From Chitinophaga barathri (GTDB taxonomy: Bacteria; Bacteroidota; Bacteroidia; Chitinophagales; Chitinophagaceae): DNA of 64,000 nucleotides. A program made the translations under genes and the position numbers. Below the pieces are notes generated by a model. The model saw only the letters and a program-made list of their open reading frames with translations, was not told the DNA's origin and searched no databases. The stretch is from positions 186,001 through 250,000 of the forward strand of contig NZ_RMBX01000014.1 of assembly GCF_003807585.1 (NCBI RefSeq). Direction: 5' to 3'. Numbering within the stretch: the stretch's first letter is position 1; each line of letters begins with the position of its first letter. Shown one piece after another: positions 1-64,000 of this stretch.

Positions 1-873
1 CTGTTCAAGGACCCGAACCTGGAACTGATTGTGGTGAATACGCCCAACTATACACACTACGAATACTCCAAAGCCGCATTAATGGCCGGGAAGAACGTGA
101 TCGTGGAGAAACCATTCACTGTTACTTCCGCGGAAGGCGAAGAGCTGATACAGCTGGCGGCTTCTAAAAAACTGCTGCTGAGCGTGTATCAAAACCGCCG
201 CTACGACAGCGATTACAAGATCGTGAAAAAAGTAGTGGACGACGGACTGCTGGGTGATATCCTGGAAGTGGAGTTCCACTACGACCGCTTCAAGGAAGAA
301 CTGAGCTACAAAGCACATAAAGAAGTGGCCTCCAAAGGCACCGGCGGATTGTACGACCTCGGCTCCCACCTCATCGACCAGGCGCTCACGATCTTCGGCA
401 TGCCCAAAGCCGTTTTCGGCGATGTGCGCATCATCCGTAAAGACTCCGTGGTGGACGATTATTTTGAAATGCTGATGTATTATGACACCCTGCGCGTGCG
501 CCTGAAATCCAGCTACCTGGTGAGGGAATCGCTGCCGGCATATATCCTTCACGGCCGGAAAGGCTCTTTTATCAAATCCAAATCCGACATCCAGGAAGCG
601 CTGCTGATGAAGGGCGTGCTGCCCGATACGCCGGACTGGGGCGCTGAATCACCGGCCGAGTGGGGATTGCTGCACACTGAAATAGACGGCAAAACCGTAA
701 AAGAATACCTCCCGGGAGGCAATGGCAATTACCTGGATTATTACCAGGGCATTTATGCCGCGCTGCGCGAAAACAAACCGAACCCGGTAACGCCGGAAGA
801 CGGTCTGAATGTGGTAAAAGTAATTGAAGCTGTCTTCAAAAGCAGCGAAGAAGGCCGTGTGATCGAGCTGTAG
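1..873 (+). CDS. Gfo/Idh/MocA family oxidoreductase (5' end missing)
   Basis: NAD(P)-dependent sugar or inositol dehydrogenase family; substrate unknown. The reading frame is open from base 1, so the gene begins before the window and the GTG at 31 is internal. What remains starts at the end of the Rossmann domain, with the VVNTPN strand and the family motif GKNVIVEKPF carrying the conserved E-K-P. The C-terminal alpha/beta substrate domain follows, including GTGGLYDLGSHLIDQA with the family's Asp-x-x-x-His. About 290 residues are present out of a usual 340-350, so only the nucleotide-binding N-terminus is lost. It converges on recQ with 37 nt between the stop codons. Family assignment is firm; the substrate cannot be read from sequence. 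Confidence 0.93.
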   Translation: MFKDPNLELIVVNTPNYTHYEYSKAALMAGKNVIVEKPFTVTSAEGEELIQLAASKKLLLSVYQNRRYDSDYKIVKKVVDDGLLGDILEVEFHYDRFKEELSYKAHKEVASKGTGGLYDLGSHLIDQALTIFGMPKAVFGDVRIIRKDSVVDDYFEMLMYYDTLRVRLKSSYLVRESLPAYILHGRKGSFIKSKSDIQEALLMKGVLPDTPDWGAESPAEWGLLHTEIDGKTVKEYLPGGNGNYLDYYQGIYAALRENKPNPVTPEDGLNVVKVIEAVFKSSEEGRVIEL

Positions 874-910
874 AGCGCGATTGCCCCGGCAAAATATATC
901 ATTTGCGCGA

Positions 911-2809
911 TCAGGTTCTCAGGGAGAGTATACCATCTCCGTCGCGCAACACACAACCTTCTGCGATCAGGAACTGCAGGGTGGCCAACACCCTGCTTTC
1001 CTCCGCATCTATCCGGTCCACCAGCGCCTGCACGGTTCTTTTTTCCTCCAGGGCTTCAAGGATGGCGGCGGTCAGTCTCCCGAATTCCCCTTCCTTCACC
1101 TCCCCTTTCGACCTTTTTACGCATACATCACATACGCCGCAGGGCTTTGCGTCATTCTCTCCGAAATAAGCCACCAGCTGCTGTGTGCGGCAGGTATTGC
1201 TGTTACGCGCATAGGCGGCGGTGGCGGCGATCCGTGTTTCCATTACTTTTTTCCTGGCTTCCACACGGGCCATGTTCACCTGTAAAAACTGCGCACCCAC
1301 TCTTTCTTCCAGGAAATTGAGTTGGGGATTGTCTTTGCGGGGATAATACCGGATAATCGCCTGCCGGTGCAGCAGTTGAAGGTCATGGATCACGTCCTGC
1401 TCGTCTATGCGCATGATCCGCGCGATCTGTTTTTCGAAGACGGGAACGGCATTGTCAATGATGCCTTCGTAGGTACGTAGCAGCGTTTTTATGAGCGGCT
1501 CCATGGGCGGATTGGCCGTTTCATATTCGTACATCGCATCGCGGTTGGTTACAAATTCAACCCTTGAAGGGATATACACGCTTTCGCTGAGCTGCCAGAC
1601 GCCTTCCTGCTCCAGGATGCGCAGCACGCTGAATGTGGTGGTGATATTGAGGGAAAAACGTTTTACAAATTCATTGATATCGAAATCGTAATACACGCCT
1701 TCGGTTCCTTTGGGCACCTGCAGGTAATTCACTACCGCCTGGAATACTTCGCGGATCTCGTCGAGACCCGGGAACTGAAGCGGGATGCGGGCTTCCAGCT
1801 CCGTGATGTCCCTCTCGGAATACAGCATCACGGCATAGGCTTTTTGTTCATCGCGGCCCGCGCGGCCTGCTTCCTGGTAATAGGCCTCGATGCTGTCCGG
1901 CAGGTCTTCATGAATGACCATCCGTACGTCCGGTTTGTCTATCCCCATGCCGAAGGCATTTGTGCAGACCATTACGCGTATGTCGTTTTTTATCCAGGAT
2001 TCCTGGCGGGCGGAGCGCTCGGCGCTGCTGAGGCCGGCGTGGTAATAACTCGCCGCGATGCCCTGCCCGGCAAGATGATTGGCTACTTCTTTTGTCTGCC
2101 GCCGGTTCCGGCAATAAACGATGGCGGAGCCGGGCACACGGTCCAGTATCTGCCGGATGCGGGTGAGTTTGTTTTCACCTTCAGAGACGCTGTAGGAAAG
2201 GTTCGCCCGTGCAAAACTTTTCACAAACACTGCCGGGTCGCGCAGCTGGAGCTTTTCGCAGATATCTTCTTTTACTTTTGGCGTAGCCGTGGCCGTGAGG
2301 GCCAGTATAGGCGCATCGGGAAACTGTTCGCGGATGCTGGCGATCTGCAGATAAGCCGGCCTGAAATCATACCCCCATTGGGAAATACAATGCGCTTCGT
2401 CTACGGCTATCAGTTTTACGGGCAGCACTTCGCAATACCAGCGGAAACGGCGGCTTTGCAGCCGCTCCGGCGACACATACAGGAATTTGATCTCCCCTTC
2501 ACGCGCCAGGGCCAGCACCTTTTCCACATCACGCGCCTGCATGCCCGCGTAGATGGCAAATGCCGGGATGCCGCGTTTGTTGAGGTTTTCCACCTGGTCC
2601 TTCATCAGCGCGATCAGCGGGGTGATCACGAGGCAAAGCCCGTCGTTCATCATCGCCGGCACCTGGAAACAGATGGACTTTCCCCCGCCTGTGGGCAACA
2701 ATGCCAGCGTATCGCGGCCACCGGCAACGGATGCAACGATCTCGTCCTGCAAGGGCCTGAACTGCTGGAAACCCCAGAAGCGGTGTAATATGGAAAGTGC
2801 CGAAGCCAT
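911..2809 (-). CDS. recQ: RecQ-family ATP-dependent DNA helicase
   Basis: 3'-5' superfamily 2 DNA helicase acting in recombination and fork repair. Seen: Walker A TGGGKS around residues 40-45, DEAH at 137-140 followed by the aromatic-rich loop CISQWGYDFRP, the helicase C domain with HAGLSSAER and the QEAGRAGRD arginine-finger motif, and a zinc-binding set near the C-terminus (C-x16-C-x2-C-x2-C, within TQQLVAYFGENDAKPCGVC). At 632 residues it has the helicase core, zinc and winged-helix regions but no obvious HRDC domain after them. The ATG at 2809 gives the expected N-terminus with FRPLQDEI. It lies 3 nt after the TRIC gene and is probably co-transcribed with it. The gene symbol is by family; Bacteroidota often carry several RecQ paralogues. 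Confidence 0.95.
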   Translation of the reverse strand: MASALSILHRFWGFQQFRPLQDEIVASVAGGRDTLALLPTGGGKSICFQVPAMMNDGLCLVITPLIALMKDQVENLNKRGIPAFAIYAGMQARDVEKVLALAREGEIKFLYVSPERLQSRRFRWYCEVLPVKLIAVDEAHCISQWGYDFRPAYLQIASIREQFPDAPILALTATATPKVKEDICEKLQLRDPAVFVKSFARANLSYSVSEGENKLTRIRQILDRVPGSAIVYCRNRRQTKEVANHLAGQGIAASYYHAGLSSAERSARQESWIKNDIRVMVCTNAFGMGIDKPDVRMVIHEDLPDSIEAYYQEAGRAGRDEQKAYAVMLYSERDITELEARIPLQFPGLDEIREVFQAVVNYLQVPKGTEGVYYDFDINEFVKRFSLNITTTFSVLRILEQEGVWQLSESVYIPSRVEFVTNRDAMYEYETANPPMEPLIKTLLRTYEGIIDNAVPVFEKQIARIMRIDEQDVIHDLQLLHRQAIIRYYPRKDNPQLNFLEERVGAQFLQVNMARVEARKKVMETRIAATAAYARNSNTCRTQQLVAYFGENDAKPCGVCDVCVKRSKGEVKEGEFGRLTAAILEALEEKRTVQALVDRIDAEESRVLATLQFLIAEGCVLRDGDGILSLRT

Positions 2810-2812
2810 GGA

Positions 2813-3418
2813 TCAATGTTTCTGTAAATAGGGTAAAGACCAGCCTTTTTTTAATGCGGTTAAACGGATCGCGATAACCAGCAGAATGCTGGCGATCATA
2901 TTCCAGTCCTCATCCACACCGATATGCCGCAAGCCGATATAAAGCGCCGCACCCGCGAGGCAGGCCGTGGCGTAAATCTGGCGGCTGAAGATAAGCGGTA
3001 TTTCGTTCACCATCATATCCCTGATCACCCCGCCGAAAATAGCGGAGATCATGCCGAGGATGACCGCGGCCCATGGATGCACGCCGTACAGCAGCGCTTT
3101 CTGCAAACCGATCACCGTGTAAAACCCTATCCCAATGGTATCGAACAGGAAGATGGAGCGGCGGAAACGCAGCAGCCGCGCGCGGAACAGTACCGTGACC
3201 AGTACGCCGAGGGCTATCGCAATGATGTAGTTCTTATCGCCTACCCACACCGGGCGTACGCCCAGGATGAGGTCGCGCATGGTGCCGCCGCCGATGGACG
3301 TGACGAAGGCGGTGAAACTCACGCCAAAAATGTCGTGGTACATCTTTTTATCCCAGGCGGCCAAAGCCCCTGATATGGCGAATACAAACGTACCGATAAG
3401 GTCAAACCAGTATATCAT
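2813..3418 (-). CDS. TRIC-type cation channel family protein (YadS/UPF0126)
   Basis: Seven-helix inner-membrane protein of the prokaryotic TRIC family, made of two homologous halves; characterised members are K+-permeable homotrimeric channels. Seen: an N-terminal half with DLIGTFVFAISGALAA, a glycine-rich hinge TSIGGGTMRDLI around residues 40-52, and the matching hinge IFGGVIRDMMV near residue 130 in the second half. The length of 201 is normal for the family. It sits 39 nt downstream of the P-type ATPase and 3 nt upstream of recQ on the same strand, which suggests one leftward transcript. Channel function here is inferred from the family. Confidence 0.88.
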   Translation of the reverse strand: MIYWFDLIGTFVFAISGALAAWDKKMYHDIFGVSFTAFVTSIGGGTMRDLILGVRPVWVGDKNYIIAIALGVLVTVLFRARLLRFRRSIFLFDTIGIGFYTVIGLQKALLYGVHPWAAVILGMISAIFGGVIRDMMVNEIPLIFSRQIYATACLAGAALYIGLRHIGVDEDWNMIASILLVIAIRLTALKKGWSLPYLQKH

Positions 3419-3457
3419 TCAGCAAACCGATTATGATATACGAATTAACGACAAATT

Positions 3458-5566
3458 TTAATGGCTTACGTTTTTGAAGCGGAGACGGACGGAGTTAATG
3501 GCCAGTACAACGTCGGACAATCCCATGATCAGCGCGCCCACGATGGGGTTCAGGAAACCGAGCGCCGCCACGGGAATGGCCACCACATTGTAGATAAAGG
3601 CCCAGAACAGGTTCTGTTTGATGGTGAGATAAGTATGTTTGCCCAACCCCATTGCCAGCGGCAATGCGCCCAGGTGGTTGTTCAGCAATATCACGTTTGC
3701 GCTCTGCATGGCTACCTGTGTGGAATCGCTCAGCGATATGCCGATGGTAGCCTTTGCCAGTGCGGGCGCATCGTTGATGCCGTCCCCCACCATAGCGGTA
3801 GGCGCGGATAACATCAGCTCGTCTATCTTTTGCAGTTTCTGCTGCGGCGATTGCTCGGCGAACACTTCGTCTATGCCCAGCTCACCGGCCAGTTGCTCAC
3901 ATTTGCGCCGCATGTCGCCGCTGAGGAGGATAGTGCGGATACCGCTGTTTTTGAGGTCCGCGATCACTTTTTTCGCTTCCGGTCTCAGCTCATCGATAAA
4001 ATCGACCCAGCCGGCCAGGGCGTCGTTGCGGAGCAGGTAAATGCTGTGTGTATCGTCTGTGGTAGCGTCTTTGGCCATAATGTAGGAACCCAGGCGCCAT
4101 TCATTACCCTCCTTGTCTTTGGCGGCCATGCCCACGCCTTTGTGTTCGCGCACCTGCTGTAAAGCCGTTTCCGGTACCCCTTTCCAGGCAGCGGTAAGTG
4201 AGCGGGCAATGGGATGCGAAGAATATTTTTCGAGGCTGAAAACCAGGGAACGGAAGGTTTCATCTTCCAGGTCTATGGTTTTCCATTGGCCTATCTGCAG
4301 TTTGCCGGTGGTGAGCGTGCCGGTTTTGTCGAACACGATCTGGCGGATATTCCGGAAAGACTCCAGGGTATTGGCCCCTTTGATGAGGATACCATTGCGG
4401 GCGGCGCGGCCGAGGCCCACCATCACGGCCGCGGGAGTGGCAAGGCCCATGGCGCAGGGGCAGGCAATGACCAGCACCGCTACACTGCGCATGATGGCTA
4501 CATCCAGCGTTGTGCCCCCGATAAAATACCAGCCCAGGAAGGTAACCAGCGCAATACCGAGCACCGCGGGCACAAAAATGCCGCTGATCTTGTCCGCCAG
4601 CTTCTGCATGGGCGGTTTGTTGTGCTGGGCCTGTTTTACCAGTTCTATGATATAAGATAGCACGGTATCCTTGCCGGTAGCGGTAATATACATCTTGATA
4701 CTGCCGCTGTCCAGGATGGTGCCGCCGATGACCTTTTCTTTTTCATTCCGCGATACGGGCCCGCTTTCGCCGGTGATCATGGATTCGTCCACATGCCCGC
4801 TGCCCCAGTAAATGGTGCCGTCCATGGGGATCTTGTCGCCGGTGTTCACCAGTACGCGGTCGCCCACACGCAGGGCGCTGTTGTCCACCTCGTCTATGTG
4901 TTCCTGGCCTTTATCGTTCACATGTATCTTTTTCGCCACGGTATGCTGCATCTTCGCCAGCTCCGCAATAGCGGTGGTAGTGGATTTGACGGACCTTTCC
5001 TCCAGCAGGTTGCCCAGGAACACCAGGGTAAGAATGGCGGCAGCGGTTTCGTAGAAAAGATAATCCGCACCCATGTTCATGAGCGTACCCGTAAGGCTAT
5101 ACGCAAATGCCGCGGTAGCGCCCAGGGTGATCAGCACGTCCATATTGGCCATCCCGTTGCGCAGGGAGCGGAAGGCGCTCCGGCCGAAATGGAGCATGCC
5201 CACGATGTATACGGGCAGCGTCAGTGCCAGCTGTACCCAGGCATTGTGCAGCCAGTGCCAGCTCACCCACATGTGCAACAGCAGGGGGGCCGTAAATACA
5301 AGACAGAACCAGAATTTAAACGCAAGCGTAGTATAAAACGGCTTCGTGCCCGCGCCCTGGTTGGGCAGCACTACTTCGTAGCCAAGACTGTTAATACCGT
5401 TGATGATGTCCCCGGCATTGGCGCCCTGGGGAACGTTGAAGCTCAATTCCTCGGTGGCCACGCTGATGGCCACATCTTCCATGCCTTTTTTCTCCAGGTA
5501 TTTGGAAATGGTAAGGGCGCAGCTGGAGCAGTTCATCCCTTTTACTTTGCAACTGATCGTTTCCAT
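3458..5566 (-). CDS. copA: Heavy-metal P1B-type ATPase, copper-type
   Basis: Exports a heavy metal, probably Cu+, across the inner membrane using ATP. Domains in order: one HMA metal-binding domain with GMNCSSC (Cys13 and Cys16); paired N-terminal helices; actuator domain with MITGES; the membrane CPC motif in IACPCAMGLATP, which is typical of Cu+/Ag+ pumps; phosphorylation site DKTGTLTTG; SSHPIA in the nucleotide domain; and hinge MVGDGINDAPALA. The length of 702 is usual for single-HMA members. A -7 element TAATTTTG lies at 5615-5608. The 297-bp region shared with divergent tsaE holds a strong hairpin inside direct repeats. Copper specificity is inferred from CPC and the HMA site. Confidence 0.93.
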   Translation of the reverse strand: METISCKVKGMNCSSCALTISKYLEKKGMEDVAISVATEELSFNVPQGANAGDIINGINSLGYEVVLPNQGAGTKPFYTTLAFKFWFCLVFTAPLLLHMWVSWHWLHNAWVQLALTLPVYIVGMLHFGRSAFRSLRNGMANMDVLITLGATAAFAYSLTGTLMNMGADYLFYETAAAILTLVFLGNLLEERSVKSTTTAIAELAKMQHTVAKKIHVNDKGQEHIDEVDNSALRVGDRVLVNTGDKIPMDGTIYWGSGHVDESMITGESGPVSRNEKEKVIGGTILDSGSIKMYITATGKDTVLSYIIELVKQAQHNKPPMQKLADKISGIFVPAVLGIALVTFLGWYFIGGTTLDVAIMRSVAVLVIACPCAMGLATPAAVMVGLGRAARNGILIKGANTLESFRNIRQIVFDKTGTLTTGKLQIGQWKTIDLEDETFRSLVFSLEKYSSHPIARSLTAAWKGVPETALQQVREHKGVGMAAKDKEGNEWRLGSYIMAKDATTDDTHSIYLLRNDALAGWVDFIDELRPEAKKVIADLKNSGIRTILLSGDMRRKCEQLAGELGIDEVFAEQSPQQKLQKIDELMLSAPTAMVGDGINDAPALAKATIGISLSDSTQVAMQSANVILLNNHLGALPLAMGLGKHTYLTIKQNLFWAFIYNVVAIPVAALGFLNPIVGALIMGLSDVVLAINSVRLRFKNVSH

Positions 5567-5607
5567 AGCTTTTTCAAATTATTCCACGGGGGTAACTGGA
5601 TGCGATA

Positions 5608-5615
5608 CAAAATTA
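5608..5615 (-). promoter_or_regulatory. -7 promoter element for the copper ATPase unit
   Basis: Read leftward this is TAATTTTG, a full match to the Bacteroidota -7 consensus TAnnTTTG, about 40 nt before the ATG. No clear -33 TTTG was found at the right distance. Confidence 0.55.
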
Positions 5616-5644
5616 CCACATACCGCCCTTCAGAAGGAGTGATT

Positions 5645-5746
5645 TTATTGCAACGGCGGTGCTTTTTACAGCCCCTCCCATAGCAGGAAATGCCATGGGA
5701 GGGGCTTCCGCGAAAGGGGAATTATTATTGCAACCAGGGTGCTTTT
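5645..5746. repeat. 12-bp hairpin flanked by two 22-bp direct repeats
   Basis: In the divergent copA/tsaE gap two copies of TTATTGCAACnnnGGTGCTTTT (5645-5666 and 5725-5746, 19 of 22 identical, 80 bp apart) bracket a perfect 12-bp stem, AGCCCCTCCCAT at 5670-5681 with ATGGGAGGGGCT at 5695-5706 and a 13-nt loop. No U-run follows on either strand and no gene ends here, so it is not an ordinary terminator. It could be a regulatory RNA structure, an operator or a small mobile-element relic. Confidence 0.8.
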
Positions 5747-5863
5747 CGGGTATTCCGGGCGGGCCGTACTGCCGGAAAAACGGAATTAAAAGGCCGGTTG
5801 AACGACGTACGGATTAATGGGCCGGAATTGCTAATTTTATGGCTTATTCAGGGATTATAGCGT

Positions 5864-6325
5864 ATGAGAGTTACTTTTTCGCATGCGGAGCTGCCGGAAA
5901 CGGCCCGGCAATTCTGGGAAACTTACGTCAATGAGCAGGTTTTTGCATTGAATGGCGATATGGGTGTGGGAAAAACCACTTTTGTAAAAGCCCTTTGCGC
6001 AGCAAAAGGGGTGGAAGACTCCACCGCCAGCCCCACATTTTCCATTATCAACGAATACCGGTATACAGATGCCCGCAAACGGGAAAAGATCATTTACCAC
6101 CTGGACCTCTACCGGCTGAAAAGCCTGGAAGAAGCCATAGAAGCAGGAGTAGAAGATTGTCTTTACCATCCGGACGCTATCTGTTTTGTGGAATGGCCGG
6201 ACGTGGTGACGCAGTTGCTGCCAGGGAATACGGTATATGTATACCTGTCTGTAACGGCGGACCAGCGCAGGAAGCTGATCGCCGGATCGGCCGACCCGGG
6301 GGAATTTACGCCTTCCCTGCAATAA
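5864..6325 (+). CDS. tsaE: tRNA threonylcarbamoyladenosine biosynthesis ATPase TsaE
   Basis: ATPase partner of the TsaBD complex that makes the t6A37 modification on ANN-decoding tRNAs; cytoplasmic. Seen: Walker A GDMGVGKT at residues 31-38, switch-like SPTFSIINEY, then the family motifs HLDLYRL and FVEWPD. The length of 153 is normal. The ATG at 5864 follows a near-consensus -7 (TAATTTTA, 5832-5839). Alanine dehydrogenase starts 47 nt downstream on the same strand but also has its own promoter. Confidence 0.95.
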   Translation: MRVTFSHAELPETARQFWETYVNEQVFALNGDMGVGKTTFVKALCAAKGVEDSTASPTFSIINEYRYTDARKREKIIYHLDLYRLKSLEEAIEAGVEDCLYHPDAICFVEWPDVVTQLLPGNTVYVYLSVTADQRRKLIAGSADPGEFTPSLQ

Positions 6326-6332
6326 ATAAATG

Positions 6333-6340
6333 TATCTTTG
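6333..6340 (+). promoter_or_regulatory. -7 promoter element for alanine dehydrogenase
   Basis: TATCTTTG matches TAnnTTTG and lies 33 nt before the ATG at 6373, just after the tsaE stop. Confidence 0.5.
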
Positions 6341-6372
6341 AAAGCACCTAACACACTCAATTTTCTACGATT

Positions 6373-7590
6373 ATGGAGCCAAGGCAAAAAACTGTTGTGA
6401 GTGCCGGATTTACATATTCCCCGTTGGAAGAAACGCTGGATATACCCCTGAAAAACTCCAGGCTGTTCATCGGTATCCCCAAAGAAACTTCCTTCCAGGA
6501 AAGCCGCATCGCGCTTACACCCGATGCAGTCAGCATTCTTAGCAACAATGGCCATCACATAGTGGTAGAGCACAAAGCCGGCGACGGCTCTCACTTCTAC
6601 GACACTGACTACTCCGAAGCGGGGGCGGAGATCGTGTACGATAAAAAAGAAGTGTTCAAAGCGGACATCATCGTGAAATCCGCACCGCTCAACGACGAAG
6701 AGATCGAGCTGCTGCGCCCGCACCAGATCGTGATCTCCCCCATCCACCTCTCCGTGCTCAAAGCAGAGCAGTTGCAAAAGATGATGGACAAACGTATCAC
6801 CCTTCTTTCATTCGAGAACCTGAAAGACGATTCCGGCACTTACCCCATCGTAAGGGCTATGAGTGAAATAGCCGGAGGCGCCGTGATGCTCATTGCCGGG
6901 CAATACCTCAGCAATTCGAATAAAGGCAAAGGCATCCTGCTGGGTGGCGTTACAGGTATCCCGCCCACCAAGGTCGTGATCATCGGCGCGGGTATTGTAG
7001 GGGAATTTGCGGCCCGTACGGCCCTTGCACTGGGCTCTTCCGTAAAAGTATTCGACAATAATATCTATAAGCTGAAAAGGCTTCAGAATAACATCGGCGT
7101 ACGTGTATTCACCTCCGTGATCCAGCCGAAAGTGCTGGCGGAGCAATTGCGCAATGCGGATGTAGCCGTTGGCGCCCTCTCTTCTCAAAGCGGCAGAACG
7201 CCCATCGTGGTATCCGAAAGCATGGTGAGTAACATGAAGGCCGGCTCCGTGATCGTGGACGTCAGCATCGACCGCGGCGGCTGCTTCGAAACCTCTGAGG
7301 TGACCACCCACGAAAACCCCGTCTTCAAAAAATACGACGTGATCCACTATTGCGTGCCCAATATCCCCTCCGGTTTTGCAGGCACCGCTTCACAAGCCAT
7401 CAGCAACGTATTGATGCCCCTGCTGCTGGAAGCCGCGGATGACGGCGGCTTCGAAAACCTTGTATGGATCAAACGCGGCGTGCGCAACGGCATTTACCTT
7501 TACAAAGGCGCCCTCACCAATTACCACCTCAGCGAAAAATTCAAATTAAAGTACACCGACCTGGAACTGCTGCTGGCGGTGAAAGGGTGA
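6373..7590 (+). CDS. ald: Alanine dehydrogenase / transhydrogenase-alpha family
   Basis: NAD+-dependent oxidative deamination of L-alanine to pyruvate is the likely reaction. Seen: the N-terminal catalytic domain begins IGIPKETSFQESRIALTP, with substrate-binding RIALTP and later KSAPLND; the Rossmann fold follows with VVIIGAGIVGEFAARTAL and an aspartate (VFDNN) for NAD ribose binding. The C-terminal part has VDVSIDRGGCFETS and the conserved NIPS motif. At 405 residues it is longer than classic Ald (about 370) because of about 30 N-terminal residues. No proton-pumping transhydrogenase partner genes are nearby, which favours alanine dehydrogenase. It converges on the next gene with 3 nt between stops and no terminator. 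Confidence 0.88.
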   Translation: MEPRQKTVVSAGFTYSPLEETLDIPLKNSRLFIGIPKETSFQESRIALTPDAVSILSNNGHHIVVEHKAGDGSHFYDTDYSEAGAEIVYDKKEVFKADIIVKSAPLNDEEIELLRPHQIVISPIHLSVLKAEQLQKMMDKRITLLSFENLKDDSGTYPIVRAMSEIAGGAVMLIAGQYLSNSNKGKGILLGGVTGIPPTKVVIIGAGIVGEFAARTALALGSSVKVFDNNIYKLKRLQNNIGVRVFTSVIQPKVLAEQLRNADVAVGALSSQSGRTPIVVSESMVSNMKAGSVIVDVSIDRGGCFETSEVTTHENPVFKKYDVIHYCVPNIPSGFAGTASQAISNVLMPLLLEAADDGGFENLVWIKRGVRNGIYLYKGALTNYHLSEKFKLKYTDLELLLAVKG

Positions 7591-7593
7591 GAA

Positions 7594-8838
7594 TCAAAAC
7601 AACGTATACCTCACCAGCAGCTGCACGCCCGTAATCTGGGAGTCCAAAGCCAGGAACGGGCTGATGTTATGCGGGAGAACAAATCTGGCTTCCGCATGCA
7701 GTTTATTGTACCGTACACCCACGCCCGCCATTAATGGCAGCATGAACTCCCGGCCACCGTCCAGCGCTTTTTCAGCAGGCGGAATATAAGAATTGAATTC
7801 TCCCGTCCTTCTCAGCTCGTCTTTTCCCCCAATGGAGATTGCGCCTGCCACGCCTGCATTCACATACGGGCGGAGGTTTCCTTTCGGATAAGTATATTTC
7901 ACCATCGTCTGCACCTGGATATACTGTAAGTCCACATCCACACTATAGTTCAGGCCATTGCGCATGAAGTTGGACGCCATAGCGCGGCTGGTATACACCA
8001 CCTCATTGTTCCAGGAGAATTTCTGGCGGTTGCGGGAAATGGGTATGTCCAGGAAGAGGCCGAGCACGGGAGAAATTTTACCGCCATATTTACCATTTGC
8101 CAGCGGGTGACTGCCGGTGAACCTGGTGAAGTTCAGGCTTCCACCACCCATCACGCCAAGAGTGGCGCGGGTTTGACGGTCTTCTTTCCTGAATGTAACC
8201 TGTTCGCCGGGATAACGGCAGGCAACATATTGCTGCAATACTTTGCGGATGGCCTTTTCTGAATAATCCATACGCAGCATTTTATGCTCCGGCACACACT
8301 TTCCGACGATATTAACAAGTTGCTGGCGGTAGAAATTATGGGTCTTCAGTTTATGGTAATCGACGGATTCCGGGTTGTCGATAAAAACCTCTTTTTTTAC
8401 AAGCTGGGTAACATCGCCGTTTTCCATCACCGCGTAATGCTCCCGGCTGTTCCTGTCGGTGTAGAGCAACAGTTTTACAGGGCCGTCCATCATGACGCGG
8501 AAGAAATGCTCACCTGTAATGGTATCACGGGCGGAAGAAGCGGAAAGTTCGTTCACGGTTTCGTTCGTAACGTCCAGCACGGCTGAGATGGAGAGGTGGA
8601 GCTCTTCGTTCTCCGCTACGCGGAACCCTTTGATGTCCCCCGGTTTATAGTTTTTCTCCGTTCCCCCGTTTTCACGGAAAACGATCTGCAACGGGCTTAC
8701 ATCCCACTTCCGGTAATCAATAAGGCCACGGATGCTGTCCCCATTGCGGAGCAGCAGAGTGCCGGGTATGAAATTTTGCTGCGCGGCAAGGGAAAGGGCT
8801 GCCAACAGGCAGGCACAGGTGAGGTACAGGGACTTCAT
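7594..8838 (-). CDS. Secreted outer-membrane beta-barrel protein, function unknown
   Basis: A 414-residue exported protein I do not recognise beyond its architecture. Seen: a signal peptide (MKSLYLTCACLLAALSLAAQ); a soluble region to about residue 230 that opens GTLLLRNGDSIRGLIDYR, a pattern common in Bacteroidota proteins reporting on surface or gliding components; then a C-terminal half with alternating strands, from GVMGGGSLNFTRF to a terminal Phe in LLVRYTLF, typical of a small PorT-like beta-barrel. It is last in a leftward unit, 19 nt after uppP, a position where truB is often found in relatives. Localisation is inferred; no substrate or partner is evident. Confidence 0.75.
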   Translation of the reverse strand: MKSLYLTCACLLAALSLAAQQNFIPGTLLLRNGDSIRGLIDYRKWDVSPLQIVFRENGGTEKNYKPGDIKGFRVAENEELHLSISAVLDVTNETVNELSASSARDTITGEHFFRVMMDGPVKLLLYTDRNSREHYAVMENGDVTQLVKKEVFIDNPESVDYHKLKTHNFYRQQLVNIVGKCVPEHKMLRMDYSEKAIRKVLQQYVACRYPGEQVTFRKEDRQTRATLGVMGGGSLNFTRFTGSHPLANGKYGGKISPVLGLFLDIPISRNRQKFSWNNEVVYTSRAMASNFMRNGLNYSVDVDLQYIQVQTMVKYTYPKGNLRPYVNAGVAGAISIGGKDELRRTGEFNSYIPPAEKALDGGREFMLPLMAGVGVRYNKLHAEARFVLPHNISPFLALDSQITGVQLLVRYTLF

Positions 8839-8857
8839 GTATATTTTTTAAATTCCG

Positions 8858-9652
8858 TTAAGCTTCCATCTGGTAGCCCATAAAAAAGGCGCCAAGGATA
8901 ATGATGCCCACCACGATGCGGTAATAACCCCACATCTTGAAACCGAACTTCTGCAATGCCCCGATAAAAAACCTGATGGCCAGCATAGCGACGATAAATG
9001 CCACGATATTGCCGATCACCAGCAGTTTGATATTCTCGGCGGAACCCAGGATGAGATCACGGTGTTTGAGCAGTTTGTATCCCGTGGCGGCGGCCATGGT
9101 AGGCACAGCCAGGAAGAAGGAAAATTCGGCTGCGGCATGGCGGGTAAGTTTCTGCTGCATACCGCCAATGATGGTGGCCGCGCTGCGGCTCACGCCGGGT
9201 ACGAGCGCCAGGCACTGGAACAGCCCGATGCGGATGGCTTTAAAATAGTCCATCTCCTCGTCTGATTTTATGGTGGGTGCGTTGAACCATTTGTCCACAT
9301 ACAGCAGCACAATACCGCCCAGCAGCAGGGTGATGCCCACTACTTCGGGCCTTTCGAGCAGTCCGTCTATCACGTCGCCGAGCAGGTAACCGAGGATGAG
9401 CGCAGGCAATACGCCCAGGAAAAGTTTCAGGTAAAACTGCGGTTTACCGAAATTGAAGAACTTTTTCCAGTACAGCACCACTACCGCCAGGATGGCCCCC
9501 AGCTGGATACATACCTCAAAAAGCTTGGTAAATTCGTCTTTATTGATCCCCATCAGGCTGCTGGCTATAATCATGTGGCCGGTGGAAGAAACGGGGATGA
9601 ATTCTGTCACGCCTTCTACAATCGCAATAATGATCGCTTCTAAGATGCTCAT
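8858..9652 (-). CDS. uppP: Undecaprenyl-diphosphatase UppP (BacA family)
   Basis: Integral-membrane phosphatase recycling undecaprenyl pyrophosphate to the monophosphate carrier for peptidoglycan and other envelope polymers; also confers bacitracin tolerance. Seen: the N-terminal motif [15 protein letters not shown] and the second catalytic motif [10 protein letters not shown], with multiple hydrophobic helices. The length of 264 is normal. It lies 67 nt downstream of the DUF3098 gene within an ftsX-DUF3098-uppP order that recurs in Bacteroidota (from general knowledge of the group). Confidence 0.96.
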
Positions 9653-9719
9653 GGTGTTGAAAAAATAAGAAAAGCGATGAGGTACTCATCGCTGTATGAT
9701 CGAATGATTTTTGTGCTGT

Positions 9720-9968
9720 TTATTGTTTGGGTTTGCGCATGATAGCGTACACCTCTACGGCCAGGCCAAGCAGGATAACGATCGGCGCGAGGGTGATGCG
9801 GCGGAAGCTGTATACTTCTTCAGGCGCGAAGCGGTTGGGATCGCTGCTGCCACCCATCATCAGCAAAAAGCCGATCACGATCAGGGCAACGCCCGCCAGC
9901 ATCAGCTGATAATTCATTTTCCCGAAGAGGCTTTGTTGTTGTTCGCCTTGTTTGATTTCTTTAGCCAT
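9720..9968 (-). CDS. DUF3098 small membrane protein
   Basis: An 82-residue protein with two predicted membrane helices: one beginning NYQLMLAGVALIVIGFLLMM and one around ITLAPIVILLGLAVEVYAIM. Between them is the family segment SSDPNRFAPEEVYSFRR. The biochemical role of DUF3098 is unknown; its fixed place between ftsX and uppP suggests a link to cell-envelope synthesis or division. It starts 20 nt after the ftsX stop. Confidence 0.9.
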   Translation of the reverse strand: MAKEIKQGEQQQSLFGKMNYQLMLAGVALIVIGFLLMMGGSSDPNRFAPEEVYSFRRITLAPIVILLGLAVEVYAIMRKPKQ

Positions 9969-9988
9969 TATCGTAAGTTAACTTTTGA

Positions 9989-10861
9989 TCAATATAAATC
10001 GTCCAGTTTCAGTTTGAGGTACTTCATCACCGCGCGGTGCGTGCTCAGCAGGGAGATCACGATGCCGATGGCGATGAGGCCCAGGAACAGCAGGCTGGTC
10101 ATCACGTAGTCCCGCATGCCTTTCAGTTCCGGCAGGGCGGATTCCGCCATATACATCAGCGCTATCAGGGTGGCAATGGCCAGGATGGCGCTAATGGCGC
10201 CATTGATGATGCTGCGCATATCAAAGGGTTTGGCAATGAACCAGCGGGTAGCTCCCACCATTTGCATGGTTTTGATCAGGAAACGGTTGCTATACATTGC
10301 CAGGCGGATGGTATTGTCTATCAGGAAAAGCACGACTATCGCCATTACGATACTGATCACCAGCAGCACCATCCCGATCTTCTGTACTTTGTCCAGCACC
10401 TGGGTCACCAGGGCTTTGGGATAGTTCAGCTCACGCACGGCCACCCGGTTTTTGATATGATCCTCGATCATTTTCAGGCTGTCCGGATGTACATAACGCT
10501 CGTACAGGGTGATGTCGATGCTTGCGTCCAGCGGGTTGTAGCCCAGCACGGCGAAGTTTTCCTCGGGGTTTTCCTTTTTGAACCTTTCCGCGGCCATGTC
10601 TTTGGACACATATTCGATCTGCTTTACAAACGGCATCACAGCGAGCGAATCTTTGAGCAGATTAGCCTGCTGGTCTTTCACACTCTCGCGCAGAAACACC
10701 TGTAACTCAATGCTTTCCTTGAAATAACGGCTGAGGTTCCGGGCATTGATCATAAAAAGGCCGAGTACGCCGAGCAGTATCAATACCAGTGTAACACCAA
10801 TGATTGAATAGATATACGACGGCTTCGATTTCTTTGCTGATGATTTCCCTGATTGAGCCAT
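9989..10861 (-). CDS. ftsX: Cell division ABC permease FtsX
   Basis: Inner-membrane partner of FtsE that controls peptidoglycan hydrolases during division. Seen: a basic cytoplasmic N-terminus (about 25 residues, KSSAKKSKPS), a first helix with SIIGVTLVLILLGVLGLFM, an extracytoplasmic domain to about residue 165 containing ERYVHPDSLK, then three further helices with the FtsX-like core (SNRFLIKTMQMVGATRWFIA). The length of 290 is typical. No ftsE is adjacent, which is usual in this phylum. First gene of the ftsX-DUF3098-uppP-barrel unit. Confidence 0.93.
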   Translation of the reverse strand: MAQSGKSSAKKSKPSYIYSIIGVTLVLILLGVLGLFMINARNLSRYFKESIELQVFLRESVKDQQANLLKDSLAVMPFVKQIEYVSKDMAAERFKKENPEENFAVLGYNPLDASIDITLYERYVHPDSLKMIEDHIKNRVAVRELNYPKALVTQVLDKVQKIGMVLLVISIVMAIVVLFLIDNTIRLAMYSNRFLIKTMQMVGATRWFIAKPFDMRSIINGAISAILAIATLIALMYMAESALPELKGMRDYVMTSLLFLGLIAIGIVISLLSTHRAVMKYLKLKLDDLY

Positions 10862-11031
10862 TCCTCTTTAGTTTATGGGCGAAAATAATAAAAATTAGGA
10901 GTTATGTTTACATTTGCCATCCCAAACGGTATTTTAACATTTTTTATTATATAGAAATGTAGCCGGTTGGAAAATGACGCGCAAAATCTTAAATTACTAT
11001 AACCGCCCGGAAATCCGGGCTTTTTACGCAT

Positions 11032-13809
11032 ATGGAGTACAATTTCAGGCAGATCGAACGGAAATGGCAGGAACATTGGGTAAAAACCAATGCCTACAGG
11101 GTCAGTAACAGCAGCAACAAGCCCAAGTGTTACGTATTGGACATGTTCCCATACCCTTCCGGGGCGGGTTTGCATGTTGGCCATCCGCTGGGATATATCG
11201 CATCGGACATATACGCCCGCTTCAAACGCCTCAAAGGATTTAATGTGCTGCACCCCATGGGGTACGACGCTTTTGGCCTCCCGGCCGAACAATACGCCCT
11301 GGAAACAGGCCAGCACCCCGCTGTGACCACGGAAGCAAACATCAATTCCTTCCGCAGCCAGCTGGATAATATCGGGTTTAGCTTCGACTGGGAGCGTGAA
11401 TTCCGTACCAGCGACCCTTCGTATTACAAATGGACGCAATTTATCTTCCTCCAGCTGTTCGAAAGCTGGTATAACCGTCATGCCGGCAAAGCCGAGCCCA
11501 TGGAAACGCTCGTGCGCATTTTTGAAGCGGATGGCAACATCCATCACGAATGCCCCGGCGACCGCCACATCCGCTTCAGCGCCGATGACTGGAACGGGTA
11601 TACGTATGAAGAACAGCAGGAAATACTGATGGAATACCGCCTGGCTTATCTCGCCCATGCCGAGGTGAACTGGTGCCCCGCATTGGGCACGGTGCTGGCA
11701 AACGACGAGGTGATCAACGGCGTAAGCGAACGCGGCGGCCATCCCGTGATCAAGAAAAAGATGCGCCAGTGGTTCCTGCGCATCACGGAATATGCGGACA
11801 GGCTGCTGGAAGGACTTGAGAAGATCACCTTCAGCGAAGCCATGAAAGACATGCAGCGCAACTGGATCGGGAAGAGCCAGGGCGCGGAGATCAAGTTCAA
11901 CGTGGCCGGTTCCATGGAAAATATCGTGGTGTACACCACCCGCCCGGATACCATTTTCGGGGTGGATTTTATGGTGATAGCGCCGGAACACGACCTGGTG
12001 GAACGCATTACCACATCAGAACAACATGAGGCCGTAAATGCCTATAAAGAATACGTACAAAGCCGCTCCGAGCGCGAGCGCATGGCCGAAGTGAAACAGA
12101 TCACCGGTTGTTTTACCGGCGCTTATGCCGTGAACCCTTTTGACGGCAGGAAGATACCCGTGTGGATCTCTGAATACGTGCTGGCAGGTTATGGCACCGG
12201 CGCCATCATGGCGGTGCCTTGCGGTGACCAACGTGATTTTAATTTCGCGAAACACTTCAGCATCCCTGTTACGAACATCCTGGGGCCCGCGTTCAACGGC
12301 GAAGATGCCAATCCTACCAAGGAAGGCAAGCTGTACAACAGTGACTTTATCACCGGCATGGAGATGAAAGACGCCACAGAAGCGGTGATCAGCAAGATAG
12401 AAAACCTCGGTATCGGTAAAAAACAGATCAATTACCGCATGCGCGATGCGGGTTTCAGCCGCCAGCGTTATTGGGGGGAGCCTTTCCCGATCGTGTTCCG
12501 CAACGGCGTTCCCGAAGCATTACCGGCGGAAGAGCTGCCGCTGGAACTGCCGCACGTGGAAAATTACCGTCCGGGTGAGGAAGGTGAAGGGCCACTGGCC
12601 AATGTGACCGATTGGGTAAACCTGCCTTCTTCCGCAGGCACTTCTCTTCGCCGGGAAACCAATACCATGCCCGGTTACGCCGGCAGCAGCTGGTATTTCC
12701 TCCGCTACATGGACCCGCAAAACGATACCGCCTTCTGCGACCGGAAGATTTCCGATTACTGGGGCCAGGTGGATCTTTACATTGGCGGAACGGAACATGC
12801 CGTAGGGCACCTGCTTTATTCCCGTATGTGGACCAAAGCCCTGTATGATCTGGGGTTCATCGGGTTCGACGAGCCTTATAAAAAACTGGTGAACCAGGGT
12901 ATGATCACCGGCAGCAGCAGGCTGGTGTATCGCGTGCGTGGCACTAACCAGTACGTATCCGCAGGCCTCAAAGACAAATACGAAACAGACGAGCTGCATG
13001 TGGACGTGAACATTGTGGATGGCCTGGAGCTGGACACGAAAGCTTTCCGCGAATGGCGGTCGGACTTTGCCAGTGCGCAATTTATACTTGAAGATGGTAA
13101 ATACATCTGCGGAACGTTGTCTGAAAAGATGAGCAAACGTCTTTTTAATACCGTAAACCCGGATATGATCGTGGATAAGTTCGGTGCGGACACATTCAGG
13201 ATGTATGAAATGTTCCTCGGCCCGGTGGAGCAGAGCAAACCCTGGGAAACCAAAGGCATAGAGGGCGTACACCGTTTCCTCAAAAAACTCTGGCGCCTCT
13301 TCATGGATGAGCAGAAAGGCCTGATCGTGAAAAATGATGCGCCCACAGCGGAAGAACTGAAGACCCTGCATAAAACCATCCGCAAGATCGAAGAAGATAC
13401 CGAGCGGCTGTCTTACAACACTGCGGTGAGTGCCTTTATGGTATGCGTGAACGAACTGACAGACCTTAAATGCCATAAAAAAGCAGTGCTCGAACAGATA
13501 CTCATCCTGCTCGCGCCTTACGCTCCGCACGTCAGCGAAGAACTGTGGCAAACAATTGGTAACAGCGGTTCTATTCTTGACGCCGCCTTCCCTGAATTTG
13601 AAGGAAAATACGTCGTGGAAAGCGCCAAGGAATACCCTGTTTCAGTAAACGGCAAGCTCCGCACCACTATCAACATCTCCCTGGACGCCGGAGCTGAAGA
13701 AGTGCACCAGATTGCACTTTCCAACGAGGTCGTTCAAAAATGGGTGGAAGGGCAAACCATCAAAAAGATTGTTTTTGTACCCGGCAAGATGATCAATATT
13801 GTGATCTGA
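11032..13809 (+). CDS. leuS: Leucyl-tRNA synthetase
   Basis: Class I synthetase charging tRNA-Leu. Seen: the HIGH-type motif as HVGHPLGY within PYPSGAGLHVGH (about residues 42-50), a CP1 editing domain with TTRPDTIFGVDF and YGTGAIMAVP, and KMSKR in LSEKMSKRLFNTVNPD near residue 705, followed by the anticodon-binding helical domain. At 925 residues it is longer than E. coli LeuS (860); Bacteroidota enzymes commonly carry insertions, here probably at about residues 150-190 (GKAEPMETLVRIFEADGNIH) and 625-690. It is monocistronic, with a terminator at 13830-13863. Confidence 0.97.
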   Translation: MEYNFRQIERKWQEHWVKTNAYRVSNSSNKPKCYVLDMFPYPSGAGLHVGHPLGYIASDIYARFKRLKGFNVLHPMGYDAFGLPAEQYALETGQHPAVTTEANINSFRSQLDNIGFSFDWEREFRTSDPSYYKWTQFIFLQLFESWYNRHAGKAEPMETLVRIFEADGNIHHECPGDRHIRFSADDWNGYTYEEQQEILMEYRLAYLAHAEVNWCPALGTVLANDEVINGVSERGGHPVIKKKMRQWFLRITEYADRLLEGLEKITFSEAMKDMQRNWIGKSQGAEIKFNVAGSMENIVVYTTRPDTIFGVDFMVIAPEHDLVERITTSEQHEAVNAYKEYVQSRSERERMAEVKQITGCFTGAYAVNPFDGRKIPVWISEYVLAGYGTGAIMAVPCGDQRDFNFAKHFSIPVTNILGPAFNGEDANPTKEGKLYNSDFITGMEMKDATEAVISKIENLGIGKKQINYRMRDAGFSRQRYWGEPFPIVFRNGVPEALPAEELPLELPHVENYRPGEEGEGPLANVTDWVNLPSSAGTSLRRETNTMPGYAGSSWYFLRYMDPQNDTAFCDRKISDYWGQVDLYIGGTEHAVGHLLYSRMWTKALYDLGFIGFDEPYKKLVNQGMITGSSRLVYRVRGTNQYVSAGLKDKYETDELHVDVNIVDGLELDTKAFREWRSDFASAQFILEDGKYICGTLSEKMSKRLFNTVNPDMIVDKFGADTFRMYEMFLGPVEQSKPWETKGIEGVHRFLKKLWRLFMDEQKGLIVKNDAPTAEELKTLHKTIRKIEEDTERLSYNTAVSAFMVCVNELTDLKCHKKAVLEQILILLAPYAPHVSEELWQTIGNSGSILDAAFPEFEGKYVVESAKEYPVSVNGKLRTTINISLDAGAEEVHQIALSNEVVQKWVEGQTIKKIVFVPGKMINIVI

Positions 13810-13829
13810 TCCTGGTTAAAATGATACGG

Positions 13830-13863
13830 ATCCCGGCCGAAAGATCTTCAGCCGGGATTTTTT
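13830..13863 (+). terminator. Rho-independent terminator of leuS
   Basis: Stem ATCCCGGC (13830-13837) with GCCGGGAT (13851-13858), 13-nt loop, followed by a run of six T. It begins 20 nt after the leuS stop. Confidence 0.9.
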
Positions 13864-13905
13864 ATGTTTGATCAGTGATGTACAAAACTCAATTCCGCGG
13901 TCACT

Positions 13906-16287
13906 TTAAAGATTTACCCTGTTCTCCTCTTCTTTGGACCCTGTGTTCCTCGATCTTGCGCTTTTGATCTGCTGATTGCCGAACTTCCATGACAGCTGGA
14001 GATTAAGCCTTCGCGCTTCCCAACGGTTGATCCAGAGCACGCTGGCCGCATCTGTGTAAATATTCGCGCGAAAACGGCGGGTATTAAAAGCATCGTTGAG
14101 ATTTACGCGGATGCTCCCTTTGTCTTTAAAGAAACTTTTCTGCACTCCGAAATCCACACCATAAGCAGGCTGATTGTGATACTGGCCCTGCGGCTGAGCC
14201 GTTGAATAATCCCCACCAATCTGCACACGGAATTTATTGGGCAGTGTGAAAGTCATATTAGTAGAGAATTCCGCACCCGTGCCGTTATTTTTGAACTCTT
14301 TGCCGGGCAGCACCGATGTGTACCCCGCATACCCGAATCCCGCGTTAGTTTCAATTTCCCACCATTTCGTGACCGGCAGTGCGATGGTTACCGAAAGATA
14401 GGTATACACTCCGTGTCCGATGTTCTCGGTCTTGTTGCGGATCACCCGGGTAACGGGGTCGCTGGTGAGAATGGACTCACTGTAGTGTTCTGTATAACGA
14501 TAGTATGCAGTGGTATAGAGCCAGTTCTGAAAGTTATGCCTTAGCTGCAGCACATGATTGAGCTGGGGTTTCAGGTAAGGATTTCCTTCAATGAAAGTAT
14601 ACGGATCAATGGCGCGTACAAAAGGATTGAGGGTTTGATAAGACGGCCGGCCGATACGTTTTCCATAGCTGAAGGTGATCTGCTGGTCTTCCGTGAGCCT
14701 GCGCATAACGTACAGCGTGGGGAAAAGATTGGTATACCGGCTGCTCACCAGCGAATCCAGCGTAACGCTCAGCCCGCGTGCATCCGTACGCTCTACACGA
14801 AGCCCTGCCTGGAAGCTCCATTTTTTGGTATCGTAGCTCAGGGAGGCATAGGCCGCCTGTATCTGCTCTGTATATTGAAAATGATTGGACCGAAGCCCGT
14901 CAGGTGTCCATTTGGCCTGGAGCAGCGAGTCATAACGAAAATCATTGTCCGAACGCACGTAGCTTGCTTTGACCCCGGTCTCCAGTTTAAGCGCCTTGCC
15001 AAAATAACGGGTATAATCCGCTTTGAGGGAAACGATAGCCAGGTCTGTGGGCGCCTGGTTCCGCAACTGCGCGAGACGTTCGTAGTTCAGATCATTCAGG
15101 ATCCCTTCATACAATGTTTTGTTGTAGATAGCCATATCCGCATCCACAGCTATGGAACTGCCCAATGTGTCCAGGTTTCGCTGGAGGTTGGCATTCAGGC
15201 GATAGCTGCCGGTGCGTTCCGCACGGTCTGTAAGGGCCGTTAGCAGGGATGATTCAGGTTTCCGCTGATCTTTGTCTATCGTCACCGCTTCAGACTGGCT
15301 GTTTGTATTGTTCAGGTATACATTGGCAATGATGCCGATCGTTGTTTTATCATCAGGCATATAATCCACGCCTGCCCTGAAGGAATGTGAATTTCTGAAC
15401 GGATGCCAGTAATTCTCGCTTAACAGCTCCCCGCCTTCTTTATTGGCGCTGTTAAGCGTAAGCAGGTTGTAAGATTCCGAAAAATAGTAATTGTAGTTGC
15501 CATACAGGTTAAATCTGCCTTTGCGGTAATTCAGGCTGAGGCCGGAACCCGCCTTGGGATATTTGCCCATGCCGCCGCTGAGGAATATATTTCCGTTCAG
15601 CCCCTGCTGGATGTTCTTTTTCAGGCGGATATTGATGATCCCGGAAGAACCGCCCGCATCATAACGGGAAGACGGTGTAGTGATAATCTCGATCTTACTC
15701 ACGATGTCCGCTGGCTGGCTTTTCAGCCATGCCGTAAGCGTTTCCCCGGTAAAATTTGAAGGGCGGCCGTCTATCCAGATAGCGGTGCCGGGCGCGCCCA
15801 TCAGCAGGAGGTTATCCTGCTGGTCCGCACGGATTCCTGGCGCCCGCTTCAACACTTCAAAGATGCTGTTTCCCGTGGCGATGATGTTATTCTCCACATT
15901 AAGCACCATTTTATCCGCGAATACCTCGATGTAAGGCTTCTTCGCCAGCACTTCCACTTCTTTCAGCGAAGCGGCCTGCTTCAGTTGCAGCTCCGGCAAG
16001 GTGCGGTGTCCGTTGAGTTCAATTCTCCCGCTATAGGTTTTGGCAAACCCGGCCTGTGAAACAGCCACCAGGTATTGCCCCGTGGCAAGGCCTTCCATAA
16101 TGTAGTGACCTGTGCTGTCACACACGGCGCCTTTTATCAGCATAGAATCCGCCGCATTCAGCAGCATGACGGTGGCATAGGGAGCCGGTATACCCGGGCC
16201 GGTCCTGACAGTCCCTGTGATCCTGAATTGAGCGGATGCGGCAGTACAGCAGACAATGCTTAGAAGGAGAGAGGATAAAAATTTCAT
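13906..16287 (-). CDS. TonB-dependent receptor-like outer-membrane protein
   Basis: Large outer-membrane barrel, 793 residues. Seen: signal peptide ending CCTAASAQ; a carboxypeptidase-regulatory-like Ig domain at about residues 20-110 (GTVRTGPGIPAPYATVMLLN); a plug domain at about 115-220 with VLKRAPGIRADQQDNLLLMG and GSSGIINIRLKKN; then a 22-strand-type barrel to the C-terminus with long Tyr-rich strands. This resembles the OMP beta-barrel-2 class of receptors, often sensors or transporters of unknown ligand, rather than SusC. It is divergent from a LytS/LytTR pair, and a LytTR-type repeat at 16396-16425 lies in the shared 202-bp region, so it is a plausible target of that regulator. Confidence 0.85.
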   Translation of the reverse strand: MKFLSSLLLSIVCCTAASAQFRITGTVRTGPGIPAPYATVMLLNAADSMLIKGAVCDSTGHYIMEGLATGQYLVAVSQAGFAKTYSGRIELNGHRTLPELQLKQAASLKEVEVLAKKPYIEVFADKMVLNVENNIIATGNSIFEVLKRAPGIRADQQDNLLLMGAPGTAIWIDGRPSNFTGETLTAWLKSQPADIVSKIEIITTPSSRYDAGGSSGIINIRLKKNIQQGLNGNIFLSGGMGKYPKAGSGLSLNYRKGRFNLYGNYNYYFSESYNLLTLNSANKEGGELLSENYWHPFRNSHSFRAGVDYMPDDKTTIGIIANVYLNNTNSQSEAVTIDKDQRKPESSLLTALTDRAERTGSYRLNANLQRNLDTLGSSIAVDADMAIYNKTLYEGILNDLNYERLAQLRNQAPTDLAIVSLKADYTRYFGKALKLETGVKASYVRSDNDFRYDSLLQAKWTPDGLRSNHFQYTEQIQAAYASLSYDTKKWSFQAGLRVERTDARGLSVTLDSLVSSRYTNLFPTLYVMRRLTEDQQITFSYGKRIGRPSYQTLNPFVRAIDPYTFIEGNPYLKPQLNHVLQLRHNFQNWLYTTAYYRYTEHYSESILTSDPVTRVIRNKTENIGHGVYTYLSVTIALPVTKWWEIETNAGFGYAGYTSVLPGKEFKNNGTGAEFSTNMTFTLPNKFRVQIGGDYSTAQPQGQYHNQPAYGVDFGVQKSFFKDKGSIRVNLNDAFNTRRFRANIYTDAASVLWINRWEARRLNLQLSWKFGNQQIKSARSRNTGSKEEENRVNL

Positions 16288-16395
16288 ATGGGATTCGTTG
16301 TGCCGTAAAATTGGCGGAAGCCGTTCACGCTTGCCCTGGGTATTATACCAACCCTGCCGGTAATACGACTAACTGCTTATTTTCCCATCGCCTCC

Positions 16396-16425
16396 GGTTG
16401 GTCGGATCAAAAGGGAGGTTGGTCG
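16396..16425. promoter_or_regulatory. LytTR-type direct repeat (candidate operator)
   Basis: The 9-mer GGTTGGTCG occurs at 16396-16404 and again, identically, at 16417-16425, separated by exactly 12 bp (21-bp period). LytTR regulators are known to bind pairs of 9-bp direct repeats centred on GTT with a 12-13 bp spacer. The next rightward genes encode a LytS kinase and a LytTR regulator. It ends 31 nt before a -7-like TTATTTTG (16457-16464). Confidence 0.7.
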
Positions 16426-16489
16426 AAATTCCATTTTGAAAGCCTCCCGGAGGAGGTTATTTTGCATAAAACACAGCACCTTGAGCGAA

Positions 16490-17593
16490 ATGCATACACG
16501 AAGGATCAACTGGAAAAAGCTGGCAATCTACGTCCCGTTGATAGTCCTGCTCATACTTACCACTTTCCAGTTCCACCTCAATTTCAGGGGAGGTGCCGCT
16601 ATATTGAATATCCGCTGGGAAGTGAGCTTGAGCTATCCGGACAACCTGGCACTTTTTGGTATAAGCTATGTGTTGCTGAAACTTGCTATTTTTTCTGTTT
16701 GTTATTTCTGGCTGTATCCCCGCTTTATGCGTCAGCGAAAATATGGCTTGTGGCTCTTATGGGCAGTAATCATATGGCTTGGCGCCACGCTGGTACGTTA
16801 CCTGGTGGAACAGGTGATCTCCCCCGCGTTGTTCAATTACAGCAACTATCCTTCGGACTACAACAAAATCGAATATAACATTGATAACTTCTACTGGCTG
16901 ATTCCCTGGGTTGTGGCCGGCACGGTCATTCCTTTCATCGAAGACTGGTTTCGCATGAAAAGGGACCGGCAGCAGCTGGAGATACAGCGTACGAAGGCCG
17001 AGCTCGCCCTGCTTAAATCCCAGCTGAACCCGCATTTTTTATTCAACACCCTGAACAGCATCTATTCGCTTGCCTACCAGCAGTCCCCCAAGGCTCCCGA
17101 TGCTATTTTAAAGCTGTCGGAGGTTATGCGATATGTGTTGTATGACTCCGAGGGCCGCCTGGTTCCCCTGGAGAAGGAGCTGCAATATCTTCACAGTTTT
17201 GTGGACCTGCAAAAAGCGCGCTTCAAGGAAACCATTTATGTGGACCTCCTTGTGAGCGGTAGTGTTACGACACAACAGATAGTGCCGGTGTTGCTGATCG
17301 CCTTCGTGGAAAATGCTTTTAAACATGGCGAGCTGTATGATCCCAAAGACCCCGTGCTGATACAGGTGAATGTTGACGGCCAGCGCCTGCATCTCATAGT
17401 CCAAAACAGGATCAGCAACACGTTAAAAGACCAGGCCGGCGGGATTGGCCTGCCCAATATCCGAAGGAGGCTGGAGCTGATGTACGAAGGTAAATACCAG
17501 CTTGATATACGTAATACGCCAACGCATTACATTTGTGAACTGGAGCTGGACCTGTCTGCCTCACAAGCAAACCATCAAAGTGCCGCCAGGTGA
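16490..17593 (+). CDS. LytS-type sensor histidine kinase
   Basis: Membrane histidine kinase of the LytS/YpdA (His_kinase) class that phosphorylates the LytTR regulator encoded next. Seen: four N-terminal hydrophobic helices to about residue 145; then a coiled linker and the phosphoacceptor motif ALLKSQLNPHFLFNTLNSIY, with His in NPHFLFN; and a degenerate ATPase domain with N-box VENAFKHG and G-box GGIGLPNIRRRLELMY. I chose the ATG at 16490 (MHTRRINWKK); the frame is open back to a TTG at 16436, but that start would overlap the likely -7 region. It is separated by 57 nt from the regulator gene. Confidence 0.92.
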   Translation: MHTRRINWKKLAIYVPLIVLLILTTFQFHLNFRGGAAILNIRWEVSLSYPDNLALFGISYVLLKLAIFSVCYFWLYPRFMRQRKYGLWLLWAVIIWLGATLVRYLVEQVISPALFNYSNYPSDYNKIEYNIDNFYWLIPWVVAGTVIPFIEDWFRMKRDRQQLEIQRTKAELALLKSQLNPHFLFNTLNSIYSLAYQQSPKAPDAILKLSEVMRYVLYDSEGRLVPLEKELQYLHSFVDLQKARFKETIYVDLLVSGSVTTQQIVPVLLIAFVENAFKHGELYDPKDPVLIQVNVDGQRLHLIVQNRISNTLKDQAGGIGLPNIRRRLELMYEGKYQLDIRNTPTHYICELELDLSASQANHQSAAR

Positions 17594-17650
17594 CAAAGGA
17601 AAACACCGGGTTATGCCCCGCGCTTAATACAACAGCAAATCAGATCATAC

Positions 17651-18370
17651 ATGCAAAAGATCCGATGCATCGCAATAGATGACGAACTGCTTGCCCTGGA
17701 TGTAATGGAAGATTACATCCGGAAAATCCCTTTCCTGGAGCTTTGCGGCACTTACCAGCATGTGCTGGAAGCTTTGCCTGCGATTGAACGCGGCGAGGTT
17801 GAACTGGTTTTCCTGGATATACAAATGCCGCAGCTTACCGGCCTCCAGTTCATGAGGCTTATTCATGGCAAGGCCAGGGCTATCCTGACCACCGCATACT
17901 CCCAATATGCCGTAGATTCCTACGAGCACGAAGCCATCGATTACCTGATGAAACCTATTGCATTCGACCGGTTCTATAAATCAGCTCAAAAGGCACTCGC
18001 ACTCATACGCCCTCAGCAGTCCGAATTTCCACAGGAAAAGGCGCCTACTGAAATCCCTCCTTTTATCTTCGTCAAAACCGACAGCAAAATGGTAAAAGTG
18101 ATGCTTTCAGAGATCAGGTACGTGGAGGGGCTGAAGGATTATGTAGCCATACACACCCTGACGGACACGATCATCACCCTCCAGAACATGAAGCGGATGG
18201 AGAGCATCCTGCCGCTGCCGCATTTTGCCAGGGTTCACAAATCCTACCTGGTAGCACTTGAAAAGATCGACAGCATAGAGCGGAACCGCCTTTTTGTCGG
18301 CCCGGACGTAATTCCGGTGGGCGACACATACCGGGAGGCTTTTTTCCAGCTGATAGAGCATGGGCGGTAA
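17651..18370 (+). CDS. LytTR-family response regulator
   Basis: Cytoplasmic DNA-binding regulator paired with the upstream LytS kinase. Seen: receiver domain with acidic pocket DDE (residues 10-12), phospho-acceptor Asp56 in VFLDIQMP, and Lys in YLMKPI; then a LytTR domain from about residue 140 with FVKTDSKMVKVML, IRYVEGLKDYVAIHT and the end motif FARVHKSYLVALEKIDSIE. The length of 239 is standard. The candidate binding site is upstream of the kinase gene, which suggests autoregulation and control of the divergent outer-membrane receptor. Confidence 0.95.
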   Translation: MQKIRCIAIDDELLALDVMEDYIRKIPFLELCGTYQHVLEALPAIERGEVELVFLDIQMPQLTGLQFMRLIHGKARAILTTAYSQYAVDSYEHEAIDYLMKPIAFDRFYKSAQKALALIRPQQSEFPQEKAPTEIPPFIFVKTDSKMVKVMLSEIRYVEGLKDYVAIHTLTDTIITLQNMKRMESILPLPHFARVHKSYLVALEKIDSIERNRLFVGPDVIPVGDTYREAFFQLIEHGR

Positions 18371-18492
18371 ACCAGATTGACCGTCGCCCCCCACCGGCCT
18401 GGAATACGCACCCGGCTAAATATTCATGATGAAAGGTTTCCACATCCGCCGATTCCTTCTTAATTTCCCGTTAACTAAAATCACCCAGCTTT

Positions 18493-21400
18493 ATGAGAGT
18501 TCTATTCCCAGCCCTATTGGCGGCCTCTCTGTACCTGCCCGCAAAAGCCCAGACCACAGAAGCCTATTTTACCACATACCCGACCCTCACCCCCGACGGC
18601 CAGACGGTGATCTTCAGCTTCGAAGGCGACCTTTGGAAGGCAGATATCCAGAACCCGCACGCCACCCGCCTTACCGCCATGCAGGGGAACGAAACGCTTC
18701 CCAAAGTATCGCCCGACGGCAAATGGATCGCATTCACCGCGTACCAGTTCGGTAATGCGGACGTCTTCCTGATTCCGATAGACGGCGGGGAAGTAAGACA
18801 ACTTACCATGCACGAAGCGTCCGACCAGATGGAGTCCTGGAGCTGGGATTCCCGCTCGGTATACTTTACCTCCGGCCGCGCCGGCAATGCTACCAGCTAC
18901 AAAGTAGGCATAGACGGCGGTACGCCCGTGCGCATATTCCCCCATTATTTTAACCTCATTCACAACGTAGTGGAGCATCCCTCCTCAGGCGAGCTCTTCT
19001 TCAACGATACCTGGGAAAGCAGCAACCAGGCAAACCGTAAACGTTACAAAGGGGACTTCAACCCGGATATTCAATCCTACATACCCGCTACCAAGGCATA
19101 CAAACGGTATACGGACTATCGCGGCAAAGACCTCTGGACTACCATAGACCGCAAAGGCAACATCTATTTCACGTCGGATGAAGCCAACGGCGAATACAAC
19201 CTTTATACATTCGCCAACGGCGCTAAAAAAGCCCTGACCAGCTTCCCTACCTCCATCAAAAGACCCTTTGCCAATGCCAATGGCGGCAAAGTGGTGTTCG
19301 AAAAGGATTACCAGGTATGGATCTACGACGTAGCCGCGGGCAAAGCGGAAAAACTCCCCGTCAAACTCTTCCGCAATCCGGTACTCCCCAAGGAACAAGG
19401 CTTTGAAGTAAAAGACAGGATCAGCCACTTCGACGTTTCCCCGGACGGTAAAAAACTGGCCTTCATCTCACGTGGCGAACTCTTCGTATCAGACATTGAA
19501 GGCAAATTCGTACGCCAGCTTTCCCGCCCCGCGGAACGCGCCATGCAGGTGCAGTGGCTGGCGGACAACCGCACCCTCCTGTTTAACCAAACACTCAACG
19601 GCTACCTGAACTGGTATACCATTCCCGCAGATGGCAGCGGTACGGCAAAACAACTCACCGGCGACAAACGCAATAACCGTCAGCTGACTATGAACAAAAC
19701 CCGTACACAGGCTGTATATCTCAGCGGGCGCGATGAAGTGCGGGTAATGGACCTCAAAACCCTTGAGTCTAAAACTGCGGTGAAAGATGAGATCTGGGCC
19801 TTCCAGAATGCCGATCCCCGCTTCTCTCCCAATGATGAATACATTGTATTTACCGCATACCGCAACTTTGAATCAGACATCCTGGTTCACAACCTGAAAA
19901 AAAATACCACCACCAACCTCACCAATACCGGTGTTACAGAAACCACACCCTATTGGTCCCCCGACGGAAAATATATTTATTTCACCTCTTCACGCACCAA
20001 ACCTTCTTATCCCTTTGGAATGAGCAACGCCAAGGTATACCGCATTCCGCTGGAAAAGCTGGACGAGCCTTACCGCGCGGATAAATTCGACGAGCTTTTC
20101 AAAAAAGAAGAAAAGAAAGATACTTCCAAAACCGCCGCCAAAACTCAACCCGTCACCGGTTCCATTACCATCGACGCAGACAGGATCATGCAACGCACGG
20201 AACAGATCAGCCCCGACTTCGGCGGCCAATATGGTCCCTACCATATTTCACAGAAAGGAGATAAATCCACCGTTTATTTCTTTTCCAATCACGCAGACGG
20301 AAAAGGCGCGCTGTGGAAAACCGTCATCGAACCCTTTGAAGAGAACAAAACAGATAAGATCGCCGGCACTGAAAGAGGCGCCTCTACTATTTGTGAAGTG
20401 GACGGAAAACTGTATGCGCTTTCCGGCGGCAATATCAACAAACTGAACCCGGACGCCAACAAACTGGATGCTATCAACATCAACATGTCTTTCTACCGGA
20501 ACCTCGGCACCGAGTTCCGCCAGATATTTTATGAAACCTGGGCCAATGTGGAAGAAAATTTCTACAACGCAGACTTCCACGGCACCAACTGGACCAAGCT
20601 CCGCGACGATTACAGCCGCTACCTTCCATACATCAATAATCGCGGGGACCTGCGCATTCTGCTGAACGACCTGCTGGGCGAACTGAACTCCTCGCACCTT
20701 GGCTTTAACAGCTCCGGCGATGAAGAAAAGATTACGCTGAGCTACCGTACCATGGAAACGGGTATCGAGTTCGACAATCAGCAGCCTTACAAAGTAAACC
20801 GCATCGTAACCAATAGCAGTGCAGACAAACATGGCATAGACATCCGCCCCGGCGATGTTCTTACCAAAGTGAACGGCACCGCAGTAGAAACCAATCTCTG
20901 CCGCGACCAGTACTTCACCCGTCCTTCTTTCGAAAAAGAGATGGTGCTCTCCTTCGAGCGCGGCGGTAAAACTTTTGACGTAAAGCTGCACCCACAGCCT
21001 TCTTATTTTATCGGCAACCAGCTCTATGATGAATGGATCGCGGGCAACGAAAAACGGGTGGACCAGCTCAGCAGCAACAAAGTGGCTTATACCTGCATGA
21101 AAAACATGGGTACTTTCGAGCTGGAAAAATTCCTCATCGATATGGCGGCCAAGCTGGGCAGTAAAGATGCGCTCATTCTCGACCTACGTTACAACACCGG
21201 TGGCAACGTACATGATGAAGTGCTGAAATTCCTCTCACAACGCCCCTACCTGCAATGGCAATACCGTGAAGGAAAACTGTCACCACAGCCAAACTTCGCA
21301 CCTGCCGGCAAACCGATCGTGCTCCTGATCAACGAACAATCTCTCAGTGACGCGGAAATGACCGCCGCCGGTTTCAAAGCGCTGAAGCTGGGCAAGATCA

Positions 21401-21630
21401 TCGGTACAGAATCTTACCGCTGGATCATTTTTACTTCCGGCAAAGGCCTGGTGGACGGTTCTTTCTACCGCCTCCCATCCTGGGGCTGCTACACGCTCGA
21501 CGGCAAGAACCTCGAAAAAGAAGGCGTTGCCCCGGACATTTATGTAAAAACCACCTTTGCGGACAGGCTGGAAAACAAAGACCCACAGCTGGAAAGAGCC
21601 GTACAGGAAGTACTCAAAGACCTGAAATAG
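18493..21630 (+). CDS. Tricorn-like S41 family peptidase, exported
   Basis: Large serine peptidase related to archaeal tricorn protease; probably degrades peptides in the periplasm. Domains: signal peptide (LLAASLYLPAKAQ); beta-propeller of PD40/WD40-like repeats at about residues 25-530 (VSPDGKWIAFTAY, FDVSPDGKKLAFIS, YWSPDGKYIYFTSS); tricorn core around 650-750; PDZ around 755-845 (DIRPGDVLTKVNGTAV); S41 catalytic domain from about 860 with DLRYNTGG and the nucleophile motif NEQSLSDAE, where the Ser precedes Asp as in tricorn. The length of 1045 is normal. It begins 122 nt after the LytTR gene with no terminator seen, so co-transcription is possible. Confidence 0.93.
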   Translation: MRVLFPALLAASLYLPAKAQTTEAYFTTYPTLTPDGQTVIFSFEGDLWKADIQNPHATRLTAMQGNETLPKVSPDGKWIAFTAYQFGNADVFLIPIDGGEVRQLTMHEASDQMESWSWDSRSVYFTSGRAGNATSYKVGIDGGTPVRIFPHYFNLIHNVVEHPSSGELFFNDTWESSNQANRKRYKGDFNPDIQSYIPATKAYKRYTDYRGKDLWTTIDRKGNIYFTSDEANGEYNLYTFANGAKKALTSFPTSIKRPFANANGGKVVFEKDYQVWIYDVAAGKAEKLPVKLFRNPVLPKEQGFEVKDRISHFDVSPDGKKLAFISRGELFVSDIEGKFVRQLSRPAERAMQVQWLADNRTLLFNQTLNGYLNWYTIPADGSGTAKQLTGDKRNNRQLTMNKTRTQAVYLSGRDEVRVMDLKTLESKTAVKDEIWAFQNADPRFSPNDEYIVFTAYRNFESDILVHNLKKNTTTNLTNTGVTETTPYWSPDGKYIYFTSSRTKPSYPFGMSNAKVYRIPLEKLDEPYRADKFDELFKKEEKKDTSKTAAKTQPVTGSITIDADRIMQRTEQISPDFGGQYGPYHISQKGDKSTVYFFSNHADGKGALWKTVIEPFEENKTDKIAGTERGASTICEVDGKLYALSGGNINKLNPDANKLDAININMSFYRNLGTEFRQIFYETWANVEENFYNADFHGTNWTKLRDDYSRYLPYINNRGDLRILLNDLLGELNSSHLGFNSSGDEEKITLSYRTMETGIEFDNQQPYKVNRIVTNSSADKHGIDIRPGDVLTKVNGTAVETNLCRDQYFTRPSFEKEMVLSFERGGKTFDVKLHPQPSYFIGNQLYDEWIAGNEKRVDQLSSNKVAYTCMKNMGTFELEKFLIDMAAKLGSKDALILDLRYNTGGNVHDEVLKFLSQRPYLQWQYREGKLSPQPNFAPAGKPIVLLINEQSLSDAEMTAAGFKALKLGKIIGTESYRWIIFTSGKGLVDGSFYRLPSWGCYTLDGKNLEKEGVAPDIYVKTTFADRLENKDPQLERAVQEVLKDLK

Positions 21631-21778
21631 AACAGGGCGCTTGAATGAATGTGCCTGCAGAAATGTTGGCAGTGAAGCATTCAGGCCATTCACATATTTC
21701 ATTCAACGCCTTTAGAAGGGCGGCACTACAGGGTGCGCTTATGTTTACATTTATCGATAACCTTCAGGAGATATTGTT

Positions 21779-23278
21779 ATGAGTAAACTTACTTTTTCAC
21801 TTTTGTTCTGCCTTTTAATTTGTTCCCAAATTTCGGTTGCACAAAAAAACGAAATTGACAAAAGGTTAAAAGGGCTGGACACTTTAGTAGCCCGCGTCAT
21901 GAAAGACTGGCATGTTGCCGGCCTTGCGGTAGCTGTCGTAGAAAAAGACAAAGTGATCTATTTAAAAGGTTTTGGATACAGGGACTATGAAAACAAACTT
22001 CCGGTCACCCCCAATACCGTATTCTCCATCGCATCCTGCACAAAGGCGATGACTGCGGGCCTCATCGGTATTTTGGCGGAGGAAAATAAGATAGATATCA
22101 ACAGGCCCGTACGAAATTATTTTCCTGCTTTGGAATTTTACAACGAACAGCTTAGCAGTTATGTAACGATAAAGGATATGCTGGCACACCGTACCGGTTT
22201 GCCGAGACATGACTGGTTAACACATTCAAAGCAAGACATACCGATAGACAGTATTGTGTACCGCATCCGGTTTTTAGAACCCTCCGCAGGCTTTCGGGAA
22301 AAATTCCAGTATTGCAACCTGATGTATACTGCTTTGGGCGGCTTTGTGCAAAAAGTTACCGGTAAATCGTGGGAGCAAAGTATGAAAGAAAAGATACTTG
22401 ATCCACTGGGCATGCGCAACACTACCTGCCTTATATCCGATCTGAAGAATGCGGTTGAATATTCAAAAGGATATACCGTAAGAAATGATACCATCATTCC
22501 CGGTAAAATGAGCAATTCAGGCGCAAATCCCGCTGGCAGTATCAATTCTTCTGTCAACGATATGGCGCAATGGCTGATTGCGTTGATACACGAAGGGAAA
22601 TACAGGGATAAACAGGTCATACCCGCCCGTTTTATAAGAGAAGCCACGTCACCCCAGGTGAGCAACCCGTCCAGGCCCAGGCCGGGCTTGCCCGCCTACC
22701 CGGACATTTATTTTGGCGATTACGGATATGGCTGGAACCTTTGTTCGTACCGCGGACATTATTTGGCTACGCACGGTGGCGACCTTCCACTTTTTTCATC
22801 CACCACCGCGTTATATCCAACCGATAGCATCGGTATTGTTGTGCTGGTTAATAAATTCGACGCCACTATTTCAGAGATCATCCGTGACTATATTGCCGAT
22901 AAATTATTAACGCTGCCTTTTAAAGATTGGAACAAAGAACTTCTTGCCCTGTACCAGCGCAACAACAGCGGGAACAAGCCCGCGCCTGCACCGGAAATAA
23001 CGGTCGTTCCCTTGTCACATCCATTGACAGACTATACCGGGATATATATTCATCCCGCTTATGGAAAAGTCCAGGTCACATTATCAAACGATACATTGCG
23101 GGCTGCCCATAATGATGAGCCTATACTTTTCAGGCATTATAATTATGACATATTCAGAGCCGGCGTGCCTGGCGGCAGGTTACGTTTTCAAATGAATAAA
23201 GAAGGGAGAATAATATCTATGGCAGCGGCCCTTGAGCCGGAGGTAAAAGATATTGTTTTTGTAAAAAGCAATTACTAA
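21779..23278 (+). CDS. Serine hydrolase, beta-lactamase/class C (S12-like) family
   Basis: Exported penicillin-binding-protein-like hydrolase; the family includes class C beta-lactamases, D-aminopeptidases and esterases, so the substrate is open. Seen: signal peptide ending SQISVAQ, SxxK tetrad S86-C-T-K89, Y178-C-N180 as the second motif, and HGGDLPLF as the likely KTG-equivalent; then a C-terminal beta domain (DUF3471-like, from about residue 415, LTDYTGIYIHPAYGKVQVTL). Base composition is visibly more AT-rich and codon use more relaxed than in its neighbours. Together with the adjacent insertion-like element and HicBA-like pair this suggests horizontal transfer. Confidence 0.88.
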   Translation: MSKLTFSLLFCLLICSQISVAQKNEIDKRLKGLDTLVARVMKDWHVAGLAVAVVEKDKVIYLKGFGYRDYENKLPVTPNTVFSIASCTKAMTAGLIGILAEENKIDINRPVRNYFPALEFYNEQLSSYVTIKDMLAHRTGLPRHDWLTHSKQDIPIDSIVYRIRFLEPSAGFREKFQYCNLMYTALGGFVQKVTGKSWEQSMKEKILDPLGMRNTTCLISDLKNAVEYSKGYTVRNDTIIPGKMSNSGANPAGSINSSVNDMAQWLIALIHEGKYRDKQVIPARFIREATSPQVSNPSRPRPGLPAYPDIYFGDYGYGWNLCSYRGHYLATHGGDLPLFSSTTALYPTDSIGIVVLVNKFDATISEIIRDYIADKLLTLPFKDWNKELLALYQRNNSGNKPAPAPEITVVPLSHPLTDYTGIYIHPAYGKVQVTLSNDTLRAAHNDEPILFRHYNYDIFRAGVPGGRLRFQMNKEGRIISMAAALEPEVKDIVFVKSNY

Positions 23279-23316
23279 ACGGTCAACAAGATGCTGGTCG
23301 TATTGTTCCTGAAAAA

Positions 23317-23424
23317 GGGCTGCCTCAAAAGTAATTTTTACCTTAATTTATTCGGGCACCTGGTGGCGCGATTTTTTATTTAAGCGATGATCAATCCCAT
23401 TCGTTTTTACTTTTGAAGCAGTCC
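23317..23424. mobile_element. 108-bp MITE-like element with IS-type inverted ends
   Basis: Left end GGGCTGCCTCAAAAGTAA (23317-23334) and right end TTACTTTTGAAGCAGTCC (23407-23424) are inverted repeats matching at 16 of 18 positions; including the flanking AAAAA/TTTTT the match runs to 21 of 23. The interior of 72 bp has no ORF. Ends of the form GG-CTG--TCAAAAGT are seen in several transposase-bearing elements, so I read this as a non-autonomous or decayed insertion element. It lies between the serine hydrolase stop and the stop of the HicA-like gene. Confidence 0.65.
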
Positions 23425-23429
23425 TTTTT

Positions 23430-23675
23430 TTATGCCAGCTCCTGGTCGATAAATGCCTGCAATTCTTCCTGCCGCAGCAATATGCCCCGCAATGCCGTTC
23501 TCACGATGAACTGCGGCACCGGGTCCTGGTACATGCGGATGATAACCGGCCTGTCTTTCCCCGGGCGGGCCCATTTCTCAAACCCGCCGGGAATAAACCG
23601 GAACTGAAAGCCCTTCGATAATAAGAACGAACGGAAGGTATCCAGGCTGACGCCGGATGAAGAAAGGTTGTTCAT
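23430..23675 (-). CDS. HicA-like mRNA interferase toxin, catalytic His replaced
   Basis: An 81-residue protein with the HicA-like double-stranded-RNA-binding layout: helix SLDTFRSFLLSKGFQF, beta hairpin, PVIIRMYQDPVPQFIVRTALRGIL, then a C-terminal helix. Relatives of this subtype carry GGH at the turn, the His being the nuclease residue of HicA. Here the turn reads PGGFEKW, with Phe32 in place of His. The toxin may therefore be inactive, or this may be a repurposed member. It lies 36 nt after the HicB-like gene, in the order antitoxin then toxin. The assignment rests on pattern, size and pairing. Confidence 0.65.
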   Translation of the reverse strand: MNNLSSSGVSLDTFRSFLLSKGFQFRFIPGGFEKWARPGKDRPVIIRMYQDPVPQFIVRTALRGILLRQEELQAFIDQELA

Positions 23676-23711
23676 GGTAATGATTGTTTTGGTGATCTAA
23701 TGGTTAAATGC

Positions 23712-24092
23712 TCAGGAAACATATGCCTGCGGTTGCGGCATATCAAGGGTGCAGGTGAACCCGCGTACCGGCGAGCCGCTTTTGATCAGCTCCAGCATAT
23801 CTTCCAGCCCGGTATTGTCATCCAGCGGCGGCCAGATCAGTTCATCCCCGAAAGTCCAGCCGCGGACGGCAAGGTCTTCCTCCAGCAAGCCTTTCTCCAG
23901 CATGTCCTTAAAATACGCCCGGAGCACCACCTCCAGGCAATCTTTGGCCTCCCGTCTGGAAGCGCCGTAACCAGTGAGGTCCAACCCGGGCAGGTGCGCA
24001 TGAAAACAACCCTGGTCGTCCTCAAATGTGTAGCCCTGGATCTTTACCGGGCAATAATCCTTGGCCGGCAGGTCAAACGAAAATCTCTCCAT
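23712..24092 (-). CDS. HicB-like antitoxin
   Basis: A 126-residue partner of the HicA-like gene. Seen: the degraded RNase H-like fold of HicB, with GCFHAHLPGLDLTGYGASRR and EAKDCLEVVLRAYFKDMLEKG corresponding to the family pattern of acidic-site loss and an EA-x-x-x-L helix. The C-terminal 60 residues (ELIWPPLDDNTGLEDMLELI onward) show no clear ribbon-helix-helix or HTH. HicB proteins neutralise HicA and often repress their own operon. A consensus promoter lies at 24115-24147. Confidence 0.6.
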   Translation of the reverse strand: MERFSFDLPAKDYCPVKIQGYTFEDDQGCFHAHLPGLDLTGYGASRREAKDCLEVVLRAYFKDMLEKGLLEEDLAVRGWTFGDELIWPPLDDNTGLEDMLELIKSGSPVRGFTCTLDMPQPQAYVS

Positions 24093-24114
24093 AAGATGAA
24101 TTTTTTCACTCTGC

Positions 24115-24147
24115 CAAAACTAAAGACTTCCCGAATTGACACGCAAA
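24115..24147 (-). promoter_or_regulatory. Promoter of the HicBA-like operon
   Basis: Leftward -33 TTTG (24147-24144), 21-bp spacer, -7 TAGTTTTG (24122-24115). Both match the Bacteroidota consensus, and the -7 lies 22 nt before the ATG. Confidence 0.6.
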
Positions 24148-24235
24148 AATTACCCTGAGACTTTCTCGTGTTAATTATATAATATCTCAGGTTTTTGAAT
24201 GGATTCTGAAAAGTATAATTATTAACTTGGCCCCC

Positions 24236-25090
24236 ATGAAAAGGATCACCTCAGCACTGCTGCTTTGCCTCTTTGCCGCCACCACCGTGCTGGCGCAAGA
24301 CCGCAACATCCGCGTAATGTCTTTCAACATACGTTACAACAACCCGAAAGACAGCATCAACGCCTGGCCCAACAGGAAAGATAAGGTAGCCTCCCAGGTA
24401 CTGTTCCACCAGCCCGTGCTCCTGGGCGTCCAGGAAGCCCTCTGGGACCAGATGGATGACCTCGCGCAAAGGCTTCCGCAATATAAATTTGTAGGAGTAG
24501 GCCGCGACGACGGGCAGAAAAAAGGCGAATTTTCCGCAATCTTTTATGATACTACCCGCCTCCAACTGCTGCAATCACATACCTTCTGGCTCTCCGAAAC
24601 CCCGGAAGTGACCGGCAGCAAAGGCTGGGACGCCGCCATCTGCCGCATCGTAACCTATGCCCGCTTCCGCGACAGGATTACCAAAAAAGAATTCTACCAC
24701 TTCAATACCCACTTTGATCACATCGGTAAAATCGCGCGCCGCGAAAGCGCCAAACTGCTGCTGGAAAAAATTGCAAAGATCAGCGGCAAACTGCCCGTGG
24801 TGATCACAGGCGACTTCAACGCCACACCGGCGGACGAGCCCATCCGCGTGATCACGGATGAACAGAACCCGCTGCACCTGAAAGATTCAAAACCGCTCAG
24901 CAAAATACCGCATTACGGCCCGGACTGCACGTTCAACAGCTTCAAGGCGCATGAAACCGCCGAAGACCCGATCGACTACATTTTCCTGAAAGGCCCCTGG
25001 AAAGTGCTGCAACATGCCACCATCACACAAACCTGGAAAGGCCTGTTCGCTTCGGACCACTACTCGATATTTGCCAATCTCACCTTATAA
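24236..25090 (+). CDS. Endonuclease/exonuclease/phosphatase family protein, exported
   Basis: Metal-dependent phosphodiesterase fold (DNase I/sphingomyelinase superfamily), substrate unknown. Seen: signal peptide MKRITSALLLCLFAATTVLAQ, FNIRYNN with the metal-binding Asn, Glu in GVQEALWDQ, HFNTHFDHIG, GDFNATPADEPI and the terminal catalytic SDHYSIFANL. The ATG at 24236 gives a clean signal peptide; a TTG nine bases earlier adds only three residues. It converges on the M28 peptidase with a shared bidirectional terminator at 25093-25126. Confidence 0.92.
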   Translation: MKRITSALLLCLFAATTVLAQDRNIRVMSFNIRYNNPKDSINAWPNRKDKVASQVLFHQPVLLGVQEALWDQMDDLAQRLPQYKFVGVGRDDGQKKGEFSAIFYDTTRLQLLQSHTFWLSETPEVTGSKGWDAAICRIVTYARFRDRITKKEFYHFNTHFDHIGKIARRESAKLLLEKIAKISGKLPVVITGDFNATPADEPIRVITDEQNPLHLKDSKPLSKIPHYGPDCTFNSFKAHETAEDPIDYIFLKGPWKVLQHATITQTWKGLFASDHYSIFANLTL

Positions 25091-25092
25091 AG

Positions 25093-25126
25093 AAAAAGCC
25101 CCGGCGATATGCCGGGGCTTTTTTTT
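25093..25126. terminator. Bidirectional terminator between the exonuclease and M28 genes
   Basis: Stem AAGCCCCGGC (25096-25105) with GCCGGGGCTT (25111-25120), 5-nt loop GATAT, a run of eight T to the right and a run of A to the left, so it can work on both strands. It touches the last codons of the leftward M28 gene. Confidence 0.92.
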
Positions 25127-26105
25127 AATCCTTCTTTTCTTCCGCAATCCGCGTCGGCGCATCCTTCCCTCCTACAATAGTGCCGGAGCTGATGGCAATT
25201 GCTTCAATAATATCCGCGATATTTTTCATGTCCAGCGATTCCACTTCATCGTTCACGCTGTGGTACAGCGTATCCTTATCTATCTGCGTGGTGGAAATAG
25301 TGTGGGCGGGCACCCCGAGGCGCGCGAGCGTAGCATTGTCCGACCGGTAAAAGAGCCTTTGCTCCGGGTAGGGGTCCGGGTGGAACTGGAAGCTGGAGCC
25401 TTTCAGGTTTTCCTGCAATATCTTCCCGAAATCGGATCTTTCAAAACCGGTGATAAATGCACTGTTGCGGCCAAACTTGGACTCTTTCCCGATCATTTCA
25501 ATATTAAACATCGCCACGATCTTTGCAGGATCGAGCTGTTTGGAAAAATAACGGGAGCCGAAACCGCCGATCTCCTCGGCTGTGAACGCCACAAATATCA
25601 CGCTGCGCTCAGGCGCATGTTCTTTAAAATAATTCGCCAGGAGGATCACCGCCGTAACGCCCGATGCATCATCGTCCGCGCCGTTGGCAATGCTGTCTTC
25701 CTCCACGGCTTTCTGGATACCGATGTGATCGTAGTGACCGGAGAAGATTACGTATTCATCCGGTTTGCTGCTGCCTTTGATCATCCCGGCCACGTTGTGG
25801 AGAAACTTCGGGTCGGTCGCGGCGGCGGCGGAATCCAGTGAAACTACCTTCCGGCCGCTGGTGGCAAACCGCTGGCGGAAGTCTTTTTCGCCGGGAAGCG
25901 GCTGCAGGCCTGCTTTTTTGAATTCATCTTCTATAAACAGGGATGCTTTTTCTATTCCCGGTGTGTAGGTCATGCGGCCCTGCATACTATCTGCGGCTAA
26001 AGTGCTGATGATGCGGCTCACTTCCGTTTCGCTGATCTTTTGCGCCTGTGCGGGCATGATTCCCGCCGCCAGGGCGCCTAAGAGGCATAGTGCGCTTAAT
26101 TTCAT
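25125..26105 (-). CDS. M28 family zinc aminopeptidase, exported
   Basis: Dizinc exopeptidase, probably periplasmic. Seen: signal peptide ending GIMPAQAQ, first ligand His in SGHYDHIG, bridging Asp in NGADDDASG, catalytic Glu and ligand Glu in [11 protein letters not shown], Asp/Glu position in MFNIEMIGK, and a final His in [19 protein letters not shown]. The length of 326 is short for M28 but complete: there is no PA-domain insertion. It is monocistronic; its ATG is 79 nt from the ruvB start on the opposite strand. Confidence 0.93.
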
Positions 26106-26158
26106 GGCTGATAAAGATTTCGATAAAAATAATGGAAATATCCTCTACAATTTCTCAT

Positions 26159-26166
26159 TACTTTTG
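26159..26166 (+). promoter_or_regulatory. -7 promoter element of ruvB
   Basis: TACTTTTG, a full match to TAnnTTTG. Transcription would begin at about 26172, after the ATG at 26170, so it favours the ATG at 26185 as the real ruvB start. Confidence 0.5.
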
Positions 26167-26184
26167 AAGATGAAAGGCCAAGAT

Positions 26185-27213
26185 ATGTCCAATTCAAACC
26201 TAAGACCCGATGAGAACCGGCTGAGTGCTGCTGAGAAGGAATTCGAGAACAGTATCCGGCCGAAAGAGATCGAGGATTTCTCCGGGCAGGAGCAGATCAT
26301 TGAGAACCTCAGAATTTTCATCAAAGCAGCTAAAATGCGCGGCGAAGCGCTGGATCACATCCTGTTCCACGGCCCTCCCGGCCTGGGCAAGACCACCCTT
26401 TCCCGTATTGTGGCAAACGAGCTGGGCGTAAATATCCGCGAAACTTCAGGCCCGGTGATAGAAAAACCCGGGGATCTCGCCGGGCTGCTCACCAACCTGG
26501 AAACAAATGACGTGTTATTCGTGGATGAGATACACCGCCTGAGCACCGTCGTGGAAGAATACCTGTACTCCGCCATGGAGGATTACCGCATAGATATCAT
26601 GATCGATTCAGGCCCCAACGCCCGTTCCGTTCAGATCAACCTCCACCCTTTCACCCTCGTGGGCGCCACCACCCGTTCCGGCCTGCTCACAGCACCCCTC
26701 CTGAGCCGTTTTGGCATCAAAAGCCGCCTGGAATATTACACCGCCGCTACGCTTCAAAAGATACTCTGGCGCGCCGCCGGGCTGCTGGGCTCTAAGATCA
26801 CCTCCGATGCCGCGGCTGAAATAGCGCGCCGCTCCCGTGGCACACCACGTATAGCAAACGGCCTGCTGCGCCGCGTGCGCGACTTTGCCCAGGTGGTAGG
26901 CAATGGGGTGATAGACCTGGAAATTGCCCAGTTCAGCCTCAAAGCGCTGAGCGTGGACGAATATGGACTGGATGAAATGGACAACCGCATCCTGAATACT
27001 ATCATCGAAAACTTTAAAGGCGGCCCGGTAGGCATTACCACCATCGCCACGGCCGTGGGGGAAGAAGCCGGCACGCTGGAAGAAGTGTACGAGCCGTTCC
27101 TGATACAGGAAGGGTTTATCAAACGTACGCCCCGCGGGCGCGAGGTGACGGAAAAAGCGTATACGCACCTGGGTAAGACCCCGCTGAAAGGCGGATCGAA
27201 CCTTTTGTTCTAA
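26185..27213 (+). CDS. ruvB: Holliday junction branch-migration helicase RuvB
   Basis: AAA+ motor that drives branch migration with RuvA. Seen: Walker [10 protein letters not shown], sensor and Walker [10 protein letters not shown], arginine-finger region [22 protein letters not shown], and the C-terminal winged helix with [18 protein letters not shown] and [13 protein letters not shown]. Start choice: the frame is open to 25972, but upstream residues overlap the divergent peptidase gene and look unlike RuvB; the ATG at 26185 gives 342 residues, normal for the family, and lies just downstream of the -7 element. The ATG at 26170 is possible. ruvC lies 2.7 kb away, not adjacent. Confidence 0.97.
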
Positions 27214-27240
27214 AGGAGCACTTCCTATAAAGACATAAAA

Positions 27241-27267
27241 AAAGCACCGGAGTTCCGGTGCTTTTTT
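27241..27267. terminator. Bidirectional terminator between ruvB and the response regulator
   Basis: AAAGCACCGG (27241-27250), loop AGTT, CCGGTGCTTT (27255-27264), with a T-run on the right and an A-run on the left. It serves the converging ruvB and regulator genes. Confidence 0.9.
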
Positions 27268-27287
27268 CTTTTAAACTTCTTTCTCTC

Positions 27288-27989
27288 TTAATCTTTCACG
27301 ACCAGCCTGAAGCCATTGCCGTGTATATTCACGATTTCGATATTTGAGTCGTCTTTCAGGTATTTCCGAAGCTTGGCGATGTATACGTCCATGCTTCTGC
27401 CGTTGAAATAGGTGTCGCTGCCCCAGATCTTCTTGAGGGCCACTTCGCGCGGCAGCAGGTCGTTTTTGTGCTCGCAGAGCATATGCAGCAGCTCGTTTTC
27501 CTTGGGGGAAAGCGTATGGCTGTCCGTGGCTTTGCTGAGGGTGCGGAGCCTTGAATTAAAATGATATTGCCCGATCTTAAACTCGAACTGCTCTTCTTCC
27601 TTATTGTTCAGCTCCTGGTTGCGTTTCAGGATGGCTTTTATTTTGAGGAGCAGCAGCTCACTGTCGAAGGGTTTGGAGATATAATCGTCCGCCCCGAGCT
27701 TGTAACCCTGTATGATGTCTTCCTTCATGGTTTTGGCGGAAAGGAAGAAAAGGGGGATATCGGGGTCCACATCACGGATCTCTTCGGCCAGCTTAAAACC
27801 GTCCATATTGGGCATCATGATATCCAACAGGCAGATGTCGAACTTCTCGCGGCGGAAAGCGGCGAGCGCCAGGATGCCGTCCCTGCACAATTCCACGTCG
27901 TAATCGTTCAGCTCCAGGTAATTTTTCAATACCATGCCGAGGTTGGTATCGTCTTCCGCCAGCAGGATCTTTGGTTTGCGTTCTTCCAT
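27288..27989 (-). CDS. OmpR-family response regulator (no adjacent kinase)
   Basis: Two-component transcription regulator, 233 residues. Seen: receiver with E12-D13-D14, phospho-acceptor Asp56 in CLLDIMMP, Thr/Ser switch FFLSAKT and Lys in DDYISKPF; then a winged-helix effector with LSPKENELLHMLCEHKNDLL and GRSMDVYIAKLRKYL. No histidine kinase gene is adjacent. A -7 element at 28013-28020 suggests its own promoter even though it follows DUF3108 by 59 nt. It resembles the regulator at 30603-31304 in layout (RprY-like), so the two may be old paralogues. Confidence 0.94.
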   Translation of the reverse strand: MEERKPKILLAEDDTNLGMVLKNYLELNDYDVELCRDGILALAAFRREKFDICLLDIMMPNMDGFKLAEEIRDVDPDIPLFFLSAKTMKEDIIQGYKLGADDYISKPFDSELLLLKIKAILKRNQELNNKEEEQFEFKIGQYHFNSRLRTLSKATDSHTLSPKENELLHMLCEHKNDLLPREVALKKIWGSDTYFNGRSMDVYIAKLRKYLKDDSNIEIVNIHGNGFRLVVKD

Positions 27990-28012
27990 ATCTAAATGAT
28001 TTTAAGCTGCAA

Positions 28013-28020
28013 CAAATATA
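28013..28020 (-). promoter_or_regulatory. -7 promoter element of the response regulator at 27288-27989
   Basis: Read leftward TATATTTG, matching TAnnTTTG, 23 nt before the ATG. Confidence 0.5.
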
Positions 28021-28048
28021 ACGGATAAAGATGAAACCCGGTTCCGGG

Positions 28049-28843
28049 CTATCTTTTCTTGACAAGGGAGCTCATGGCATGCCGGAGGTTGCTGTAGTTG
28101 ATCATGTCCACCTTGATGCTGCCCACGGAGATGGGGCTGTCCACCCGCAGGGGTATCTTGTTCCCGTCGTCGCTCACCCATACGGTCATCTGCTCCCCGC
28201 CCTCGAAGATGGTGCCTTTGATGAGCAGGGGCTTGAATTTGATGGCCCTGAAGGTGCCGTAGCGGGTGGCTACTTCTTCCTTGCCGAGGTAGCGGATATA
28301 GATATTATACACTTCATCGTCCAGGAACATGGTGAAGGGTATTTTATCTTCCGGTTTGTATTTGGAGAAATCGATGTTCCGGGCGTAATAGATGGCGCTG
28401 ATCACGTCCTGGATACAATTGGGCACTTTAAAGGTGCCGTTTGTGCTGGTGGCCGTGTTGGATTCGCGGTTGAAACCCACGTTGTTGTAGATCGTATGGC
28501 CGCCCTCGCTCACATTGCGGATAAAACGCATCGGCAGCATGGTGGCCGTATCGATATAACTTTCGTATTTGTCGCGCACTTTGAAGATCCAGTCGTAAGT
28601 GCGGTAGGTGCGGCCTTCGCCTACTACGTGATAGGCGTCTTTCCCGTTATACTTTTCCAGTTTGGAGGTAAAGGTGGCTTCGCCGGCGCCTACGAAAACG
28701 CTGCCGAGGTTGTAGAATACCTTGAATGTGATGGATTCCCCCGCTTTGAAGCTGGTATTGGAGATGCCGCAGAAGTTGTCCTGCGCGGCTGCGCCTGTGG
28801 CTAAAAAAGTTAACCCGCAAAATAACAATAGAAAATACTTCAT
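28049..28843 (-). CDS. DUF3108 domain exported protein
   Basis: A 264-residue protein with signal peptide (LFCGLTFLATGAAAQ) and a beta-rich DUF3108 body: AGESITFKVFYNLGSVFVGAGEA near the N-terminus, VGEGRTYRTYDWIFKVRDKYESYID, and a second half with YLGKEEVATRYGTFRAIKF and VWVSDDGNKIPLRVDSPI. The family is periplasmic and uncharacterised. It starts 10 nt after the flippase-like gene, so the two are probably co-transcribed; the context suggests an envelope role but does not define it. Confidence 0.88.
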   Translation of the reverse strand: MKYFLLLFCGLTFLATGAAAQDNFCGISNTSFKAGESITFKVFYNLGSVFVGAGEATFTSKLEKYNGKDAYHVVGEGRTYRTYDWIFKVRDKYESYIDTATMLPMRFIRNVSEGGHTIYNNVGFNRESNTATSTNGTFKVPNCIQDVISAIYYARNIDFSKYKPEDKIPFTMFLDDEVYNIYIRYLGKEEVATRYGTFRAIKFKPLLIKGTIFEGGEQMTVWVSDDGNKIPLRVDSPISVGSIKVDMINYSNLRHAMSSLVKKR

Positions 28844-28853
28844 CGATCGATCG

Positions 28854-29867
28854 CTATTTGTCCTTGAAAATTTTTACCCCCAGCAGCAAAATACTGCCGA
28901 TGGCAGCGGGTAATACCAGGTTTATCAGCCAAATGGCTACGGTGGCGGCCAGAATACCGGCAGTGTTGGTGCTCAGCATCCCCAGAAAATGGAGGCTGAC
29001 GCTTCCCCTGAGCCCGATCTCCGCGATGGCGATAGTGGGTAACACCGCCATTACAATATAGATCACGTTGATCATCAGGAAGCCCTGCCACCATACAAAT
29101 GACACGCCCAACGCATATAATAAAATCAAATATTGTGCCGAGAACACCAGGTAACGCACTGCGCTCAGGAGCAGCAGCTTCTCCAGTTCTTTCGGGGAAT
29201 ATCGGGCAATGATCTGTATGAACACCTTTATCTTCCGGAGCCAGGGTATTTTGTCCACCAGGGTAACAATAATCCGCAACCGAAAATAAAGGATAAAAAC
29301 GAGCACACAAATGACCGTGAGTATACTTAACAGTAATTTCTCAGCCGTTTCAGGCTTAAAATACCCGCTCCGGCCAGTAAGTCCATATTTATTAATATAA
29401 TAAATAAACCCTATCATCCCGAAAACGATGGTGATGATCAACTGGGAGAAGCTGCCCACGATGGTGGCCGCAATGGCTTTCAGTTTGTTGGGATTGCGGA
29501 GGTAAAGGATGCGCCCGCCATACTCCCCGATACGGTTCGGGGTGTTCACCGAAAGGGAAACGCCGCTCAGGATGGCGCTGAAAGCTATTCTGAACGGAAC
29601 CTCCTCCAGGGGTTTTACCAGCAATTGCCACTTCCGGGCCTCGATCCCCCAGTTGGCAAACATCATGATCACCACCAGTATCAGCAGCTTCCAGCCCCGT
29701 TCCAGTACCATTTCCTTCATATGGGTCCAGGCCGCAGGCAGGTTCTGCTGGTTCTGCACCTGTTGGTAGATGGCGAAGGTTAACCAGATGCACAACGCTC
29801 CGCCCAGCACGTAATTGAGGATTATTTTGGTACTTTTGTTCAGACGTTTCAGAGTTTTGGCAAAAAT
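28854..29867 (-). CDS. Lysylphosphatidylglycerol synthase/flippase-like membrane protein
   Basis: Integral-membrane protein of the LPG_synthase_TM/flippase-like family, about 330 residues with about eight helices and no aminoacyltransferase domain, so probably a lipid flippase-type protein rather than MprF. Seen: SVNTPNRIGEYGGRILYLRN (the N-x-G-x-x-G signature), the FSQLIITIVFGMIGF helix and AIAEIGLRGSVSLHFLG. The start is uncertain. The frame stays open well into ruvC but contains no ATG near the expected N-terminus (KSTKIILNYVLGG). Candidates are ATT at 29867, CTG at 29852 or 29843, and GTG at 29810; I list the first. It is head to head with ruvC. Confidence 0.82.
   Translation of the reverse strand: MFAKTLKRLNKSTKIILNYVLGGALCIWLTFAIYQQVQNQQNLPAAWTHMKEMVLERGWKLLILVVIMMFANWGIEARKWQLLVKPLEEVPFRIAFSAILSGVSLSVNTPNRIGEYGGRILYLRNPNKLKAIAATIVGSFSQLIITIVFGMIGFIYYINKYGLTGRSGYFKPETAEKLLLSILTVICVLVFILYFRLRIIVTLVDKIPWLRKIKVFIQIIARYSPKELEKLLLLSAVRYLVFSAQYLILLYALGVSFVWWQGFLMINVIYIVMAVLPTIAIAEIGLRGSVSLHFLGMLSTNTAGILAATVAIWLINLVLPAAIGSILLLGVKIFKDK
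29831..29838 (+). promoter_or_regulatory. Candidate -7 element of ruvC inside the flippase gene
   Basis: TACTTTTG matches TAnnTTTG and lies 38 nt before the ruvC TTG, within the first codons of the opposite-strand gene. No good -33 was found. Confidence 0.4.
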
Positions 29868-29876
29868 AGTCTCCGC

Positions 29877-30440
29877 TTGGCAAACAATACGAAAATAATT
29901 CTTGGCATAGATCCCGGGACCATCATCATGGGATATGGATTGATTGCCGTTACGGGGCAGCAGCTGGTGATCATTGAAATGGGCGTGCTTAAAATGAATC
30001 CCAAGAAAGACCATTACGAGCGGCTCCAGGCTATTCACAACCGGATGATCAGTCTCATCGGCCAACACAAACCTGTTAGTTGCGCTATCGAAGCTCCCTT
30101 CTTTGGAAAAAACGTGCAGAGTATGCTCAAGCTCGGGAGAGCCCAGGGCGTGGCGATTGCCTCGGCCATGCAGGCGGGGCTGAGCGTGTCTGAATATTCC
30201 CCCAAAAAAGTTAAACAATCGATTACCGGTAATGGTAATGCTAATAAGGAGCAGGTCTGGCAGATGCTGCAGCGGATACTCAAATTCAGTGAGCAACCCG
30301 AATACCTTGATGCCACGGATGCTTTGGCTGTAGCGGTGTGTCATCACTTCCAGGAAACCAGCCCGCTCGCAACTGCCAGCAAATCAAAAGGCTGGGATAA
30401 ATTCCTTCAGCAGCATCCGGAAAGGGTTTGCAAGCCGTAG
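29877..30440 (+). CDS. ruvC: Holliday junction endonuclease RuvC
   Basis: Resolves Holliday junctions with RuvAB. Seen: N-terminal catalytic strand ILGIDPGTIIMGYG with the first Asp, second-site Glu in CAIEAPFFGKN, third EYSPKKVKQSITGNGNANKEQV, and final acidic pair in YLDATDALAVAVCH. The length of 187 is normal. The only start in a sensible place is TTG at 29877; there is no in-frame ATG upstream before the conserved core. The start codon lies only 9 nt from the ATT proposed for the divergent membrane protein, so each promoter must sit inside the other gene. Confidence 0.95.
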   Translation: MANNTKIILGIDPGTIIMGYGLIAVTGQQLVIIEMGVLKMNPKKDHYERLQAIHNRMISLIGQHKPVSCAIEAPFFGKNVQSMLKLGRAQGVAIASAMQAGLSVSEYSPKKVKQSITGNGNANKEQVWQMLQRILKFSEQPEYLDATDALAVAVCHHFQETSPLATASKSKGWDKFLQQHPERVCKP

Positions 30441-30470
30441 CATCAATTGAACAAAAGAGGGAGGCCGATG

Positions 30471-30500
30471 TTTGTTAATTGAGAAAATGTACTTATTTTG
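30471..30500 (+). promoter_or_regulatory. Promoter of the response regulator at 30603
   Basis: -33 TTTG (30471-30474), 19-bp spacer, -7 TATTTTG (30494-30500, one base short of TAnnTTTG). This leaves a leader of about 95 nt. Nothing else is seen in the 162-bp gap. Confidence 0.5.
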
Positions 30501-30602
30501 AACTAAATTAAGGCTGAGGCGCTTTAAAAGTACCGTAAAGCGCAAACTGCAACGTTACAAATGAAATTTTATTCCTTTTATCACCCCTAATATTTTTCGT
30601 AG

Positions 30603-31304
30603 ATGGATACGAAGGCTAGAATATTACTAGTGGAGGATGATTATAACCTGGGTGCAATTACCAAAAAACGTTTGGAAGAATCGGGATACGAAGTGACGCA
30701 TTGCTCTGATGGTGAAATTGCCTGGAAAACGTTTCAAAAAAGCCTGTACGACATATGCCTGCTGGATGTAGTGATGCCCAAAAAGAACGGGTTTGAACTG
30801 GCCAAACAGATCAGGCAGCGTAACGACCTTATTCCTATTCTTTTCCTGACCTCCAAATCACAGGACGAAGACAAGATCAGCGGATTCAAACATGGCGCGG
30901 ATGACTATGTAACAAAACCTTTCAGCATGCAGGAACTCCTGCTGCGCATAGAGGTTTTCCTCAAACGTACCCGACCCCTGAACGCAGACAAACGCACCAC
31001 CTTCACCGTGGGCAAAACCACATTCGATTACGGAGAGCTGAAACTCATGGATAAAGCCGGCAAACTCAAAGCCAGCCTCACCCAGAAAGAAGCGGACCTG
31101 CTGAAGTTCTTTTGTGAAAATGCCAACAAAACCCTCAAACGCGAAGAGATCCTGTACCATGTCTGGGGTAAAGACGATTATTTCCTGGGAAGGAGTATGG
31201 ACGTTTTTATCACCAAGATCAGAAAACACTTCCTGGACGATAAGGACGTGAAGCTGGAGACACTCCACGGCATCGGTTTCAAATTCTATGTAACGACCTT
31301 GTAA
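30603..31304 (+). CDS. OmpR-family response regulator (no adjacent kinase)
   Basis: Two-component transcription regulator, 233 residues. Seen: receiver with E11-D12-D13, phospho-acceptor Asp55 in ICLLDVVMP, FLTSKS switch, Lys in DDYVTKPF; winged-helix effector with LTQKEADLLKFFCENANKTL and GRSMDVFITKIRKHFLDD. It has the same length and domain plan as the regulator at 27288-27989, consistent with RprY-type duplication. It converges on the HIT gene with a single base between stop codons. Confidence 0.94.
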   Translation: MDTKARILLVEDDYNLGAITKKRLEESGYEVTHCSDGEIAWKTFQKSLYDICLLDVVMPKKNGFELAKQIRQRNDLIPILFLTSKSQDEDKISGFKHGADDYVTKPFSMQELLLRIEVFLKRTRPLNADKRTTFTVGKTTFDYGELKLMDKAGKLKASLTQKEADLLKFFCENANKTLKREEILYHVWGKDDYFLGRSMDVFITKIRKHFLDDKDVKLETLHGIGFKFYVTTL

Positions 31305-31305
31305 A

Positions 31306-31695
31306 TTACAATCCCGCTATTATCCGCTCCTGTACCTGCTTAAACTCCTCCGGGCTCAATTTCAGTTTGGCACGCGTAAAGTTCAGATCATCAGCAGAAT
31401 TGATGGGCACCAGGTGCATATGCGCATGCGGCACTTCAAGGCCTACCACACACATGCCTACACGATTGCAGGGCACCGCCTTTTCTATGGCTTTGGCAAT
31501 GGGTTTGGCAAACAACAGCCACTCGGCCATCAGCTCGTCGCTTACGTCAAAAAACTTATCGGTTTCCACTTTGGGCACGATCAGCGTATGACCCTCCATG
31601 AGCGGAAAGATATCCAGGAAGGCGTAGAAGTGATCGTTTTCTGCAATGCGGTAACTCGGTATCTCGCCTTTGATGATCTTGGAAAAAATGGTCAT
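31306..31695 (-). CDS. HIT family nucleotide hydrolase/transferase
   Basis: HINT-type purine nucleotide phosphoramidase family, 129 residues. Seen: N-terminal TIFSKIIKGEIPSYRI with family residues, FLDIFPLMEGHTLIVPK, and the histidine triad HAHMHLVPI near residue 91. Cellular substrate unknown. It follows the greA terminator by 45 nt and converges on the upstream regulator gene. Confidence 0.95.
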   Translation of the reverse strand: MTIFSKIIKGEIPSYRIAENDHFYAFLDIFPLMEGHTLIVPKVETDKFFDVSDELMAEWLLFAKPIAKAIEKAVPCNRVGMCVVGLEVPHAHMHLVPINSADDLNFTRAKLKLSPEEFKQVQERIIAGL

Positions 31696-31740
31696 GATAA
31701 TTGATTAAGCAACAACTAAGCTACGTTATAAATCCCCATA

Positions 31741-31768
31741 AAAAAAGGCCCCAAACGGGGCCTTTTCA
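31741..31768 (-). terminator. Terminator of greA
   Basis: AAAAGGCCCC (31743-31752) pairs with GGGGCCTTTT (31757-31766) across a 4-nt loop; on the leftward strand it is followed by a T-run. It begins about 20 nt past the greA stop. Confidence 0.9.
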
Positions 31769-31786
31769 ATATTCAGCGCCGTACGT

Positions 31787-32260
31787 CTATACGGTGATGT
31801 TATCGATCTTAAACTTCATGGTACCATTCGGCGCCACCACATCCGCTTCTTCTCCTACCTTTTTGCCCAGCAGCCCCTTGCCGATAGGTGAGGTCACGGA
31901 AATTTTACCCAGCTTCAGGTCCGCTTCTTTTTCGGACACCAGCTGGTAGGTCATCGTTTTTTTGGTACCCAGGTTGGTAATGGTCACCTTACACAAAACG
32001 GAAACCTTAGAGGTATCAATCTCATCGGCCTCCACTACCCTGGCGTTGGCAATAACATTTTCCAGTACGGCGATCTTAGCCTCGTGAAGACCTTGCGCCT
32101 CTTTGGCAGCATCATATTCAGCATTTTCCTTCAAGTCCCCCTTTTCCCTCGCTTCAGAAATTGCCTTGGCAATCTCAGCCCTGCCTTTGGTTTTGAGTTG
32201 CGTAAGCTCAGTCCTCATTTGCTCAAGGGATTCTTTGGTTACATAATTTACGCCAGACAT
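31787..32260 (-). CDS. greA: Transcription elongation factor GreA
   Basis: Rescues backtracked RNA polymerase by stimulating transcript cleavage. Seen: an N-terminal coiled coil with the acidic tip residues in AISEAREKGDLKENAEYDAA, followed by the FKBP-like C-terminal domain with VSVLCKVTITNLGTKKTMTY and ISVTSPIGKGLLGKKVGEEA. The length of 157 is standard. A -7 element lies at 32341-32348, giving a leader of about 75 nt, and a terminator follows, so it is monocistronic. Confidence 0.97.
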   Translation of the reverse strand: MSGVNYVTKESLEQMRTELTQLKTKGRAEIAKAISEAREKGDLKENAEYDAAKEAQGLHEAKIAVLENVIANARVVEADEIDTSKVSVLCKVTITNLGTKKTMTYQLVSEKEADLKLGKISVTSPIGKGLLGKKVGEEADVVAPNGTMKFKIDNITV

Positions 32261-32340
32261 AACCTTGTTTTGATTTAGTATAAAGAAAAAAAAATTAACG
32301 CCCCCGCTTGCGCAAAGACGTCAATTCAGTATGATTATCG

Positions 32341-32348
32341 CAAATATA
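32341..32348 (-). promoter_or_regulatory. -7 promoter element of greA
   Basis: Leftward TATATTTG, a match to TAnnTTTG, in the 160-bp gap between the dehydrogenase stop and greA. Confidence 0.5.
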
Positions 32349-32420
32349 ACGAAAATATGTTGTAGCCTCTACACCCTGTTTCACATATAAAAATCGCTAA
32401 TATAGAGACTTCCCGGCCTG

Positions 32421-33347
32421 CTAAACGTTTAGCTTTTCCAGCACCACTTTCGCCATTTTGATACTCGCTTCATGCGAATAACCCGCGATATGAGGAGTGA
32501 TCACCACCCGCGGATGGTCCAGCAGAAAACGGAACTGCTGTTTCTCCGTTTCCCCGAAAGTGTCCAGCTTTTCATTCTCCAGCACATCCAGCCCGGCGCC
32601 TGCCAGCGTCCCGTTTTCCAGTGCCGCAATCACGTCCGCCGTGCTTACCACTTTGCCGCGGGAAGTATTGAGCAGGTATATGGGCTTGGCAAAGGAACTG
32701 AAAAACTCCAGGTTCCCCATATGCCGCGTTTCGTCGTTCAGCGGCAGGTGAAAACTCACCACATCCGCTTCGCGGAACACCGTTTCGATATCCGCCTCTT
32801 CCACGGATTCGTTCCCGAAATCCTTCTTGTATTTATCATAAGCCAGGATGCGCATGTCGAAGCCGCGCAGCTTGCGCGCAAAGGCGCTGCCGGTATGGCC
32901 GTAGCCGATGATGGCAACGGTTTTGCCACCCAGCTCCCAGGCCCGGTTGCCATCCCGCTCCCAGATGTTCTCCCGCAATTCCAGGCTGCTTTTCAGCAGG
33001 TTGTGCATCAGCATGACGAGCATGCCCACTGCCTGCTCCCCCACCGTTTCCCGGTTGCCCTCGGGGCTGCTGGCGCAATGAATGCCTTTGCTTTCGGCGT
33101 ATTCCACGTCTATCAGCTCCATGCCCGAGCCCAGGCGGCCGATCCACTCCAGCGGGCCGGCGCGGTCTATCACAGCTTTGTCTACTTTAATGCGGGTGGT
33201 AACGATCAGGCCGTTCACATCGTGAATGGATTGCAGCACTTCGTTGTAGGTAATGGAAGGCTGGTAGTTGACAGTGTAACCTTTGGCCTCCAGTTCGTTG
33301 ATCAGGTATTCGTGAACTTTGGCGGTGATTAATACTTTTTTGCTCAT
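32421..33347 (-). CDS. D-isomer-specific 2-hydroxyacid dehydrogenase
   Basis: NAD(H)-dependent dehydrogenase of the phosphoglycerate dehydrogenase superfamily, 308 residues; no ACT domain, so classical SerA is less likely. Seen: N-terminal KVLITAKVHEYLINELEAKG, catalytic Arg region RLGSGMELIDV, Rossmann loop IIGYGHTGSAFARKL with Asp for NAD (LAYDKYKK), STADVIAALENGTLAGAGLD with the catalytic Glu region, and catalytic His in ITPHIAGYSHEA. Its ATG overlaps the rsmA stop by 4 nt, so it is translationally coupled to rsmA. The substrate is undetermined. Confidence 0.92.
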   Translation of the reverse strand: MSKKVLITAKVHEYLINELEAKGYTVNYQPSITYNEVLQSIHDVNGLIVTTRIKVDKAVIDRAGPLEWIGRLGSGMELIDVEYAESKGIHCASSPEGNRETVGEQAVGMLVMLMHNLLKSSLELRENIWERDGNRAWELGGKTVAIIGYGHTGSAFARKLRGFDMRILAYDKYKKDFGNESVEEADIETVFREADVVSFHLPLNDETRHMGNLEFFSSFAKPIYLLNTSRGKVVSTADVIAALENGTLAGAGLDVLENEKLDTFGETEKQQFRFLLDHPRVVITPHIAGYSHEASIKMAKVVLEKLNV

Positions 33348-34093
33348 AACATGTGTTCAGCCAGGGCTACAAAATCCGCTACGGAAAGTTCTTCTGCCCT
33401 TTTTGTAAATATCGGTTCCTGTAAATATTCTTTGTTGAAATGGCCTTTCAGCGGGTTGCGCAGCTGTTTGCGGCGTTGGCCGAACGCGGTTTTTACCAGC
33501 AGTTTGAACTTCTTTTCGTTCTTCACCTCGTGCGGTTTCTCCAGCCTCGTGAGCCTGATGACGGCGCTTTTGACCTTTGGCGGCGGGTTGAAGCAGTTTT
33601 CATGTACTTCAAACAGGTATTCTATTTTGTAGTACACCTGGAGCAGTACGCTCAGGATACCGTATTCTTTATTCCCATGGCTGGCCGCAATACGCTGCGC
33701 CACCTCTTTCTGGAACATGCCCACTACCACCGGCACCTGGCTTTTCCATTCCAATACCTGGAACATGATCTGCGTGGAGATATTGTAAGGAAAGTTGCCG
33801 ATGACGGAAAACTGCCCTTCGTAGGGAGGTTTCATCTCGAGAAAATTTTCATTGATCAGCTTCCCGTGGATAGCGGGATAGGTCTGCTCCAGGTACCGCA
33901 CCTTTTCCGCATCCAGCTCCACTGCCTTGAACTGCACGGGCAATTCAAGCAGGTATTTCGTGATGGCGCCCGCACCGGGGCCTACCTCCAGCAGCTGCAT
34001 GCCTTCCTCTACGGGCAGGGCATCCACAATCTGCCTGCACATGTTCTCATCCCGGAGGAAATGCTGACCTAATGACTTCTTGAGCGTATACAT
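33344..34093 (-). CDS. rsmA: 16S rRNA (A1518/A1519-N6) dimethyltransferase RsmA
   Basis: Dimethylates two adjacent adenines in helix 45 of 16S rRNA (KsgA). Seen: N-terminal KKSLGQHFLRDENM, SAM motif I LLEVGPGAGAITKYLL, motif IV NFPYNIS and a basic C-terminal domain with FGQRRKQLRNPL. The length of 249 is normal. Its -7 element TAAATTTG lies at 34117-34110. pdxA is divergent across a 108-bp gap; rsmA and pdxA are also neighbours in enterobacteria, though there in one operon. Confidence 0.97.
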   Translation of the reverse strand: MYTLKKSLGQHFLRDENMCRQIVDALPVEEGMQLLEVGPGAGAITKYLLELPVQFKAVELDAEKVRYLEQTYPAIHGKLINENFLEMKPPYEGQFSVIGNFPYNISTQIMFQVLEWKSQVPVVVGMFQKEVAQRIAASHGNKEYGILSVLLQVYYKIEYLFEVHENCFNPPPKVKSAVIRLTRLEKPHEVKNEKKFKLLVKTAFGQRRKQLRNPLKGHFNKEYLQEPIFTKRAEELSVADFVALAEHML

Positions 34094-34109
34094 GAAATGG
34101 AATAAGCTG

Positions 34110-34176
34110 CAAATTTAAGGAATCCTTGCCAGTTTGCCCCCGCCCGGTAATCTGTCAACTATTCACCGTATATTTG
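34110..34176. promoter_or_regulatory. Divergent -7 elements of rsmA and pdxA
   Basis: Leftward TAAATTTG (34117-34110) serves rsmA and rightward TATATTTG (34169-34176) serves pdxA; both match TAnnTTTG. Confidence 0.5.
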
Positions 34177-34201
34177 TCTGATACTTTTACCCGTACAACA
34201 T

Positions 34202-35281
34202 ATGAGCACAGCCACTTCACATACGAACCGCCCCGTGATCGGGATATCAGTTGGAGACCTGAACAGCATCGGCATGGAGATCATCATCAAGACCTTCGCG
34301 GACAACCGAATGCTCGAACTTTGTACGCCGGTGATCTTTGCCTCGAACAAAACGATCAATTTTTACCGGAAGCTGCTCAATGAAAACAACTTCAATTACC
34401 AGTCCATAAAGGACTTCACCCGCCTCAATCCCAAACAGGTGAGCGTGTTCAACTGCTGGGAGGAAGAAGTGCAGATCATCCCGGGCATCCTGAACGAGAC
34501 CGGTGGCAAATACGCCGCCCGCTCGCTGGCCGTAGCCATCGAATGCCTGAAAGACGGGCAGGTAGAAGGTCTCGTGACCGCCCCCATCCACAAAAAGAAC
34601 ATCCAGAGCAAGGATTTTGACTTCACCGGTCATACCCCTTACCTCCAGAACGCTTTCCAGAGCAAAGACGTGCTGATGTTCATGACCGCCGAAAACATGC
34701 GCGTGGGCCTGCTTACCGAGCACGTACCCGTTGCCGAAATAGCGAAGTATGTTACTAAAGAAAACATCCTCAGCAAGCTGAATATCATGAAAGACAGCCT
34801 GGTGAAGGACTTTGGCATAGATAACCCGAGGATCGCCGTGCTGGGGCTGAACCCGCATGCGGGAGACGAAGGGCTGATAGGCGACGAAGAGATCAAACAC
34901 ATCACGCCCGCTATCAGGCAGGCCAAACATAACGGCATCCTCGCCTTCGGCCCCTACAGCGCCGATGCGTTTTTTGCCCGCGAAATGTTCACCAGCTTTG
35001 ACGCCGTGCTGGCCATGTATCACGATCAGGGCCTGATCCCATTCAAATCACTGGCAAACGGCGAAGGCGTGAACTACACGGCGGGCCTGCCCATCGTGCG
35101 CACCTCCCCGGACCATGGCACGGCTTTCGATATCGCCGGTAAAAACACCGCGGACGAAGCTTCTTTCAGACAGGCGGTATTCACCTGCCTCGATGTGATC
35201 GAAAAGCGGAGAACATACGCGGAAAATACCCGTAACCCGCTGAAGAAAACAGAACTGATCTCCGAAAAAGGCGCGGTATAA
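34202..35281 (+). CDS. pdxA: 4-hydroxythreonine-4-phosphate dehydrogenase PdxA
   Basis: NAD-dependent step of the DXP-dependent pyridoxal phosphate pathway. Seen: N-terminal PVIGISVGDLNSIGMEIIIK (GDxxGIG-like), the phosphate and metal-binding segment APIHKKNIQSKDFDFTGHT, His/Asp metal ligands in NPHAGDEGLIGDEE and MYHDQGLIPFK, and the end motif VRTSPDHGTAFDIAGKN. The length of 359 is somewhat above the E. coli enzyme (329), as common in Bacteroidota. It converges on the methyltransferase gene with one base between stops. Confidence 0.96.
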   Translation: MSTATSHTNRPVIGISVGDLNSIGMEIIIKTFADNRMLELCTPVIFASNKTINFYRKLLNENNFNYQSIKDFTRLNPKQVSVFNCWEEEVQIIPGILNETGGKYAARSLAVAIECLKDGQVEGLVTAPIHKKNIQSKDFDFTGHTPYLQNAFQSKDVLMFMTAENMRVGLLTEHVPVAEIAKYVTKENILSKLNIMKDSLVKDFGIDNPRIAVLGLNPHAGDEGLIGDEEIKHITPAIRQAKHNGILAFGPYSADAFFAREMFTSFDAVLAMYHDQGLIPFKSLANGEGVNYTAGLPIVRTSPDHGTAFDIAGKNTADEASFRQAVFTCLDVIEKRRTYAENTRNPLKKTELISEKGAV

Positions 35282-35282
35282 A

Positions 35283-36128
35283 CTAGAGGTAAAAAGAAAC
35301 CATTTCCATAAATCCTTCCCCTTCCTCATAGAACAGCTCGTTGCGGCCGTTCAGCTTAAATTCAATGTCCTGCAGGGAATCCACTCCCGCTACATCGCCG
35401 CGTAATACGGAAATAAGGCGGAACACCTGCGGCCTGCTGTAGGTATAGAACTTCCCGTCTATAAAAGCTTCTATTTTGGCCTTCACCGCCCCATACATGG
35501 GCAGCGTATGCTCCGGGATATAATCTTCCGGCAACATGTAATCCATCACCACCACATTGGTCTTGTTCGGCGTGCGGAACACCTGCATCGTGTTCAGGAA
35601 AAGCTCATCCGGGATGTAATGGATAAGCCCCTCAAATACAATAATGGTGGGCTTATCGGGAGAATACCCCGCATCCCGGAGCTTATCCAGCAGATGCAGG
35701 GTATCTGTGATATCCGCCTGAATGAAATGAACAATGGATGGATCAGGCAAAAGCCTGTTGTATAACGATGATTTTAAATCAAGATGCGAGCTGTCCACCT
35801 CGTAGATGCCGCTGATGGCTGCGCGGTAGTTTTCCTGGAGCCAGAGGGAAAGCGGGTCCAGCCCGGCGCCCATGATGCATACCTGCACCGGCACGCCATC
35901 CTGTAGATATTGATCCAGCAGGTGACGGACGAACTTTTTGCGGTAGATCACTATTTCCGTAAAGTCTTTGAAGATCTTGCCGATCTCTCCTGAAATTTCC
36001 TGGACGTCCCCGAAATCGAGCATGGAGAAGTATTGGGCGGTAAGCCCCGAGGTGTAGAGCGGGCGGGCCTGTAACAGCACTACAGCAGCTGTGGGCGCCA
36101 CTTTGAGTTTTTGATCAAGTAGTTCCAT
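35283..36128 (-). CDS. SAM-dependent methyltransferase, leucine carboxyl methyltransferase-like
   Basis: Class I methyltransferase of the LCM/PPM1 type (also called TCMP family); bacterial substrates are mostly unknown. Seen: RPLYTSGLTAQYFSMLDF near the N-terminus, SAM-binding CIMGAGLDPLSLWLQENY with acidic strand end GIYEVDSSHLDLK, ADITDTLHLLDKL, and the post-motif IVFEGLIHYIPDE typical of the family (FEGVxxYL). I chose the ATG at 36128 over a TTG 24 nt upstream. Members in polyketide clusters exist, but nothing of that kind is nearby. Confidence 0.85.
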   Translation of the reverse strand: MELLDQKLKVAPTAAVVLLQARPLYTSGLTAQYFSMLDFGDVQEISGEIGKIFKDFTEIVIYRKKFVRHLLDQYLQDGVPVQVCIMGAGLDPLSLWLQENYRAAISGIYEVDSSHLDLKSSLYNRLLPDPSIVHFIQADITDTLHLLDKLRDAGYSPDKPTIIVFEGLIHYIPDELFLNTMQVFRTPNKTNVVVMDYMLPEDYIPEHTLPMYGAVKAKIEAFIDGKFYTYSRPQVFRLISVLRGDVAGVDSLQDIEFKLNGRNELFYEEGEGFMEMVSFYL

Positions 36129-36219
36129 CCTGTGTCCTTTATGGGTATACAAATATGCGCCGCGCGGACGATGAAGTTAACAAACTGCGCTGCATCCCGT
36201 TTTCAGTTATGGAACACGA

Positions 36220-36519
36220 TTACTTTCTTTTGCCTGCGTATAGATAAGATTGAATGGAATTAACGTATGCCTGGAATGCCGCTTCGCCTTTGGGCGTGAT
36301 CTTACAAATGGTCTGCGGGTAATTGTCGCGGAACTGTTTGATCACTTCGATATATTCAGCTTCTTTCAGCTTGTTGATCTGCACGCTGAGATTGCCCGCC
36401 GTAGCGTTTGTCTTTTCCTTCAGGTAGGTGAATTCCGCTTCCTGCTCACTGATCAGTACAGACATCACTGCCAGCCTCAATTGGGAATGTAATACCGGGT
36501 CCAGTTCTTTAAAGTCCAT
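36220..36519 (-). CDS. Winged-helix transcriptional regulator (MarR/HTH_34-like)
   Basis: A small DNA-binding protein of 99 residues. Seen: LHSQLRLAVMSVLISEQEAEFTYL as the first helices, recognition region TNATAGNLSVQINKLKEAEY, and a wing ICKITPKGEAAFQAYV. No ligand domain. It is last of a leftward group: TonB-dependent receptor, TPR protein, regulator, with 64 nt and a strong terminator hairpin before it. I chose the ATG at 36519 over the TTG just before. It may control the preceding two genes; this is inference from position. Confidence 0.85.
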   Translation of the reverse strand: MDFKELDPVLHSQLRLAVMSVLISEQEAEFTYLKEKTNATAGNLSVQINKLKEAEYIEVIKQFRDNYPQTICKITPKGEAAFQAYVNSIQSYLYAGKRK

Positions 36520-36544
36520 CAACAGTTGTTTGGTGTTATGAAAA

Positions 36545-36573
36545 TTACGGGCAGTAGGTTGTACTGCCCGTAA
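36545..36573 (-). terminator. Strong terminator hairpin after the TPR gene
   Basis: Perfect 12-bp stem TTACGGGCAGTA (36545-36556) with TACTGCCCGTAA (36562-36573), 5-nt loop; leftward it runs into TTTT. It separates the TPR gene from the winged-helix gene and could allow partial read-through. Confidence 0.75.
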
Positions 36574-36583
36574 AGTAATAAAA

Positions 36584-37231
36584 TTATTGGACCTGTTTGA
36601 TCAGCTCTTTTACATATCCTTCGCCCCAGTTTGGCGCGATGTCGCTTTCGGGTTTGAAAGTGGCGAATTTTTTCAGCGCGATGTCAAACATCTCTTTCGC
36701 CCTTGTTTTGCTGCCGCCAAATGCTTCAGGCGTGTACATCGCGCTCTGGCCTTTCAATACGAACACACGGGGATTTTCCGGGTTTTGTTTCTGCGCGGTT
36801 TCCAGCAGCTCTGCGGATTCGGGGCCGTATTTCATACCGCGGGTCATCGGGTCCACCCCAATGCGGGCGGATGCGATCAGGGAAAGGATGCAGGAGATCT
36901 CGGAATCAGGGCCTTTTAACGCCTGCGCTTTTTCGATATTCAGCACGGATTTGTCGATGATCTCGTCTGTTTTGCTTTTGTTTTCAGTCATAAACGCCTC
37001 GTTCACGCGGCAATAAGCGGCATAGTAATAAGGCAGCCATTGTGTCTTTTCGGCTTCCGCAATGCGCTCAAAAGTATTGGCCAGCTGCTGCATGCCGCCT
37101 ACGGTAAACGTACTGTTACTGTCCAGCAAAGCTACCTGCTGTTTCATGGCGCTTTTGTACTGGTCGCTCTGCGCCTGTACGGTAAAGATGGTGCCGGCCA
37201 CAGCCATTAAAGAAAAAAGGATCCTTTTCAT
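36584..37231 (-). CDS. Exported TPR-like protein of unknown function
   Basis: A 215-residue protein with signal peptide (LFSLMAVAGTIFTVQAQ). The mature part is helical with weak TPR-like periodicity: WLPYYYAAYCRVNEAFM, ESAELLETAQKQNPENPRVFVLKG and GGSKTRAKEMFDIALKKF, the last two resembling consecutive TPR helices. It is likely periplasmic. It starts 20 nt after the TonB-dependent receptor stop, so the two are almost certainly co-transcribed; a role as the receptor's periplasmic partner is inference. Confidence 0.8.
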   Translation of the reverse strand: MKRILFSLMAVAGTIFTVQAQSDQYKSAMKQQVALLDSNSTFTVGGMQQLANTFERIAEAEKTQWLPYYYAAYCRVNEAFMTENKSKTDEIIDKSVLNIEKAQALKGPDSEISCILSLIASARIGVDPMTRGMKYGPESAELLETAQKQNPENPRVFVLKGQSAMYTPEAFGGSKTRAKEMFDIALKKFATFKPESDIAPNWGEGYVKELIKQVQ

Positions 37232-37251
37232 ATTAGTCGGGTTTTAAGATG

Positions 37252-39408
37252 TTATTGTCTGTCGATCGTTTCCTGCCTGCGGTCTATACCAAAACTCATG
37301 AACATGCCCACAAAAAAGAAACGCGGCGCCATCGGGCCTACCATGTTTCTTCTCAGGCCGTCTGAAGAATAACGGAAACCATACTCCTGGTCGTTGCCCA
37401 GCACGTTCGTAATGCTCAGCACAAATACCGTAAACCCTTTCCCGATAGTGGTGAGATAGTTCACGTTCAGGCCCAGTGTGTTCAGCGTACGCGTGCGGTC
37501 CTGCATGAACTCGCTCCGGGGGCGGTTTGGATTGTAATACGGCCTGCCGGTGGCGAATGTATACGTGGCGCCGATATTCAGCTGCACGGAAGGAATATAA
37601 TGTTTGTACACCAGCGATGCGGTATGATTGGCGGCAAAGTCCGGCTGTACTTCGTACGGATAATTGAGGTAATCGCGTTTGGTGTCCAGGTAGGAGTAAG
37701 ACACCCAGTAGTCCACGTTCTTAATACTTTTCCGGTCCCTCCAGAACAGCTCCGCGCCTTTCGCATAGCCGGTACCGTTATTGTTGAAAGAAGGAACGGT
37801 TTTAAGCAGGTCGTGATATTCTTTGTAAAACACTTCACCCCTGAAGGTGAAAAACTCCGTTACGCGCTGGTAGCTGGCAATGTAGTGCGTAGCCCGCTGG
37901 TAGTTCAGGTCACGGAAAAAACGCAGGTACTGCTGCTCCGGTTTCTGGTAAAACTCGCCGTAGGCGAAGGCCACCTGGCTTTTCGCGTCCAGCTTGTAGG
38001 CAAGGGACGCGCGCGGCGCGATGTTCGCGGCTTTCAGCACGGAAGTATATTCAAAGCGGGTACCAAAGCGGCCTACAAAACGCGGCGTGAAATAAATATC
38101 CGCTTCCGCGAAAGTGGCGCTGTAGCTGTCCACATAGTCCGCGTGCATATTGTTCAGCGCGCTTCTTTCATCCGCATACTGGAACTCGCTGCCCACGCGC
38201 AGCATGGAGAACTTGCCGAGGTTTTTGCTGAGCACTGCCCTGAACTGAGAGAAGTCCTGGCGTGCGTTCACACGGCTGGGTTGCGGCGATTTGTTGATCG
38301 TGTCCATGTAGATCTTGTCGCGGTTTGTGCTGAAAGAGCTGCCCAGCTGGATGCGCCAGCCGTTGCCCAGGCTTTCTTTCCAGCTTACGTTCGTGTAAAT
38401 GTATTTGTTCTCGACCCTGAATTCTTCCTTTTCCCCCGGGTACTCCAGGCTTTCGCCGAGGAAGCCGAATTTGTTCCAGCTGCCGGTCACAAAAAGTTTC
38501 AGCATACCGGTCTTCGAGGTTTTCAGGCGGTAATTGGTGGAGAAGTTGAGGCTCTGGGGGGCTACCACGGGCTCCTGTTTCTGTTTTACCAGTTTAAAAT
38601 ACGGGCTGAGGTTCGCGTAGTCCACTTCAAAGCCGTATGCTTTCTTTTTATCGTTGGAAAGTTTGTCCACACCCACGCTGCCGCCGATGGTCATCACGCC
38701 GAGTGAATAGGATGAGCGCTCGGGCAGATCGGTGGATTCGAGGATCAGCGCGCTGGAGAGGCCCTGGCCGTAGAGCGAGGAATAACCGCCGCTGCTGAAG
38801 GTAGTGCCTTTAAAAAGAAAGGGCGAAAAACGGCCGCGGGCGGCAAAGTCCGGCATACCGGTGGAGAAAGGATTCCGCACCAGCATACCGTCAATGAAGG
38901 TCTGCGTTTCCGTACCAGTGCCGCCGCGCACGAAGAGCCCTTCTTTTTCCCCTACCTGCTGTGCGCCGGGCAGGGTTTTAAGCGCGCTTACGATATCGCC
39001 GTTTGCCCCCGCGGTGGTCACGATGTCCAGGGGTTTGAGCATGGTGTTTTTCTTTTCGTCGCTGGCTTCGAAGCTGCCGGCGGAGATGGTCACCATTTTC
39101 AGTTCGTTCACGGTTTCTTTCAGTACGAGGTTAAAGTCCTGGAGGGCGCCCAGTTCTGCTTTGATTTCAAGCGTCTGGAAGCCGGTGAGGGAAGCGGTGA
39201 TGATGCGTTCCCCGGTGGCGGAGGTGGTAAAGGAAAAACTGCCGTCTTTGGCAGAGGTGGTGCCGTCGTAGGAACCTTTAATGGCGATGTTGACACCGGC
39301 GAGGGGCCGTTTTTTGGCATCGGTGATCTTCCCTTTTACGGTGACCGATTGGGCCCGTAAAAATATAGGGAGAAGAATGAGGAAACAAATGGCAAATGGC
39401 TTGAGCAT
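37252..39408 (-). CDS. TonB-dependent receptor
   Basis: Outer-membrane receptor of 718 residues, ligand unknown. Domains: signal peptide ending LPIFLRAQ; carboxypeptidase-regulatory-like domain at about residues 22-110 (GKITDAKKRPLAGVNIAIKG); plug at about 120-230 with IVSALKTLPGAQQVGEKEGLFVRGG and YSSLYGQGLSSALILES; then the barrel. It is not a SusC: no SusD partner and no SusC-type extra length. A -7 element TACTTTTG lies at 39438-39431. It heads a three-gene group with a TPR protein and a winged-helix regulator. Confidence 0.9.
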   Translation of the reverse strand: MLKPFAICFLILLPIFLRAQSVTVKGKITDAKKRPLAGVNIAIKGSYDGTTSAKDGSFSFTTSATGERIITASLTGFQTLEIKAELGALQDFNLVLKETVNELKMVTISAGSFEASDEKKNTMLKPLDIVTTAGANGDIVSALKTLPGAQQVGEKEGLFVRGGTGTETQTFIDGMLVRNPFSTGMPDFAARGRFSPFLFKGTTFSSGGYSSLYGQGLSSALILESTDLPERSSYSLGVMTIGGSVGVDKLSNDKKKAYGFEVDYANLSPYFKLVKQKQEPVVAPQSLNFSTNYRLKTSKTGMLKLFVTGSWNKFGFLGESLEYPGEKEEFRVENKYIYTNVSWKESLGNGWRIQLGSSFSTNRDKIYMDTINKSPQPSRVNARQDFSQFRAVLSKNLGKFSMLRVGSEFQYADERSALNNMHADYVDSYSATFAEADIYFTPRFVGRFGTRFEYTSVLKAANIAPRASLAYKLDAKSQVAFAYGEFYQKPEQQYLRFFRDLNYQRATHYIASYQRVTEFFTFRGEVFYKEYHDLLKTVPSFNNNGTGYAKGAELFWRDRKSIKNVDYWVSYSYLDTKRDYLNYPYEVQPDFAANHTASLVYKHYIPSVQLNIGATYTFATGRPYYNPNRPRSEFMQDRTRTLNTLGLNVNYLTTIGKGFTVFVLSITNVLGNDQEYGFRYSSDGLRRNMVGPMAPRFFFVGMFMSFGIDRRQETIDRQ

Positions 39409-39430
39409 ACAGTTAGATTAAATGGCATAT

Positions 39431-39438
39431 CAAAAGTA
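39431..39438 (-). promoter_or_regulatory. -7 promoter element of the TonB-dependent receptor
   Basis: Leftward TACTTTTG, a full match to TAnnTTTG, 22 nt before the ATG. Confidence 0.5.
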
Positions 39439-39590
39439 GACTAGTTTATAATATAAACCTAACGATCTGTTAAAACCGGCGGGTAGTGAAAACAGGCTGG
39501 CATTGATTATCAAATAGTTTCGGGTGAACTATTAGGTAAACGGGGGCAAAAACCCGGTGAAAACGGCGGAAGGATCAGCGAAAACCTCGC

Positions 39591-39693
39591 CCATCCTCCG
39601 GCCATCCTCCGACCATCCTCCGACGATCCTCCGACCAAAGTACCTCAAACCCTTGCTACGACCGAACACGGTCGGAGGATCGTCGGAGGATGG
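39591..39693. repeat. 11-bp tandem repeat and perfect 24-bp inverted repeat
   Basis: Four tandem 11-mers of the form CCATCCTCCGA run from 39591 to 39634 (last base of unit one is G; unit four begins CG). The arm 39613-39636 has an exact reverse complement at 39670-39693, giving a 24-bp perfect stem with a 33-nt loop. Inside, CGACCG/CGGTCG (39659-39664 and 39669-39674) can form a competing hairpin. Degenerate units (GCAGTAGGATGTCAGTAG) continue to about 39716. This lies in a 491-bp gene-free gap (39409-39899); besides the promoter and terminators I see nothing else there. Confidence 0.9.
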
Positions 39694-39844
39694 CAGTAGG
39701 ATGTCAGTAGATTAGTAGAAAGGAGAGTAAAGTATTTGTAATTGATTATGAATTTATTATCTCAAATACAGGTAGGCAGACCATACATTTATAAGAGTAA
39801 AACTGTTTTTTAGATATTTCAGGAAAAACGGGGCTTGGGGGGTA

Positions 39845-39874
39845 CAAAAAAGCCTCCCGTTTGCGCGGGAGGCT
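39845..39874 (-). terminator. Terminator of the ATP synthase operon
   Basis: AGCCTCCCG (39851-39859) pairs with CGGGAGGCT (39866-39874); leftward it is followed by six T. It lies 26 nt past the atpA stop, so the operon ends at atpA. Confidence 0.92.
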
Positions 39875-39899
39875 TTTAATATTGACAGCAAAAATGCTA

Positions 39900-41477
39900 T
39901 TAAGCGAATCTGGGTTTCAGTTCGTCTGCCAGGGCGATCATTTTTTTGATGCCATCTTCGGGCAGGTTGCCTTTTTTGAATTCACCCAGTACTTCCGGCA
40001 GGCGCACTTCCATTTCGTGTTGGAAGGCATCTTCGAAAGCGCGGATGTTTTTCACGGGCACTTCACGCAGCAGACCGTTAGTACCCAGGTAGATGATAGC
40101 TACCTGTTTCTCAACGCTGAACGGGCTGAACTGGGGTTGTTTCAGGATTTCCACGTTACGGGCACCTTTGTCCAGTACGGATTTGGTAGCCGCATCCAGG
40201 TCACCGCCGAATTTGGAGAACGCTTCCATTTCACGGTAAAGCGCCTGGTCCAGTTTCAGGGTACCGGATACTTTTTTCATGGATTTGATCTGTGCGTTAC
40301 CACCTACGCGGCTTACGGAGATACCTACGTTGATAGCCGGGCGGATACCTGCGTTGAACAGGTTACCTTCCAGGAATATCTGGCCGTCGGTAATGGAGAT
40401 CACGTTGGTGGGGATGTATGCGGATACGTCGCCGGCCTGTGTCTCGATGATCGGCAGGGCCGTCAGGGAACCACCGCCTTTCACGAGGTGTTTGATAGAT
40501 TCGGGGCAATCGTTCATCTGCTGAGCGATGTCGTCACGCGCGATGATCTTCGCGGCGCGTTCGAGCAGGCGGCTATGCAGGTAGAATACGTCACCGGGAT
40601 ATGCTTCACGGCCGGGGGGGCGGCGGAGCAGCAGGGATACCTCACGGTAAGCCACGGCTTGTTTGGACAGGTCATCATAGATGATCAGTGCGGGACGGCC
40701 GGTGTCGCGGAAGAACTCACCGATGGCTGCGCCGGCGAACGGAGCGTAGAACTGCAGCGGAGCGGGCTCAGATGCAGAAGCGGCTACGATCACGGTATAA
40801 GCCAGAGCGCCGTTGTCTGCCAGGGTTTTCATCACACCTGCGATGGTGGATGCTTTCTGGCCGATCGCTACGTATATGCAATAAACCGGTTTGCCGGCTT
40901 CGAAGAATTCTTTCTGGTTGATGATAGCATCCACGCAGATGGCGGTTTTACCGGTCTGGCGGTCACCGATCACCAGCTCACGCTGGCCACGGCCGATGGG
41001 GATCATCGCGTCGATCGCTTTGATACCTGTCTGCAGCGGTTCCTTTACGGGTTCGCGGTAGATTACACCGGGAGCTTTACGTTCCAGGGGCATTTCATAT
41101 AATTCGCCAGAGATGGGGCCTTTACCATCGATCGGTTCGCCGAGGGTGTTCACCACGCGGCCTACCATGCCTTCGCCCACTTTGATGGAAGCGATCTGCC
41201 TGGTGCGGCGTACGGTGGCGCCTTCTTTGATACCTGCGGAAGAACCCATCAATACCACACCCACGTTGTCTTCTTCCAGGTTCAACACGATGGCTTTTAC
41301 ACCGTTCTCGAATTCAACCAGCTCACCGGAGCGTACGTTGTTGAGACCATATACACGGGCGATACCGTCACCTACTGACAGCACGGTACCAACTTCTTCC
41401 AGTTCTGCGGAGGCGTTGAAGTTGCTCAGTTGCTGGCGTAATATCGCCGAAATTTCATCTGGCTTAATGTCAACCAT
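39900..41477 (-). CDS. atpA: F1F0 ATP synthase subunit alpha
   Basis: Non-catalytic nucleotide-binding subunit of F1. Seen: N-terminal [17 protein letters not shown]-loop [35 protein letters not shown] and the alpha signature [14 protein letters not shown]. The length of 525 is normal. It is last in the operon. The gamma gene atpG, which usually follows alpha, is missing here; the next features are a terminator and the 11-bp repeat locus. Beta and epsilon are also absent from the window, which is usual in Bacteroidota. Confidence 0.98.
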
Positions 41478-41567
41478 TGTTATGCTTTTTTAAAAGAGTC
41501 GTTAAGGTTTAAACTAAATATAACGACAACAGCTTTGCGGATACGCAGCGGCTGCTGTTAAATACAA

Positions 41568-42128
41568 TTATCTGATCTCGGGCACGTAGATGTTCTTGAG
41601 GAACTGTTTCTTAATGTCCATCAGGTCGCGGAGCACAGAAGCGTCGAACAGGTTGTTGCCTGTCTCCAGTACAAAACCGCCGATCAGGTCGGGATTTACG
41701 GCTGTTTCCAGCTGTATCTTGCGCCCTGTGGATGTTTCTACTTTCTCGCGGATCATGTTGAGCAATGCGGGCTCCAGGGGAGCGGCGGAGGTCAGTTTTA
41801 CCTGTGTGATCTGTTTGATCGCATTGTATTGCCTGATGAACTCACCGGCTATTTCAGCCAGTACTGCTTCCCTTCCTTTGATCGCCAGCAGGCGGATAAA
41901 ACCAGTGGTAATACCGCTGATCTTGCCATCCAGGATGGCGCCCAGTATCTTTATTTTTTTATCGGCTTTAATTACCGGGCTTCTCAGCAAAGCCACCACG
42001 TCCGCATTGCTGCGGGTGATCGCCTGCAACAGCAGTATATCGCTGTGCACTGCATCCAGCTCGTTCCTCTCCACCGCCAGGTCTATCAGCGATTTAGCGT
42101 ATCTGGTTGCTAAACGGGGATTCTGCAT
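41568..42128 (-). CDS. atpH: F1F0 ATP synthase subunit delta
   Basis: Peripheral-stalk subunit joining F1 alpha to subunit b. Seen: N-terminal helical bundle beginning NPRLATRYAKSLIDLAVERNEL, and the C-terminal family segment REKVETSTGRKIQLETAVNPDLIGGFVLETG. The length of 186 is normal. It starts 22 nt after atpF. The 90-nt gap to atpA contains two small stem-loops (GTCGTTA/TAACGAC at 41498-41527; AACAGC/GCTGTT at 41528-41559). Confidence 0.96.
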   Translation of the reverse strand: MQNPRLATRYAKSLIDLAVERNELDAVHSDILLLQAITRSNADVVALLRSPVIKADKKIKILGAILDGKISGITTGFIRLLAIKGREAVLAEIAGEFIRQYNAIKQITQVKLTSAAPLEPALLNMIREKVETSTGRKIQLETAVNPDLIGGFVLETGNNLFDASVLRDLMDIKKQFLKNIYVPEIR

Positions 42129-42150
42129 AATGTTTTATTCAGCCGGTTAA

Positions 42151-42645
42151 TTAGTTCATTTTGATTTCAGACGCCAGTTGACCGATATAGGCTTCCTGTG
42201 CTTTTTTGTCTGACAGTTCTTTGCGCAGTACTTTCTCCGCCACTTCGATCACTAGGTTGCCCACCTGGTTCTTCACTTCGGTGAGGGCCGCCAGTTTCTG
42301 GTTTTCGATAGCAACGGAAGCGTCCTGTACGATCTTTTTGGCTTCAGCCTGTGCTTGCGCTTTGGCTTCGCTGATGATCTGGTCTTTCAGCTCCTTCGCT
42401 TCTTTTAATATCTTGCTGCGTTCTGCTTTTGCCTCGGCCAGTACGTGTTCGTGCTCGGCTTTCATCTGTGCCATTTCCTCTTTCACGCGCTCAGCGGTAG
42501 CGATGGAATCTGTGATAGAATCTTCACGCTCCTTCAGGGTGGCGAGGATGGGTTTCCAGGCAAACTTCTTCAGGATCAGGAAAACGATAATGAAGATCAG
42601 CAGTGAAATGGAGAATAAGCCTAATTCAGGCATCAACAAATCCAT
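42151..42645 (-). CDS. atpF: F1F0 ATP synthase subunit b
   Basis: Membrane-anchored peripheral-stalk subunit, 164 residues. Seen: one N-terminal helix (LGLFSISLLIFIIVFLILKK) then the conserved FAWKPILATLKERE and a long Ala/Lys/Glu-rich coiled coil with AKAQAQAEAKKIVQDASVAI. Standard length. It lies 88 nt after atpE; that gap holds a stable 12-bp hairpin. Confidence 0.97.
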   Translation of the reverse strand: MDLLMPELGLFSISLLIFIIVFLILKKFAWKPILATLKEREDSITDSIATAERVKEEMAQMKAEHEHVLAEAKAERSKILKEAKELKDQIISEAKAQAQAEAKKIVQDASVAIENQKLAALTEVKNQVGNLVIEVAEKVLRKELSDKKAQEAYIGQLASEIKMN

Positions 42646-42684
42646 ATATCAGTATTTAAGTTTTATTCTTTACGAATGATAAGA

Positions 42685-42723
42685 ATTACTGCATCCATTG
42701 CCCTGTGCGCCGGATGCAGTAAT
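42685..42723 (-). promoter_or_regulatory. Intercistronic 12-bp hairpin between atpE and atpF
   Basis: ATTACTGCATCC (42685-42696) pairs perfectly with GGATGCAGTAAT (42712-42723) over a 15-nt loop. No T-run follows, so it is probably not a full terminator. It sits directly downstream of the c-subunit gene, where an mRNA-protecting or partial-termination structure would raise c relative to the others. Confidence 0.65.
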
Positions 42724-42733
42724 AAGTTTGTTC

Positions 42734-43018
<285 letters not shown>

Positions 43019-43063
43019 TTAAAGATTAAACAGTTGTCAGTGTATGATGCCCGTCACTATTGA

Positions 43064-44209
43064 CTAGTGATGTTCGTCATGATGCCCGGTGTGCTCCATT
43101 GCCTGGCCGATGAATACCGCGGTAAGGTTCGCAAAGATAAAAGCCTGGATAAACGCCACCAGCAGTTCCAGCAGCATCATCACGATGTTGAACGCGATTG
43201 TTACGGGCAGGAAGCCGTAACCGATGCCCCTGTTCAGCGTACCGAAGATGAACACCAGTGAAATGATACTCAGGATGATGATGTGGCCCGCCAGGATGTT
43301 GGCAAACAGCCTGACCATCAGTGATATGGGTTTGGTGAACACACCGATCAGCTCCACGGGCGCCAGGATCGGTTTCACGAAACCAGGTACCGGGGGGTTG
43401 AAGATGTGGCCCCAGAAATGCCTGTTGGTAGCAGCCATCATGGCTACAAAGCTGATGAGCGCCAGCGCGAAGGTAACGGCGATATTACCGGTCACGTTCG
43501 CGGAGCCCGGCAGCAGGCCCAGCAGGTTGTTGATCAGGATAAAAAAGAAGATGGTGAGGATAAAAGGAACATACCTGTCGGCTTTACCACCGGGGATGTT
43601 CGGTTTTACCACTTCGTCCCTCATGAAAATGATCACCGGCTCAATGAGGCTCTGGAAGCCTTTGGGCGCCTGGCGGCTGCCGCGCAGCTTATAGGCTTTG
43701 GCCACATTCAGCATCAGGATCACCAGCAGCAGGGCCGCCAGTATCATGGAGGTAATATTTTTGGTCATGGACAGATCGTAGATCTTTTCGCCGGTAGGCT
43801 GGTCATTTGCGTCCACCGCGATGATCTTGCCTTCGGTATACAGCTTGGGGCTCAGGTGATTAGCTTCCAGGTAGTGGGCGTCCACTATACGGTAACCCTC
43901 GTAGGATTTATGACCATGCTCAAATTTGGAGGAAGAAAACATGGAAGTACCGCGTGCGGGGTTGTAAATGATCACCGGCAGGGGCATGGTAAGGTGGAAA
44001 TCGCCCACGCTCAGCAGGTGCCAGTCGTGCGCGTCCTTTACGTGGCCAAGGATCACCTCCTTCGCGTTAAAACCTTTCTTTTCTTCGTGCCCGCCTTCAG
44101 CATGGGGGTCATGGCCTTCATTGGCCGTGGCAAATGCGCCGGAAACGGCCATTAAAAACACCGTTATCAGGGCTACCAGCTTATATTTGAACCGAGTCAA
44201 GGAAATCAC
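43064..44209 (-). CDS. atpB: F1F0 ATP synthase subunit a
   Basis: Membrane subunit forming the proton half-channels. The N-terminus has a signal-like hydrophobic segment and a His-rich stretch (EGHDPHAEGGHEEKK), then a roughly 130-residue extension seen in Bacteroidota subunit a, before the helices. Seen: catalytic Arg region ELIGVFTKPISLMVRLFANI, NLLGLLPG and a C-terminal His-rich tail. At 381 residues it is longer than E. coli (271) because of the extension. First gene of the operon; -7 element TACCTTTG at 44236-44229. No atpI precedes it. Confidence 0.96.
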   Translation of the reverse strand: MISLTRFKYKLVALITVFLMAVSGAFATANEGHDPHAEGGHEEKKGFNAKEVILGHVKDAHDWHLLSVGDFHLTMPLPVIIYNPARGTSMFSSSKFEHGHKSYEGYRIVDAHYLEANHLSPKLYTEGKIIAVDANDQPTGEKIYDLSMTKNITSMILAALLLVILMLNVAKAYKLRGSRQAPKGFQSLIEPVIIFMRDEVVKPNIPGGKADRYVPFILTIFFFILINNLLGLLPGSANVTGNIAVTFALALISFVAMMAATNRHFWGHIFNPPVPGFVKPILAPVELIGVFTKPISLMVRLFANILAGHIIILSIISLVFIFGTLNRGIGYGFLPVTIAFNIVMMLLELLVAFIQAFIFANLTAVFIGQAMEHTGHHDEHH

Positions 44210-44228
44210 CGTTTTCTGAAATTTTGTG

Positions 44229-44236
44229 CAAAGGTA
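44229..44236 (-). promoter_or_regulatory. -7 promoter element of the ATP synthase operon
   Basis: Leftward TACCTTTG, a match to TAnnTTTG, 19 nt before the atpB ATG. Confidence 0.5.
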
Positions 44237-44410
44237 ACCGATTTTATATTAAATAGTAGCGGGGAATGAAAAAACTGACGAGGATCATGTGGAATTATGC
44301 GACCACTGCTAAAGGGCTATACATCAGCATCTTAGGCCGTCCAACGAGGAGCGGCCCGCAGCATACCAGCCGGCAAACACTCTTCCTATTAAGATATTAT
44401 AATATGCAAT

Positions 44411-44516
44411 CAACTTAGCGTAGGAGATACACACTTTGGGTTTTCGCCAAACATAACAGGCGCTTCAAACTTAGTGTAGAAGATACACACTCAGGAATTA
44501 TACACTTTGGGTTTTC
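44411..44516. repeat. Duplicated 3' tail of the ABC exporter gene
   Basis: Two copies of AACTTAGyGTAGrAGATACACACT (44412-44435 and 44468-44491, 22 of 24 identical) and two copies of ACACTTTGGGTTTTC (44431-44445 and 44502-44516, identical). The second copy of the latter encodes the last residues of the exporter and lies beside its stop codon. The rightmost copy has a 15-bp insertion between the two blocks. The remainder of the 288-bp gap (44210-44497) holds only the atp promoter. Confidence 0.85.
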
Positions 44517-46261
44517 TGAAACTGCATCGTGTACAGTTTATGATAATACCCCTCCATCCGCAACAGCTCCTCATGGTTCCCCATTTCCCGGATCTCCCCT
44601 TTATCCAGCACAATGATCTGGTCCGCTTTGCTGATCGTGCTCAGCCGGTGCGCGATCACGATGGCGGTGCGGCCGGCGATCAGTTTGTCGATCGCGTGCT
44701 GGATCAGTTGTTCGGATTCCGTATCAACGGAAGAGGTAGCCTCGTCAAGGATGAGCACCGCGGGGTCGTACAGCAGGGCGCGGATGAACGAGATCAGCTG
44801 GCGCTGCCCAAGGGACAGGGTGCTGCCGCGCTCCATCACCGGGTAATCGTAACCGCCGGGCAGCTGTAAAATAAAATCATGCATACCGATGAGCCTGGCT
44901 GCATGCTCCACCTGCTCCCGGCTGATGGCCGGGTTGCGGAGGGTGATATTGTCGTAGATGGAGCCGGAGAACAGGAACACGTCCTGCAATACCACTCCTA
45001 CCCGGCTTCTCAGTTCGGAAAGCTGGTAATCCTGTAGCGGCAGCCCGTCTATCGTGATGCGGCCTTTCTGAATCTCGTAAAGGCGGTTCAGGATGCTGAT
45101 GATGGTGGTTTTCCCGGAACCGGTATGCCCCACCAGCGCGATCGTCTGCCCGGCCTTCGCGTGGAAGGAAATGTCTTTCAGTACATAACGCTCGTCTGTA
45201 TAGGCAAACCATACATTTTCAAACCTGATCTCCCCTTTCATGCCGGTGGCGGTATGCGTGCCATGGTCCGGCATGTATTCCCCGCTGTCCAATACCTTAA
45301 ACACACGCTCGCTGGCCACCATGCCCATTTGCAGGGTATTGAACTTATCCGCCAGTATACGCAGCGGGCGAAACAGCATGTTCAGGTACATGATGAACGC
45401 GATCATCACACCCTGCGTCACCTCATAATTCAATACTTTGTTAGCACCCCACCAAACCATGAGCCCCAGCGAAATAGCCAGGATGATCTCCACCACCGGA
45501 AAAAATACGGAGTACGCGAAAATGGCGTCTATATTGGCTTTACGATGGTCCTTATTGATCACCCGGAACTTCCCGAACTCCCTGTTCTCCGCTGAAAACG
45601 CCTGTACCACCAGCATACCGGTGATATGTTCCTGTACGAACGCATTCAAAGCGGCTACGGCGTTACGCACGCGGTGAAAGGATTTGTTCACCGCCTCCTT
45701 GAACCAATAAGTGGCCAGTATCAGTACGGGGAAAGGGGAAAGACTGATCAGCGTCAGCCGCCAGTCCTCGAAGAACATAACGCCCAGGATGGCCAGTATC
45801 ATCAGCACATCCGCCACAATGGAGATAATGCCTTCGGAAAAAATATCGTTGATGGCCTCAATATCGTTGATGGTGCGGGTGGTGAGGGTACCGATCGGGG
45901 TTTTGTCGAAAAAGGAAAGGTTCAGGCGGGTTACTTTCCGGTACACGGCCACACGCAGGTCTTTGATCACGGACTGGCCCAGCCAGTTGGTAATGTAGGA
46001 GAAGAAAAACCGCACGGCCGTTTCTATCAGCAGCATGACGATCTGGATGATGGAGACGATCACCAGCATCTGCGTCCATTGGTTCGTGATGTATTTATCG
46101 ACAGTGAGTTGTATCAGGTAAGGGCGTACCGGGCTCAGCAGCGCCAGCATGACCGTCAGGAACATGGAGACGTAAAAATAGCGCTTGTAAGGCGCCGCAA
46201 AAGAGAATACCCGGTTCAGCAGGCTGAAATCAAATACACGTTTGGCCTTTCCGTTGTTCAT
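44498..46261 (-). CDS. ABC exporter, fused permease/ATPase (MsbA/MdlB-like)
   Basis: Half-size type IV ABC exporter, expected to dimerise; substrate could be a lipid or drug. Seen: about 20-310 six-helix domain (beginning VFSFAAPYKRYFYVSMF, with the intracellular loop TTRTINDIEAINDIFSEG); nucleotide-binding domain with Walker A GHTGSGKTT, Q-loop VLQDVFLFSGSI, signature LSLGQRQL (LSxGQ), Walker B VLILDEATSSVD and H-loop AHRLST. The length of 587 is normal. The C-terminal KTQSV is encoded within a short repeated DNA block. It lies 62 nt downstream of the 728-residue exported protein gene, behind a terminator. Confidence 0.94.
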   Translation of the reverse strand: MNNGKAKRVFDFSLLNRVFSFAAPYKRYFYVSMFLTVMLALLSPVRPYLIQLTVDKYITNQWTQMLVIVSIIQIVMLLIETAVRFFFSYITNWLGQSVIKDLRVAVYRKVTRLNLSFFDKTPIGTLTTRTINDIEAINDIFSEGIISIVADVLMILAILGVMFFEDWRLTLISLSPFPVLILATYWFKEAVNKSFHRVRNAVAALNAFVQEHITGMLVVQAFSAENREFGKFRVINKDHRKANIDAIFAYSVFFPVVEIILAISLGLMVWWGANKVLNYEVTQGVMIAFIMYLNMLFRPLRILADKFNTLQMGMVASERVFKVLDSGEYMPDHGTHTATGMKGEIRFENVWFAYTDERYVLKDISFHAKAGQTIALVGHTGSGKTTIISILNRLYEIQKGRITIDGLPLQDYQLSELRSRVGVVLQDVFLFSGSIYDNITLRNPAISREQVEHAARLIGMHDFILQLPGGYDYPVMERGSTLSLGQRQLISFIRALLYDPAVLILDEATSSVDTESEQLIQHAIDKLIAGRTAIVIAHRLSTISKADQIIVLDKGEIREMGNHEELLRMEGYYHKLYTMQFQKTQSV

Positions 46262-46293
46262 TCAGTAAAAGTAAATGGATAATCCCAAAATGC

Positions 46294-46318
46294 AAAAAGG
46301 GAGCGGCTGCTCCCTTTC
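46294..46318 (-). terminator. Terminator of the 728-residue protein gene
   Basis: AAAGGGAGC (46296-46304), loop GGCT, GCTCCCTTT (46309-46317), followed leftward by a T-run. It lies just past the stop at 46324. Confidence 0.85.
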
Positions 46319-46323
46319 TGTAA

Positions 46324-48510
46324 TTAGTTTTCGTCTTTCATCACCTGCCGGTATGCCTTGATGAATATGGCGCCGAGGTTTTTATGCGGCGGCACATAGT
46401 CGTCAAACAGGGGTTTGTTAGCCGGTTCCGCCGCGAACCTTTTGCTGAGGCCGGCCCACATCTGTACCCAGTCCACATTTTTACCGCCACGCACGAGGTC
46501 TTCCAGGCTGCGGATGATCGGCTCGTTCACCCAGCGGGTGCCAACCTGTTTGGAAGAAATGATATGCGCTTCAGGCGCCTTTTCCAGCACGGTGGCCAGG
46601 TTGTGATAACCGCCGCAGCTGCCCAGGATCACGATGCGGGCGGTGCTTTGCAGGTTATCCAGCGTGGTGTTCACATGATAACTGTGGCCGCGGTGAATGA
46701 ATATGGTGGGATGAATGTCTTTTTCGTCCAGGAACTCCGCGAGCTTTTCGATGGCGGTCTTATCTTCCGGTTCGTCCAGCGGGTTGTTTGCAAAAATGGT
46801 AGTGGGCTTGCCTTTGATGGAGCTGATGGTAGTCCAGTACTTGTTTTTGGTCACGCTCCAGTCGCCGCGCGGGAAGTTGCCCATAAAGCTGGCGTAGGAG
46901 CTGATGCCGTCTTCGTCCCCGTAGAAAAACACCTGCTGGTAGATGCGGCCGCTGTCGCTGGGCAGGTCTTTGAATTCCACGTGGTTGATGGGGGGGAGTT
47001 TCAGTTTGGCGCTCATATCGCTGGCCCAGCTAGAGTCACTGCCCTGTCCTTCTTCGGTGAATATGCTGTTCAGCAGTTCATAGATTGTCATGCCGCGTTT
47101 ATCCTTTTTCTGGGTCACAAACACCAGGTTTTTACGCACTTCGGTGCGTAAGAAGTCCAGCAGTTTGGGATCGCGGATGCTGCCAAAGGAGTTGGCCACG
47201 TCCACGGCGTCTTCCAGGTCTTCCGTTTTCTCCAGGCTGCGCACAAATTTCACCATCAGGTAATTGGCGTTTTCCGGGTCCATGGATTTCAGGAAATGGT
47301 CCAGGGTATTAAAGCCCGCGGCCATGGCGATGAATTTCTTAAACCGGTCGAAACTTACGAGCATGAGCAGGCTGTCTCCGCGGGGCGGTTTCATGCGCAG
47401 CATCATCTGGTCGTAAAGGCCGTTTTTGGCGGCGTTGGTATAACTGGAGGTATAAAGCTCTTCCTGGCCGTTGATGATCAGGTAATACAATTCTTCCGGC
47501 GTAAAATCCTTCACGATGCGGAACCGCACGGGGTGCGACTCGTCGTGCAGGTCGTTGATCTCGCGGATGTACCGCAGCGATTTGGCCTTCATATTCTCCT
47601 GCATAGACTTGAGTCCCAGCGGGTTACCCCCTTCGGCTTTTTGTTTTTGCAGTACGATGGAGGCTTTTACCATCTGGCGGAAATAATTGTCATCGTTGCT
47701 CACGGCGCTTTCAAGGTCGCTGATGGTAGAGGTGCCGTCCAGCAGCTGGTCTATGAACGGCATCAGTTTGGTGCTCTGGGAAGAGCGGCCGATCTGTACG
47801 ATCTGCTGTACAAGCGGGTCGCTGTTCCGGCGGATGGCCGAAGCGGTGGGTGTATAGGAAGTAGCGTAGGTGAGCACCTTATTCGGGTACTGGCGCGCTA
47901 CGGCAGCTATGATGGAGTCGGTCACGGGGTAGTCCAGGTATGGCCCCAGTTTGGGCATAATATCCTCCAGGTTCTTAAAGGCGTATTTGGAGAACATCTC
48001 CGCGCGAGATTCCGCGTAGCCGCTATTGTCCTTAAAGGGTTCTATCATGCGCTCTCCCGCTTCGAAACTGAGCTTGCGGGCGATGGGATAGATGCTCTGG
48101 CCTTTGATATCGGCGTGCATCATGGCGCGGTACGCCTGTACCATGGCGGGGGCTTCTTCCGCGTCGATCTTTTTGAACGCTCTTTTGGTATTGTAATCCT
48201 TGAGGGTTTGCTGAAGGCCGGAGAGGTATTTTACTTTGAGGCGGTGATCCATGGCTGTGTCCAGCTCTATTTCGGTCTGGATGTCATCCACTTGTTTGAG
48301 GAGGGCGTTGGTCACCTGGAGGCTTATACTTTCGTCGTCGGAGACTTTCACGAAGTTGTCCTGCTTGCTGTCAAATTTGTCAGCCGCGTTCTGTTCTTTG
48401 TCAATATTGTCATGAAAGCCCTGCCGGCTGATGGGGATCTGTACTTTCTGACCATAGCTCCATCCACTGTATACAATGCCTAACGCTATGATTAGTAATA
48501 TTTTTCTCAT
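46324..48510 (-). CDS. Large exported protein, possible clan-CD cysteine peptidase fold
   Basis: A 728-residue protein I cannot place in a named family. Seen: signal peptide (LLIIALGIVYSGWSYG); a long helical region to about residue 480 with no recognised domain; then a C-terminal alpha/beta region. At 600-634 two hydrophobic strands end in polar motifs, PTIFIHRGHSYH (His606, His609) and ARIVILGSCGGYHNLA (Cys632), then AHIISSKQVGTRWVNEPI. This strand-His, strand-Cys order resembles caspase, gingipain and CHAT peptidases, though the His-Cys spacing of 23-26 is short. Peptidase activity is a hypothesis. A -7 element TAAATTTG lies at 48547-48540 and a terminator follows; monocistronic. Confidence 0.7.
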   Translation of the reverse strand: MRKILLIIALGIVYSGWSYGQKVQIPISRQGFHDNIDKEQNAADKFDSKQDNFVKVSDDESISLQVTNALLKQVDDIQTEIELDTAMDHRLKVKYLSGLQQTLKDYNTKRAFKKIDAEEAPAMVQAYRAMMHADIKGQSIYPIARKLSFEAGERMIEPFKDNSGYAESRAEMFSKYAFKNLEDIMPKLGPYLDYPVTDSIIAAVARQYPNKVLTYATSYTPTASAIRRNSDPLVQQIVQIGRSSQSTKLMPFIDQLLDGTSTISDLESAVSNDDNYFRQMVKASIVLQKQKAEGGNPLGLKSMQENMKAKSLRYIREINDLHDESHPVRFRIVKDFTPEELYYLIINGQEELYTSSYTNAAKNGLYDQMMLRMKPPRGDSLLMLVSFDRFKKFIAMAAGFNTLDHFLKSMDPENANYLMVKFVRSLEKTEDLEDAVDVANSFGSIRDPKLLDFLRTEVRKNLVFVTQKKDKRGMTIYELLNSIFTEEGQGSDSSWASDMSAKLKLPPINHVEFKDLPSDSGRIYQQVFFYGDEDGISSYASFMGNFPRGDWSVTKNKYWTTISSIKGKPTTIFANNPLDEPEDKTAIEKLAEFLDEKDIHPTIFIHRGHSYHVNTTLDNLQSTARIVILGSCGGYHNLATVLEKAPEAHIISSKQVGTRWVNEPIIRSLEDLVRGGKNVDWVQMWAGLSKRFAAEPANKPLFDDYVPPHKNLGAIFIKAYRQVMKDEN

Positions 48511-48539
48511 ATAAGATGATTACGCCTTCTCGAATACTG

Positions 48540-48547
48540 CAAATTTA
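48540..48547 (-). promoter_or_regulatory. -7 promoter element of the 728-residue protein gene
   Basis: Leftward TAAATTTG, matching TAnnTTTG, 29 nt before the ATG. Confidence 0.5.
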
Positions 48548-48727
48548 CTACCAAATATTACTAAATAACAATTCCACCCTACTCATATAGGTTTATTTAA
48601 ATGCGAAATAACTATTATATCAGTTGTGAAGGGCTTGCGCGGGGAATCTGTATCTTTACAGGCGGAGAGCGGGCCTGAATTAACAATTACATAATGTTAT
48701 CTTTCCATGAATGGGGAATATGCTGAT

Positions 48728-48735
48728 TAATTTTG
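48728..48735 (+). promoter_or_regulatory. -7 promoter element of the PhoB-like gene
   Basis: TAATTTTG, a full match; it implies a short leader to the ATG at 48757 or 48763. No 11-bp GTTAC-type repeats occur at the position where they are found in the downstream phosphate genes. Confidence 0.5.
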
Positions 48736-48756
48736 TGCCGTCTTAAAAACCAAATT

Positions 48757-49446
48757 ATGTTGATGGAACCTTCAGTTGCAGTTGGAAAAATCCTGGTAGT
48801 AGACGATGAAGCGGATATACTCGAGATCATCAGCTATAACCTGAAGAGCGCCGGGTACGATACCGTTACCGCTAAGGATGGTATAGAAGCGATCCAGAAA
48901 GCCAAAATATTCCGTCCGGACCTGATCATGCTGGATATCATGATGCCGAACAAAAACGGCATCGATACCTGCCGCGAGATACGAAAGCTGCCTGAGTTCA
49001 AGGAAACGATGGTGCTTTTTCTTACCGCGCTGAACGATGAAAAGAGTGAGATTGAAGGGCTGAACATGGGCGCGGACGATTATATCGCCAAACCTATCAA
49101 GCCGAAATTACTGGTGAGCCGCATCAACGCCCTTTTCCGCAGGCTGAACAAAGTGGAAGAACAGCAGATGCACCTCGGCGACCTCATCATTGACCGCGAA
49201 AAATTTACCGTTACCTATAAAGGCGTGGAGATCATCCTGGCCAAAAAAGAATTTGAACTGCTCCAGCTCCTGGCTTCCAAACCGGGCAGAGTGTTCCTCC
49301 GCAACGAGATCCTGAACCAGGTTTGGGGCACCGAAGTGATCGTAGGGGACCGTACCATAGACGTACACATCCGCAAGATCCGCCAGAAACTGGGCGTGGA
49401 CCTGATCACCACCGTAAAAGGCGTAGGCTATAAGTTCGAACTGTAA
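48757..49446 (+). CDS. phoB: OmpR/PhoB-family response regulator
   Basis: DNA-binding regulator, probably of the phosphate regulon. Seen: receiver with ILVVDDEADILE, phospho-acceptor Asp in LIMLDIMMPNKNG (Asp60 from the first Met), Lys in DDYIAKPIKPK; winged helix with LAKKEFELLQLLASKPGRVF, WGTEVIVGDRTIDVHIRKIR and KGVGYKFEL. Two in-frame ATGs (48757, 48763) are both plausible; an upstream TTG at 48733 overlaps the promoter. The kinase gene follows on the same strand. The Pho assignment rests on its PhoB-like end motifs and on the phosphate genes and 11-bp repeats within the next 12 kb. Confidence 0.85.
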   Translation: MLMEPSVAVGKILVVDDEADILEIISYNLKSAGYDTVTAKDGIEAIQKAKIFRPDLIMLDIMMPNKNGIDTCREIRKLPEFKETMVLFLTALNDEKSEIEGLNMGADDYIAKPIKPKLLVSRINALFRRLNKVEEQQMHLGDLIIDREKFTVTYKGVEIILAKKEFELLQLLASKPGRVFLRNEILNQVWGTEVIVGDRTIDVHIRKIRQKLGVDLITTVKGVGYKFEL

Positions 49447-49577
49447 TAATTGTAACCCACCACTGTATATTCCTCTCCCCGCTGCATGCTCTGAGCGTGA
49501 ACCTGGCTTCGTGAATTATGGCAAGTAAAAAAATTGGCTTAATTTCCCTTTATTACAAAAATTACTCACTCTGGAGT

Positions 49578-50630
49578 ATGTTCAAAGCAAAAAACCTTTC
49601 GCCGCAAAAGCTGGCGGGCTTTACAGCGCTGGTACTTTCCGCCATCATGGCCGCGGGCTGCCTTCTTATTGGCGCCAATTACAAGGAAACCCTTATCGCT
49701 TTCGCCCTCACTTTCCTGGTGGCCTATTACCTGTACCTCTATACCCTGCAGAACTTTATCTATCGCAAGATCAAGCTGATCTACAAATTCATTTACCAGA
49801 CCAAGGCCTCCAAACGGGAAGATTTTTTCAACAAAAATATCCTGCCGCTGAAGACTATTGACGAGGTAAGCGAAGACGTGGAAAAATGGGCTTCCCAGAA
49901 AAAAGAAGAGCTGGACAATCTCCGCCGGAACGAAGCTTTCCGCAAAGAGTTCCTGCTGAACCTTTCCCACGAGCTCAAAACCCCCATCTTCGCGGTGCAG
50001 GGATATATTCACACCCTGCTGGACGGGGCGATCGAAGACCCTACCGTGAACAAGATGTTCCTCAAAAACGCCACCAAGAACATTGACCGCCTCTGCCGCC
50101 TGATAGACGACCTGGATGAAATATCCAAGCTCGAAAGCGGTGAAATGACCATCAACAAAGAGATCTTCGTGATACAGGACCTCGTGAAAGATGTGTTTGA
50201 CACGCTCAGCATCAAGGCCAAACAGAAAGAAATAAAATTCAGCATCAAAAAAGGCTGCGAAGCTCCCGTGCATGTATACGCGGACAAAGAAAAGATCCGC
50301 CAGGTGCTGATCAATCTCATCGAAAACTCCGTGAAATACGGTAAGCCGGACGGGCAGACCATCGCCAGCATTTATAACATGGACGGCAAACGCGTACTGG
50401 TGGAGATCTCAGACACCGGCATCGGTATGGCTGAAGAACATCTGCCGCGTGTATTTGAACGTTTTTACCGTACGGACCGCGCCCGCAGCAGGGACATCGG
50501 CGGTACCGGCCTGGGCCTTGCCATCGTAAAACATATCGTTGAAGCGCACGACCAGACCATCAATGTGCGCAGTAAAATAGAGGTGGGCTCCACCTTTGGT
50601 TTCACCCTGGAACTGGGCAAGGATAATTAA
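49578..50630 (+). CDS. phoR: PhoR-like sensor histidine kinase
   Basis: Membrane kinase partner of the preceding regulator. Seen: two N-terminal helices at about residues 11-34 and 39-59 with almost no periplasmic loop, as in PhoR; a HAMP-like linker; H-box FLLNLSHELKTPIF with His131; N-box VLINLIENSVKYG; G1 ISDTGIGM, F-box RVFERFYR, G2 GTGLGLAIVKHIVEAH. No PAS domain is obvious. I prefer the ATG at 49578 (MFKAKNLSPQ); an ATG at 49518 would add 20 atypical residues. The gap to the regulator is 71-131 nt depending on the start. The Pho role is by homology and context. Confidence 0.88.
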   Translation: MFKAKNLSPQKLAGFTALVLSAIMAAGCLLIGANYKETLIAFALTFLVAYYLYLYTLQNFIYRKIKLIYKFIYQTKASKREDFFNKNILPLKTIDEVSEDVEKWASQKKEELDNLRRNEAFRKEFLLNLSHELKTPIFAVQGYIHTLLDGAIEDPTVNKMFLKNATKNIDRLCRLIDDLDEISKLESGEMTINKEIFVIQDLVKDVFDTLSIKAKQKEIKFSIKKGCEAPVHVYADKEKIRQVLINLIENSVKYGKPDGQTIASIYNMDGKRVLVEISDTGIGMAEEHLPRVFERFYRTDRARSRDIGGTGLGLAIVKHIVEAHDQTINVRSKIEVGSTFGFTLELGKDN

Positions 50631-50720
50631 CCGCAAAACTTAACATTGGTTTTGTAACCTTTCAATGTAGTGCCCGTTTTACAGGTGGTTTAAAACTATT
50701 GTCCCCTGTAAACTACCCGT

Positions 50721-51140
50721 ATGAAACATGTTTATCTCCTGTTACTGACCGCCGGCCTGCTTGCCGCCGGATGCACAAAAGAAAAAGTAGTAGTAGTGGA
50801 AGAAGTACCCTACAAACCTTACGAATCTCCGGAAGAAAAAGCCCTGGGCATAAATTATTCACTGGTGGGCCGGTGGGTGATAACCGGGGACGTGATGCAG
50901 GATGGGCACGGCATGGGGGCAGACCGCTGGACTTTTACGGCAGACAGTACCTATTCCCGGCTGTACCTAGGCGATATCGGGGAAAGCGGCAGCTTTAGAA
51001 CTATCTTCACCATGGGCAACGATGTAGTCCGGTTTGAACTTTCCAGGGATCCGTATAACACCAAAAGCGATGTACTGATCAAGAAAAAATCTTATCGCCA
51101 TATCCTGGTCGACGGCGTTAATTTTTTCCGGGAGCAGTAA
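50721..51140 (+). CDS. Small lipoprotein of unknown function
   Basis: A 139-residue predicted lipoprotein with lipobox LAAGC (Cys18), followed by a Glu/Val-rich linker KEKVVVVEEVPYKPYES. The mature domain looks like a small lipocalin-type or META-like beta-barrel reporter (LVGRWVITGDVMQDGHG, DRWTFTADSTYSRLYLG, ending KSYRHILVDGVNFFREQ). Not recognised. It lies 90 nt after phoR on the same strand, with no clear -7 of its own, so it may ride on the phoBR transcript. Converges on the porin gene, 3 nt between stops. Confidence 0.75.
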   Translation: MKHVYLLLLTAGLLAAGCTKEKVVVVEEVPYKPYESPEEKALGINYSLVGRWVITGDVMQDGHGMGADRWTFTADSTYSRLYLGDIGESGSFRTIFTMGNDVVRFELSRDPYNTKSDVLIKKKSYRHILVDGVNFFREQ

Positions 51141-51143
51141 TAC

Positions 51144-52481
51144 TCAGAACCGGTATTGCAGCCTCGCGGTGAATACATTGTCCGCAATATCGTCCTCAAA
51201 CCCTTCTATGCCCGTGGATTCATTCCACACCCGGTCGAACCAGAAGGTGGCTTTCATATTTTCATTGAGATAATACACGTACCCGAAGCCGAAGGTATCG
51301 TAACGGATGTCCGTAAGGGAAAGGTGTGTGGTTAAAGTCTCCGCGATCTGGCGGCCTTTCACGTCCGTGTTCGGGTCGTACCAGTCGTATTTGAGCACCA
51401 GCTGGTGTTTTTTGCTGCCCAGGTGTTGCAGGAAGGTAAAGTATGCCCCATCGAAATTACGGATGTACAGGGGCGCAAAACCGGCGGGATTCACGGGTAT
51501 CACACCGGGCGTCTCACTGTCTAAAAACGTAGCGGTCTGTACGCCGCGGATATATTCCGCTCTCAGCTGTGTGGCGCCGCTGCGGTTCGGGATCAGCAGC
51601 TGTGCATCCGCGCCGTAATAATGCCTCGGGGCTATTTTCCCTACATTGGTCACGGCGGAATCCACCTCAAAATCAGGGTGGCCGTTGGTCGCTATCCCCA
51701 TGTTATAAATTTCTTTTGTGAACTGCTCCATGCCGCCATATAGTACGCTGGCACCGGCAGCCAGCAGCCATCCCTGCCGGTTGATGCTGGTGGGCTTCAT
51801 AGCTACGCGGGCGATAAGGTCTTTGTGACTGTCAAAGTCCGCGGGGCCTGACAGGCCCTGCCCGTTGAAGGCACCGATATCTATTTTAAGCGCATGAAGC
51901 GGATGCGTTTTATCCCTGGGCTCAAACGTAAGCATCGCGCCCATATCGCGTTCGCTTCTCATCAATATCTGCGACATACGGCCGCGTTCTGGCGCTTCAC
52001 GGTCGCCGGAGGACAGGTTCACTTCATAACCGAAAGGCCGGGCGAACATACCCATGGTAAGCGCCGCAACATCCCACTGCCCGTCGAACAGGCGACCCCA
52101 GAAGTCGCGGATATTCACGCCGCGCTCCGTACCGTCAAACTGGAAAACGAACTGCACGGTGGGTCGGTTCCTTTTGTTGAAGTGCGCGTAATCAAAACGG
52201 ACACGGCCCCGACGGAGCATAAAGCGGTTGTTGCTGTTGCCCGCGAAGTTGCCGCCGGCATAACTTTCTACGCCTTTACCGGATGCATACTGGAACTGCG
52301 GCTGCATGTAGCCGCTGATGCGCAGGGCGTCATAACGCAGGTACATGGAGATCATCCCCTTACCCAGGCTGGTAGTGGTATCGATCATGTCCATCAGGAA
52401 CTGAGCTTTGGACACGAACGAACTAAATATGAAAATTACTATCAATATTACCTTCCGGGCGGTGGTCTTCCTGTTTGTCAT
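51144..52481 (-). CDS. Phosphate-selective porin O/P-like outer-membrane protein
   Basis: OprO/OprP-type porin, 445 residues. Seen: signal peptide (VILIVIFIFSSFVSKAQ); LRYDALRISGYMQPQFQYA at the start of the barrel; RFMLRRGRVRFDYAHFNKRN, the family's R-rich strand; MGMFARPFGYEVNLSSGDREAPERG; and a C-terminal FTARLQYRF ending in Phe. Placement beside phoBR and the phosphate-transport genes fits phosphate passage across the outer membrane, though in Bacteroidota this family is broader. ATG at 52481 chosen; 3 codons upstream are unlikely. It has its own promoter at 52488-52519 without Pho-type repeats. Confidence 0.85.
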   Translation of the reverse strand: MTNRKTTARKVILIVIFIFSSFVSKAQFLMDMIDTTTSLGKGMISMYLRYDALRISGYMQPQFQYASGKGVESYAGGNFAGNSNNRFMLRRGRVRFDYAHFNKRNRPTVQFVFQFDGTERGVNIRDFWGRLFDGQWDVAALTMGMFARPFGYEVNLSSGDREAPERGRMSQILMRSERDMGAMLTFEPRDKTHPLHALKIDIGAFNGQGLSGPADFDSHKDLIARVAMKPTSINRQGWLLAAGASVLYGGMEQFTKEIYNMGIATNGHPDFEVDSAVTNVGKIAPRHYYGADAQLLIPNRSGATQLRAEYIRGVQTATFLDSETPGVIPVNPAGFAPLYIRNFDGAYFTFLQHLGSKKHQLVLKYDWYDPNTDVKGRQIAETLTTHLSLTDIRYDTFGFGYVYYLNENMKATFWFDRVWNESTGIEGFEDDIADNVFTARLQYRF

Positions 52482-52487
52482 ACCGCG

Positions 52488-52519
52488 CAAAAATAGGAAA
52501 TGCCGCCTTGAAACAAAAA
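52488..52519 (-). promoter_or_regulatory. Promoter of the porin gene, overlapping a terminator
   Basis: Leftward -33 TTTTTG (52519-52514), 18-bp spacer, -7 TATTTTTG (52495-52488), a very good Bacteroidota promoter. The -33 hexamer is the T-run of the preceding gene's terminator. Confidence 0.65.
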
Positions 52520-52541
52520 CGCCCCGACTTTCGTCGGGGCG
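52514..52541 (-). terminator. Terminator of the Asp-rich lipoprotein gene
   Basis: CGCCCCGAC (52520-52528), loop TTTC, GTCGGGGCG (52533-52541), followed leftward by TTTTTG. It begins 32 nt past the lipoprotein stop. Confidence 0.92.
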
Positions 52542-52572
52542 CCGCGTTAATTATGATCGACAGATGAAATGA

Positions 52573-53973
52573 CTAGTAAACCTTGTTCTGAGGATCGAAG
52601 TTAGCCCAGCCGGTGAGCCAGTTCGTAGTACCAAAGGCGCCACGGTAGGTAGCAGTCTCAATACCGGCAAAAGGTGCAAATGTACCACTCAGTGCAGGTG
52701 AACCCGTTTTAGGCAGGAAGTTGGGATTAGCCAGGTTGAAAGGATCGGTCAGACCAACTGCGTCAGCAGATGCAGCAACAGTAGTACCTACTTCTGTCAG
52801 TTTGGCGATCAGCTTCTGAGAAGCGTCGAGGATCATTTCATCCCTGCGGGCGGGAGTCATCGGGCTTTCGTAAGTGCCGGTTGCAAAGAGACGGGCGGTA
52901 GAAGAATCCGTTGTGGCTACTTTCGTAGTAGCTACTGTATAGATAATATTGTTTTTATAAGCAGTATTCGCGTTAGCCATGAAGTAATCCCAGGTGGGTT
53001 TAGATTCGAAAGCCGTGCCGCCTTTCTGTGCACCCAGGATGATAGAGTTCAGGAAAACCAGGTTGGTAGCTCTTCTCCAGCGATTGCCATAGTTGTGGTT
53101 ACCGGCAGTACCAGCAGCACCGTTAGGGCCTACGATGGTCATGTTGGACACTACTGGGCGGGTGAACGGAGTCTGGTTGGTGGATTGACCGTCGTTATCG
53201 CACTCAATACCGTTACCAGCGTCTCCCGGGTCAACGAACTTAGGATCACGTAATGCTACAGCGTATTGTACAGTGCCGGTGTATCCGAAATCGAAATCGA
53301 AATCGTCATCAGCAGTAGCGTAGGCTACCAGGTGGCGAGGGTTTACGGTGCCGCCGAAGAATTCGTAAGCATCGTCGTTGGCATACGCAGTCATTACATA
53401 ATCAATTGTAGTGCCGCTGCCTACACCGCCGAGAGTGAGGGAGTTGATCTCAGAGTTCGCGAAAGCTGCGATACCAGCGTATTCAATGCGCACATATTTC
53501 AGTGTGCCGGAATTATCTGCCGCGTCAGTACCACCATATTTCTCGCCGATACCACCTTCGATCTGGGGTTCAACTTTATTGGTCGGCGCTTTACCAAGCA
53601 GCACAATACCGCCCCAGTCGCCAGGACCACGGCTGCCGGCTGCTTTACCGGAAGTAAATACAATTGGCTTATCTACAGTACCTACAGCCATCAGCTTGCT
53701 GCCGCGTGTAATGATCAGGGAACCTTTTTCAGTGACGTCACTCTTGATCACGGTACCCTCCTGAATAGTAAGGATCGCGTCATTTTTAACCTTCACCTGA
53801 CCTTTTAAAATCCATACCCTGTCATTGGTCAGTGTTTTGCTGGTCGTGATATCGCCCACGAGGGTTTCAGGCAGTATTGGGTCCATGTCGTCATCGTCCG
53901 TGTCGTTATTGCGGCAAGCAGACAATAACACAGCTGCGCCAAATGTAAAGGCAAGAAATTTTGCAAGTTTCAT
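52573..53973 (-). CDS. Asp-rich surface lipoprotein paired with the TonB receptor
   Basis: A 466-residue predicted lipoprotein with lipobox LLSAC (Cys20) and an acidic linker [12 protein letters not shown], often seen on surface-exposed lipoproteins. The body suggests a right-handed beta-helix: [47 protein letters not shown] and [17 protein letters not shown] striking acidic block [13 protein letters not shown] follows [10 protein letters not shown], which could bind Ca2+ or another cation. Function unknown. It lies 111 nt after the TonB receptor stop with its own 11-bp repeat array and a terminator, so it is separately controlled but likely partners the receptor, as SusD partners SusC. That role is inference. 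Confidence 0.8.
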
Positions 53974-54010
53974 TAGTACTCAGTTTTTAATTTTCGGTGA
54001 ATATGCTCCG

Positions 54011-54066
54011 CAAAGGTGTTGGTTAAATGTTACAGGTACTTTAACAAAGCGTTACCAAATTGTTAA
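54011..54066 (-). promoter_or_regulatory. Candidate Pho box array and -7 of the Asp-rich lipoprotein gene
   Basis: On the + strand, half-sites GTTAC (54029), TTTAA (54040), GTTAC (54051) and GTTAA (54062) are spaced exactly 11 bp. The leftward -7 is CACCTTTG (54018-54011, one base off TAnnTTTG). The nearest half-site starts 11 nt from the -7 edge, with no separate -33. Confidence 0.75.
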
Positions 54067-54084
54067 GGCGCCTGTAATTACATC

Positions 54085-56916
54085 TTATTTCTTCTTTCCT
54101 AATCCGAATTGATAGGTGAAAGTAAGAGACACGTTAGTGCCATATTTGAACGTGCTGATTACCTGGTCGTCGCTATTTTTCTGATAGCTTTTCTTATCTG
54201 CGCCAACCGGGTTCTGATAGAAAACGGCTTCATTGTTCAGAATATCGCTCACGTTCAGGCGCAGTTCTCCTTTTTTCTTGATCACCTTCTTCGCAACCTG
54301 GAAATCAAGGATATTACGGCCATTCTCATAAATATCCGCGTAGTCTTTAAAACCTACAAGGTAGATGCGCGGACCAATCTTGTTATATAATACGCCCACC
54401 ACAAAATCATTGTCTTCAGCCGCGTATTGCAGTCCCGCGTTAACCAGGTAGGGGCTCTGGCCCTGAAGAGCGCGCGCATTACCATCTGATGTATACCCTT
54501 GCAGGTCTACTGTTGAATGGATATAGGAGAAGTTGGTGAACGCCGTCATGCGGTCAAAGAAAGGCTCGGAGCTGATAAAGTCCAGTTTTTTCCTCAGTTC
54601 CACTTCAAAGCCGAGAGCGGAAGCGGAAGGCGCGTTTCTGAACAGCAGCAGGCGTCTGTTCGGTGTCGATCCCGGATCCACGTACTGTTCAATGGCGTCT
54701 TTGAATTGTTTATAAAACACTGAACCGGTAATTGCTTCGCCCACACCGGGGTAAAGCTCATAACGGAAATCAATGTTCGTGATATTGGCGCGTTTCAGAT
54801 CCGTGTTACCCTGAACCATGCTGTAGGTAATAAAATCGTAGTAGACGAAATTGCTCAACTCACGCAGTTCCGGGCGGCTCACCGTCCTGGAGCCGGACAA
54901 ACGAAGGTTAGACTTTTCGTTCAGCGCATAGGAGATATTGGCGGAAGGCAGGAAATCGAAATAAGTGATGTCTTTTTTGATGGTCTTGCCGGTTGCATCT
55001 GCCGTTTTAATATACTGGTAATAAGATTCACCTCTGCCGCCCCAAACGAACCTCCATTTGTCGCCTATCTTGTTGTCGAACTGTATATAGCCGGCCATCA
55101 GGTCCGTATTAGCGGAGTATCTGTCGGAGTTATTGGTGATATCGTTCATCACAAAACCATTGTTCACAATATTTTCGTCTGCGAATATTTCACCCGTAGG
55201 GAGGTATTTAAGGGATTCATTATAACCTGAGTAGGCTGACCATATGTACCCCAGTACCCTGGCGTTGAAATCACGCTGCCTGTAGAGCTTCTGTCCACCA
55301 ATTTTCACACTCTGTTTTACATCTGAAATATTGAAAGGTATCGTCAAAGAAGCGGTACCGCCGATGTTGTCTTCTGTAAGCAGGGAATAAAAACGGGAAG
55401 CCTGTCTGGATGCGGAACCAAAGGGCACCTGGGCCTCGTATCGTTCGGCGCTGCCGAGGCCTTTACCATAAGACAATATTTTCATATCCGGCTGGTTGCG
55501 GTCTATCAATGAATAGTTCAGGTTCCAGTCCAGCTTCCAGTCTTTCTTATTCAACTTATGGCTGCCTTCCAGCTGGGAATTCAGCAGGGTTTTCATCACC
55601 AATTCCTGGCTGGTTACCAGCAGGTCATTGTTATTATCGTAGTTTACACCGGCACGGTCGGTGAAATTGTTGTCCAGAATACGGTTGAAGATATTTTTGA
55701 AGGATATCTTATTGTTGCCTTTCACATAAGTAAAGTTGGCAATGGCGCCGATGCTGGTATTATATTTATAGATGTCATCAGTAAAGCGATAGCTGGCGGC
55801 CTTGGTAAAGTCATAGTCATAGCGGCTTCCAGGCTGAATATTCTCTGCATTGCGATAAGTGAGACTGATGATGCTGCCGAATGAGCCGTCTTTTTTCAGG
55901 CGGATGCGATTGCCCCAGGTAAGCTGGTAGTTCTGCGTGGGCAGTGCCCCGCCGAAGTTCTGCGTGGCAAAAGTATTCTTAAAATCCCTGGTAAGGCTCA
56001 GCTGCTTATCCAGCGGCATTACCGCATATTTGCTGCGGGAAGAAGGGAAAGACGCAGGCAGCTCGCGGGTGCCATCGTCAAAGCCGAGCCAGTCGTTCTT
56101 GCCGCGCTCCATGCCCTTGGTATCCTTAAAAGTGCTTTGTGTATTGTAGCCATAGCCGAGGCTTACGGAAATATAATTTTCGGTAGGTATGTCCTTCGTG
56201 AAAACTTGCACCAGGCCGCCGGCAAATTCACCGGGCATTTCAGGAGATGCGGTTTTGTTGATCACGATATTGTCGATCAGGTTGGAAGGAATGATATCGA
56301 AGGAGAATGTTTTCCTGTCGGGCTCAGTGCTGGGCAGGATGGCGTTGTTGATGGTGGCCGTGTTATAACGGTCGCTCAGGCCTCGCACAATAATATACTT
56401 ATTATCCTGGATGCTGGCGCCGCTGACACGCTTCAGTACTTCGCCGGTGTTACGGTCCGGAGAGCGGCGGATGCTTTCACCGGAAATACCGCTGGAAATG
56501 CTGGGGTTATTTTTCTGCGCCGCATAAAGGGCGTTGATGGTTTCCTGTTTGTAAGATCCGCGGATCACCACTTCCTGGAGATCTTTGGATTTGGGTTCAT
56601 CCAGCGCAATATCCAGCGTGGTCACCTGGCCATTCTTCACTACTACGTCCGCAATGGATTTGGTAGAATACCCCATATATTTATAATCCAGGGTATAAGT
56701 GCCGGGCTCCAGCTGGATGATGTAACGGCCTTCCACGTCAGTAACCGCGCCTTTGCTGGTGCCTGTAACGAGTACGGTCACGCCGATCAGCAGTTCGCCC
56801 GTTTTTTTGTCTGTAAGTTTGCCGGATACTTTGCCGGTGCCTGTCTGTGCCTGGACGTTGAAACATCCCAACAATAAAATCCCGATTAATTGTACAACGA
56901 TAATACTACGTTTCAC
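54085..56916 (-). CDS. TonB-dependent receptor, candidate phosphate-regulon member
   Basis: Large outer-membrane receptor, 943 residues. Domains: signal peptide (QLIGILLLGCFNVQAQ); carboxypeptidase-regulatory-like domain at about 27-115 (GKLTDKKTGELLIGVTVLVT); plug at about 140-270 with TGEVLKRVSGASIQDNKYII, VRGLSDRYNTATINNAILPS and GEFAGGLVQVFTKDIP; then a long barrel ending LTFTYQFGLGKKK. It is not SusC. Two phased arrays of 11-bp half-sites precede it, the strongest such array in the window, and its lipoprotein neighbour and the PhoU/PiT operon have the same elements. Uptake of phosphate, or an organic or mineral phosphate form, is the inferred role. Confidence 0.88.
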   Translation of the reverse strand: MKRSIIVVQLIGILLLGCFNVQAQTGTGKVSGKLTDKKTGELLIGVTVLVTGTSKGAVTDVEGRYIIQLEPGTYTLDYKYMGYSTKSIADVVVKNGQVTTLDIALDEPKSKDLQEVVIRGSYKQETINALYAAQKNNPSISSGISGESIRRSPDRNTGEVLKRVSGASIQDNKYIIVRGLSDRYNTATINNAILPSTEPDRKTFSFDIIPSNLIDNIVINKTASPEMPGEFAGGLVQVFTKDIPTENYISVSLGYGYNTQSTFKDTKGMERGKNDWLGFDDGTRELPASFPSSRSKYAVMPLDKQLSLTRDFKNTFATQNFGGALPTQNYQLTWGNRIRLKKDGSFGSIISLTYRNAENIQPGSRYDYDFTKAASYRFTDDIYKYNTSIGAIANFTYVKGNNKISFKNIFNRILDNNFTDRAGVNYDNNNDLLVTSQELVMKTLLNSQLEGSHKLNKKDWKLDWNLNYSLIDRNQPDMKILSYGKGLGSAERYEAQVPFGSASRQASRFYSLLTEDNIGGTASLTIPFNISDVKQSVKIGGQKLYRQRDFNARVLGYIWSAYSGYNESLKYLPTGEIFADENIVNNGFVMNDITNNSDRYSANTDLMAGYIQFDNKIGDKWRFVWGGRGESYYQYIKTADATGKTIKKDITYFDFLPSANISYALNEKSNLRLSGSRTVSRPELRELSNFVYYDFITYSMVQGNTDLKRANITNIDFRYELYPGVGEAITGSVFYKQFKDAIEQYVDPGSTPNRRLLLFRNAPSASALGFEVELRKKLDFISSEPFFDRMTAFTNFSYIHSTVDLQGYTSDGNARALQGQSPYLVNAGLQYAAEDNDFVVGVLYNKIGPRIYLVGFKDYADIYENGRNILDFQVAKKVIKKKGELRLNVSDILNNEAVFYQNPVGADKKSYQKNSDDQVISTFKYGTNVSLTFTYQFGLGKKK

Positions 56917-56934
56917 GATCTGTTATTTATGCCG

Positions 56935-57019
56935 CAAAACTACCTTCGGGGTATTACGCCTATGTTAAGCCAATATTACCAGAATGTTAATTGTTAAGAA
57001 ATGATTAATAAATCGTTAA
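56935..57019 (-). promoter_or_regulatory. Candidate Pho box array and -7 of the TonB receptor
   Basis: + strand half-sites ATTAC (56953), GTTAA (56964), ATTAC (56975), GTTAA (56986) at 11-bp steps, then a second set GTTAA (56993), ATTAA (57004), GTTAA (57015), also at 11-bp steps but shifted by 7. The leftward -7 TAGTTTTG is at 56942-56935; the nearest half-site starts 11 nt away. Confidence 0.8.
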
Positions 57020-57108
57020 CAATCACAAGGTGCGTGAAGGTTAAAAAAATGGGGTATAGGTCTATAGGACGGGCCGGAGAACCGGCCAGGTATTCAATCT
57101 TAGGGTTT

Positions 57109-57483
57109 TCAACTGGCTTTATTTTGCCTCGTCAGCTGCTCGATAGATATATCCAGCAACCGGTCCGCCCCGTTTCCGCTGCAAGGCGTAATCTGGAACA
57201 GGCGCAGGCTTTTATTCATGAATGGTTTGGAGTCCTGGTTGCACAGCTCAAGCGTGAAATGGAACTTTTCTTCCAGTTCTTCCTCAAATTCACGGAGGCT
57301 GAGTGTTTCATCGATAGGATGTTCCACCATGACTTCCTCCTCCAGCCCCGCTTCGCGGAGCGTATCAAATGCATTCGCCAGGGAATGGTGAATATACACA
57401 GCCGCGTTGCAATGAAGCAACCGCTGTATCTGCATCTGTAATAAGGATATCGTCATTAATGGATGTAACTTGAGCGTCTTCAT
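57109..57483 (-). CDS. Small protein of unknown function behind a Pho-type promoter
   Basis: A 124-residue protein not recognised as any family. Seen: no signal peptide; LQMQIQRLLHCNAAVYIHHS forms a likely amphipathic helix, followed by a very acidic region (LEEEVMVEHPIDETLSLREF, then EEELEEKFHFTLELCNQ) and a basic tail LTRQNKAS. Probably cytoplasmic. The ATG at 57483 is preferred over the TTG just before it. What makes it notable is its promoter: three 11-bp half-sites and a consensus -7 in the same geometry as the TonB receptor, so it is probably induced with it. Confidence 0.65.
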   Translation of the reverse strand: MKTLKLHPLMTISLLQMQIQRLLHCNAAVYIHHSLANAFDTLREAGLEEEVMVEHPIDETLSLREFEEELEEKFHFTLELCNQDSKPFMNKSLRLFQITPCSGNGADRLLDISIEQLTRQNKAS

Positions 57484-57503
57484 CAATATTCTAGCTGGTT
57501 TCC

Positions 57504-57548
57504 CAAACTTACGTAGGTAAGGTTAATTAAATATTACCGCAAGGTTAA
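57504..57548 (-). promoter_or_regulatory. Candidate Pho box array and -7 of the 124-residue protein gene
   Basis: + strand half-sites GTTAA (57522), ATTAC (57533), GTTAA (57544) at exact 11-bp steps; leftward -7 TAAGTTTG at 57511-57504. The nearest half-site starts 11 nt from the -7 edge, as in the other two leftward promoters. Confidence 0.75.
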
Positions 57549-57593
57549 TTCTACATATAATTCTCTGGTTCTTAATTGTACGGCCAGGTTACA

Positions 57594-58424
57594 TCAGGTA
57601 GCAGGGAAAGTAACTACTTTTGCCACCGCCGCCCATTCCATCAGGCTCGTCTCTTCCTCTTCCTCCGGCTGGTGAGCTTTCTTTTCCGCGTGCTGGTAGA
57701 GTTTCCATTCGCCCTGGTGATATTCCAGGGAGGTAAGACTCTCCACCCAGTCGCCTGAGTTCAGATAAGTGATCGTTTTGCCGTTAAAGCTCATATTCTT
57801 AATCTCCGGCTGGTGGATGTGGCCGCAGCATACTACATCAAACTGCTTGTCCACGGCTATCTCCACCACCGTCTGTTCAAAATCCGAGATAAATTTCACC
57901 GCCTGTTTCACCCCTTCTTTCACTTTTTTGGAAAAAGACATCTTTTCCCGGCCCATTTTTTCGAGCAGGTGATTCACCAGGCGGTTGATAATAATAAGGA
58001 TATCGTACCCTTTGCCCCCCAGTTTGGCCAGCCATTTGGAATTTTTCATGGTCACATCGTACACATCCCCATGAAAAAACCAATGTCTTTTGCCGTCCAC
58101 TTCCAGGATCAGTTTGTTGTCTATCACAAAATTGCTGAGGCCAAACCCGGCATATTTACGCAGGGCTTCGTCGTGGTTGCCCGTGAGATAATATACTTCC
58201 GTTCCTTTGCCGATCATTTTGAGGATACGGCGGATCACTTTGGTATGGGACTTCGGGAAGTACCGTTTACTGAACTGCCAGATATCGATGATATCCCCGT
58301 TCAGTATAAGTATCCGTGGATCAATAGCGTCCAGGTACTGGACGAGCTCTTTTGCGTGACAGCCGTAAATCCCGAGGTGTACGTCGGAAATGACAACTAT
58401 ATCTAATGGTCGTTTGTCGGACAT
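57594..58424 (-). CDS. Calcineurin-type metallophosphoesterase (UDP-2,3-diacylglucosamine hydrolase-like)
   Basis: Dimetal phosphoesterase, 276 residues. Seen: VVISDVHLGIYGCHAKELVQ (DxH), ILNGDIIDIWQFSKR (GDxxD), LTGNHDEALRKY (GNHD), FFHGDVYD and CGHIHQPEIKNM (GHxH), with the order and length typical of the LpxH-like group that hydrolyses UDP-diacylglucosamine in lipid A synthesis. Phosphatases of other substrates share this fold, and its place in the phosphate cluster leaves a scavenging role open. No 11-bp repeats precede it, so I see no direct Pho control. Confidence 0.88.
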   Translation of the reverse strand: MSDKRPLDIVVISDVHLGIYGCHAKELVQYLDAIDPRILILNGDIIDIWQFSKRYFPKSHTKVIRRILKMIGKGTEVYYLTGNHDEALRKYAGFGLSNFVIDNKLILEVDGKRHWFFHGDVYDVTMKNSKWLAKLGGKGYDILIIINRLVNHLLEKMGREKMSFSKKVKEGVKQAVKFISDFEQTVVEIAVDKQFDVVCCGHIHQPEIKNMSFNGKTITYLNSGDWVESLTSLEYHQGEWKLYQHAEKKAHQPEEEEETSLMEWAAVAKVVTFPAT

Positions 58425-58541
58425 TTTTCAGTTATTCGGGAAAATCCGGTCTTGATCAAACTATTTAATATAATCTTTGTTAGTTATGTGTTCGGGTATA
58501 CCGGAGCCCTCTTTTTTCTTATGCAAAGGAAAAAATGCTAT

Positions 58542-58624
58542 ATTACTTTTATATTACTACAGTGTTACCAAAACATTAATTCTGAAAATTTCTTGGCTCC
58601 TATACTTACAGAAAGCTAATTTTG
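58542..58624 (+). promoter_or_regulatory. Candidate Pho box array and promoter of the DUF47-PiT operon
   Basis: Half-sites ATTAC (58542), ATTAC (58553), GTTAC (58564), ATTAA (58575) at exact 11-bp steps, then -33 TTG (58593-58595), 21-bp spacer and -7 TAATTTTG (58617-58624). The array lies farther from the -7 and in the opposite orientation relative to transcription than in the three leftward promoters. Confidence 0.7.
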
Positions 58625-58654
58625 CGGCAAATTCTCAACAAACAACAAACTAAT

Positions 58655-59305
58655 ATGGGAGGCTTTAATTCTATTGTTAAACTGTTCATGCCGAAAGACA
58701 GGGTATTCTATTCACTTTTTGAAGACGTGGCGGCTAACCTGGTAGAAATGGGTCAGGTGCTCGTGGAACTGGTGGAAACCAAAGACTTATCTGTCAGGAA
58801 GGACAAAGTGCACCTGATCGAGCGGCTGGAACATAAAAACGATGACTATACCCATCGTATTTTCGTAGAATTGGGCCAGAACTTCATTACCCCGTTCGAC
58901 CGGGAGGATATTCACTACCTGGCATCCACGCTGGATGATGTGGCGGATTATATCCACGGATCGGCCAAACGTATTGATATTTACAAGGTGACCGAGATGA
59001 ATGACAGCATCCGTAAGCTCGCACAGCTCATCAATGAAGGTGTGCAGGAGCTTGCCCGCGCTATCCCCGAAATGCGTACCATGAGCAATATGAGGATCAT
59101 CACCGATGCCTGTGTAAAGATCAACAGCCTTGAGAACCATGCGGATGATATCTATGACCGTGCTATTGCGGACCTGTTTGAGCAGGAAAGCAATGCCGTG
59201 GAGCTCATCAAGATGCGCGAGATCTATCAGGCGCTGGAAATCGCTACCGACAAGTGCGAAGATTCCGCCAATGTGATAGAAACCATCATCATCAAATACG
59301 CATAG
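58655..59305 (+). CDS. DUF47/PhoU-like phosphate transport regulator
   Basis: Cytoplasmic helical-bundle protein of the PhoU-like DUF47 family, which accompanies PiT transporters and modulates them. Seen: LFMPKDRVFYSLFEDVAANL at the start; VHLIERLEHKNDDYTHRIFV with the family's E-x-x-x-D metal-binding pattern; LNFDREDI-like region FITPFDREDIHYLASTLDD; and a second half with INSLENHADDIYDRAIADLF repeating the E-x-x-A-D motif. 216 residues from the ATG at 58655; a TTG start 33 nt upstream overlaps the promoter. It is followed 17 nt later by pit. Confidence 0.95.
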   Translation: MGGFNSIVKLFMPKDRVFYSLFEDVAANLVEMGQVLVELVETKDLSVRKDKVHLIERLEHKNDDYTHRIFVELGQNFITPFDREDIHYLASTLDDVADYIHGSAKRIDIYKVTEMNDSIRKLAQLINEGVQELARAIPEMRTMSNMRIITDACVKINSLENHADDIYDRAIADLFEQESNAVELIKMREIYQALEIATDKCEDSANVIETIIIKYA

Positions 59306-59322
59306 CCGCAAACTGAATCCTC

Positions 59323-60336
59323 ATGGCTTTTCTAGTAGTAATTATCATACTGGCTTTCATTTTTGATTATATCAATGGTTTCCACGATGCGGCAAACTCT
59401 ATTGCCACGATTGTGTCCACCAAGGTGCTCACGCCGTTTCAGGCGGTATTGTGGGCGGCCCTTTTCAACTTTGCAGCCTTTTTTGTTTCCAAATACATTT
59501 ACGGGGAATTTAAGGTGGGTAATACCATCGCCAAGTCCGTTTTCGAAGAAGCCATCACCCTTAAAGTGATCTTCTCCGGGCTGGTGGCCGCTATTTCCTG
59601 GAACCTCCTCACCTGGTGGTACGGTATCCCTTCCAGCTCGTCCCACACCCTGATCGGCGGGTTCATCGGCGCGGCCGTGGCAAACGCAGGCGGCTCCTTT
59701 GACGTGATCAACTACGCTAAAGTATTACCCACGGTATATTTCATCGTACTCGCTCCTTTCATAGGCATGGTGGTAGCCTTCATCATCACTGTCATCATTG
59801 TGAACATCTGTAAAAGAGCAAACCCCTACCGGGCTGAAAACTGGTTCAAACGGTTGCAGCTCGTGTCTTCCGCGGCCTTTTCACTCGGCCACGGCGGCAA
59901 CGATGCCCAGAAAGTAATGGGTATCATTGCGGCGGCCATGGTGGCTCACGGCGGTATCCCCGGCGTAAAGACCATCATGGACGTGCCGGACTGGGTGCCT
60001 TTTGCGTGTTTTACCGCCATCGGCCTCGGTACGCTCAGCGGCGGCTGGAAGATCGTAAAAACCATGGGTACCCGCATTACCAAGGTGACCCCGCTGGAAG
60101 GCGTGAGCGCCGAAACCGCGGGCGCACTCACCCTGTACCTCACGGAAACCTTCGGTATCCCTGTGAGCACCACCCACACCATCACCGGCGCCATCATCGG
60201 CGTGGGCGCTACCAAACGCCTCTCCGCGGTACGCTGGGGGGTAACGGTGAACCTGCTCTGGGCCTGGATACTCACCATTCCCATCAGTGCGCTGCTGGCT
60301 TCCGGCGTCTACTTCGTCGTAAACCTGTTCATCTAG
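59323..60336 (+). CDS. pit: Low-affinity inorganic phosphate transporter (PiT family)
   Basis: Inner-membrane metal-phosphate:H+ symporter. Seen: N-terminal signature FDYINGFHDAANSIATIVST and its duplicate in the second half SAAFSLGHGGNDAQKVMGI, plus SSSHTLIGGFIGAAVA and VSTTHTITGAIIGVGA. The length of 337 fits the short bacterial PiT with about ten helices. In an operon with DUF47 under the 11-bp repeat array. A strong palindromic terminator follows at 60361. Confidence 0.96.
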   Translation: MAFLVVIIILAFIFDYINGFHDAANSIATIVSTKVLTPFQAVLWAALFNFAAFFVSKYIYGEFKVGNTIAKSVFEEAITLKVIFSGLVAAISWNLLTWWYGIPSSSSHTLIGGFIGAAVANAGGSFDVINYAKVLPTVYFIVLAPFIGMVVAFIITVIIVNICKRANPYRAENWFKRLQLVSSAAFSLGHGGNDAQKVMGIIAAAMVAHGGIPGVKTIMDVPDWVPFACFTAIGLGTLSGGWKIVKTMGTRITKVTPLEGVSAETAGALTLYLTETFGIPVSTTHTITGAIIGVGATKRLSAVRWGVTVNLLWAWILTIPISALLASGVYFVVNLFI

Positions 60337-60360
60337 CCTTTTACGGTTAAAATAATTGAA

Positions 60361-60395
60361 AAGCCGTCCCGAATGCATTCGGGACGGCTTTTTTA
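60361..60395. terminator. Terminator of the DUF47-PiT operon
   Basis: A 30-bp perfect palindrome: the half AAGCCGTCCCGAATG (60361-60375) continues into its exact reverse complement (60376-60390), followed by six T. Very strong and able to work on either strand. Confidence 0.93.
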
Positions 60396-60437
60396 GTGTT
60401 AATAACAAATTGTTTATGGCAAATTGATCAGACCACC

Positions 60438-60445
60438 TATTTTTG
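60438..60445 (+). promoter_or_regulatory. -7 promoter element of rmlA
   Basis: TATTTTTG, full consensus match, 23 nt before the ATG. Confidence 0.5.
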
Positions 60446-60468
60446 TGCCTCCAAATAGTTGAAAATCC

Positions 60469-61329
60469 ATGAAGGGAATTATCCTTGCAGGGGGTTCCGG
60501 CACTCGCCTTCACCCCATTACATATGCCATCAGCAAACAGATCATGCCAGTGTATGATAAGCCCATGATCTATTACCCCCTTTCCACACTGATGCTGGCC
60601 GGTATCAGGGAGATACTCATTATCAGTACTCCCCACGATCTGCCCGCTTTTCAGCGCCTTTTCGGGGATGGTGGCCAGTACGGGCTGAAACTTTCCTATG
60701 CGGAGCAGGCAGTGCCCAACGGCCTTGCCCAGGCTTTTGTGATCGGGAAGGATTTCATCGGGAAAGACAAGGTGGCCCTCGTATTGGGAGATAATATCTT
60801 TTACGGCGCGGGCCTCGGCACCCAGCTGGCAAACAATACCCAGCCTGAAGGCGGCATCGTGTATGCCTACCAGGTATCGGACCCCGAGCGGTACGGCGTG
60901 GTGGAGTTTGACCAGGATATGAAAGCCGTGAGCATAGAAGAAAAACCTGAAAAGCCCAAATCGAGCTATGCCGTGCCGGGACTCTACTTCTATGACAATG
61001 ACGTGGTGGCCATCGCCGAAGATCTCCAGCCCAGCCCGCGCGGGGAATATGAGATCACGGACGTGAACCGCGAGTACCTCAGGAGGGGCAAGCTCAAGGT
61101 ATCCATCCTGCCCCGCGGCACCGCCTGGCTGGACACCGGCACCTTCGATTCCCTGATGCAGGCCTCCCTGTTTGTACAGGTGATCGAGCAGCGGCAGGGT
61201 ATCAAGATCGCCTGTATCGAAGAGATCGCTTTCCGGAAAGGATTTGTAGACAAAACACAACTGGAACAACTGGCCAAACCCCTCGTAAAAAGCGGGTACG
61301 GCACTTACCTGATGAACCTGATTAAATAA
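60469..61329 (+). CDS. rmlA: Glucose-1-phosphate thymidylyltransferase
   Basis: Makes dTDP-glucose for dTDP-rhamnose and related surface sugars. Seen: [20 protein letters not shown] (nucleotide-binding G-x-G-T-R-L), [30 protein letters not shown] with the metal-binding Asp, [16 protein letters not shown], and [18 protein letters not shown] near the C-terminus. The length of 286 is standard. rmlB, rmlC and rmlD are not in the window; galE follows 11 nt later, so the two nucleotide-sugar genes form an operon. Confidence 0.96.
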
Positions 61330-61340
61330 CGATATATAAT

Positions 61341-62372
61341 ATGCAAAAAGTCCTCGTTACCGGAGGTTGCGGATTCATCGGCTCGCATACCATCGTAGAC
61401 CTTATCAACAACGGATTTGACGTAGTGTCTGTAGACAGCAACATCCGCAGCTCCACCCAGCTGCTCGAAGGGGTGGAAAAGATCACCGGCAAAAAGATCC
61501 GGAATTACAAGGTGGACCTGTGTAACCTGGAAGACACCAATGCGGTGTTCCACGAAAACCGGGACATCGTGGGTGTTATTCATTTTGCGGCCCTCAAAAG
61601 CGTGGGCGAATCTGTGAACGATCCCCTGTTCTATTTTCAGAACAACCTTACCTCGCTGGTGAATGTGCTCAAATGCATCAAGGAATTTAACATCCCGAAC
61701 TTCGTATTTTCTTCTTCCTGCTCCGTATATGGCAATGCTACAGAACTCCCGGTAGTGGAGGAAACGCCGCTCGGCGAAGCGCAATCCCCTTATGCCCGCA
61801 CCAAACAGATTGGCGAGCAGATCATCGAGGATTACAGCCGGGTAAACGCTACGCAGAGCATCCTGCTCCGTTACTTTAACCCGGTGGGTGCACACCCTTC
61901 CGCACTGATCGGTGAGCTGCCGCTGGGCAAGCCGGACAACCTGGTGCCGGTGATCACGCAGACCGCCATAGGCAAACTGCCGAAAGTGACCGTGTTCGGC
62001 ACCCACTACCCTACCCGCGACGGCTCCTGCATCCGCGATTATATCCATGTGATGGACATTGCAAACGCCCATACCAAGGCGCTGCAGTACCTGATCGAAA
62101 AACGCAATGCCAAAAACCTGGAAGTGTTCAACCTTGGCACCGGTACCGGCGTTACAGTGCTGGAAGCCATCCACGCTTTCGAGAAAGTATCCGGCCTGAA
62201 GCTGAATTACGAGCTGGGAGCGGAGCGCCCCGGCGATGTGATAGCCATTTATGCAAACAATACCAAAGCCCGCACGGAGCTGGGCTGGGATCCGAAATCG
62301 GGCATCGAGGAGATGATGCGCACGGCCTGGCAGTGGGAAGTGGCTTTGAGGGACAGGGTTTTGAACAATTAA
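61341..62372 (+). CDS. galE: UDP-glucose 4-epimerase
   Basis: Interconverts UDP-glucose and UDP-galactose (possibly the N-acetyl forms); extended short-chain dehydrogenase fold. Seen: VTGGCGFIGSHTIVDLI (GxxGxxG), VVSVDSNIRSS, HFAALKSVGESV, catalytic SSSCSVYG and the YxxxK as YARTK in SPYARTKQIGEQII, RYFNPVGAHPSALIGE, RDYIHVMDIANAH and the end segment ERPGDVIAIYANNTKARTEL. The length of 343 is standard for GalE. Confidence 0.95.
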   Translation: MQKVLVTGGCGFIGSHTIVDLINNGFDVVSVDSNIRSSTQLLEGVEKITGKKIRNYKVDLCNLEDTNAVFHENRDIVGVIHFAALKSVGESVNDPLFYFQNNLTSLVNVLKCIKEFNIPNFVFSSSCSVYGNATELPVVEETPLGEAQSPYARTKQIGEQIIEDYSRVNATQSILLRYFNPVGAHPSALIGELPLGKPDNLVPVITQTAIGKLPKVTVFGTHYPTRDGSCIRDYIHVMDIANAHTKALQYLIEKRNAKNLEVFNLGTGTGVTVLEAIHAFEKVSGLKLNYELGAERPGDVIAIYANNTKARTELGWDPKSGIEEMMRTAWQWEVALRDRVLNN

Positions 62373-62386
62373 AATTTTTATTTTAC

Positions 62387-62394
62387 TAGCTTTG
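62387..62394 (+). promoter_or_regulatory. -7 promoter element of the transketolase subunit gene
   Basis: TAGCTTTG matches TAnnTTTG; TTTTG at 62359-62363 is a possible -33 with a 23-bp spacer. Confidence 0.45.
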
Positions 62395-62416
62395 CGGCTT
62401 ATAAATTATCGGCATT

Positions 62417-63379
62417 ATGGTAAAAGATATACAAGTACTGAATGAAAAGGAAACCCGCGGCGGATTCGGCGAGGGCATCCTTGAAGCAGGCAAAAGGAAT
62501 CCCAATGTGATCGCACTTACCGCGGACCTGCTGGGCTCCATGAAACTCCAGGCGTTCATCAAGGAATTCCCGGACCGCTTTGTACAATGCGGCATCGCCG
62601 AAGCCAATATGATCGGCGTGGCGGCAGGTATGACCATTGGCGGCAAAATTCCGTATACCACCACTTTTGCTAACTTCTCCACCGGCCGCGTATACGACCA
62701 GATCCGCCAGAGCGTTGCCTATTCAGGCAAAAACGTGAAGATCTGCGCATCCCACGCGGGCCTTACCCTCGGGGAAGACGGCGCCACCCACCAGATACTG
62801 GAAGACATCGGCATGATGAAAATGCTGCCCGGTATGACGGTGATCGTGCCCTGCGACTTTAACCAGACAAAAGCTGCCACCATAGCCGTTGCAGACTATG
62901 AAGGCCCCGTATATCTCCGTTTTGGCCGCCCGAAATGGCCGAATTTCACCGCCGAAGACCAGAAATTTGAGATCGGCAAGGCCCAGGTGCTGAACGAAGG
63001 CACAGACATCACCCTGTTCGCCTGCGGCCACCTGGTATGGAAATGCGTGGAAGCAGGCCGCATCCTCGAAGAAAAAGGCTATAGCGTGGAACTGATCAAT
63101 ATCCACACGATCAAGCCGCTGGACGAGGAAGCGGTGATCAGATCCATCACCAAGACCCGCTGCGCGGTGACCGCCGAAGAACATAACGTGCTCGGCGGCC
63201 TGGGAGACAGCATTGCACAGGTAGCGGCCCGCCACCTGCCCATCCCCATCGAATACATCGGTACCAAAGATACCTTCGGCGAAAGCGGCAAACCTACGGA
63301 CCTGCTGAAAAAATACGGCCTGGATACCCCCCAGATCGTGGAAGCGGCCGAAAAAGCCATCGCCCGTAAAAAAGGTTAA
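62417..63379 (+). CDS. Transketolase, C-terminal (pyrimidine-binding) subunit
   Basis: C-terminal half of a split transketolase for the pentose phosphate pathway. Seen: pyrimidine-binding domain RGGFGEGILEAGKRNPNVIA, DRFVQCGIAEANMIGVAAGM with the catalytic Glu, THQILEDIGMMKMLPGMTV; then the transketolase C domain with VELINIHTIKPLDEEAVI and AEEHNVLGGLGDSIAQ. The length of 320 is normal for the separate subunit. The N-terminal, TPP-diphosphate-binding subunit is usually encoded next to it, but here galE lies upstream, so the partner must be elsewhere. Terminator at 63414-63435. Confidence 0.92.
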   Translation: MVKDIQVLNEKETRGGFGEGILEAGKRNPNVIALTADLLGSMKLQAFIKEFPDRFVQCGIAEANMIGVAAGMTIGGKIPYTTTFANFSTGRVYDQIRQSVAYSGKNVKICASHAGLTLGEDGATHQILEDIGMMKMLPGMTVIVPCDFNQTKAATIAVADYEGPVYLRFGRPKWPNFTAEDQKFEIGKAQVLNEGTDITLFACGHLVWKCVEAGRILEEKGYSVELINIHTIKPLDEEAVIRSITKTRCAVTAEEHNVLGGLGDSIAQVAARHLPIPIEYIGTKDTFGESGKPTDLLKKYGLDTPQIVEAAEKAIARKKG

Positions 63380-63413
63380 TATTTCTGAAGGCATTAAACC
63401 TTACGTGTAAAAA

Positions 63414-63435
63414 ACCATCCTAGTGATGGTTTTTT
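63414..63435 (+). terminator. Terminator of the transketolase subunit gene
   Basis: ACCATC (63414-63419), loop CTAGT, GATGGT (63425-63430), then TTTTTT; the A-run before the stem extends pairing and makes it bidirectional. Confidence 0.85.
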
Positions 63436-63452
63436 CCGTTTATAAAGCTGAT

Positions 63453-63499
63453 TCCATGGATAATGGTATATTTATAGTCTACACATCCATCCATGGATA
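63453..63499. repeat. Repeated palindrome TCCATGGATA before the sigma factor gene
   Basis: TCCATGGATA occurs at 63453-63462 and 63490-63499, 37 bp apart; the core TCCATGGA is a palindrome. The two copies flank a -7-like TATATTTA at 63467-63474. A possible operator for the sigma factor gene. Confidence 0.45.
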
Positions 63500-63523
63500 C
63501 ATCAACACACTGTTTAACCGCCT

Positions 63524-64000
63524 ATGGCAGTAACGCAAGAAGATAAAGAACTACTGGCGCTTTTCAGGGAACCGGATACAAAGGAAAAGGGATTTACGCT
63601 CATCGTGCGGAAATACCAGGAGAGGTTGTACTGGCACATCAGGCGCCTGGTGATAGATCATGATGACGCCAACGACGTTTTGCAGAACGTATTCATCAAA
63701 GTATGGAAGAACCTGGAGAACTTCCGGGAGGATGCCCGTCTGTACACATGGCTGTATAAGATCGCCACAAACGAAAGTCTCACATTCCTGGAGCAGCTGA
63801 AGCGCAAGTCCGCCATTTCCCTTTCGGACGTGGAGACGGGCCTGGCGAATAAACTGCAGTCGGACCCGCATTACGATGTGGGAAAAATAGAATGGAAATT
63901 ACAGAACGCCATCCTTGCACTGCCCGAAAAACAGCGGGCGGTATTTAATCTCCGTTATTACGATGAAATGCCATATGAAGAAATGAGCCGGGTGCTGGAG
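63524..64000 (+). CDS. ECF RNA polymerase sigma factor (3' end missing)
   Basis: Sigma-70 family, extracytoplasmic-function type. The frame from the ATG at 63524 is open to the last base (159 codons), so the gene runs off the window. Seen: region 2 with LIVRKYQERLYWHIRRLVID, HDDANDVLQNVFIKVWKNL and YTWLYKIATNESLTFLEQ; linker of about 35 residues; region 4 with LQNAILALPEKQRAVFNLRY and the start of its HTH YDEMPYEEMSRVLE. Only about 20-25 residues should be missing. In Bacteroidota such genes often precede an anti-sigma or membrane-sensor gene. Confidence 0.92.
   Translation, partial: MAVTQEDKELLALFREPDTKEKGFTLIVRKYQERLYWHIRRLVIDHDDANDVLQNVFIKVWKNLENFREDARLYTWLYKIATNESLTFLEQLKRKSAISLSDVETGLANKLQSDPHYDVGKIEWKLQNAILALPEKQRAVFNLRYYDEMPYEEMSRVLE

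Follow-up and report, generated by a model that had tools for sequence, protein, structure and literature searches.

The 11-bp-phased arrays at the leftward promoters of a Chitinophaga barathri gene cluster are very probably Pho boxes, that is, putative operators of the response regulator for phosphate starvation, for which the PhoB-like protein encoded nearby is the likeliest candidate. The cluster lies in a stretch of 64,000 nucleotides (contig NZ_RMBX01000014.1; hereafter the window). Bacteroidota are major phosphate scavengers, and no definition of the operator of their low-phosphate regulon was found in the literature searched, which was available in part. A box with fixed promoter geometry would allow much of the phosphate regulon to be predicted in the genomes of uncultured Bacteroidota, would assign a phosphate role to uncharacterised TonB receptors, lipoproteins and small secreted proteins, and would offer a concrete site for the study of activators at the unusual Bacteroidota promoter. 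The original prediction had named the repeat as the Pho box of this lineage. Supported by a genome scan and by conservation in orthologs, this very probably holds, with PhoB as the presumed binder.

Arrays and promoters of the cluster

In the direction of the genes the half-site reads KTAAYATT (matrix core KTAA[CT]A(T)). Within the 64-kb window, runs of at least three TTAM at a step of 11 begin at 54030, 56954 and 58543 (four half-sites each) and at 56994 and 57523 (three each), and none occur at steps of 8, 9, 10, 12 or 13. All 18 half-sites originally described as (G/A)TTA(C/A) lie at the positions given for them, except that the one at 54040 reads TTTAA, which fits TTAM and not the narrower form. 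Across the whole 6.86-Mb genome, three TTAM at step 11 give 37+24 matches versus 7+10 for the reversed pattern, and three KTAAYATT units with up to three mismatches give 10 matches (overlapping registers included) versus 0 for the reversal. Many of the TTAM matches belong to unrelated minisatellites with an 11-bp unit, of the TTACTTGGACT type; as these tandem repeats fit the loose pattern, the arrays might be ascribed to chance or to a repeat artefact. However, the window arrays are unlike the minisatellites in sequence and keep their place in the promoters of orthologs, and because of this conservation such an origin can be considered refuted.

Four arrays on the minus strand share a constant spacing to a -7 element resembling TAnnTTTG: counted from the first base of their last half-site, the -7 lies 15 nt away. 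The array of the lipoprotein gene (four half-sites, 54029..54066; -7 CACCTTTG at 54018-54011) scores 39.3 with the matrix, of which it is one of 57 training sites, and has a genome profile E value of 6.5e-7. The gene itself (52573..53973, minus strand) encodes a homolog of the Flavobacterium johnsoniae lipoproteins FI/FII/FIII, as judged by BLAST to the genome G441, taken as F. johnsoniae-like and almost certainly F. johnsoniae. Preceding the TonB-dependent receptor gene (54085..56916, minus strand; plug and barrel Pfam domains) is an array of four half-sites (56953..56990, minus strand; -7 TAGTTTTG at 56942-56935; matrix 49.5, a training site; genome profile E=3.2e-9) that is kept in orthologs. 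A second array of three half-sites upstream of the same gene (56993..57019, no strand assigned) is out of phase with the first and is also found in the congeners G006 and G106; its direction is ambiguous because the half-sites are near-palindromic. The 125-codon ORF (57109..57486, minus strand) has three half-sites (57522..57548, minus strand; -7 TAAGTTTG at 57511-57504), with a matrix score of 25.6 (a training site of the matrix, not of the profile) and a genome E value of 0.026; the box also precedes a similar gene in G106 (E=0.0012).

The fourth array (four half-sites, 58542..58579, minus strand; -7 TTCCTTTG at 58531-58524) scores 45.3 (training site; genome E=6.0e-9) and is aligned in two congeners. 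The 11 nt that had been noted between array and -7 in three leftward promoters were confirmed, and the same distance holds for this array when read leftward (edge 58542). Its earlier assignment to the divergent DUF47 (PhoU_div)-PiT phosphate transporter operon (58655..60336, plus strand; PF01865, PF01384) was wrong: by orientation and exact 11-nt distance it faces the LpxH/PlcP-like metallophosphoesterase gene (57594..58424, minus strand; PF00149/PF12850). That it serves DUF47-PiT after all, or both divergent genes at once, is rather unlikely. DUF47 genes elsewhere do carry a co-oriented box (7/77 scan matches, as well as two Flavobacterium genomes, L243 and L248), and the DUF47 -7 lies 38 bp downstream of the end of the array. 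Yet the operon has a separate promoter of ordinary -33/-7 layout (58593..58624, plus strand; TTGG at 58593-58596, TAATTTTG at 58617-58624), of which both elements are preserved in two congeners together with the leftward layout of the array, and the box is also present at phosphoesterase orthologs elsewhere.

A weak candidate box lies in the phoB promoter (48680..48735, plus strand), where two good and two degenerate half-sites are in exact phase with the -7 TAATTTTG at 48728-48735. It is the top plus-strand score of the window (5.2; the 99.99th percentile is -5.2). The listed TTG start of the PhoB-like gene (48733..49446, plus strand; Response_reg and Trans_reg_C) falls inside this -7, so that translation probably begins at an ATG further downstream. 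The PhoR-like histidine kinase gene (49518..50630, plus strand) reaches 264.3, 234.2 and 226 bits with the NCBIfam models PnpS, WalK and PhoR, all under cut-off. For the porin-like outer-membrane protein gene, third of the leftward set (51144..52490, minus strand), no box was found among the top-scoring window sites. Its product is 38% identical to L506; with L464 and L476, which Pfam assigns to Porin_O_P, the similarity is weak (24-28%, E about 1e-7). The porin-like, lipoprotein and 125-codon proteins of the window themselves gave no Pfam or NCBIfam match.

Recurrence in orthologs and other genomes

At step 11, 23/25 upstream regions of TonB receptor orthologs and 8/28 of phosphoesterase orthologs reach 20 of 24; with the direction kept, every other step between 7 and 16 gives 0-1. 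All 27 phosphoesterase ortholog upstreams, among them that of the window, exceeded the 99th percentile of shuffles when scored with a matrix trained on the TonB promoters. Further, pst operons carry a strong box in 10/13 cases and a weak one in 3/13; for the strong case L430 (29.1), 1/40 shuffles reached 23.1.

When 247 Bacteroidia genomes were scanned with the array profile, 83 matches were obtained versus about 0.25 expected, 78 of them outside the C. barathri genome and the training set. Downstream of 61 of these 78 lies a gene of an expected class (phosphate transport, porin, phosphoesterase, PhoB-type regulator, lipoprotein or TonB receptor), two of which, the regulator L471 (38%) and the phosphoesterase L482, are not orthologs of window genes. 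The first genes encode proteins of TonB-receptor type (20), porin-type proteins (11, six without a Pfam match), lipoprotein homologs (8), DUF47 (7) and PstS-type (7) proteins, response regulators (4, three being 51-57% identical to the window PhoB), phosphoesterases (3) and one Na/Pi protein. The other 17/78 matches, 16 with an ORF and one without, could not be linked to any of these classes. By BLAST alone, 48/77 downstream proteins match a cluster protein or PstS versus 16/410 at random sites, where 12 of the 16 are histidine kinases. The motif being equally common before unrelated genes had been proposed as the outcome that would speak against a Pho box; scan and random-site control instead favour the Pho box, with a preference for phosphate-acquisition genes.

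The geometry recurs as well, TTTG following the array at an offset of 15, 26, 37 or 48 (15+11n) in 51/62 cases. A non-operator reading would make the arrays phased curved DNA, or UP-like elements belonging to strong promoters, given that the 11-bp phasing and the A/T-rich half-sites might bend DNA. Against it stand the specific KTAAYATT core, the fixed orientation and the few kinds of target gene seen across families, which make it very improbable.

Candidate regulator and reach of the regulon

PhoB is suggested as the binder by neighbourhood and targets: the PhoB-like protein is encoded about 5-9 kb from the arrays. Under scarce phosphate, PhoR would phosphorylate PhoB, which would bind the KTAAYATT direct repeats head-to-tail, with one half-site per helical turn. 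The array would stand in for the -33 element, and as it is phase-locked to the -7 TAnnTTTG, bound PhoB could hold RNA polymerase on the promoter. Predicted targets in the cluster are the TonB receptor, the lipoprotein, the 125-codon protein and the metallophosphoesterase, while DUF47-PiT, with its own promoter, may be affected only indirectly.

A different regulator of the OmpR/PhoB family (ArcA-, WalR- or Riemerella-PhoP-like), responding to envelope or redox stress and counting phosphate genes as part of its targets, is an unlikely alternative. Such half-sites are used by other OmpR-family regulators, as in the ArcA-like TTTAACA motif of Riemerella PhoP (PMC9603813, seen in part). In other families, TTAACATT arrays of a similar kind stand upstream of rhodanese-like and further non-phosphate genes. 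Against PhoB itself, the window regulator falls under the cut-offs of the PhoB equivalog model TIGR02154 (218.3 of 296.2 bits) and the Bacteroides PhoB equivalog model NF053854 (204.8 of 270 bits), and window phoB has a weak box only. However, the scan targets are mostly phosphate-type genes, with PhoB-like regulators among them, and both the window arrays and those of G441 adjoin phoB-phoR. The window regulator is 55% identical to a G441 protein that itself adjoins TonB/lipoprotein genes.

PhoB control is the favoured reading. The F. johnsoniae low-phosphate regulon, known from expression data, contains the same kinds of genes: a PhoBR operon with TonB receptor, lipoprotein FII and OprP, as well as PlcP and several TonB systems (PMC8115612, in part). 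FI/FII/FIII are induced at low phosphate (Table 1 of the same paper), in whose main text neither 'pho box' nor 'promoter' occurs. Among 286 upstream regions of G441, with locus tags inferred, the seven best include those of homologs of Fjoh_0545, 1368, 0546, 0549 and 4889, for which low-phosphate induction with log2 fold changes of 8.0, 9.2, 9.9, 7.6 and 11.6 is given in the part of PMC8115612 available; the boxes of 0549 and 4889 reach only 4.5 and 3.7. In G441, a protein encoded at 5.54 Mb is 57% identical to the window metallophosphoesterase and from its position is probably the PlcP Fjoh_4577.

The claim that the box defines the regulon by sequence alone was too strong. The best-scoring box of G441 belongs to the OprP-position gene (Fjoh_0542, tag inferred), which was not induced at low phosphate (log2 fold change -1.3, FDR 0.25; PMC8115612, in part), whereas induced genes rank low among the 286: FI 278, phoB 41, Fjoh_3857 40, Fjoh_3841 29 and Fjoh_0541 13. 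The PlcP homolog is not among the 22 upstreams listed. The arrays before non-phosphate genes in other families weaken the claim further.

We lean slightly towards one Pho code for most of the phylum and beyond, in which as many as six KTAAYATT units keep strict phase with the Bacteroidota -7. If true, in Bacteroidia it would govern TonB receptors, lipoproteins, PlcP-type phospholipase, OprP-type porins, PiT or pst, and phoB; most of the regulon would be readable from DNA, and uncharacterised small secreted proteins would be marked as new phosphate genes. The array recurs in Ignavibacteria records, where it precedes TonB and porin-like genes, and in Nitrospirota records, where pst genes follow it.

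Relation to known phosphate boxes

The array appears to act as a PHO box does, while its core sequence is distinct and it is rigidly coupled to the -7 of Bacteroidota; by itself it does not suffice to predict the regulon. It consists of direct repeats of 11-bp units upstream of the promoter and, as the offsets above indicate, replaces the -35/-33 at a fixed distance from the -10/-7. The enterobacterial PHO box likewise stands in for the -35. The PhoP box of Bacillus subtilis has TT[ACT]ACA-type repeats of about 11 bp, often four; its half-site looks almost identical to that of the window and it shares the four-repeat layout, in another phylum and at another promoter type.

The PHO box of E. 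coli PhoB shares with the window 11-nt direct-repeat units, head-to-tail binding and a place near phosphate genes; its unit has seven well and four less conserved positions, and the same review, available in part, describes similar features for B. subtilis (PMC4415409). The cores differ: the enterobacterial CTGTCAT is not matched by the window matrix core, and against KTAAYAT it has T..CAT in common while positions 3 and 4 differ. Further, the enterobacterial box has two units, whereas the window arrays have three or four (apparently up to six in some relatives) and are locked to TAnnTTTG.

Within Bacteroidota, the OmpR-family regulator PhoP of Riemerella anatipestifer has a DAP-seq motif with the top letters TTTAACA, reported as similar to the ArcA motif and with EMSA-checked sites. 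In the available part of that paper its targets are not mainly phosphate genes and the motif is not named a Pho box (PMC9603813). PhoB of Bacteroides fragilis binds a 512-bp pstC promoter fragment by EMSA, and pstC expression at low phosphate depends on it; the terms 'motif', 'consensus' and 'binding site' do not occur in its main text, and the part available gives no half-site (PMC3547664). Finally, like the window phosphoesterase gene, marine plcP clusters have putative PhoB sites predicted upstream, and plcP homologs are reported in Flavobacteria (PMC4796936, in part).

Half-site arrays and the promoters they face

The original prediction read four promoters of the window as sharing an 11-bp-phased repeat, and all of its half-sites (18/18) lie where it placed them. 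The 11-bp stepping is borne out: TTAM cores stand in rows of three or more at five places in the 64-kb window when the step is 11, and at none when it is 8, 9, 10, 12 or 13. Read leftward, i.e. in the gene direction, the half-site is KTAAYATT. Four leftward promoters have a TAnnTTTG-like -7 element whose first base comes exactly 15 nt after that of the last half-site, namely those of the lipoprotein (half-site 54033, -7 54018), the TonB receptor (56957 and 56942), the 125-codon protein (57526 and 57511) and the metallophosphoesterase (58546 and 58531). A second three-unit array (56993–57019), out of phase with the TonB box and upstream of it, is kept in two congeners. The 125-codon protein (57109–57486) is without a Pfam family; in G014, a genome of the same family, a boxed porin–pst operon is directly preceded by an ORF resembling it by eye (L429).

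The array at 58542–58579, between the metallophosphoesterase gene (57594–58424, minus strand) and the DUF47–PiT operon (58655–60336, plus strand), had been assigned to DUF47–PiT; its orientation and spacing instead fit the divergent metallophosphoesterase promoter. Both the array with its leftward -7 and a second, rightward promoter for DUF47–PiT (TTCTTGG ... TAnTTTTG) are conserved in two congeners. As the array faces the metallophosphoesterase and DUF47–PiT has its own promoter, the latter was rejected as the prime target, although the array may influence it. Elsewhere, the profile scan found co-oriented boxes before DUF47 genes, and a DUF47 gene lies downstream of a box in two genomes, G408 and the F. 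johnsoniae-like G441.

A loose genome scan for three TTAM cores was swamped by 11-bp minisatellites and dropped for KTAAY/KTAAYATT patterns and a profile. These minisatellites, of the TTACTTGGACT/TTACCTGGACT type and also TTACCCTGGAC-like, are scattered over the own genome (contigs C1, C4, C8, C11, C22, C23, C26 and C28) and are unrelated to the boxes. DNA curvature and chance were also considered as explanations of the arrays and rejected.

Conservation and distribution of the box

Upstream regions (250 nt) of same-family orthologs were scanned for three KTAAYATT units (maximum score 24) at steps 7–16, covering 25/30 TonB loci (without L069, L078, L087, L089 and L090, which a length filter excluded) and 28/30 phosphoesterase loci (without L105 and L120). 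At step 11, 23/25 TonB upstreams reached a score of 20, as did 8/28 phosphoesterase upstreams; a score of 19 was reached by 16/28 of the latter set. At other steps in the same direction, a single TonB upstream (step 7) had a score of at least 20 and none of the phosphoesterase set did; opposite-strand scores reached 20 at some step in 2/25 TonB and 1/28 phosphoesterase cases. Mean scores at step 11 were 21.2 for TonB and 18.8 for phosphoesterase upstreams, against 15.0 for both when shuffled.

Fifty-seven upstreams (28 TonB, 27 phosphoesterase and two own promoters) served to fit a matrix that spans four units and the -7; TonB loci L069 and L087 and phosphoesterase loci L105 and L120 were left out, as was the poorly scoring phosphoesterase locus L097. 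A TonB-only matrix, whose site positions were chosen by the joint fit so that the test is not fully independent, scored 27/27 phosphoesterase upstreams higher than the 99th percentile of shuffles; inside the genes 0/27 passed this level, and on the other strand 2/27. When the three best units were located without the -7 in 55 upstreams, using a half-site matrix built from the same sites and hence again not fully independent, TTTG lay at 15, 26, 37 or 48 nt in 51/62 occurrences; the -7 is thus in phase with the array. The 48-nt offset (18 cases) leaves room for six units, and the locus L066 reads as six.

The genes examined in the pst tests, the profile scan and the G441 ranking had no part in training; one of the pst genomes, G014, is of the same family. 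A profile built from the 36 best scorers of the 57 matrix sites gave, at E≤0.001 over 247 Bacteroidia genomes, 83 matches in 62 genomes, with ~0.25 expected (E-values are rough). Leaving out four own sites and one training site, 78 matches were kept. An ORF of ≥60 codons starts ≤100 nt downstream of 74/78, compared with 204/600 random sites, for which 22 stretches of G441 and 10 of other genomes were sampled. First downstream genes of the 77 matches with an ORF were classed by Pfam and BLAST, and 61 fall in expected classes. TonB-receptor types (20) and lipoprotein homologs (8) are joined by DUF47 (7), PstS-type binding proteins (7) and a Na/Pi cotransporter (1). Porins comprise Porin_O_P (4), a homolog of the window porin (L506) and six related porin-like genes without Pfam match, four of which adjoin pstS by coordinates (L438, L442, L452 and L511). 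Four response regulators (three 51–57% identical to the window PhoB, L471 38%) and three phosphoesterases (L482 of another kind, the other two orthologous to the window gene) complete the set. The other 16 with an ORF, including small proteins with a carboxypeptidase-regulatory domain alone (L439 and L458), and the one without are unassigned. By BLAST alone, 48/77 match a window-cluster protein or Marinifilum PstS, compared with 16/410 random sites (12 histidine kinases, 3 TonB, 1 lipoprotein); DUF47, PstS, porin, phosphoesterase and PhoB had no BLAST matches at these 410 sites.

Marinifilum-type PstS occurs in 12/247 genomes, at 13 loci. A first scan of 450 nt upstream of pstS reached ≥20 in 3/13 and seemed weak; several pst operons begin with a porin-like gene and carry the box before that gene. 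Before pstS or the leading porin-like gene, the matrix score exceeds 10 in 10/13 loci; L417, L424 and L431 are weak, and L430 had one high-scoring shuffle out of 40. Marinifilum sp. N1E240 has its box 130 nt upstream of pstS, which pstC follows. The only over-cut-off PBP_like_2 (PstS-like) gene of the own genome (C4:3972–4703) adjoins an apparent TPR-repeat gene and no pst genes, so the pst test is not usable there; PiT may be the main phosphate importer of this genome.

An exact-pattern scan of named genomes matched at least 118 stretches, with many Clostridia among the matches listed. From 80 listed stretches 27 were inspected, comprising every Bacteroidota, Ignavibacteria, Nitrospirae or 'bacterium' label and seven others. 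Among the matches listed, 12/27 precede pst, porin-like, phosphoesterase or TonB genes (mostly by eye; L299 by Pfam), split as 10/18 besides 2/2 for Nitrospirae and 0/7 for the others. Phylum-wide pattern counts gave a match in 115/198 genomes; AT-rich genomes make these counts noisy, the reversed control matching there too.

Published low-phosphate induction

We infer the name F. johnsoniae for G441, and with it the Fjoh locus tags; its gene order agrees with the PhoBR operon and phytase cluster in Table 1 of PMC8115612, the part of that paper used here. With its training sites taken from the family of the window, the matrix ranked 286 upstreams in 495 kb. These 495 kb were chosen mostly for the phosphate loci expected there, which inflates the base rate; PhoX and part of the PUS genes were not found. 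Rank 1 is the OprP position (Fjoh_0542), not induced in that table. It is followed by a TonB receptor (Fjoh_0545, log2FC 8.0), a TonB receptor adjoining a phytase gene (Fjoh_1368, 9.2), the FII lipoprotein (Fjoh_0546, 9.9) and, fifth, an outer-membrane protein without named function. Ranks 6 and 7, with weak matrix scores of 4.5 and 3.7, are the gene in place of Fjoh_0549 (7.6) and FIII (Fjoh_4889, 11.6). Against this, other induced genes rank lower among the 286: FI 278, phoB 41, Fjoh_3857 40, Fjoh_3841 29 and Fjoh_0541 13. The box therefore explains part of the regulon, and the rest may run through the induced sigma factors of the same table.

The window phosphoesterase shares 57% identity with a PF12850 protein at 5.54 Mb of G441, probably PlcP Fjoh_4577, which is induced 8.6 in PMC8115612 Table 1. 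The promoter of this gene is outside the 22 best of 286, and its upstream sequence reads as a degenerate in-phase array at most.

Candidate regulator and known PHO boxes

The PhoB-like protein (48733–49446) is the natural candidate for binding the arrays. It adjoins the cluster in the window and in G441 (55% identity), and a box is present before three similar regulators elsewhere. Its own promoter carries a weak box (matrix 5.2), the best plus-strand site of the window. Counter-evidence is that the protein falls below curated PhoB cut-offs. Further, the consulted part of PMC9603813 reports TTTAACA, an ArcA-like motif, from DAP-seq of Riemerella PhoP; such half-sites are reported for another OmpR-family protein too. 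In other families arrays precede rhodanese-like genes and small secreted proteins, which suggests that the regulon is wider or that a related regulator is at work. At L133 and L134, which belong to a different family within the same order, similar arrays stand before lipoproteins that look rhodanese-like by eye, which hints that a second regulon shares the half-site.

Several further arrays were observed. Five to six in-step units occur in three genera of one family outside Bacteroidia (L202, L203 and L219), one array preceding a small secreted protein and the other two having no forward ORF found. Boxes in the own genome (C27:349793–349849) and in two congeners (L247 and L251) precede similar-looking secreted proteins of ~150 aa, which are candidate new phosphate genes. 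In two Flavobacterium genomes (L244 and L249) a terminator-like hairpin stands behind a conserved array; the search for a downstream ORF gave none at L244 and one of only 65 codons at L249.

No Pho box definition for Bacteroidota was found in the portions of the literature searched, which lay outside subscription papers and regulon databases. B. fragilis PhoB binds a pstC promoter fragment (PMC3547664), the searched text of that paper containing no motif, and Pho boxes were predicted before marine plcP clusters in the sections seen of PMC4796936. PHO boxes are described in the consulted text of PMC4415409 as 11-nt direct-repeat units with a species-dependent core, CTGTCAT in E. coli and GTTCACC in Streptomyces coelicolor. 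Compared with the boxes so described, the window element is of the same kind, but its core differs, its units are more numerous and its -7 is of the Bacteroidota type.
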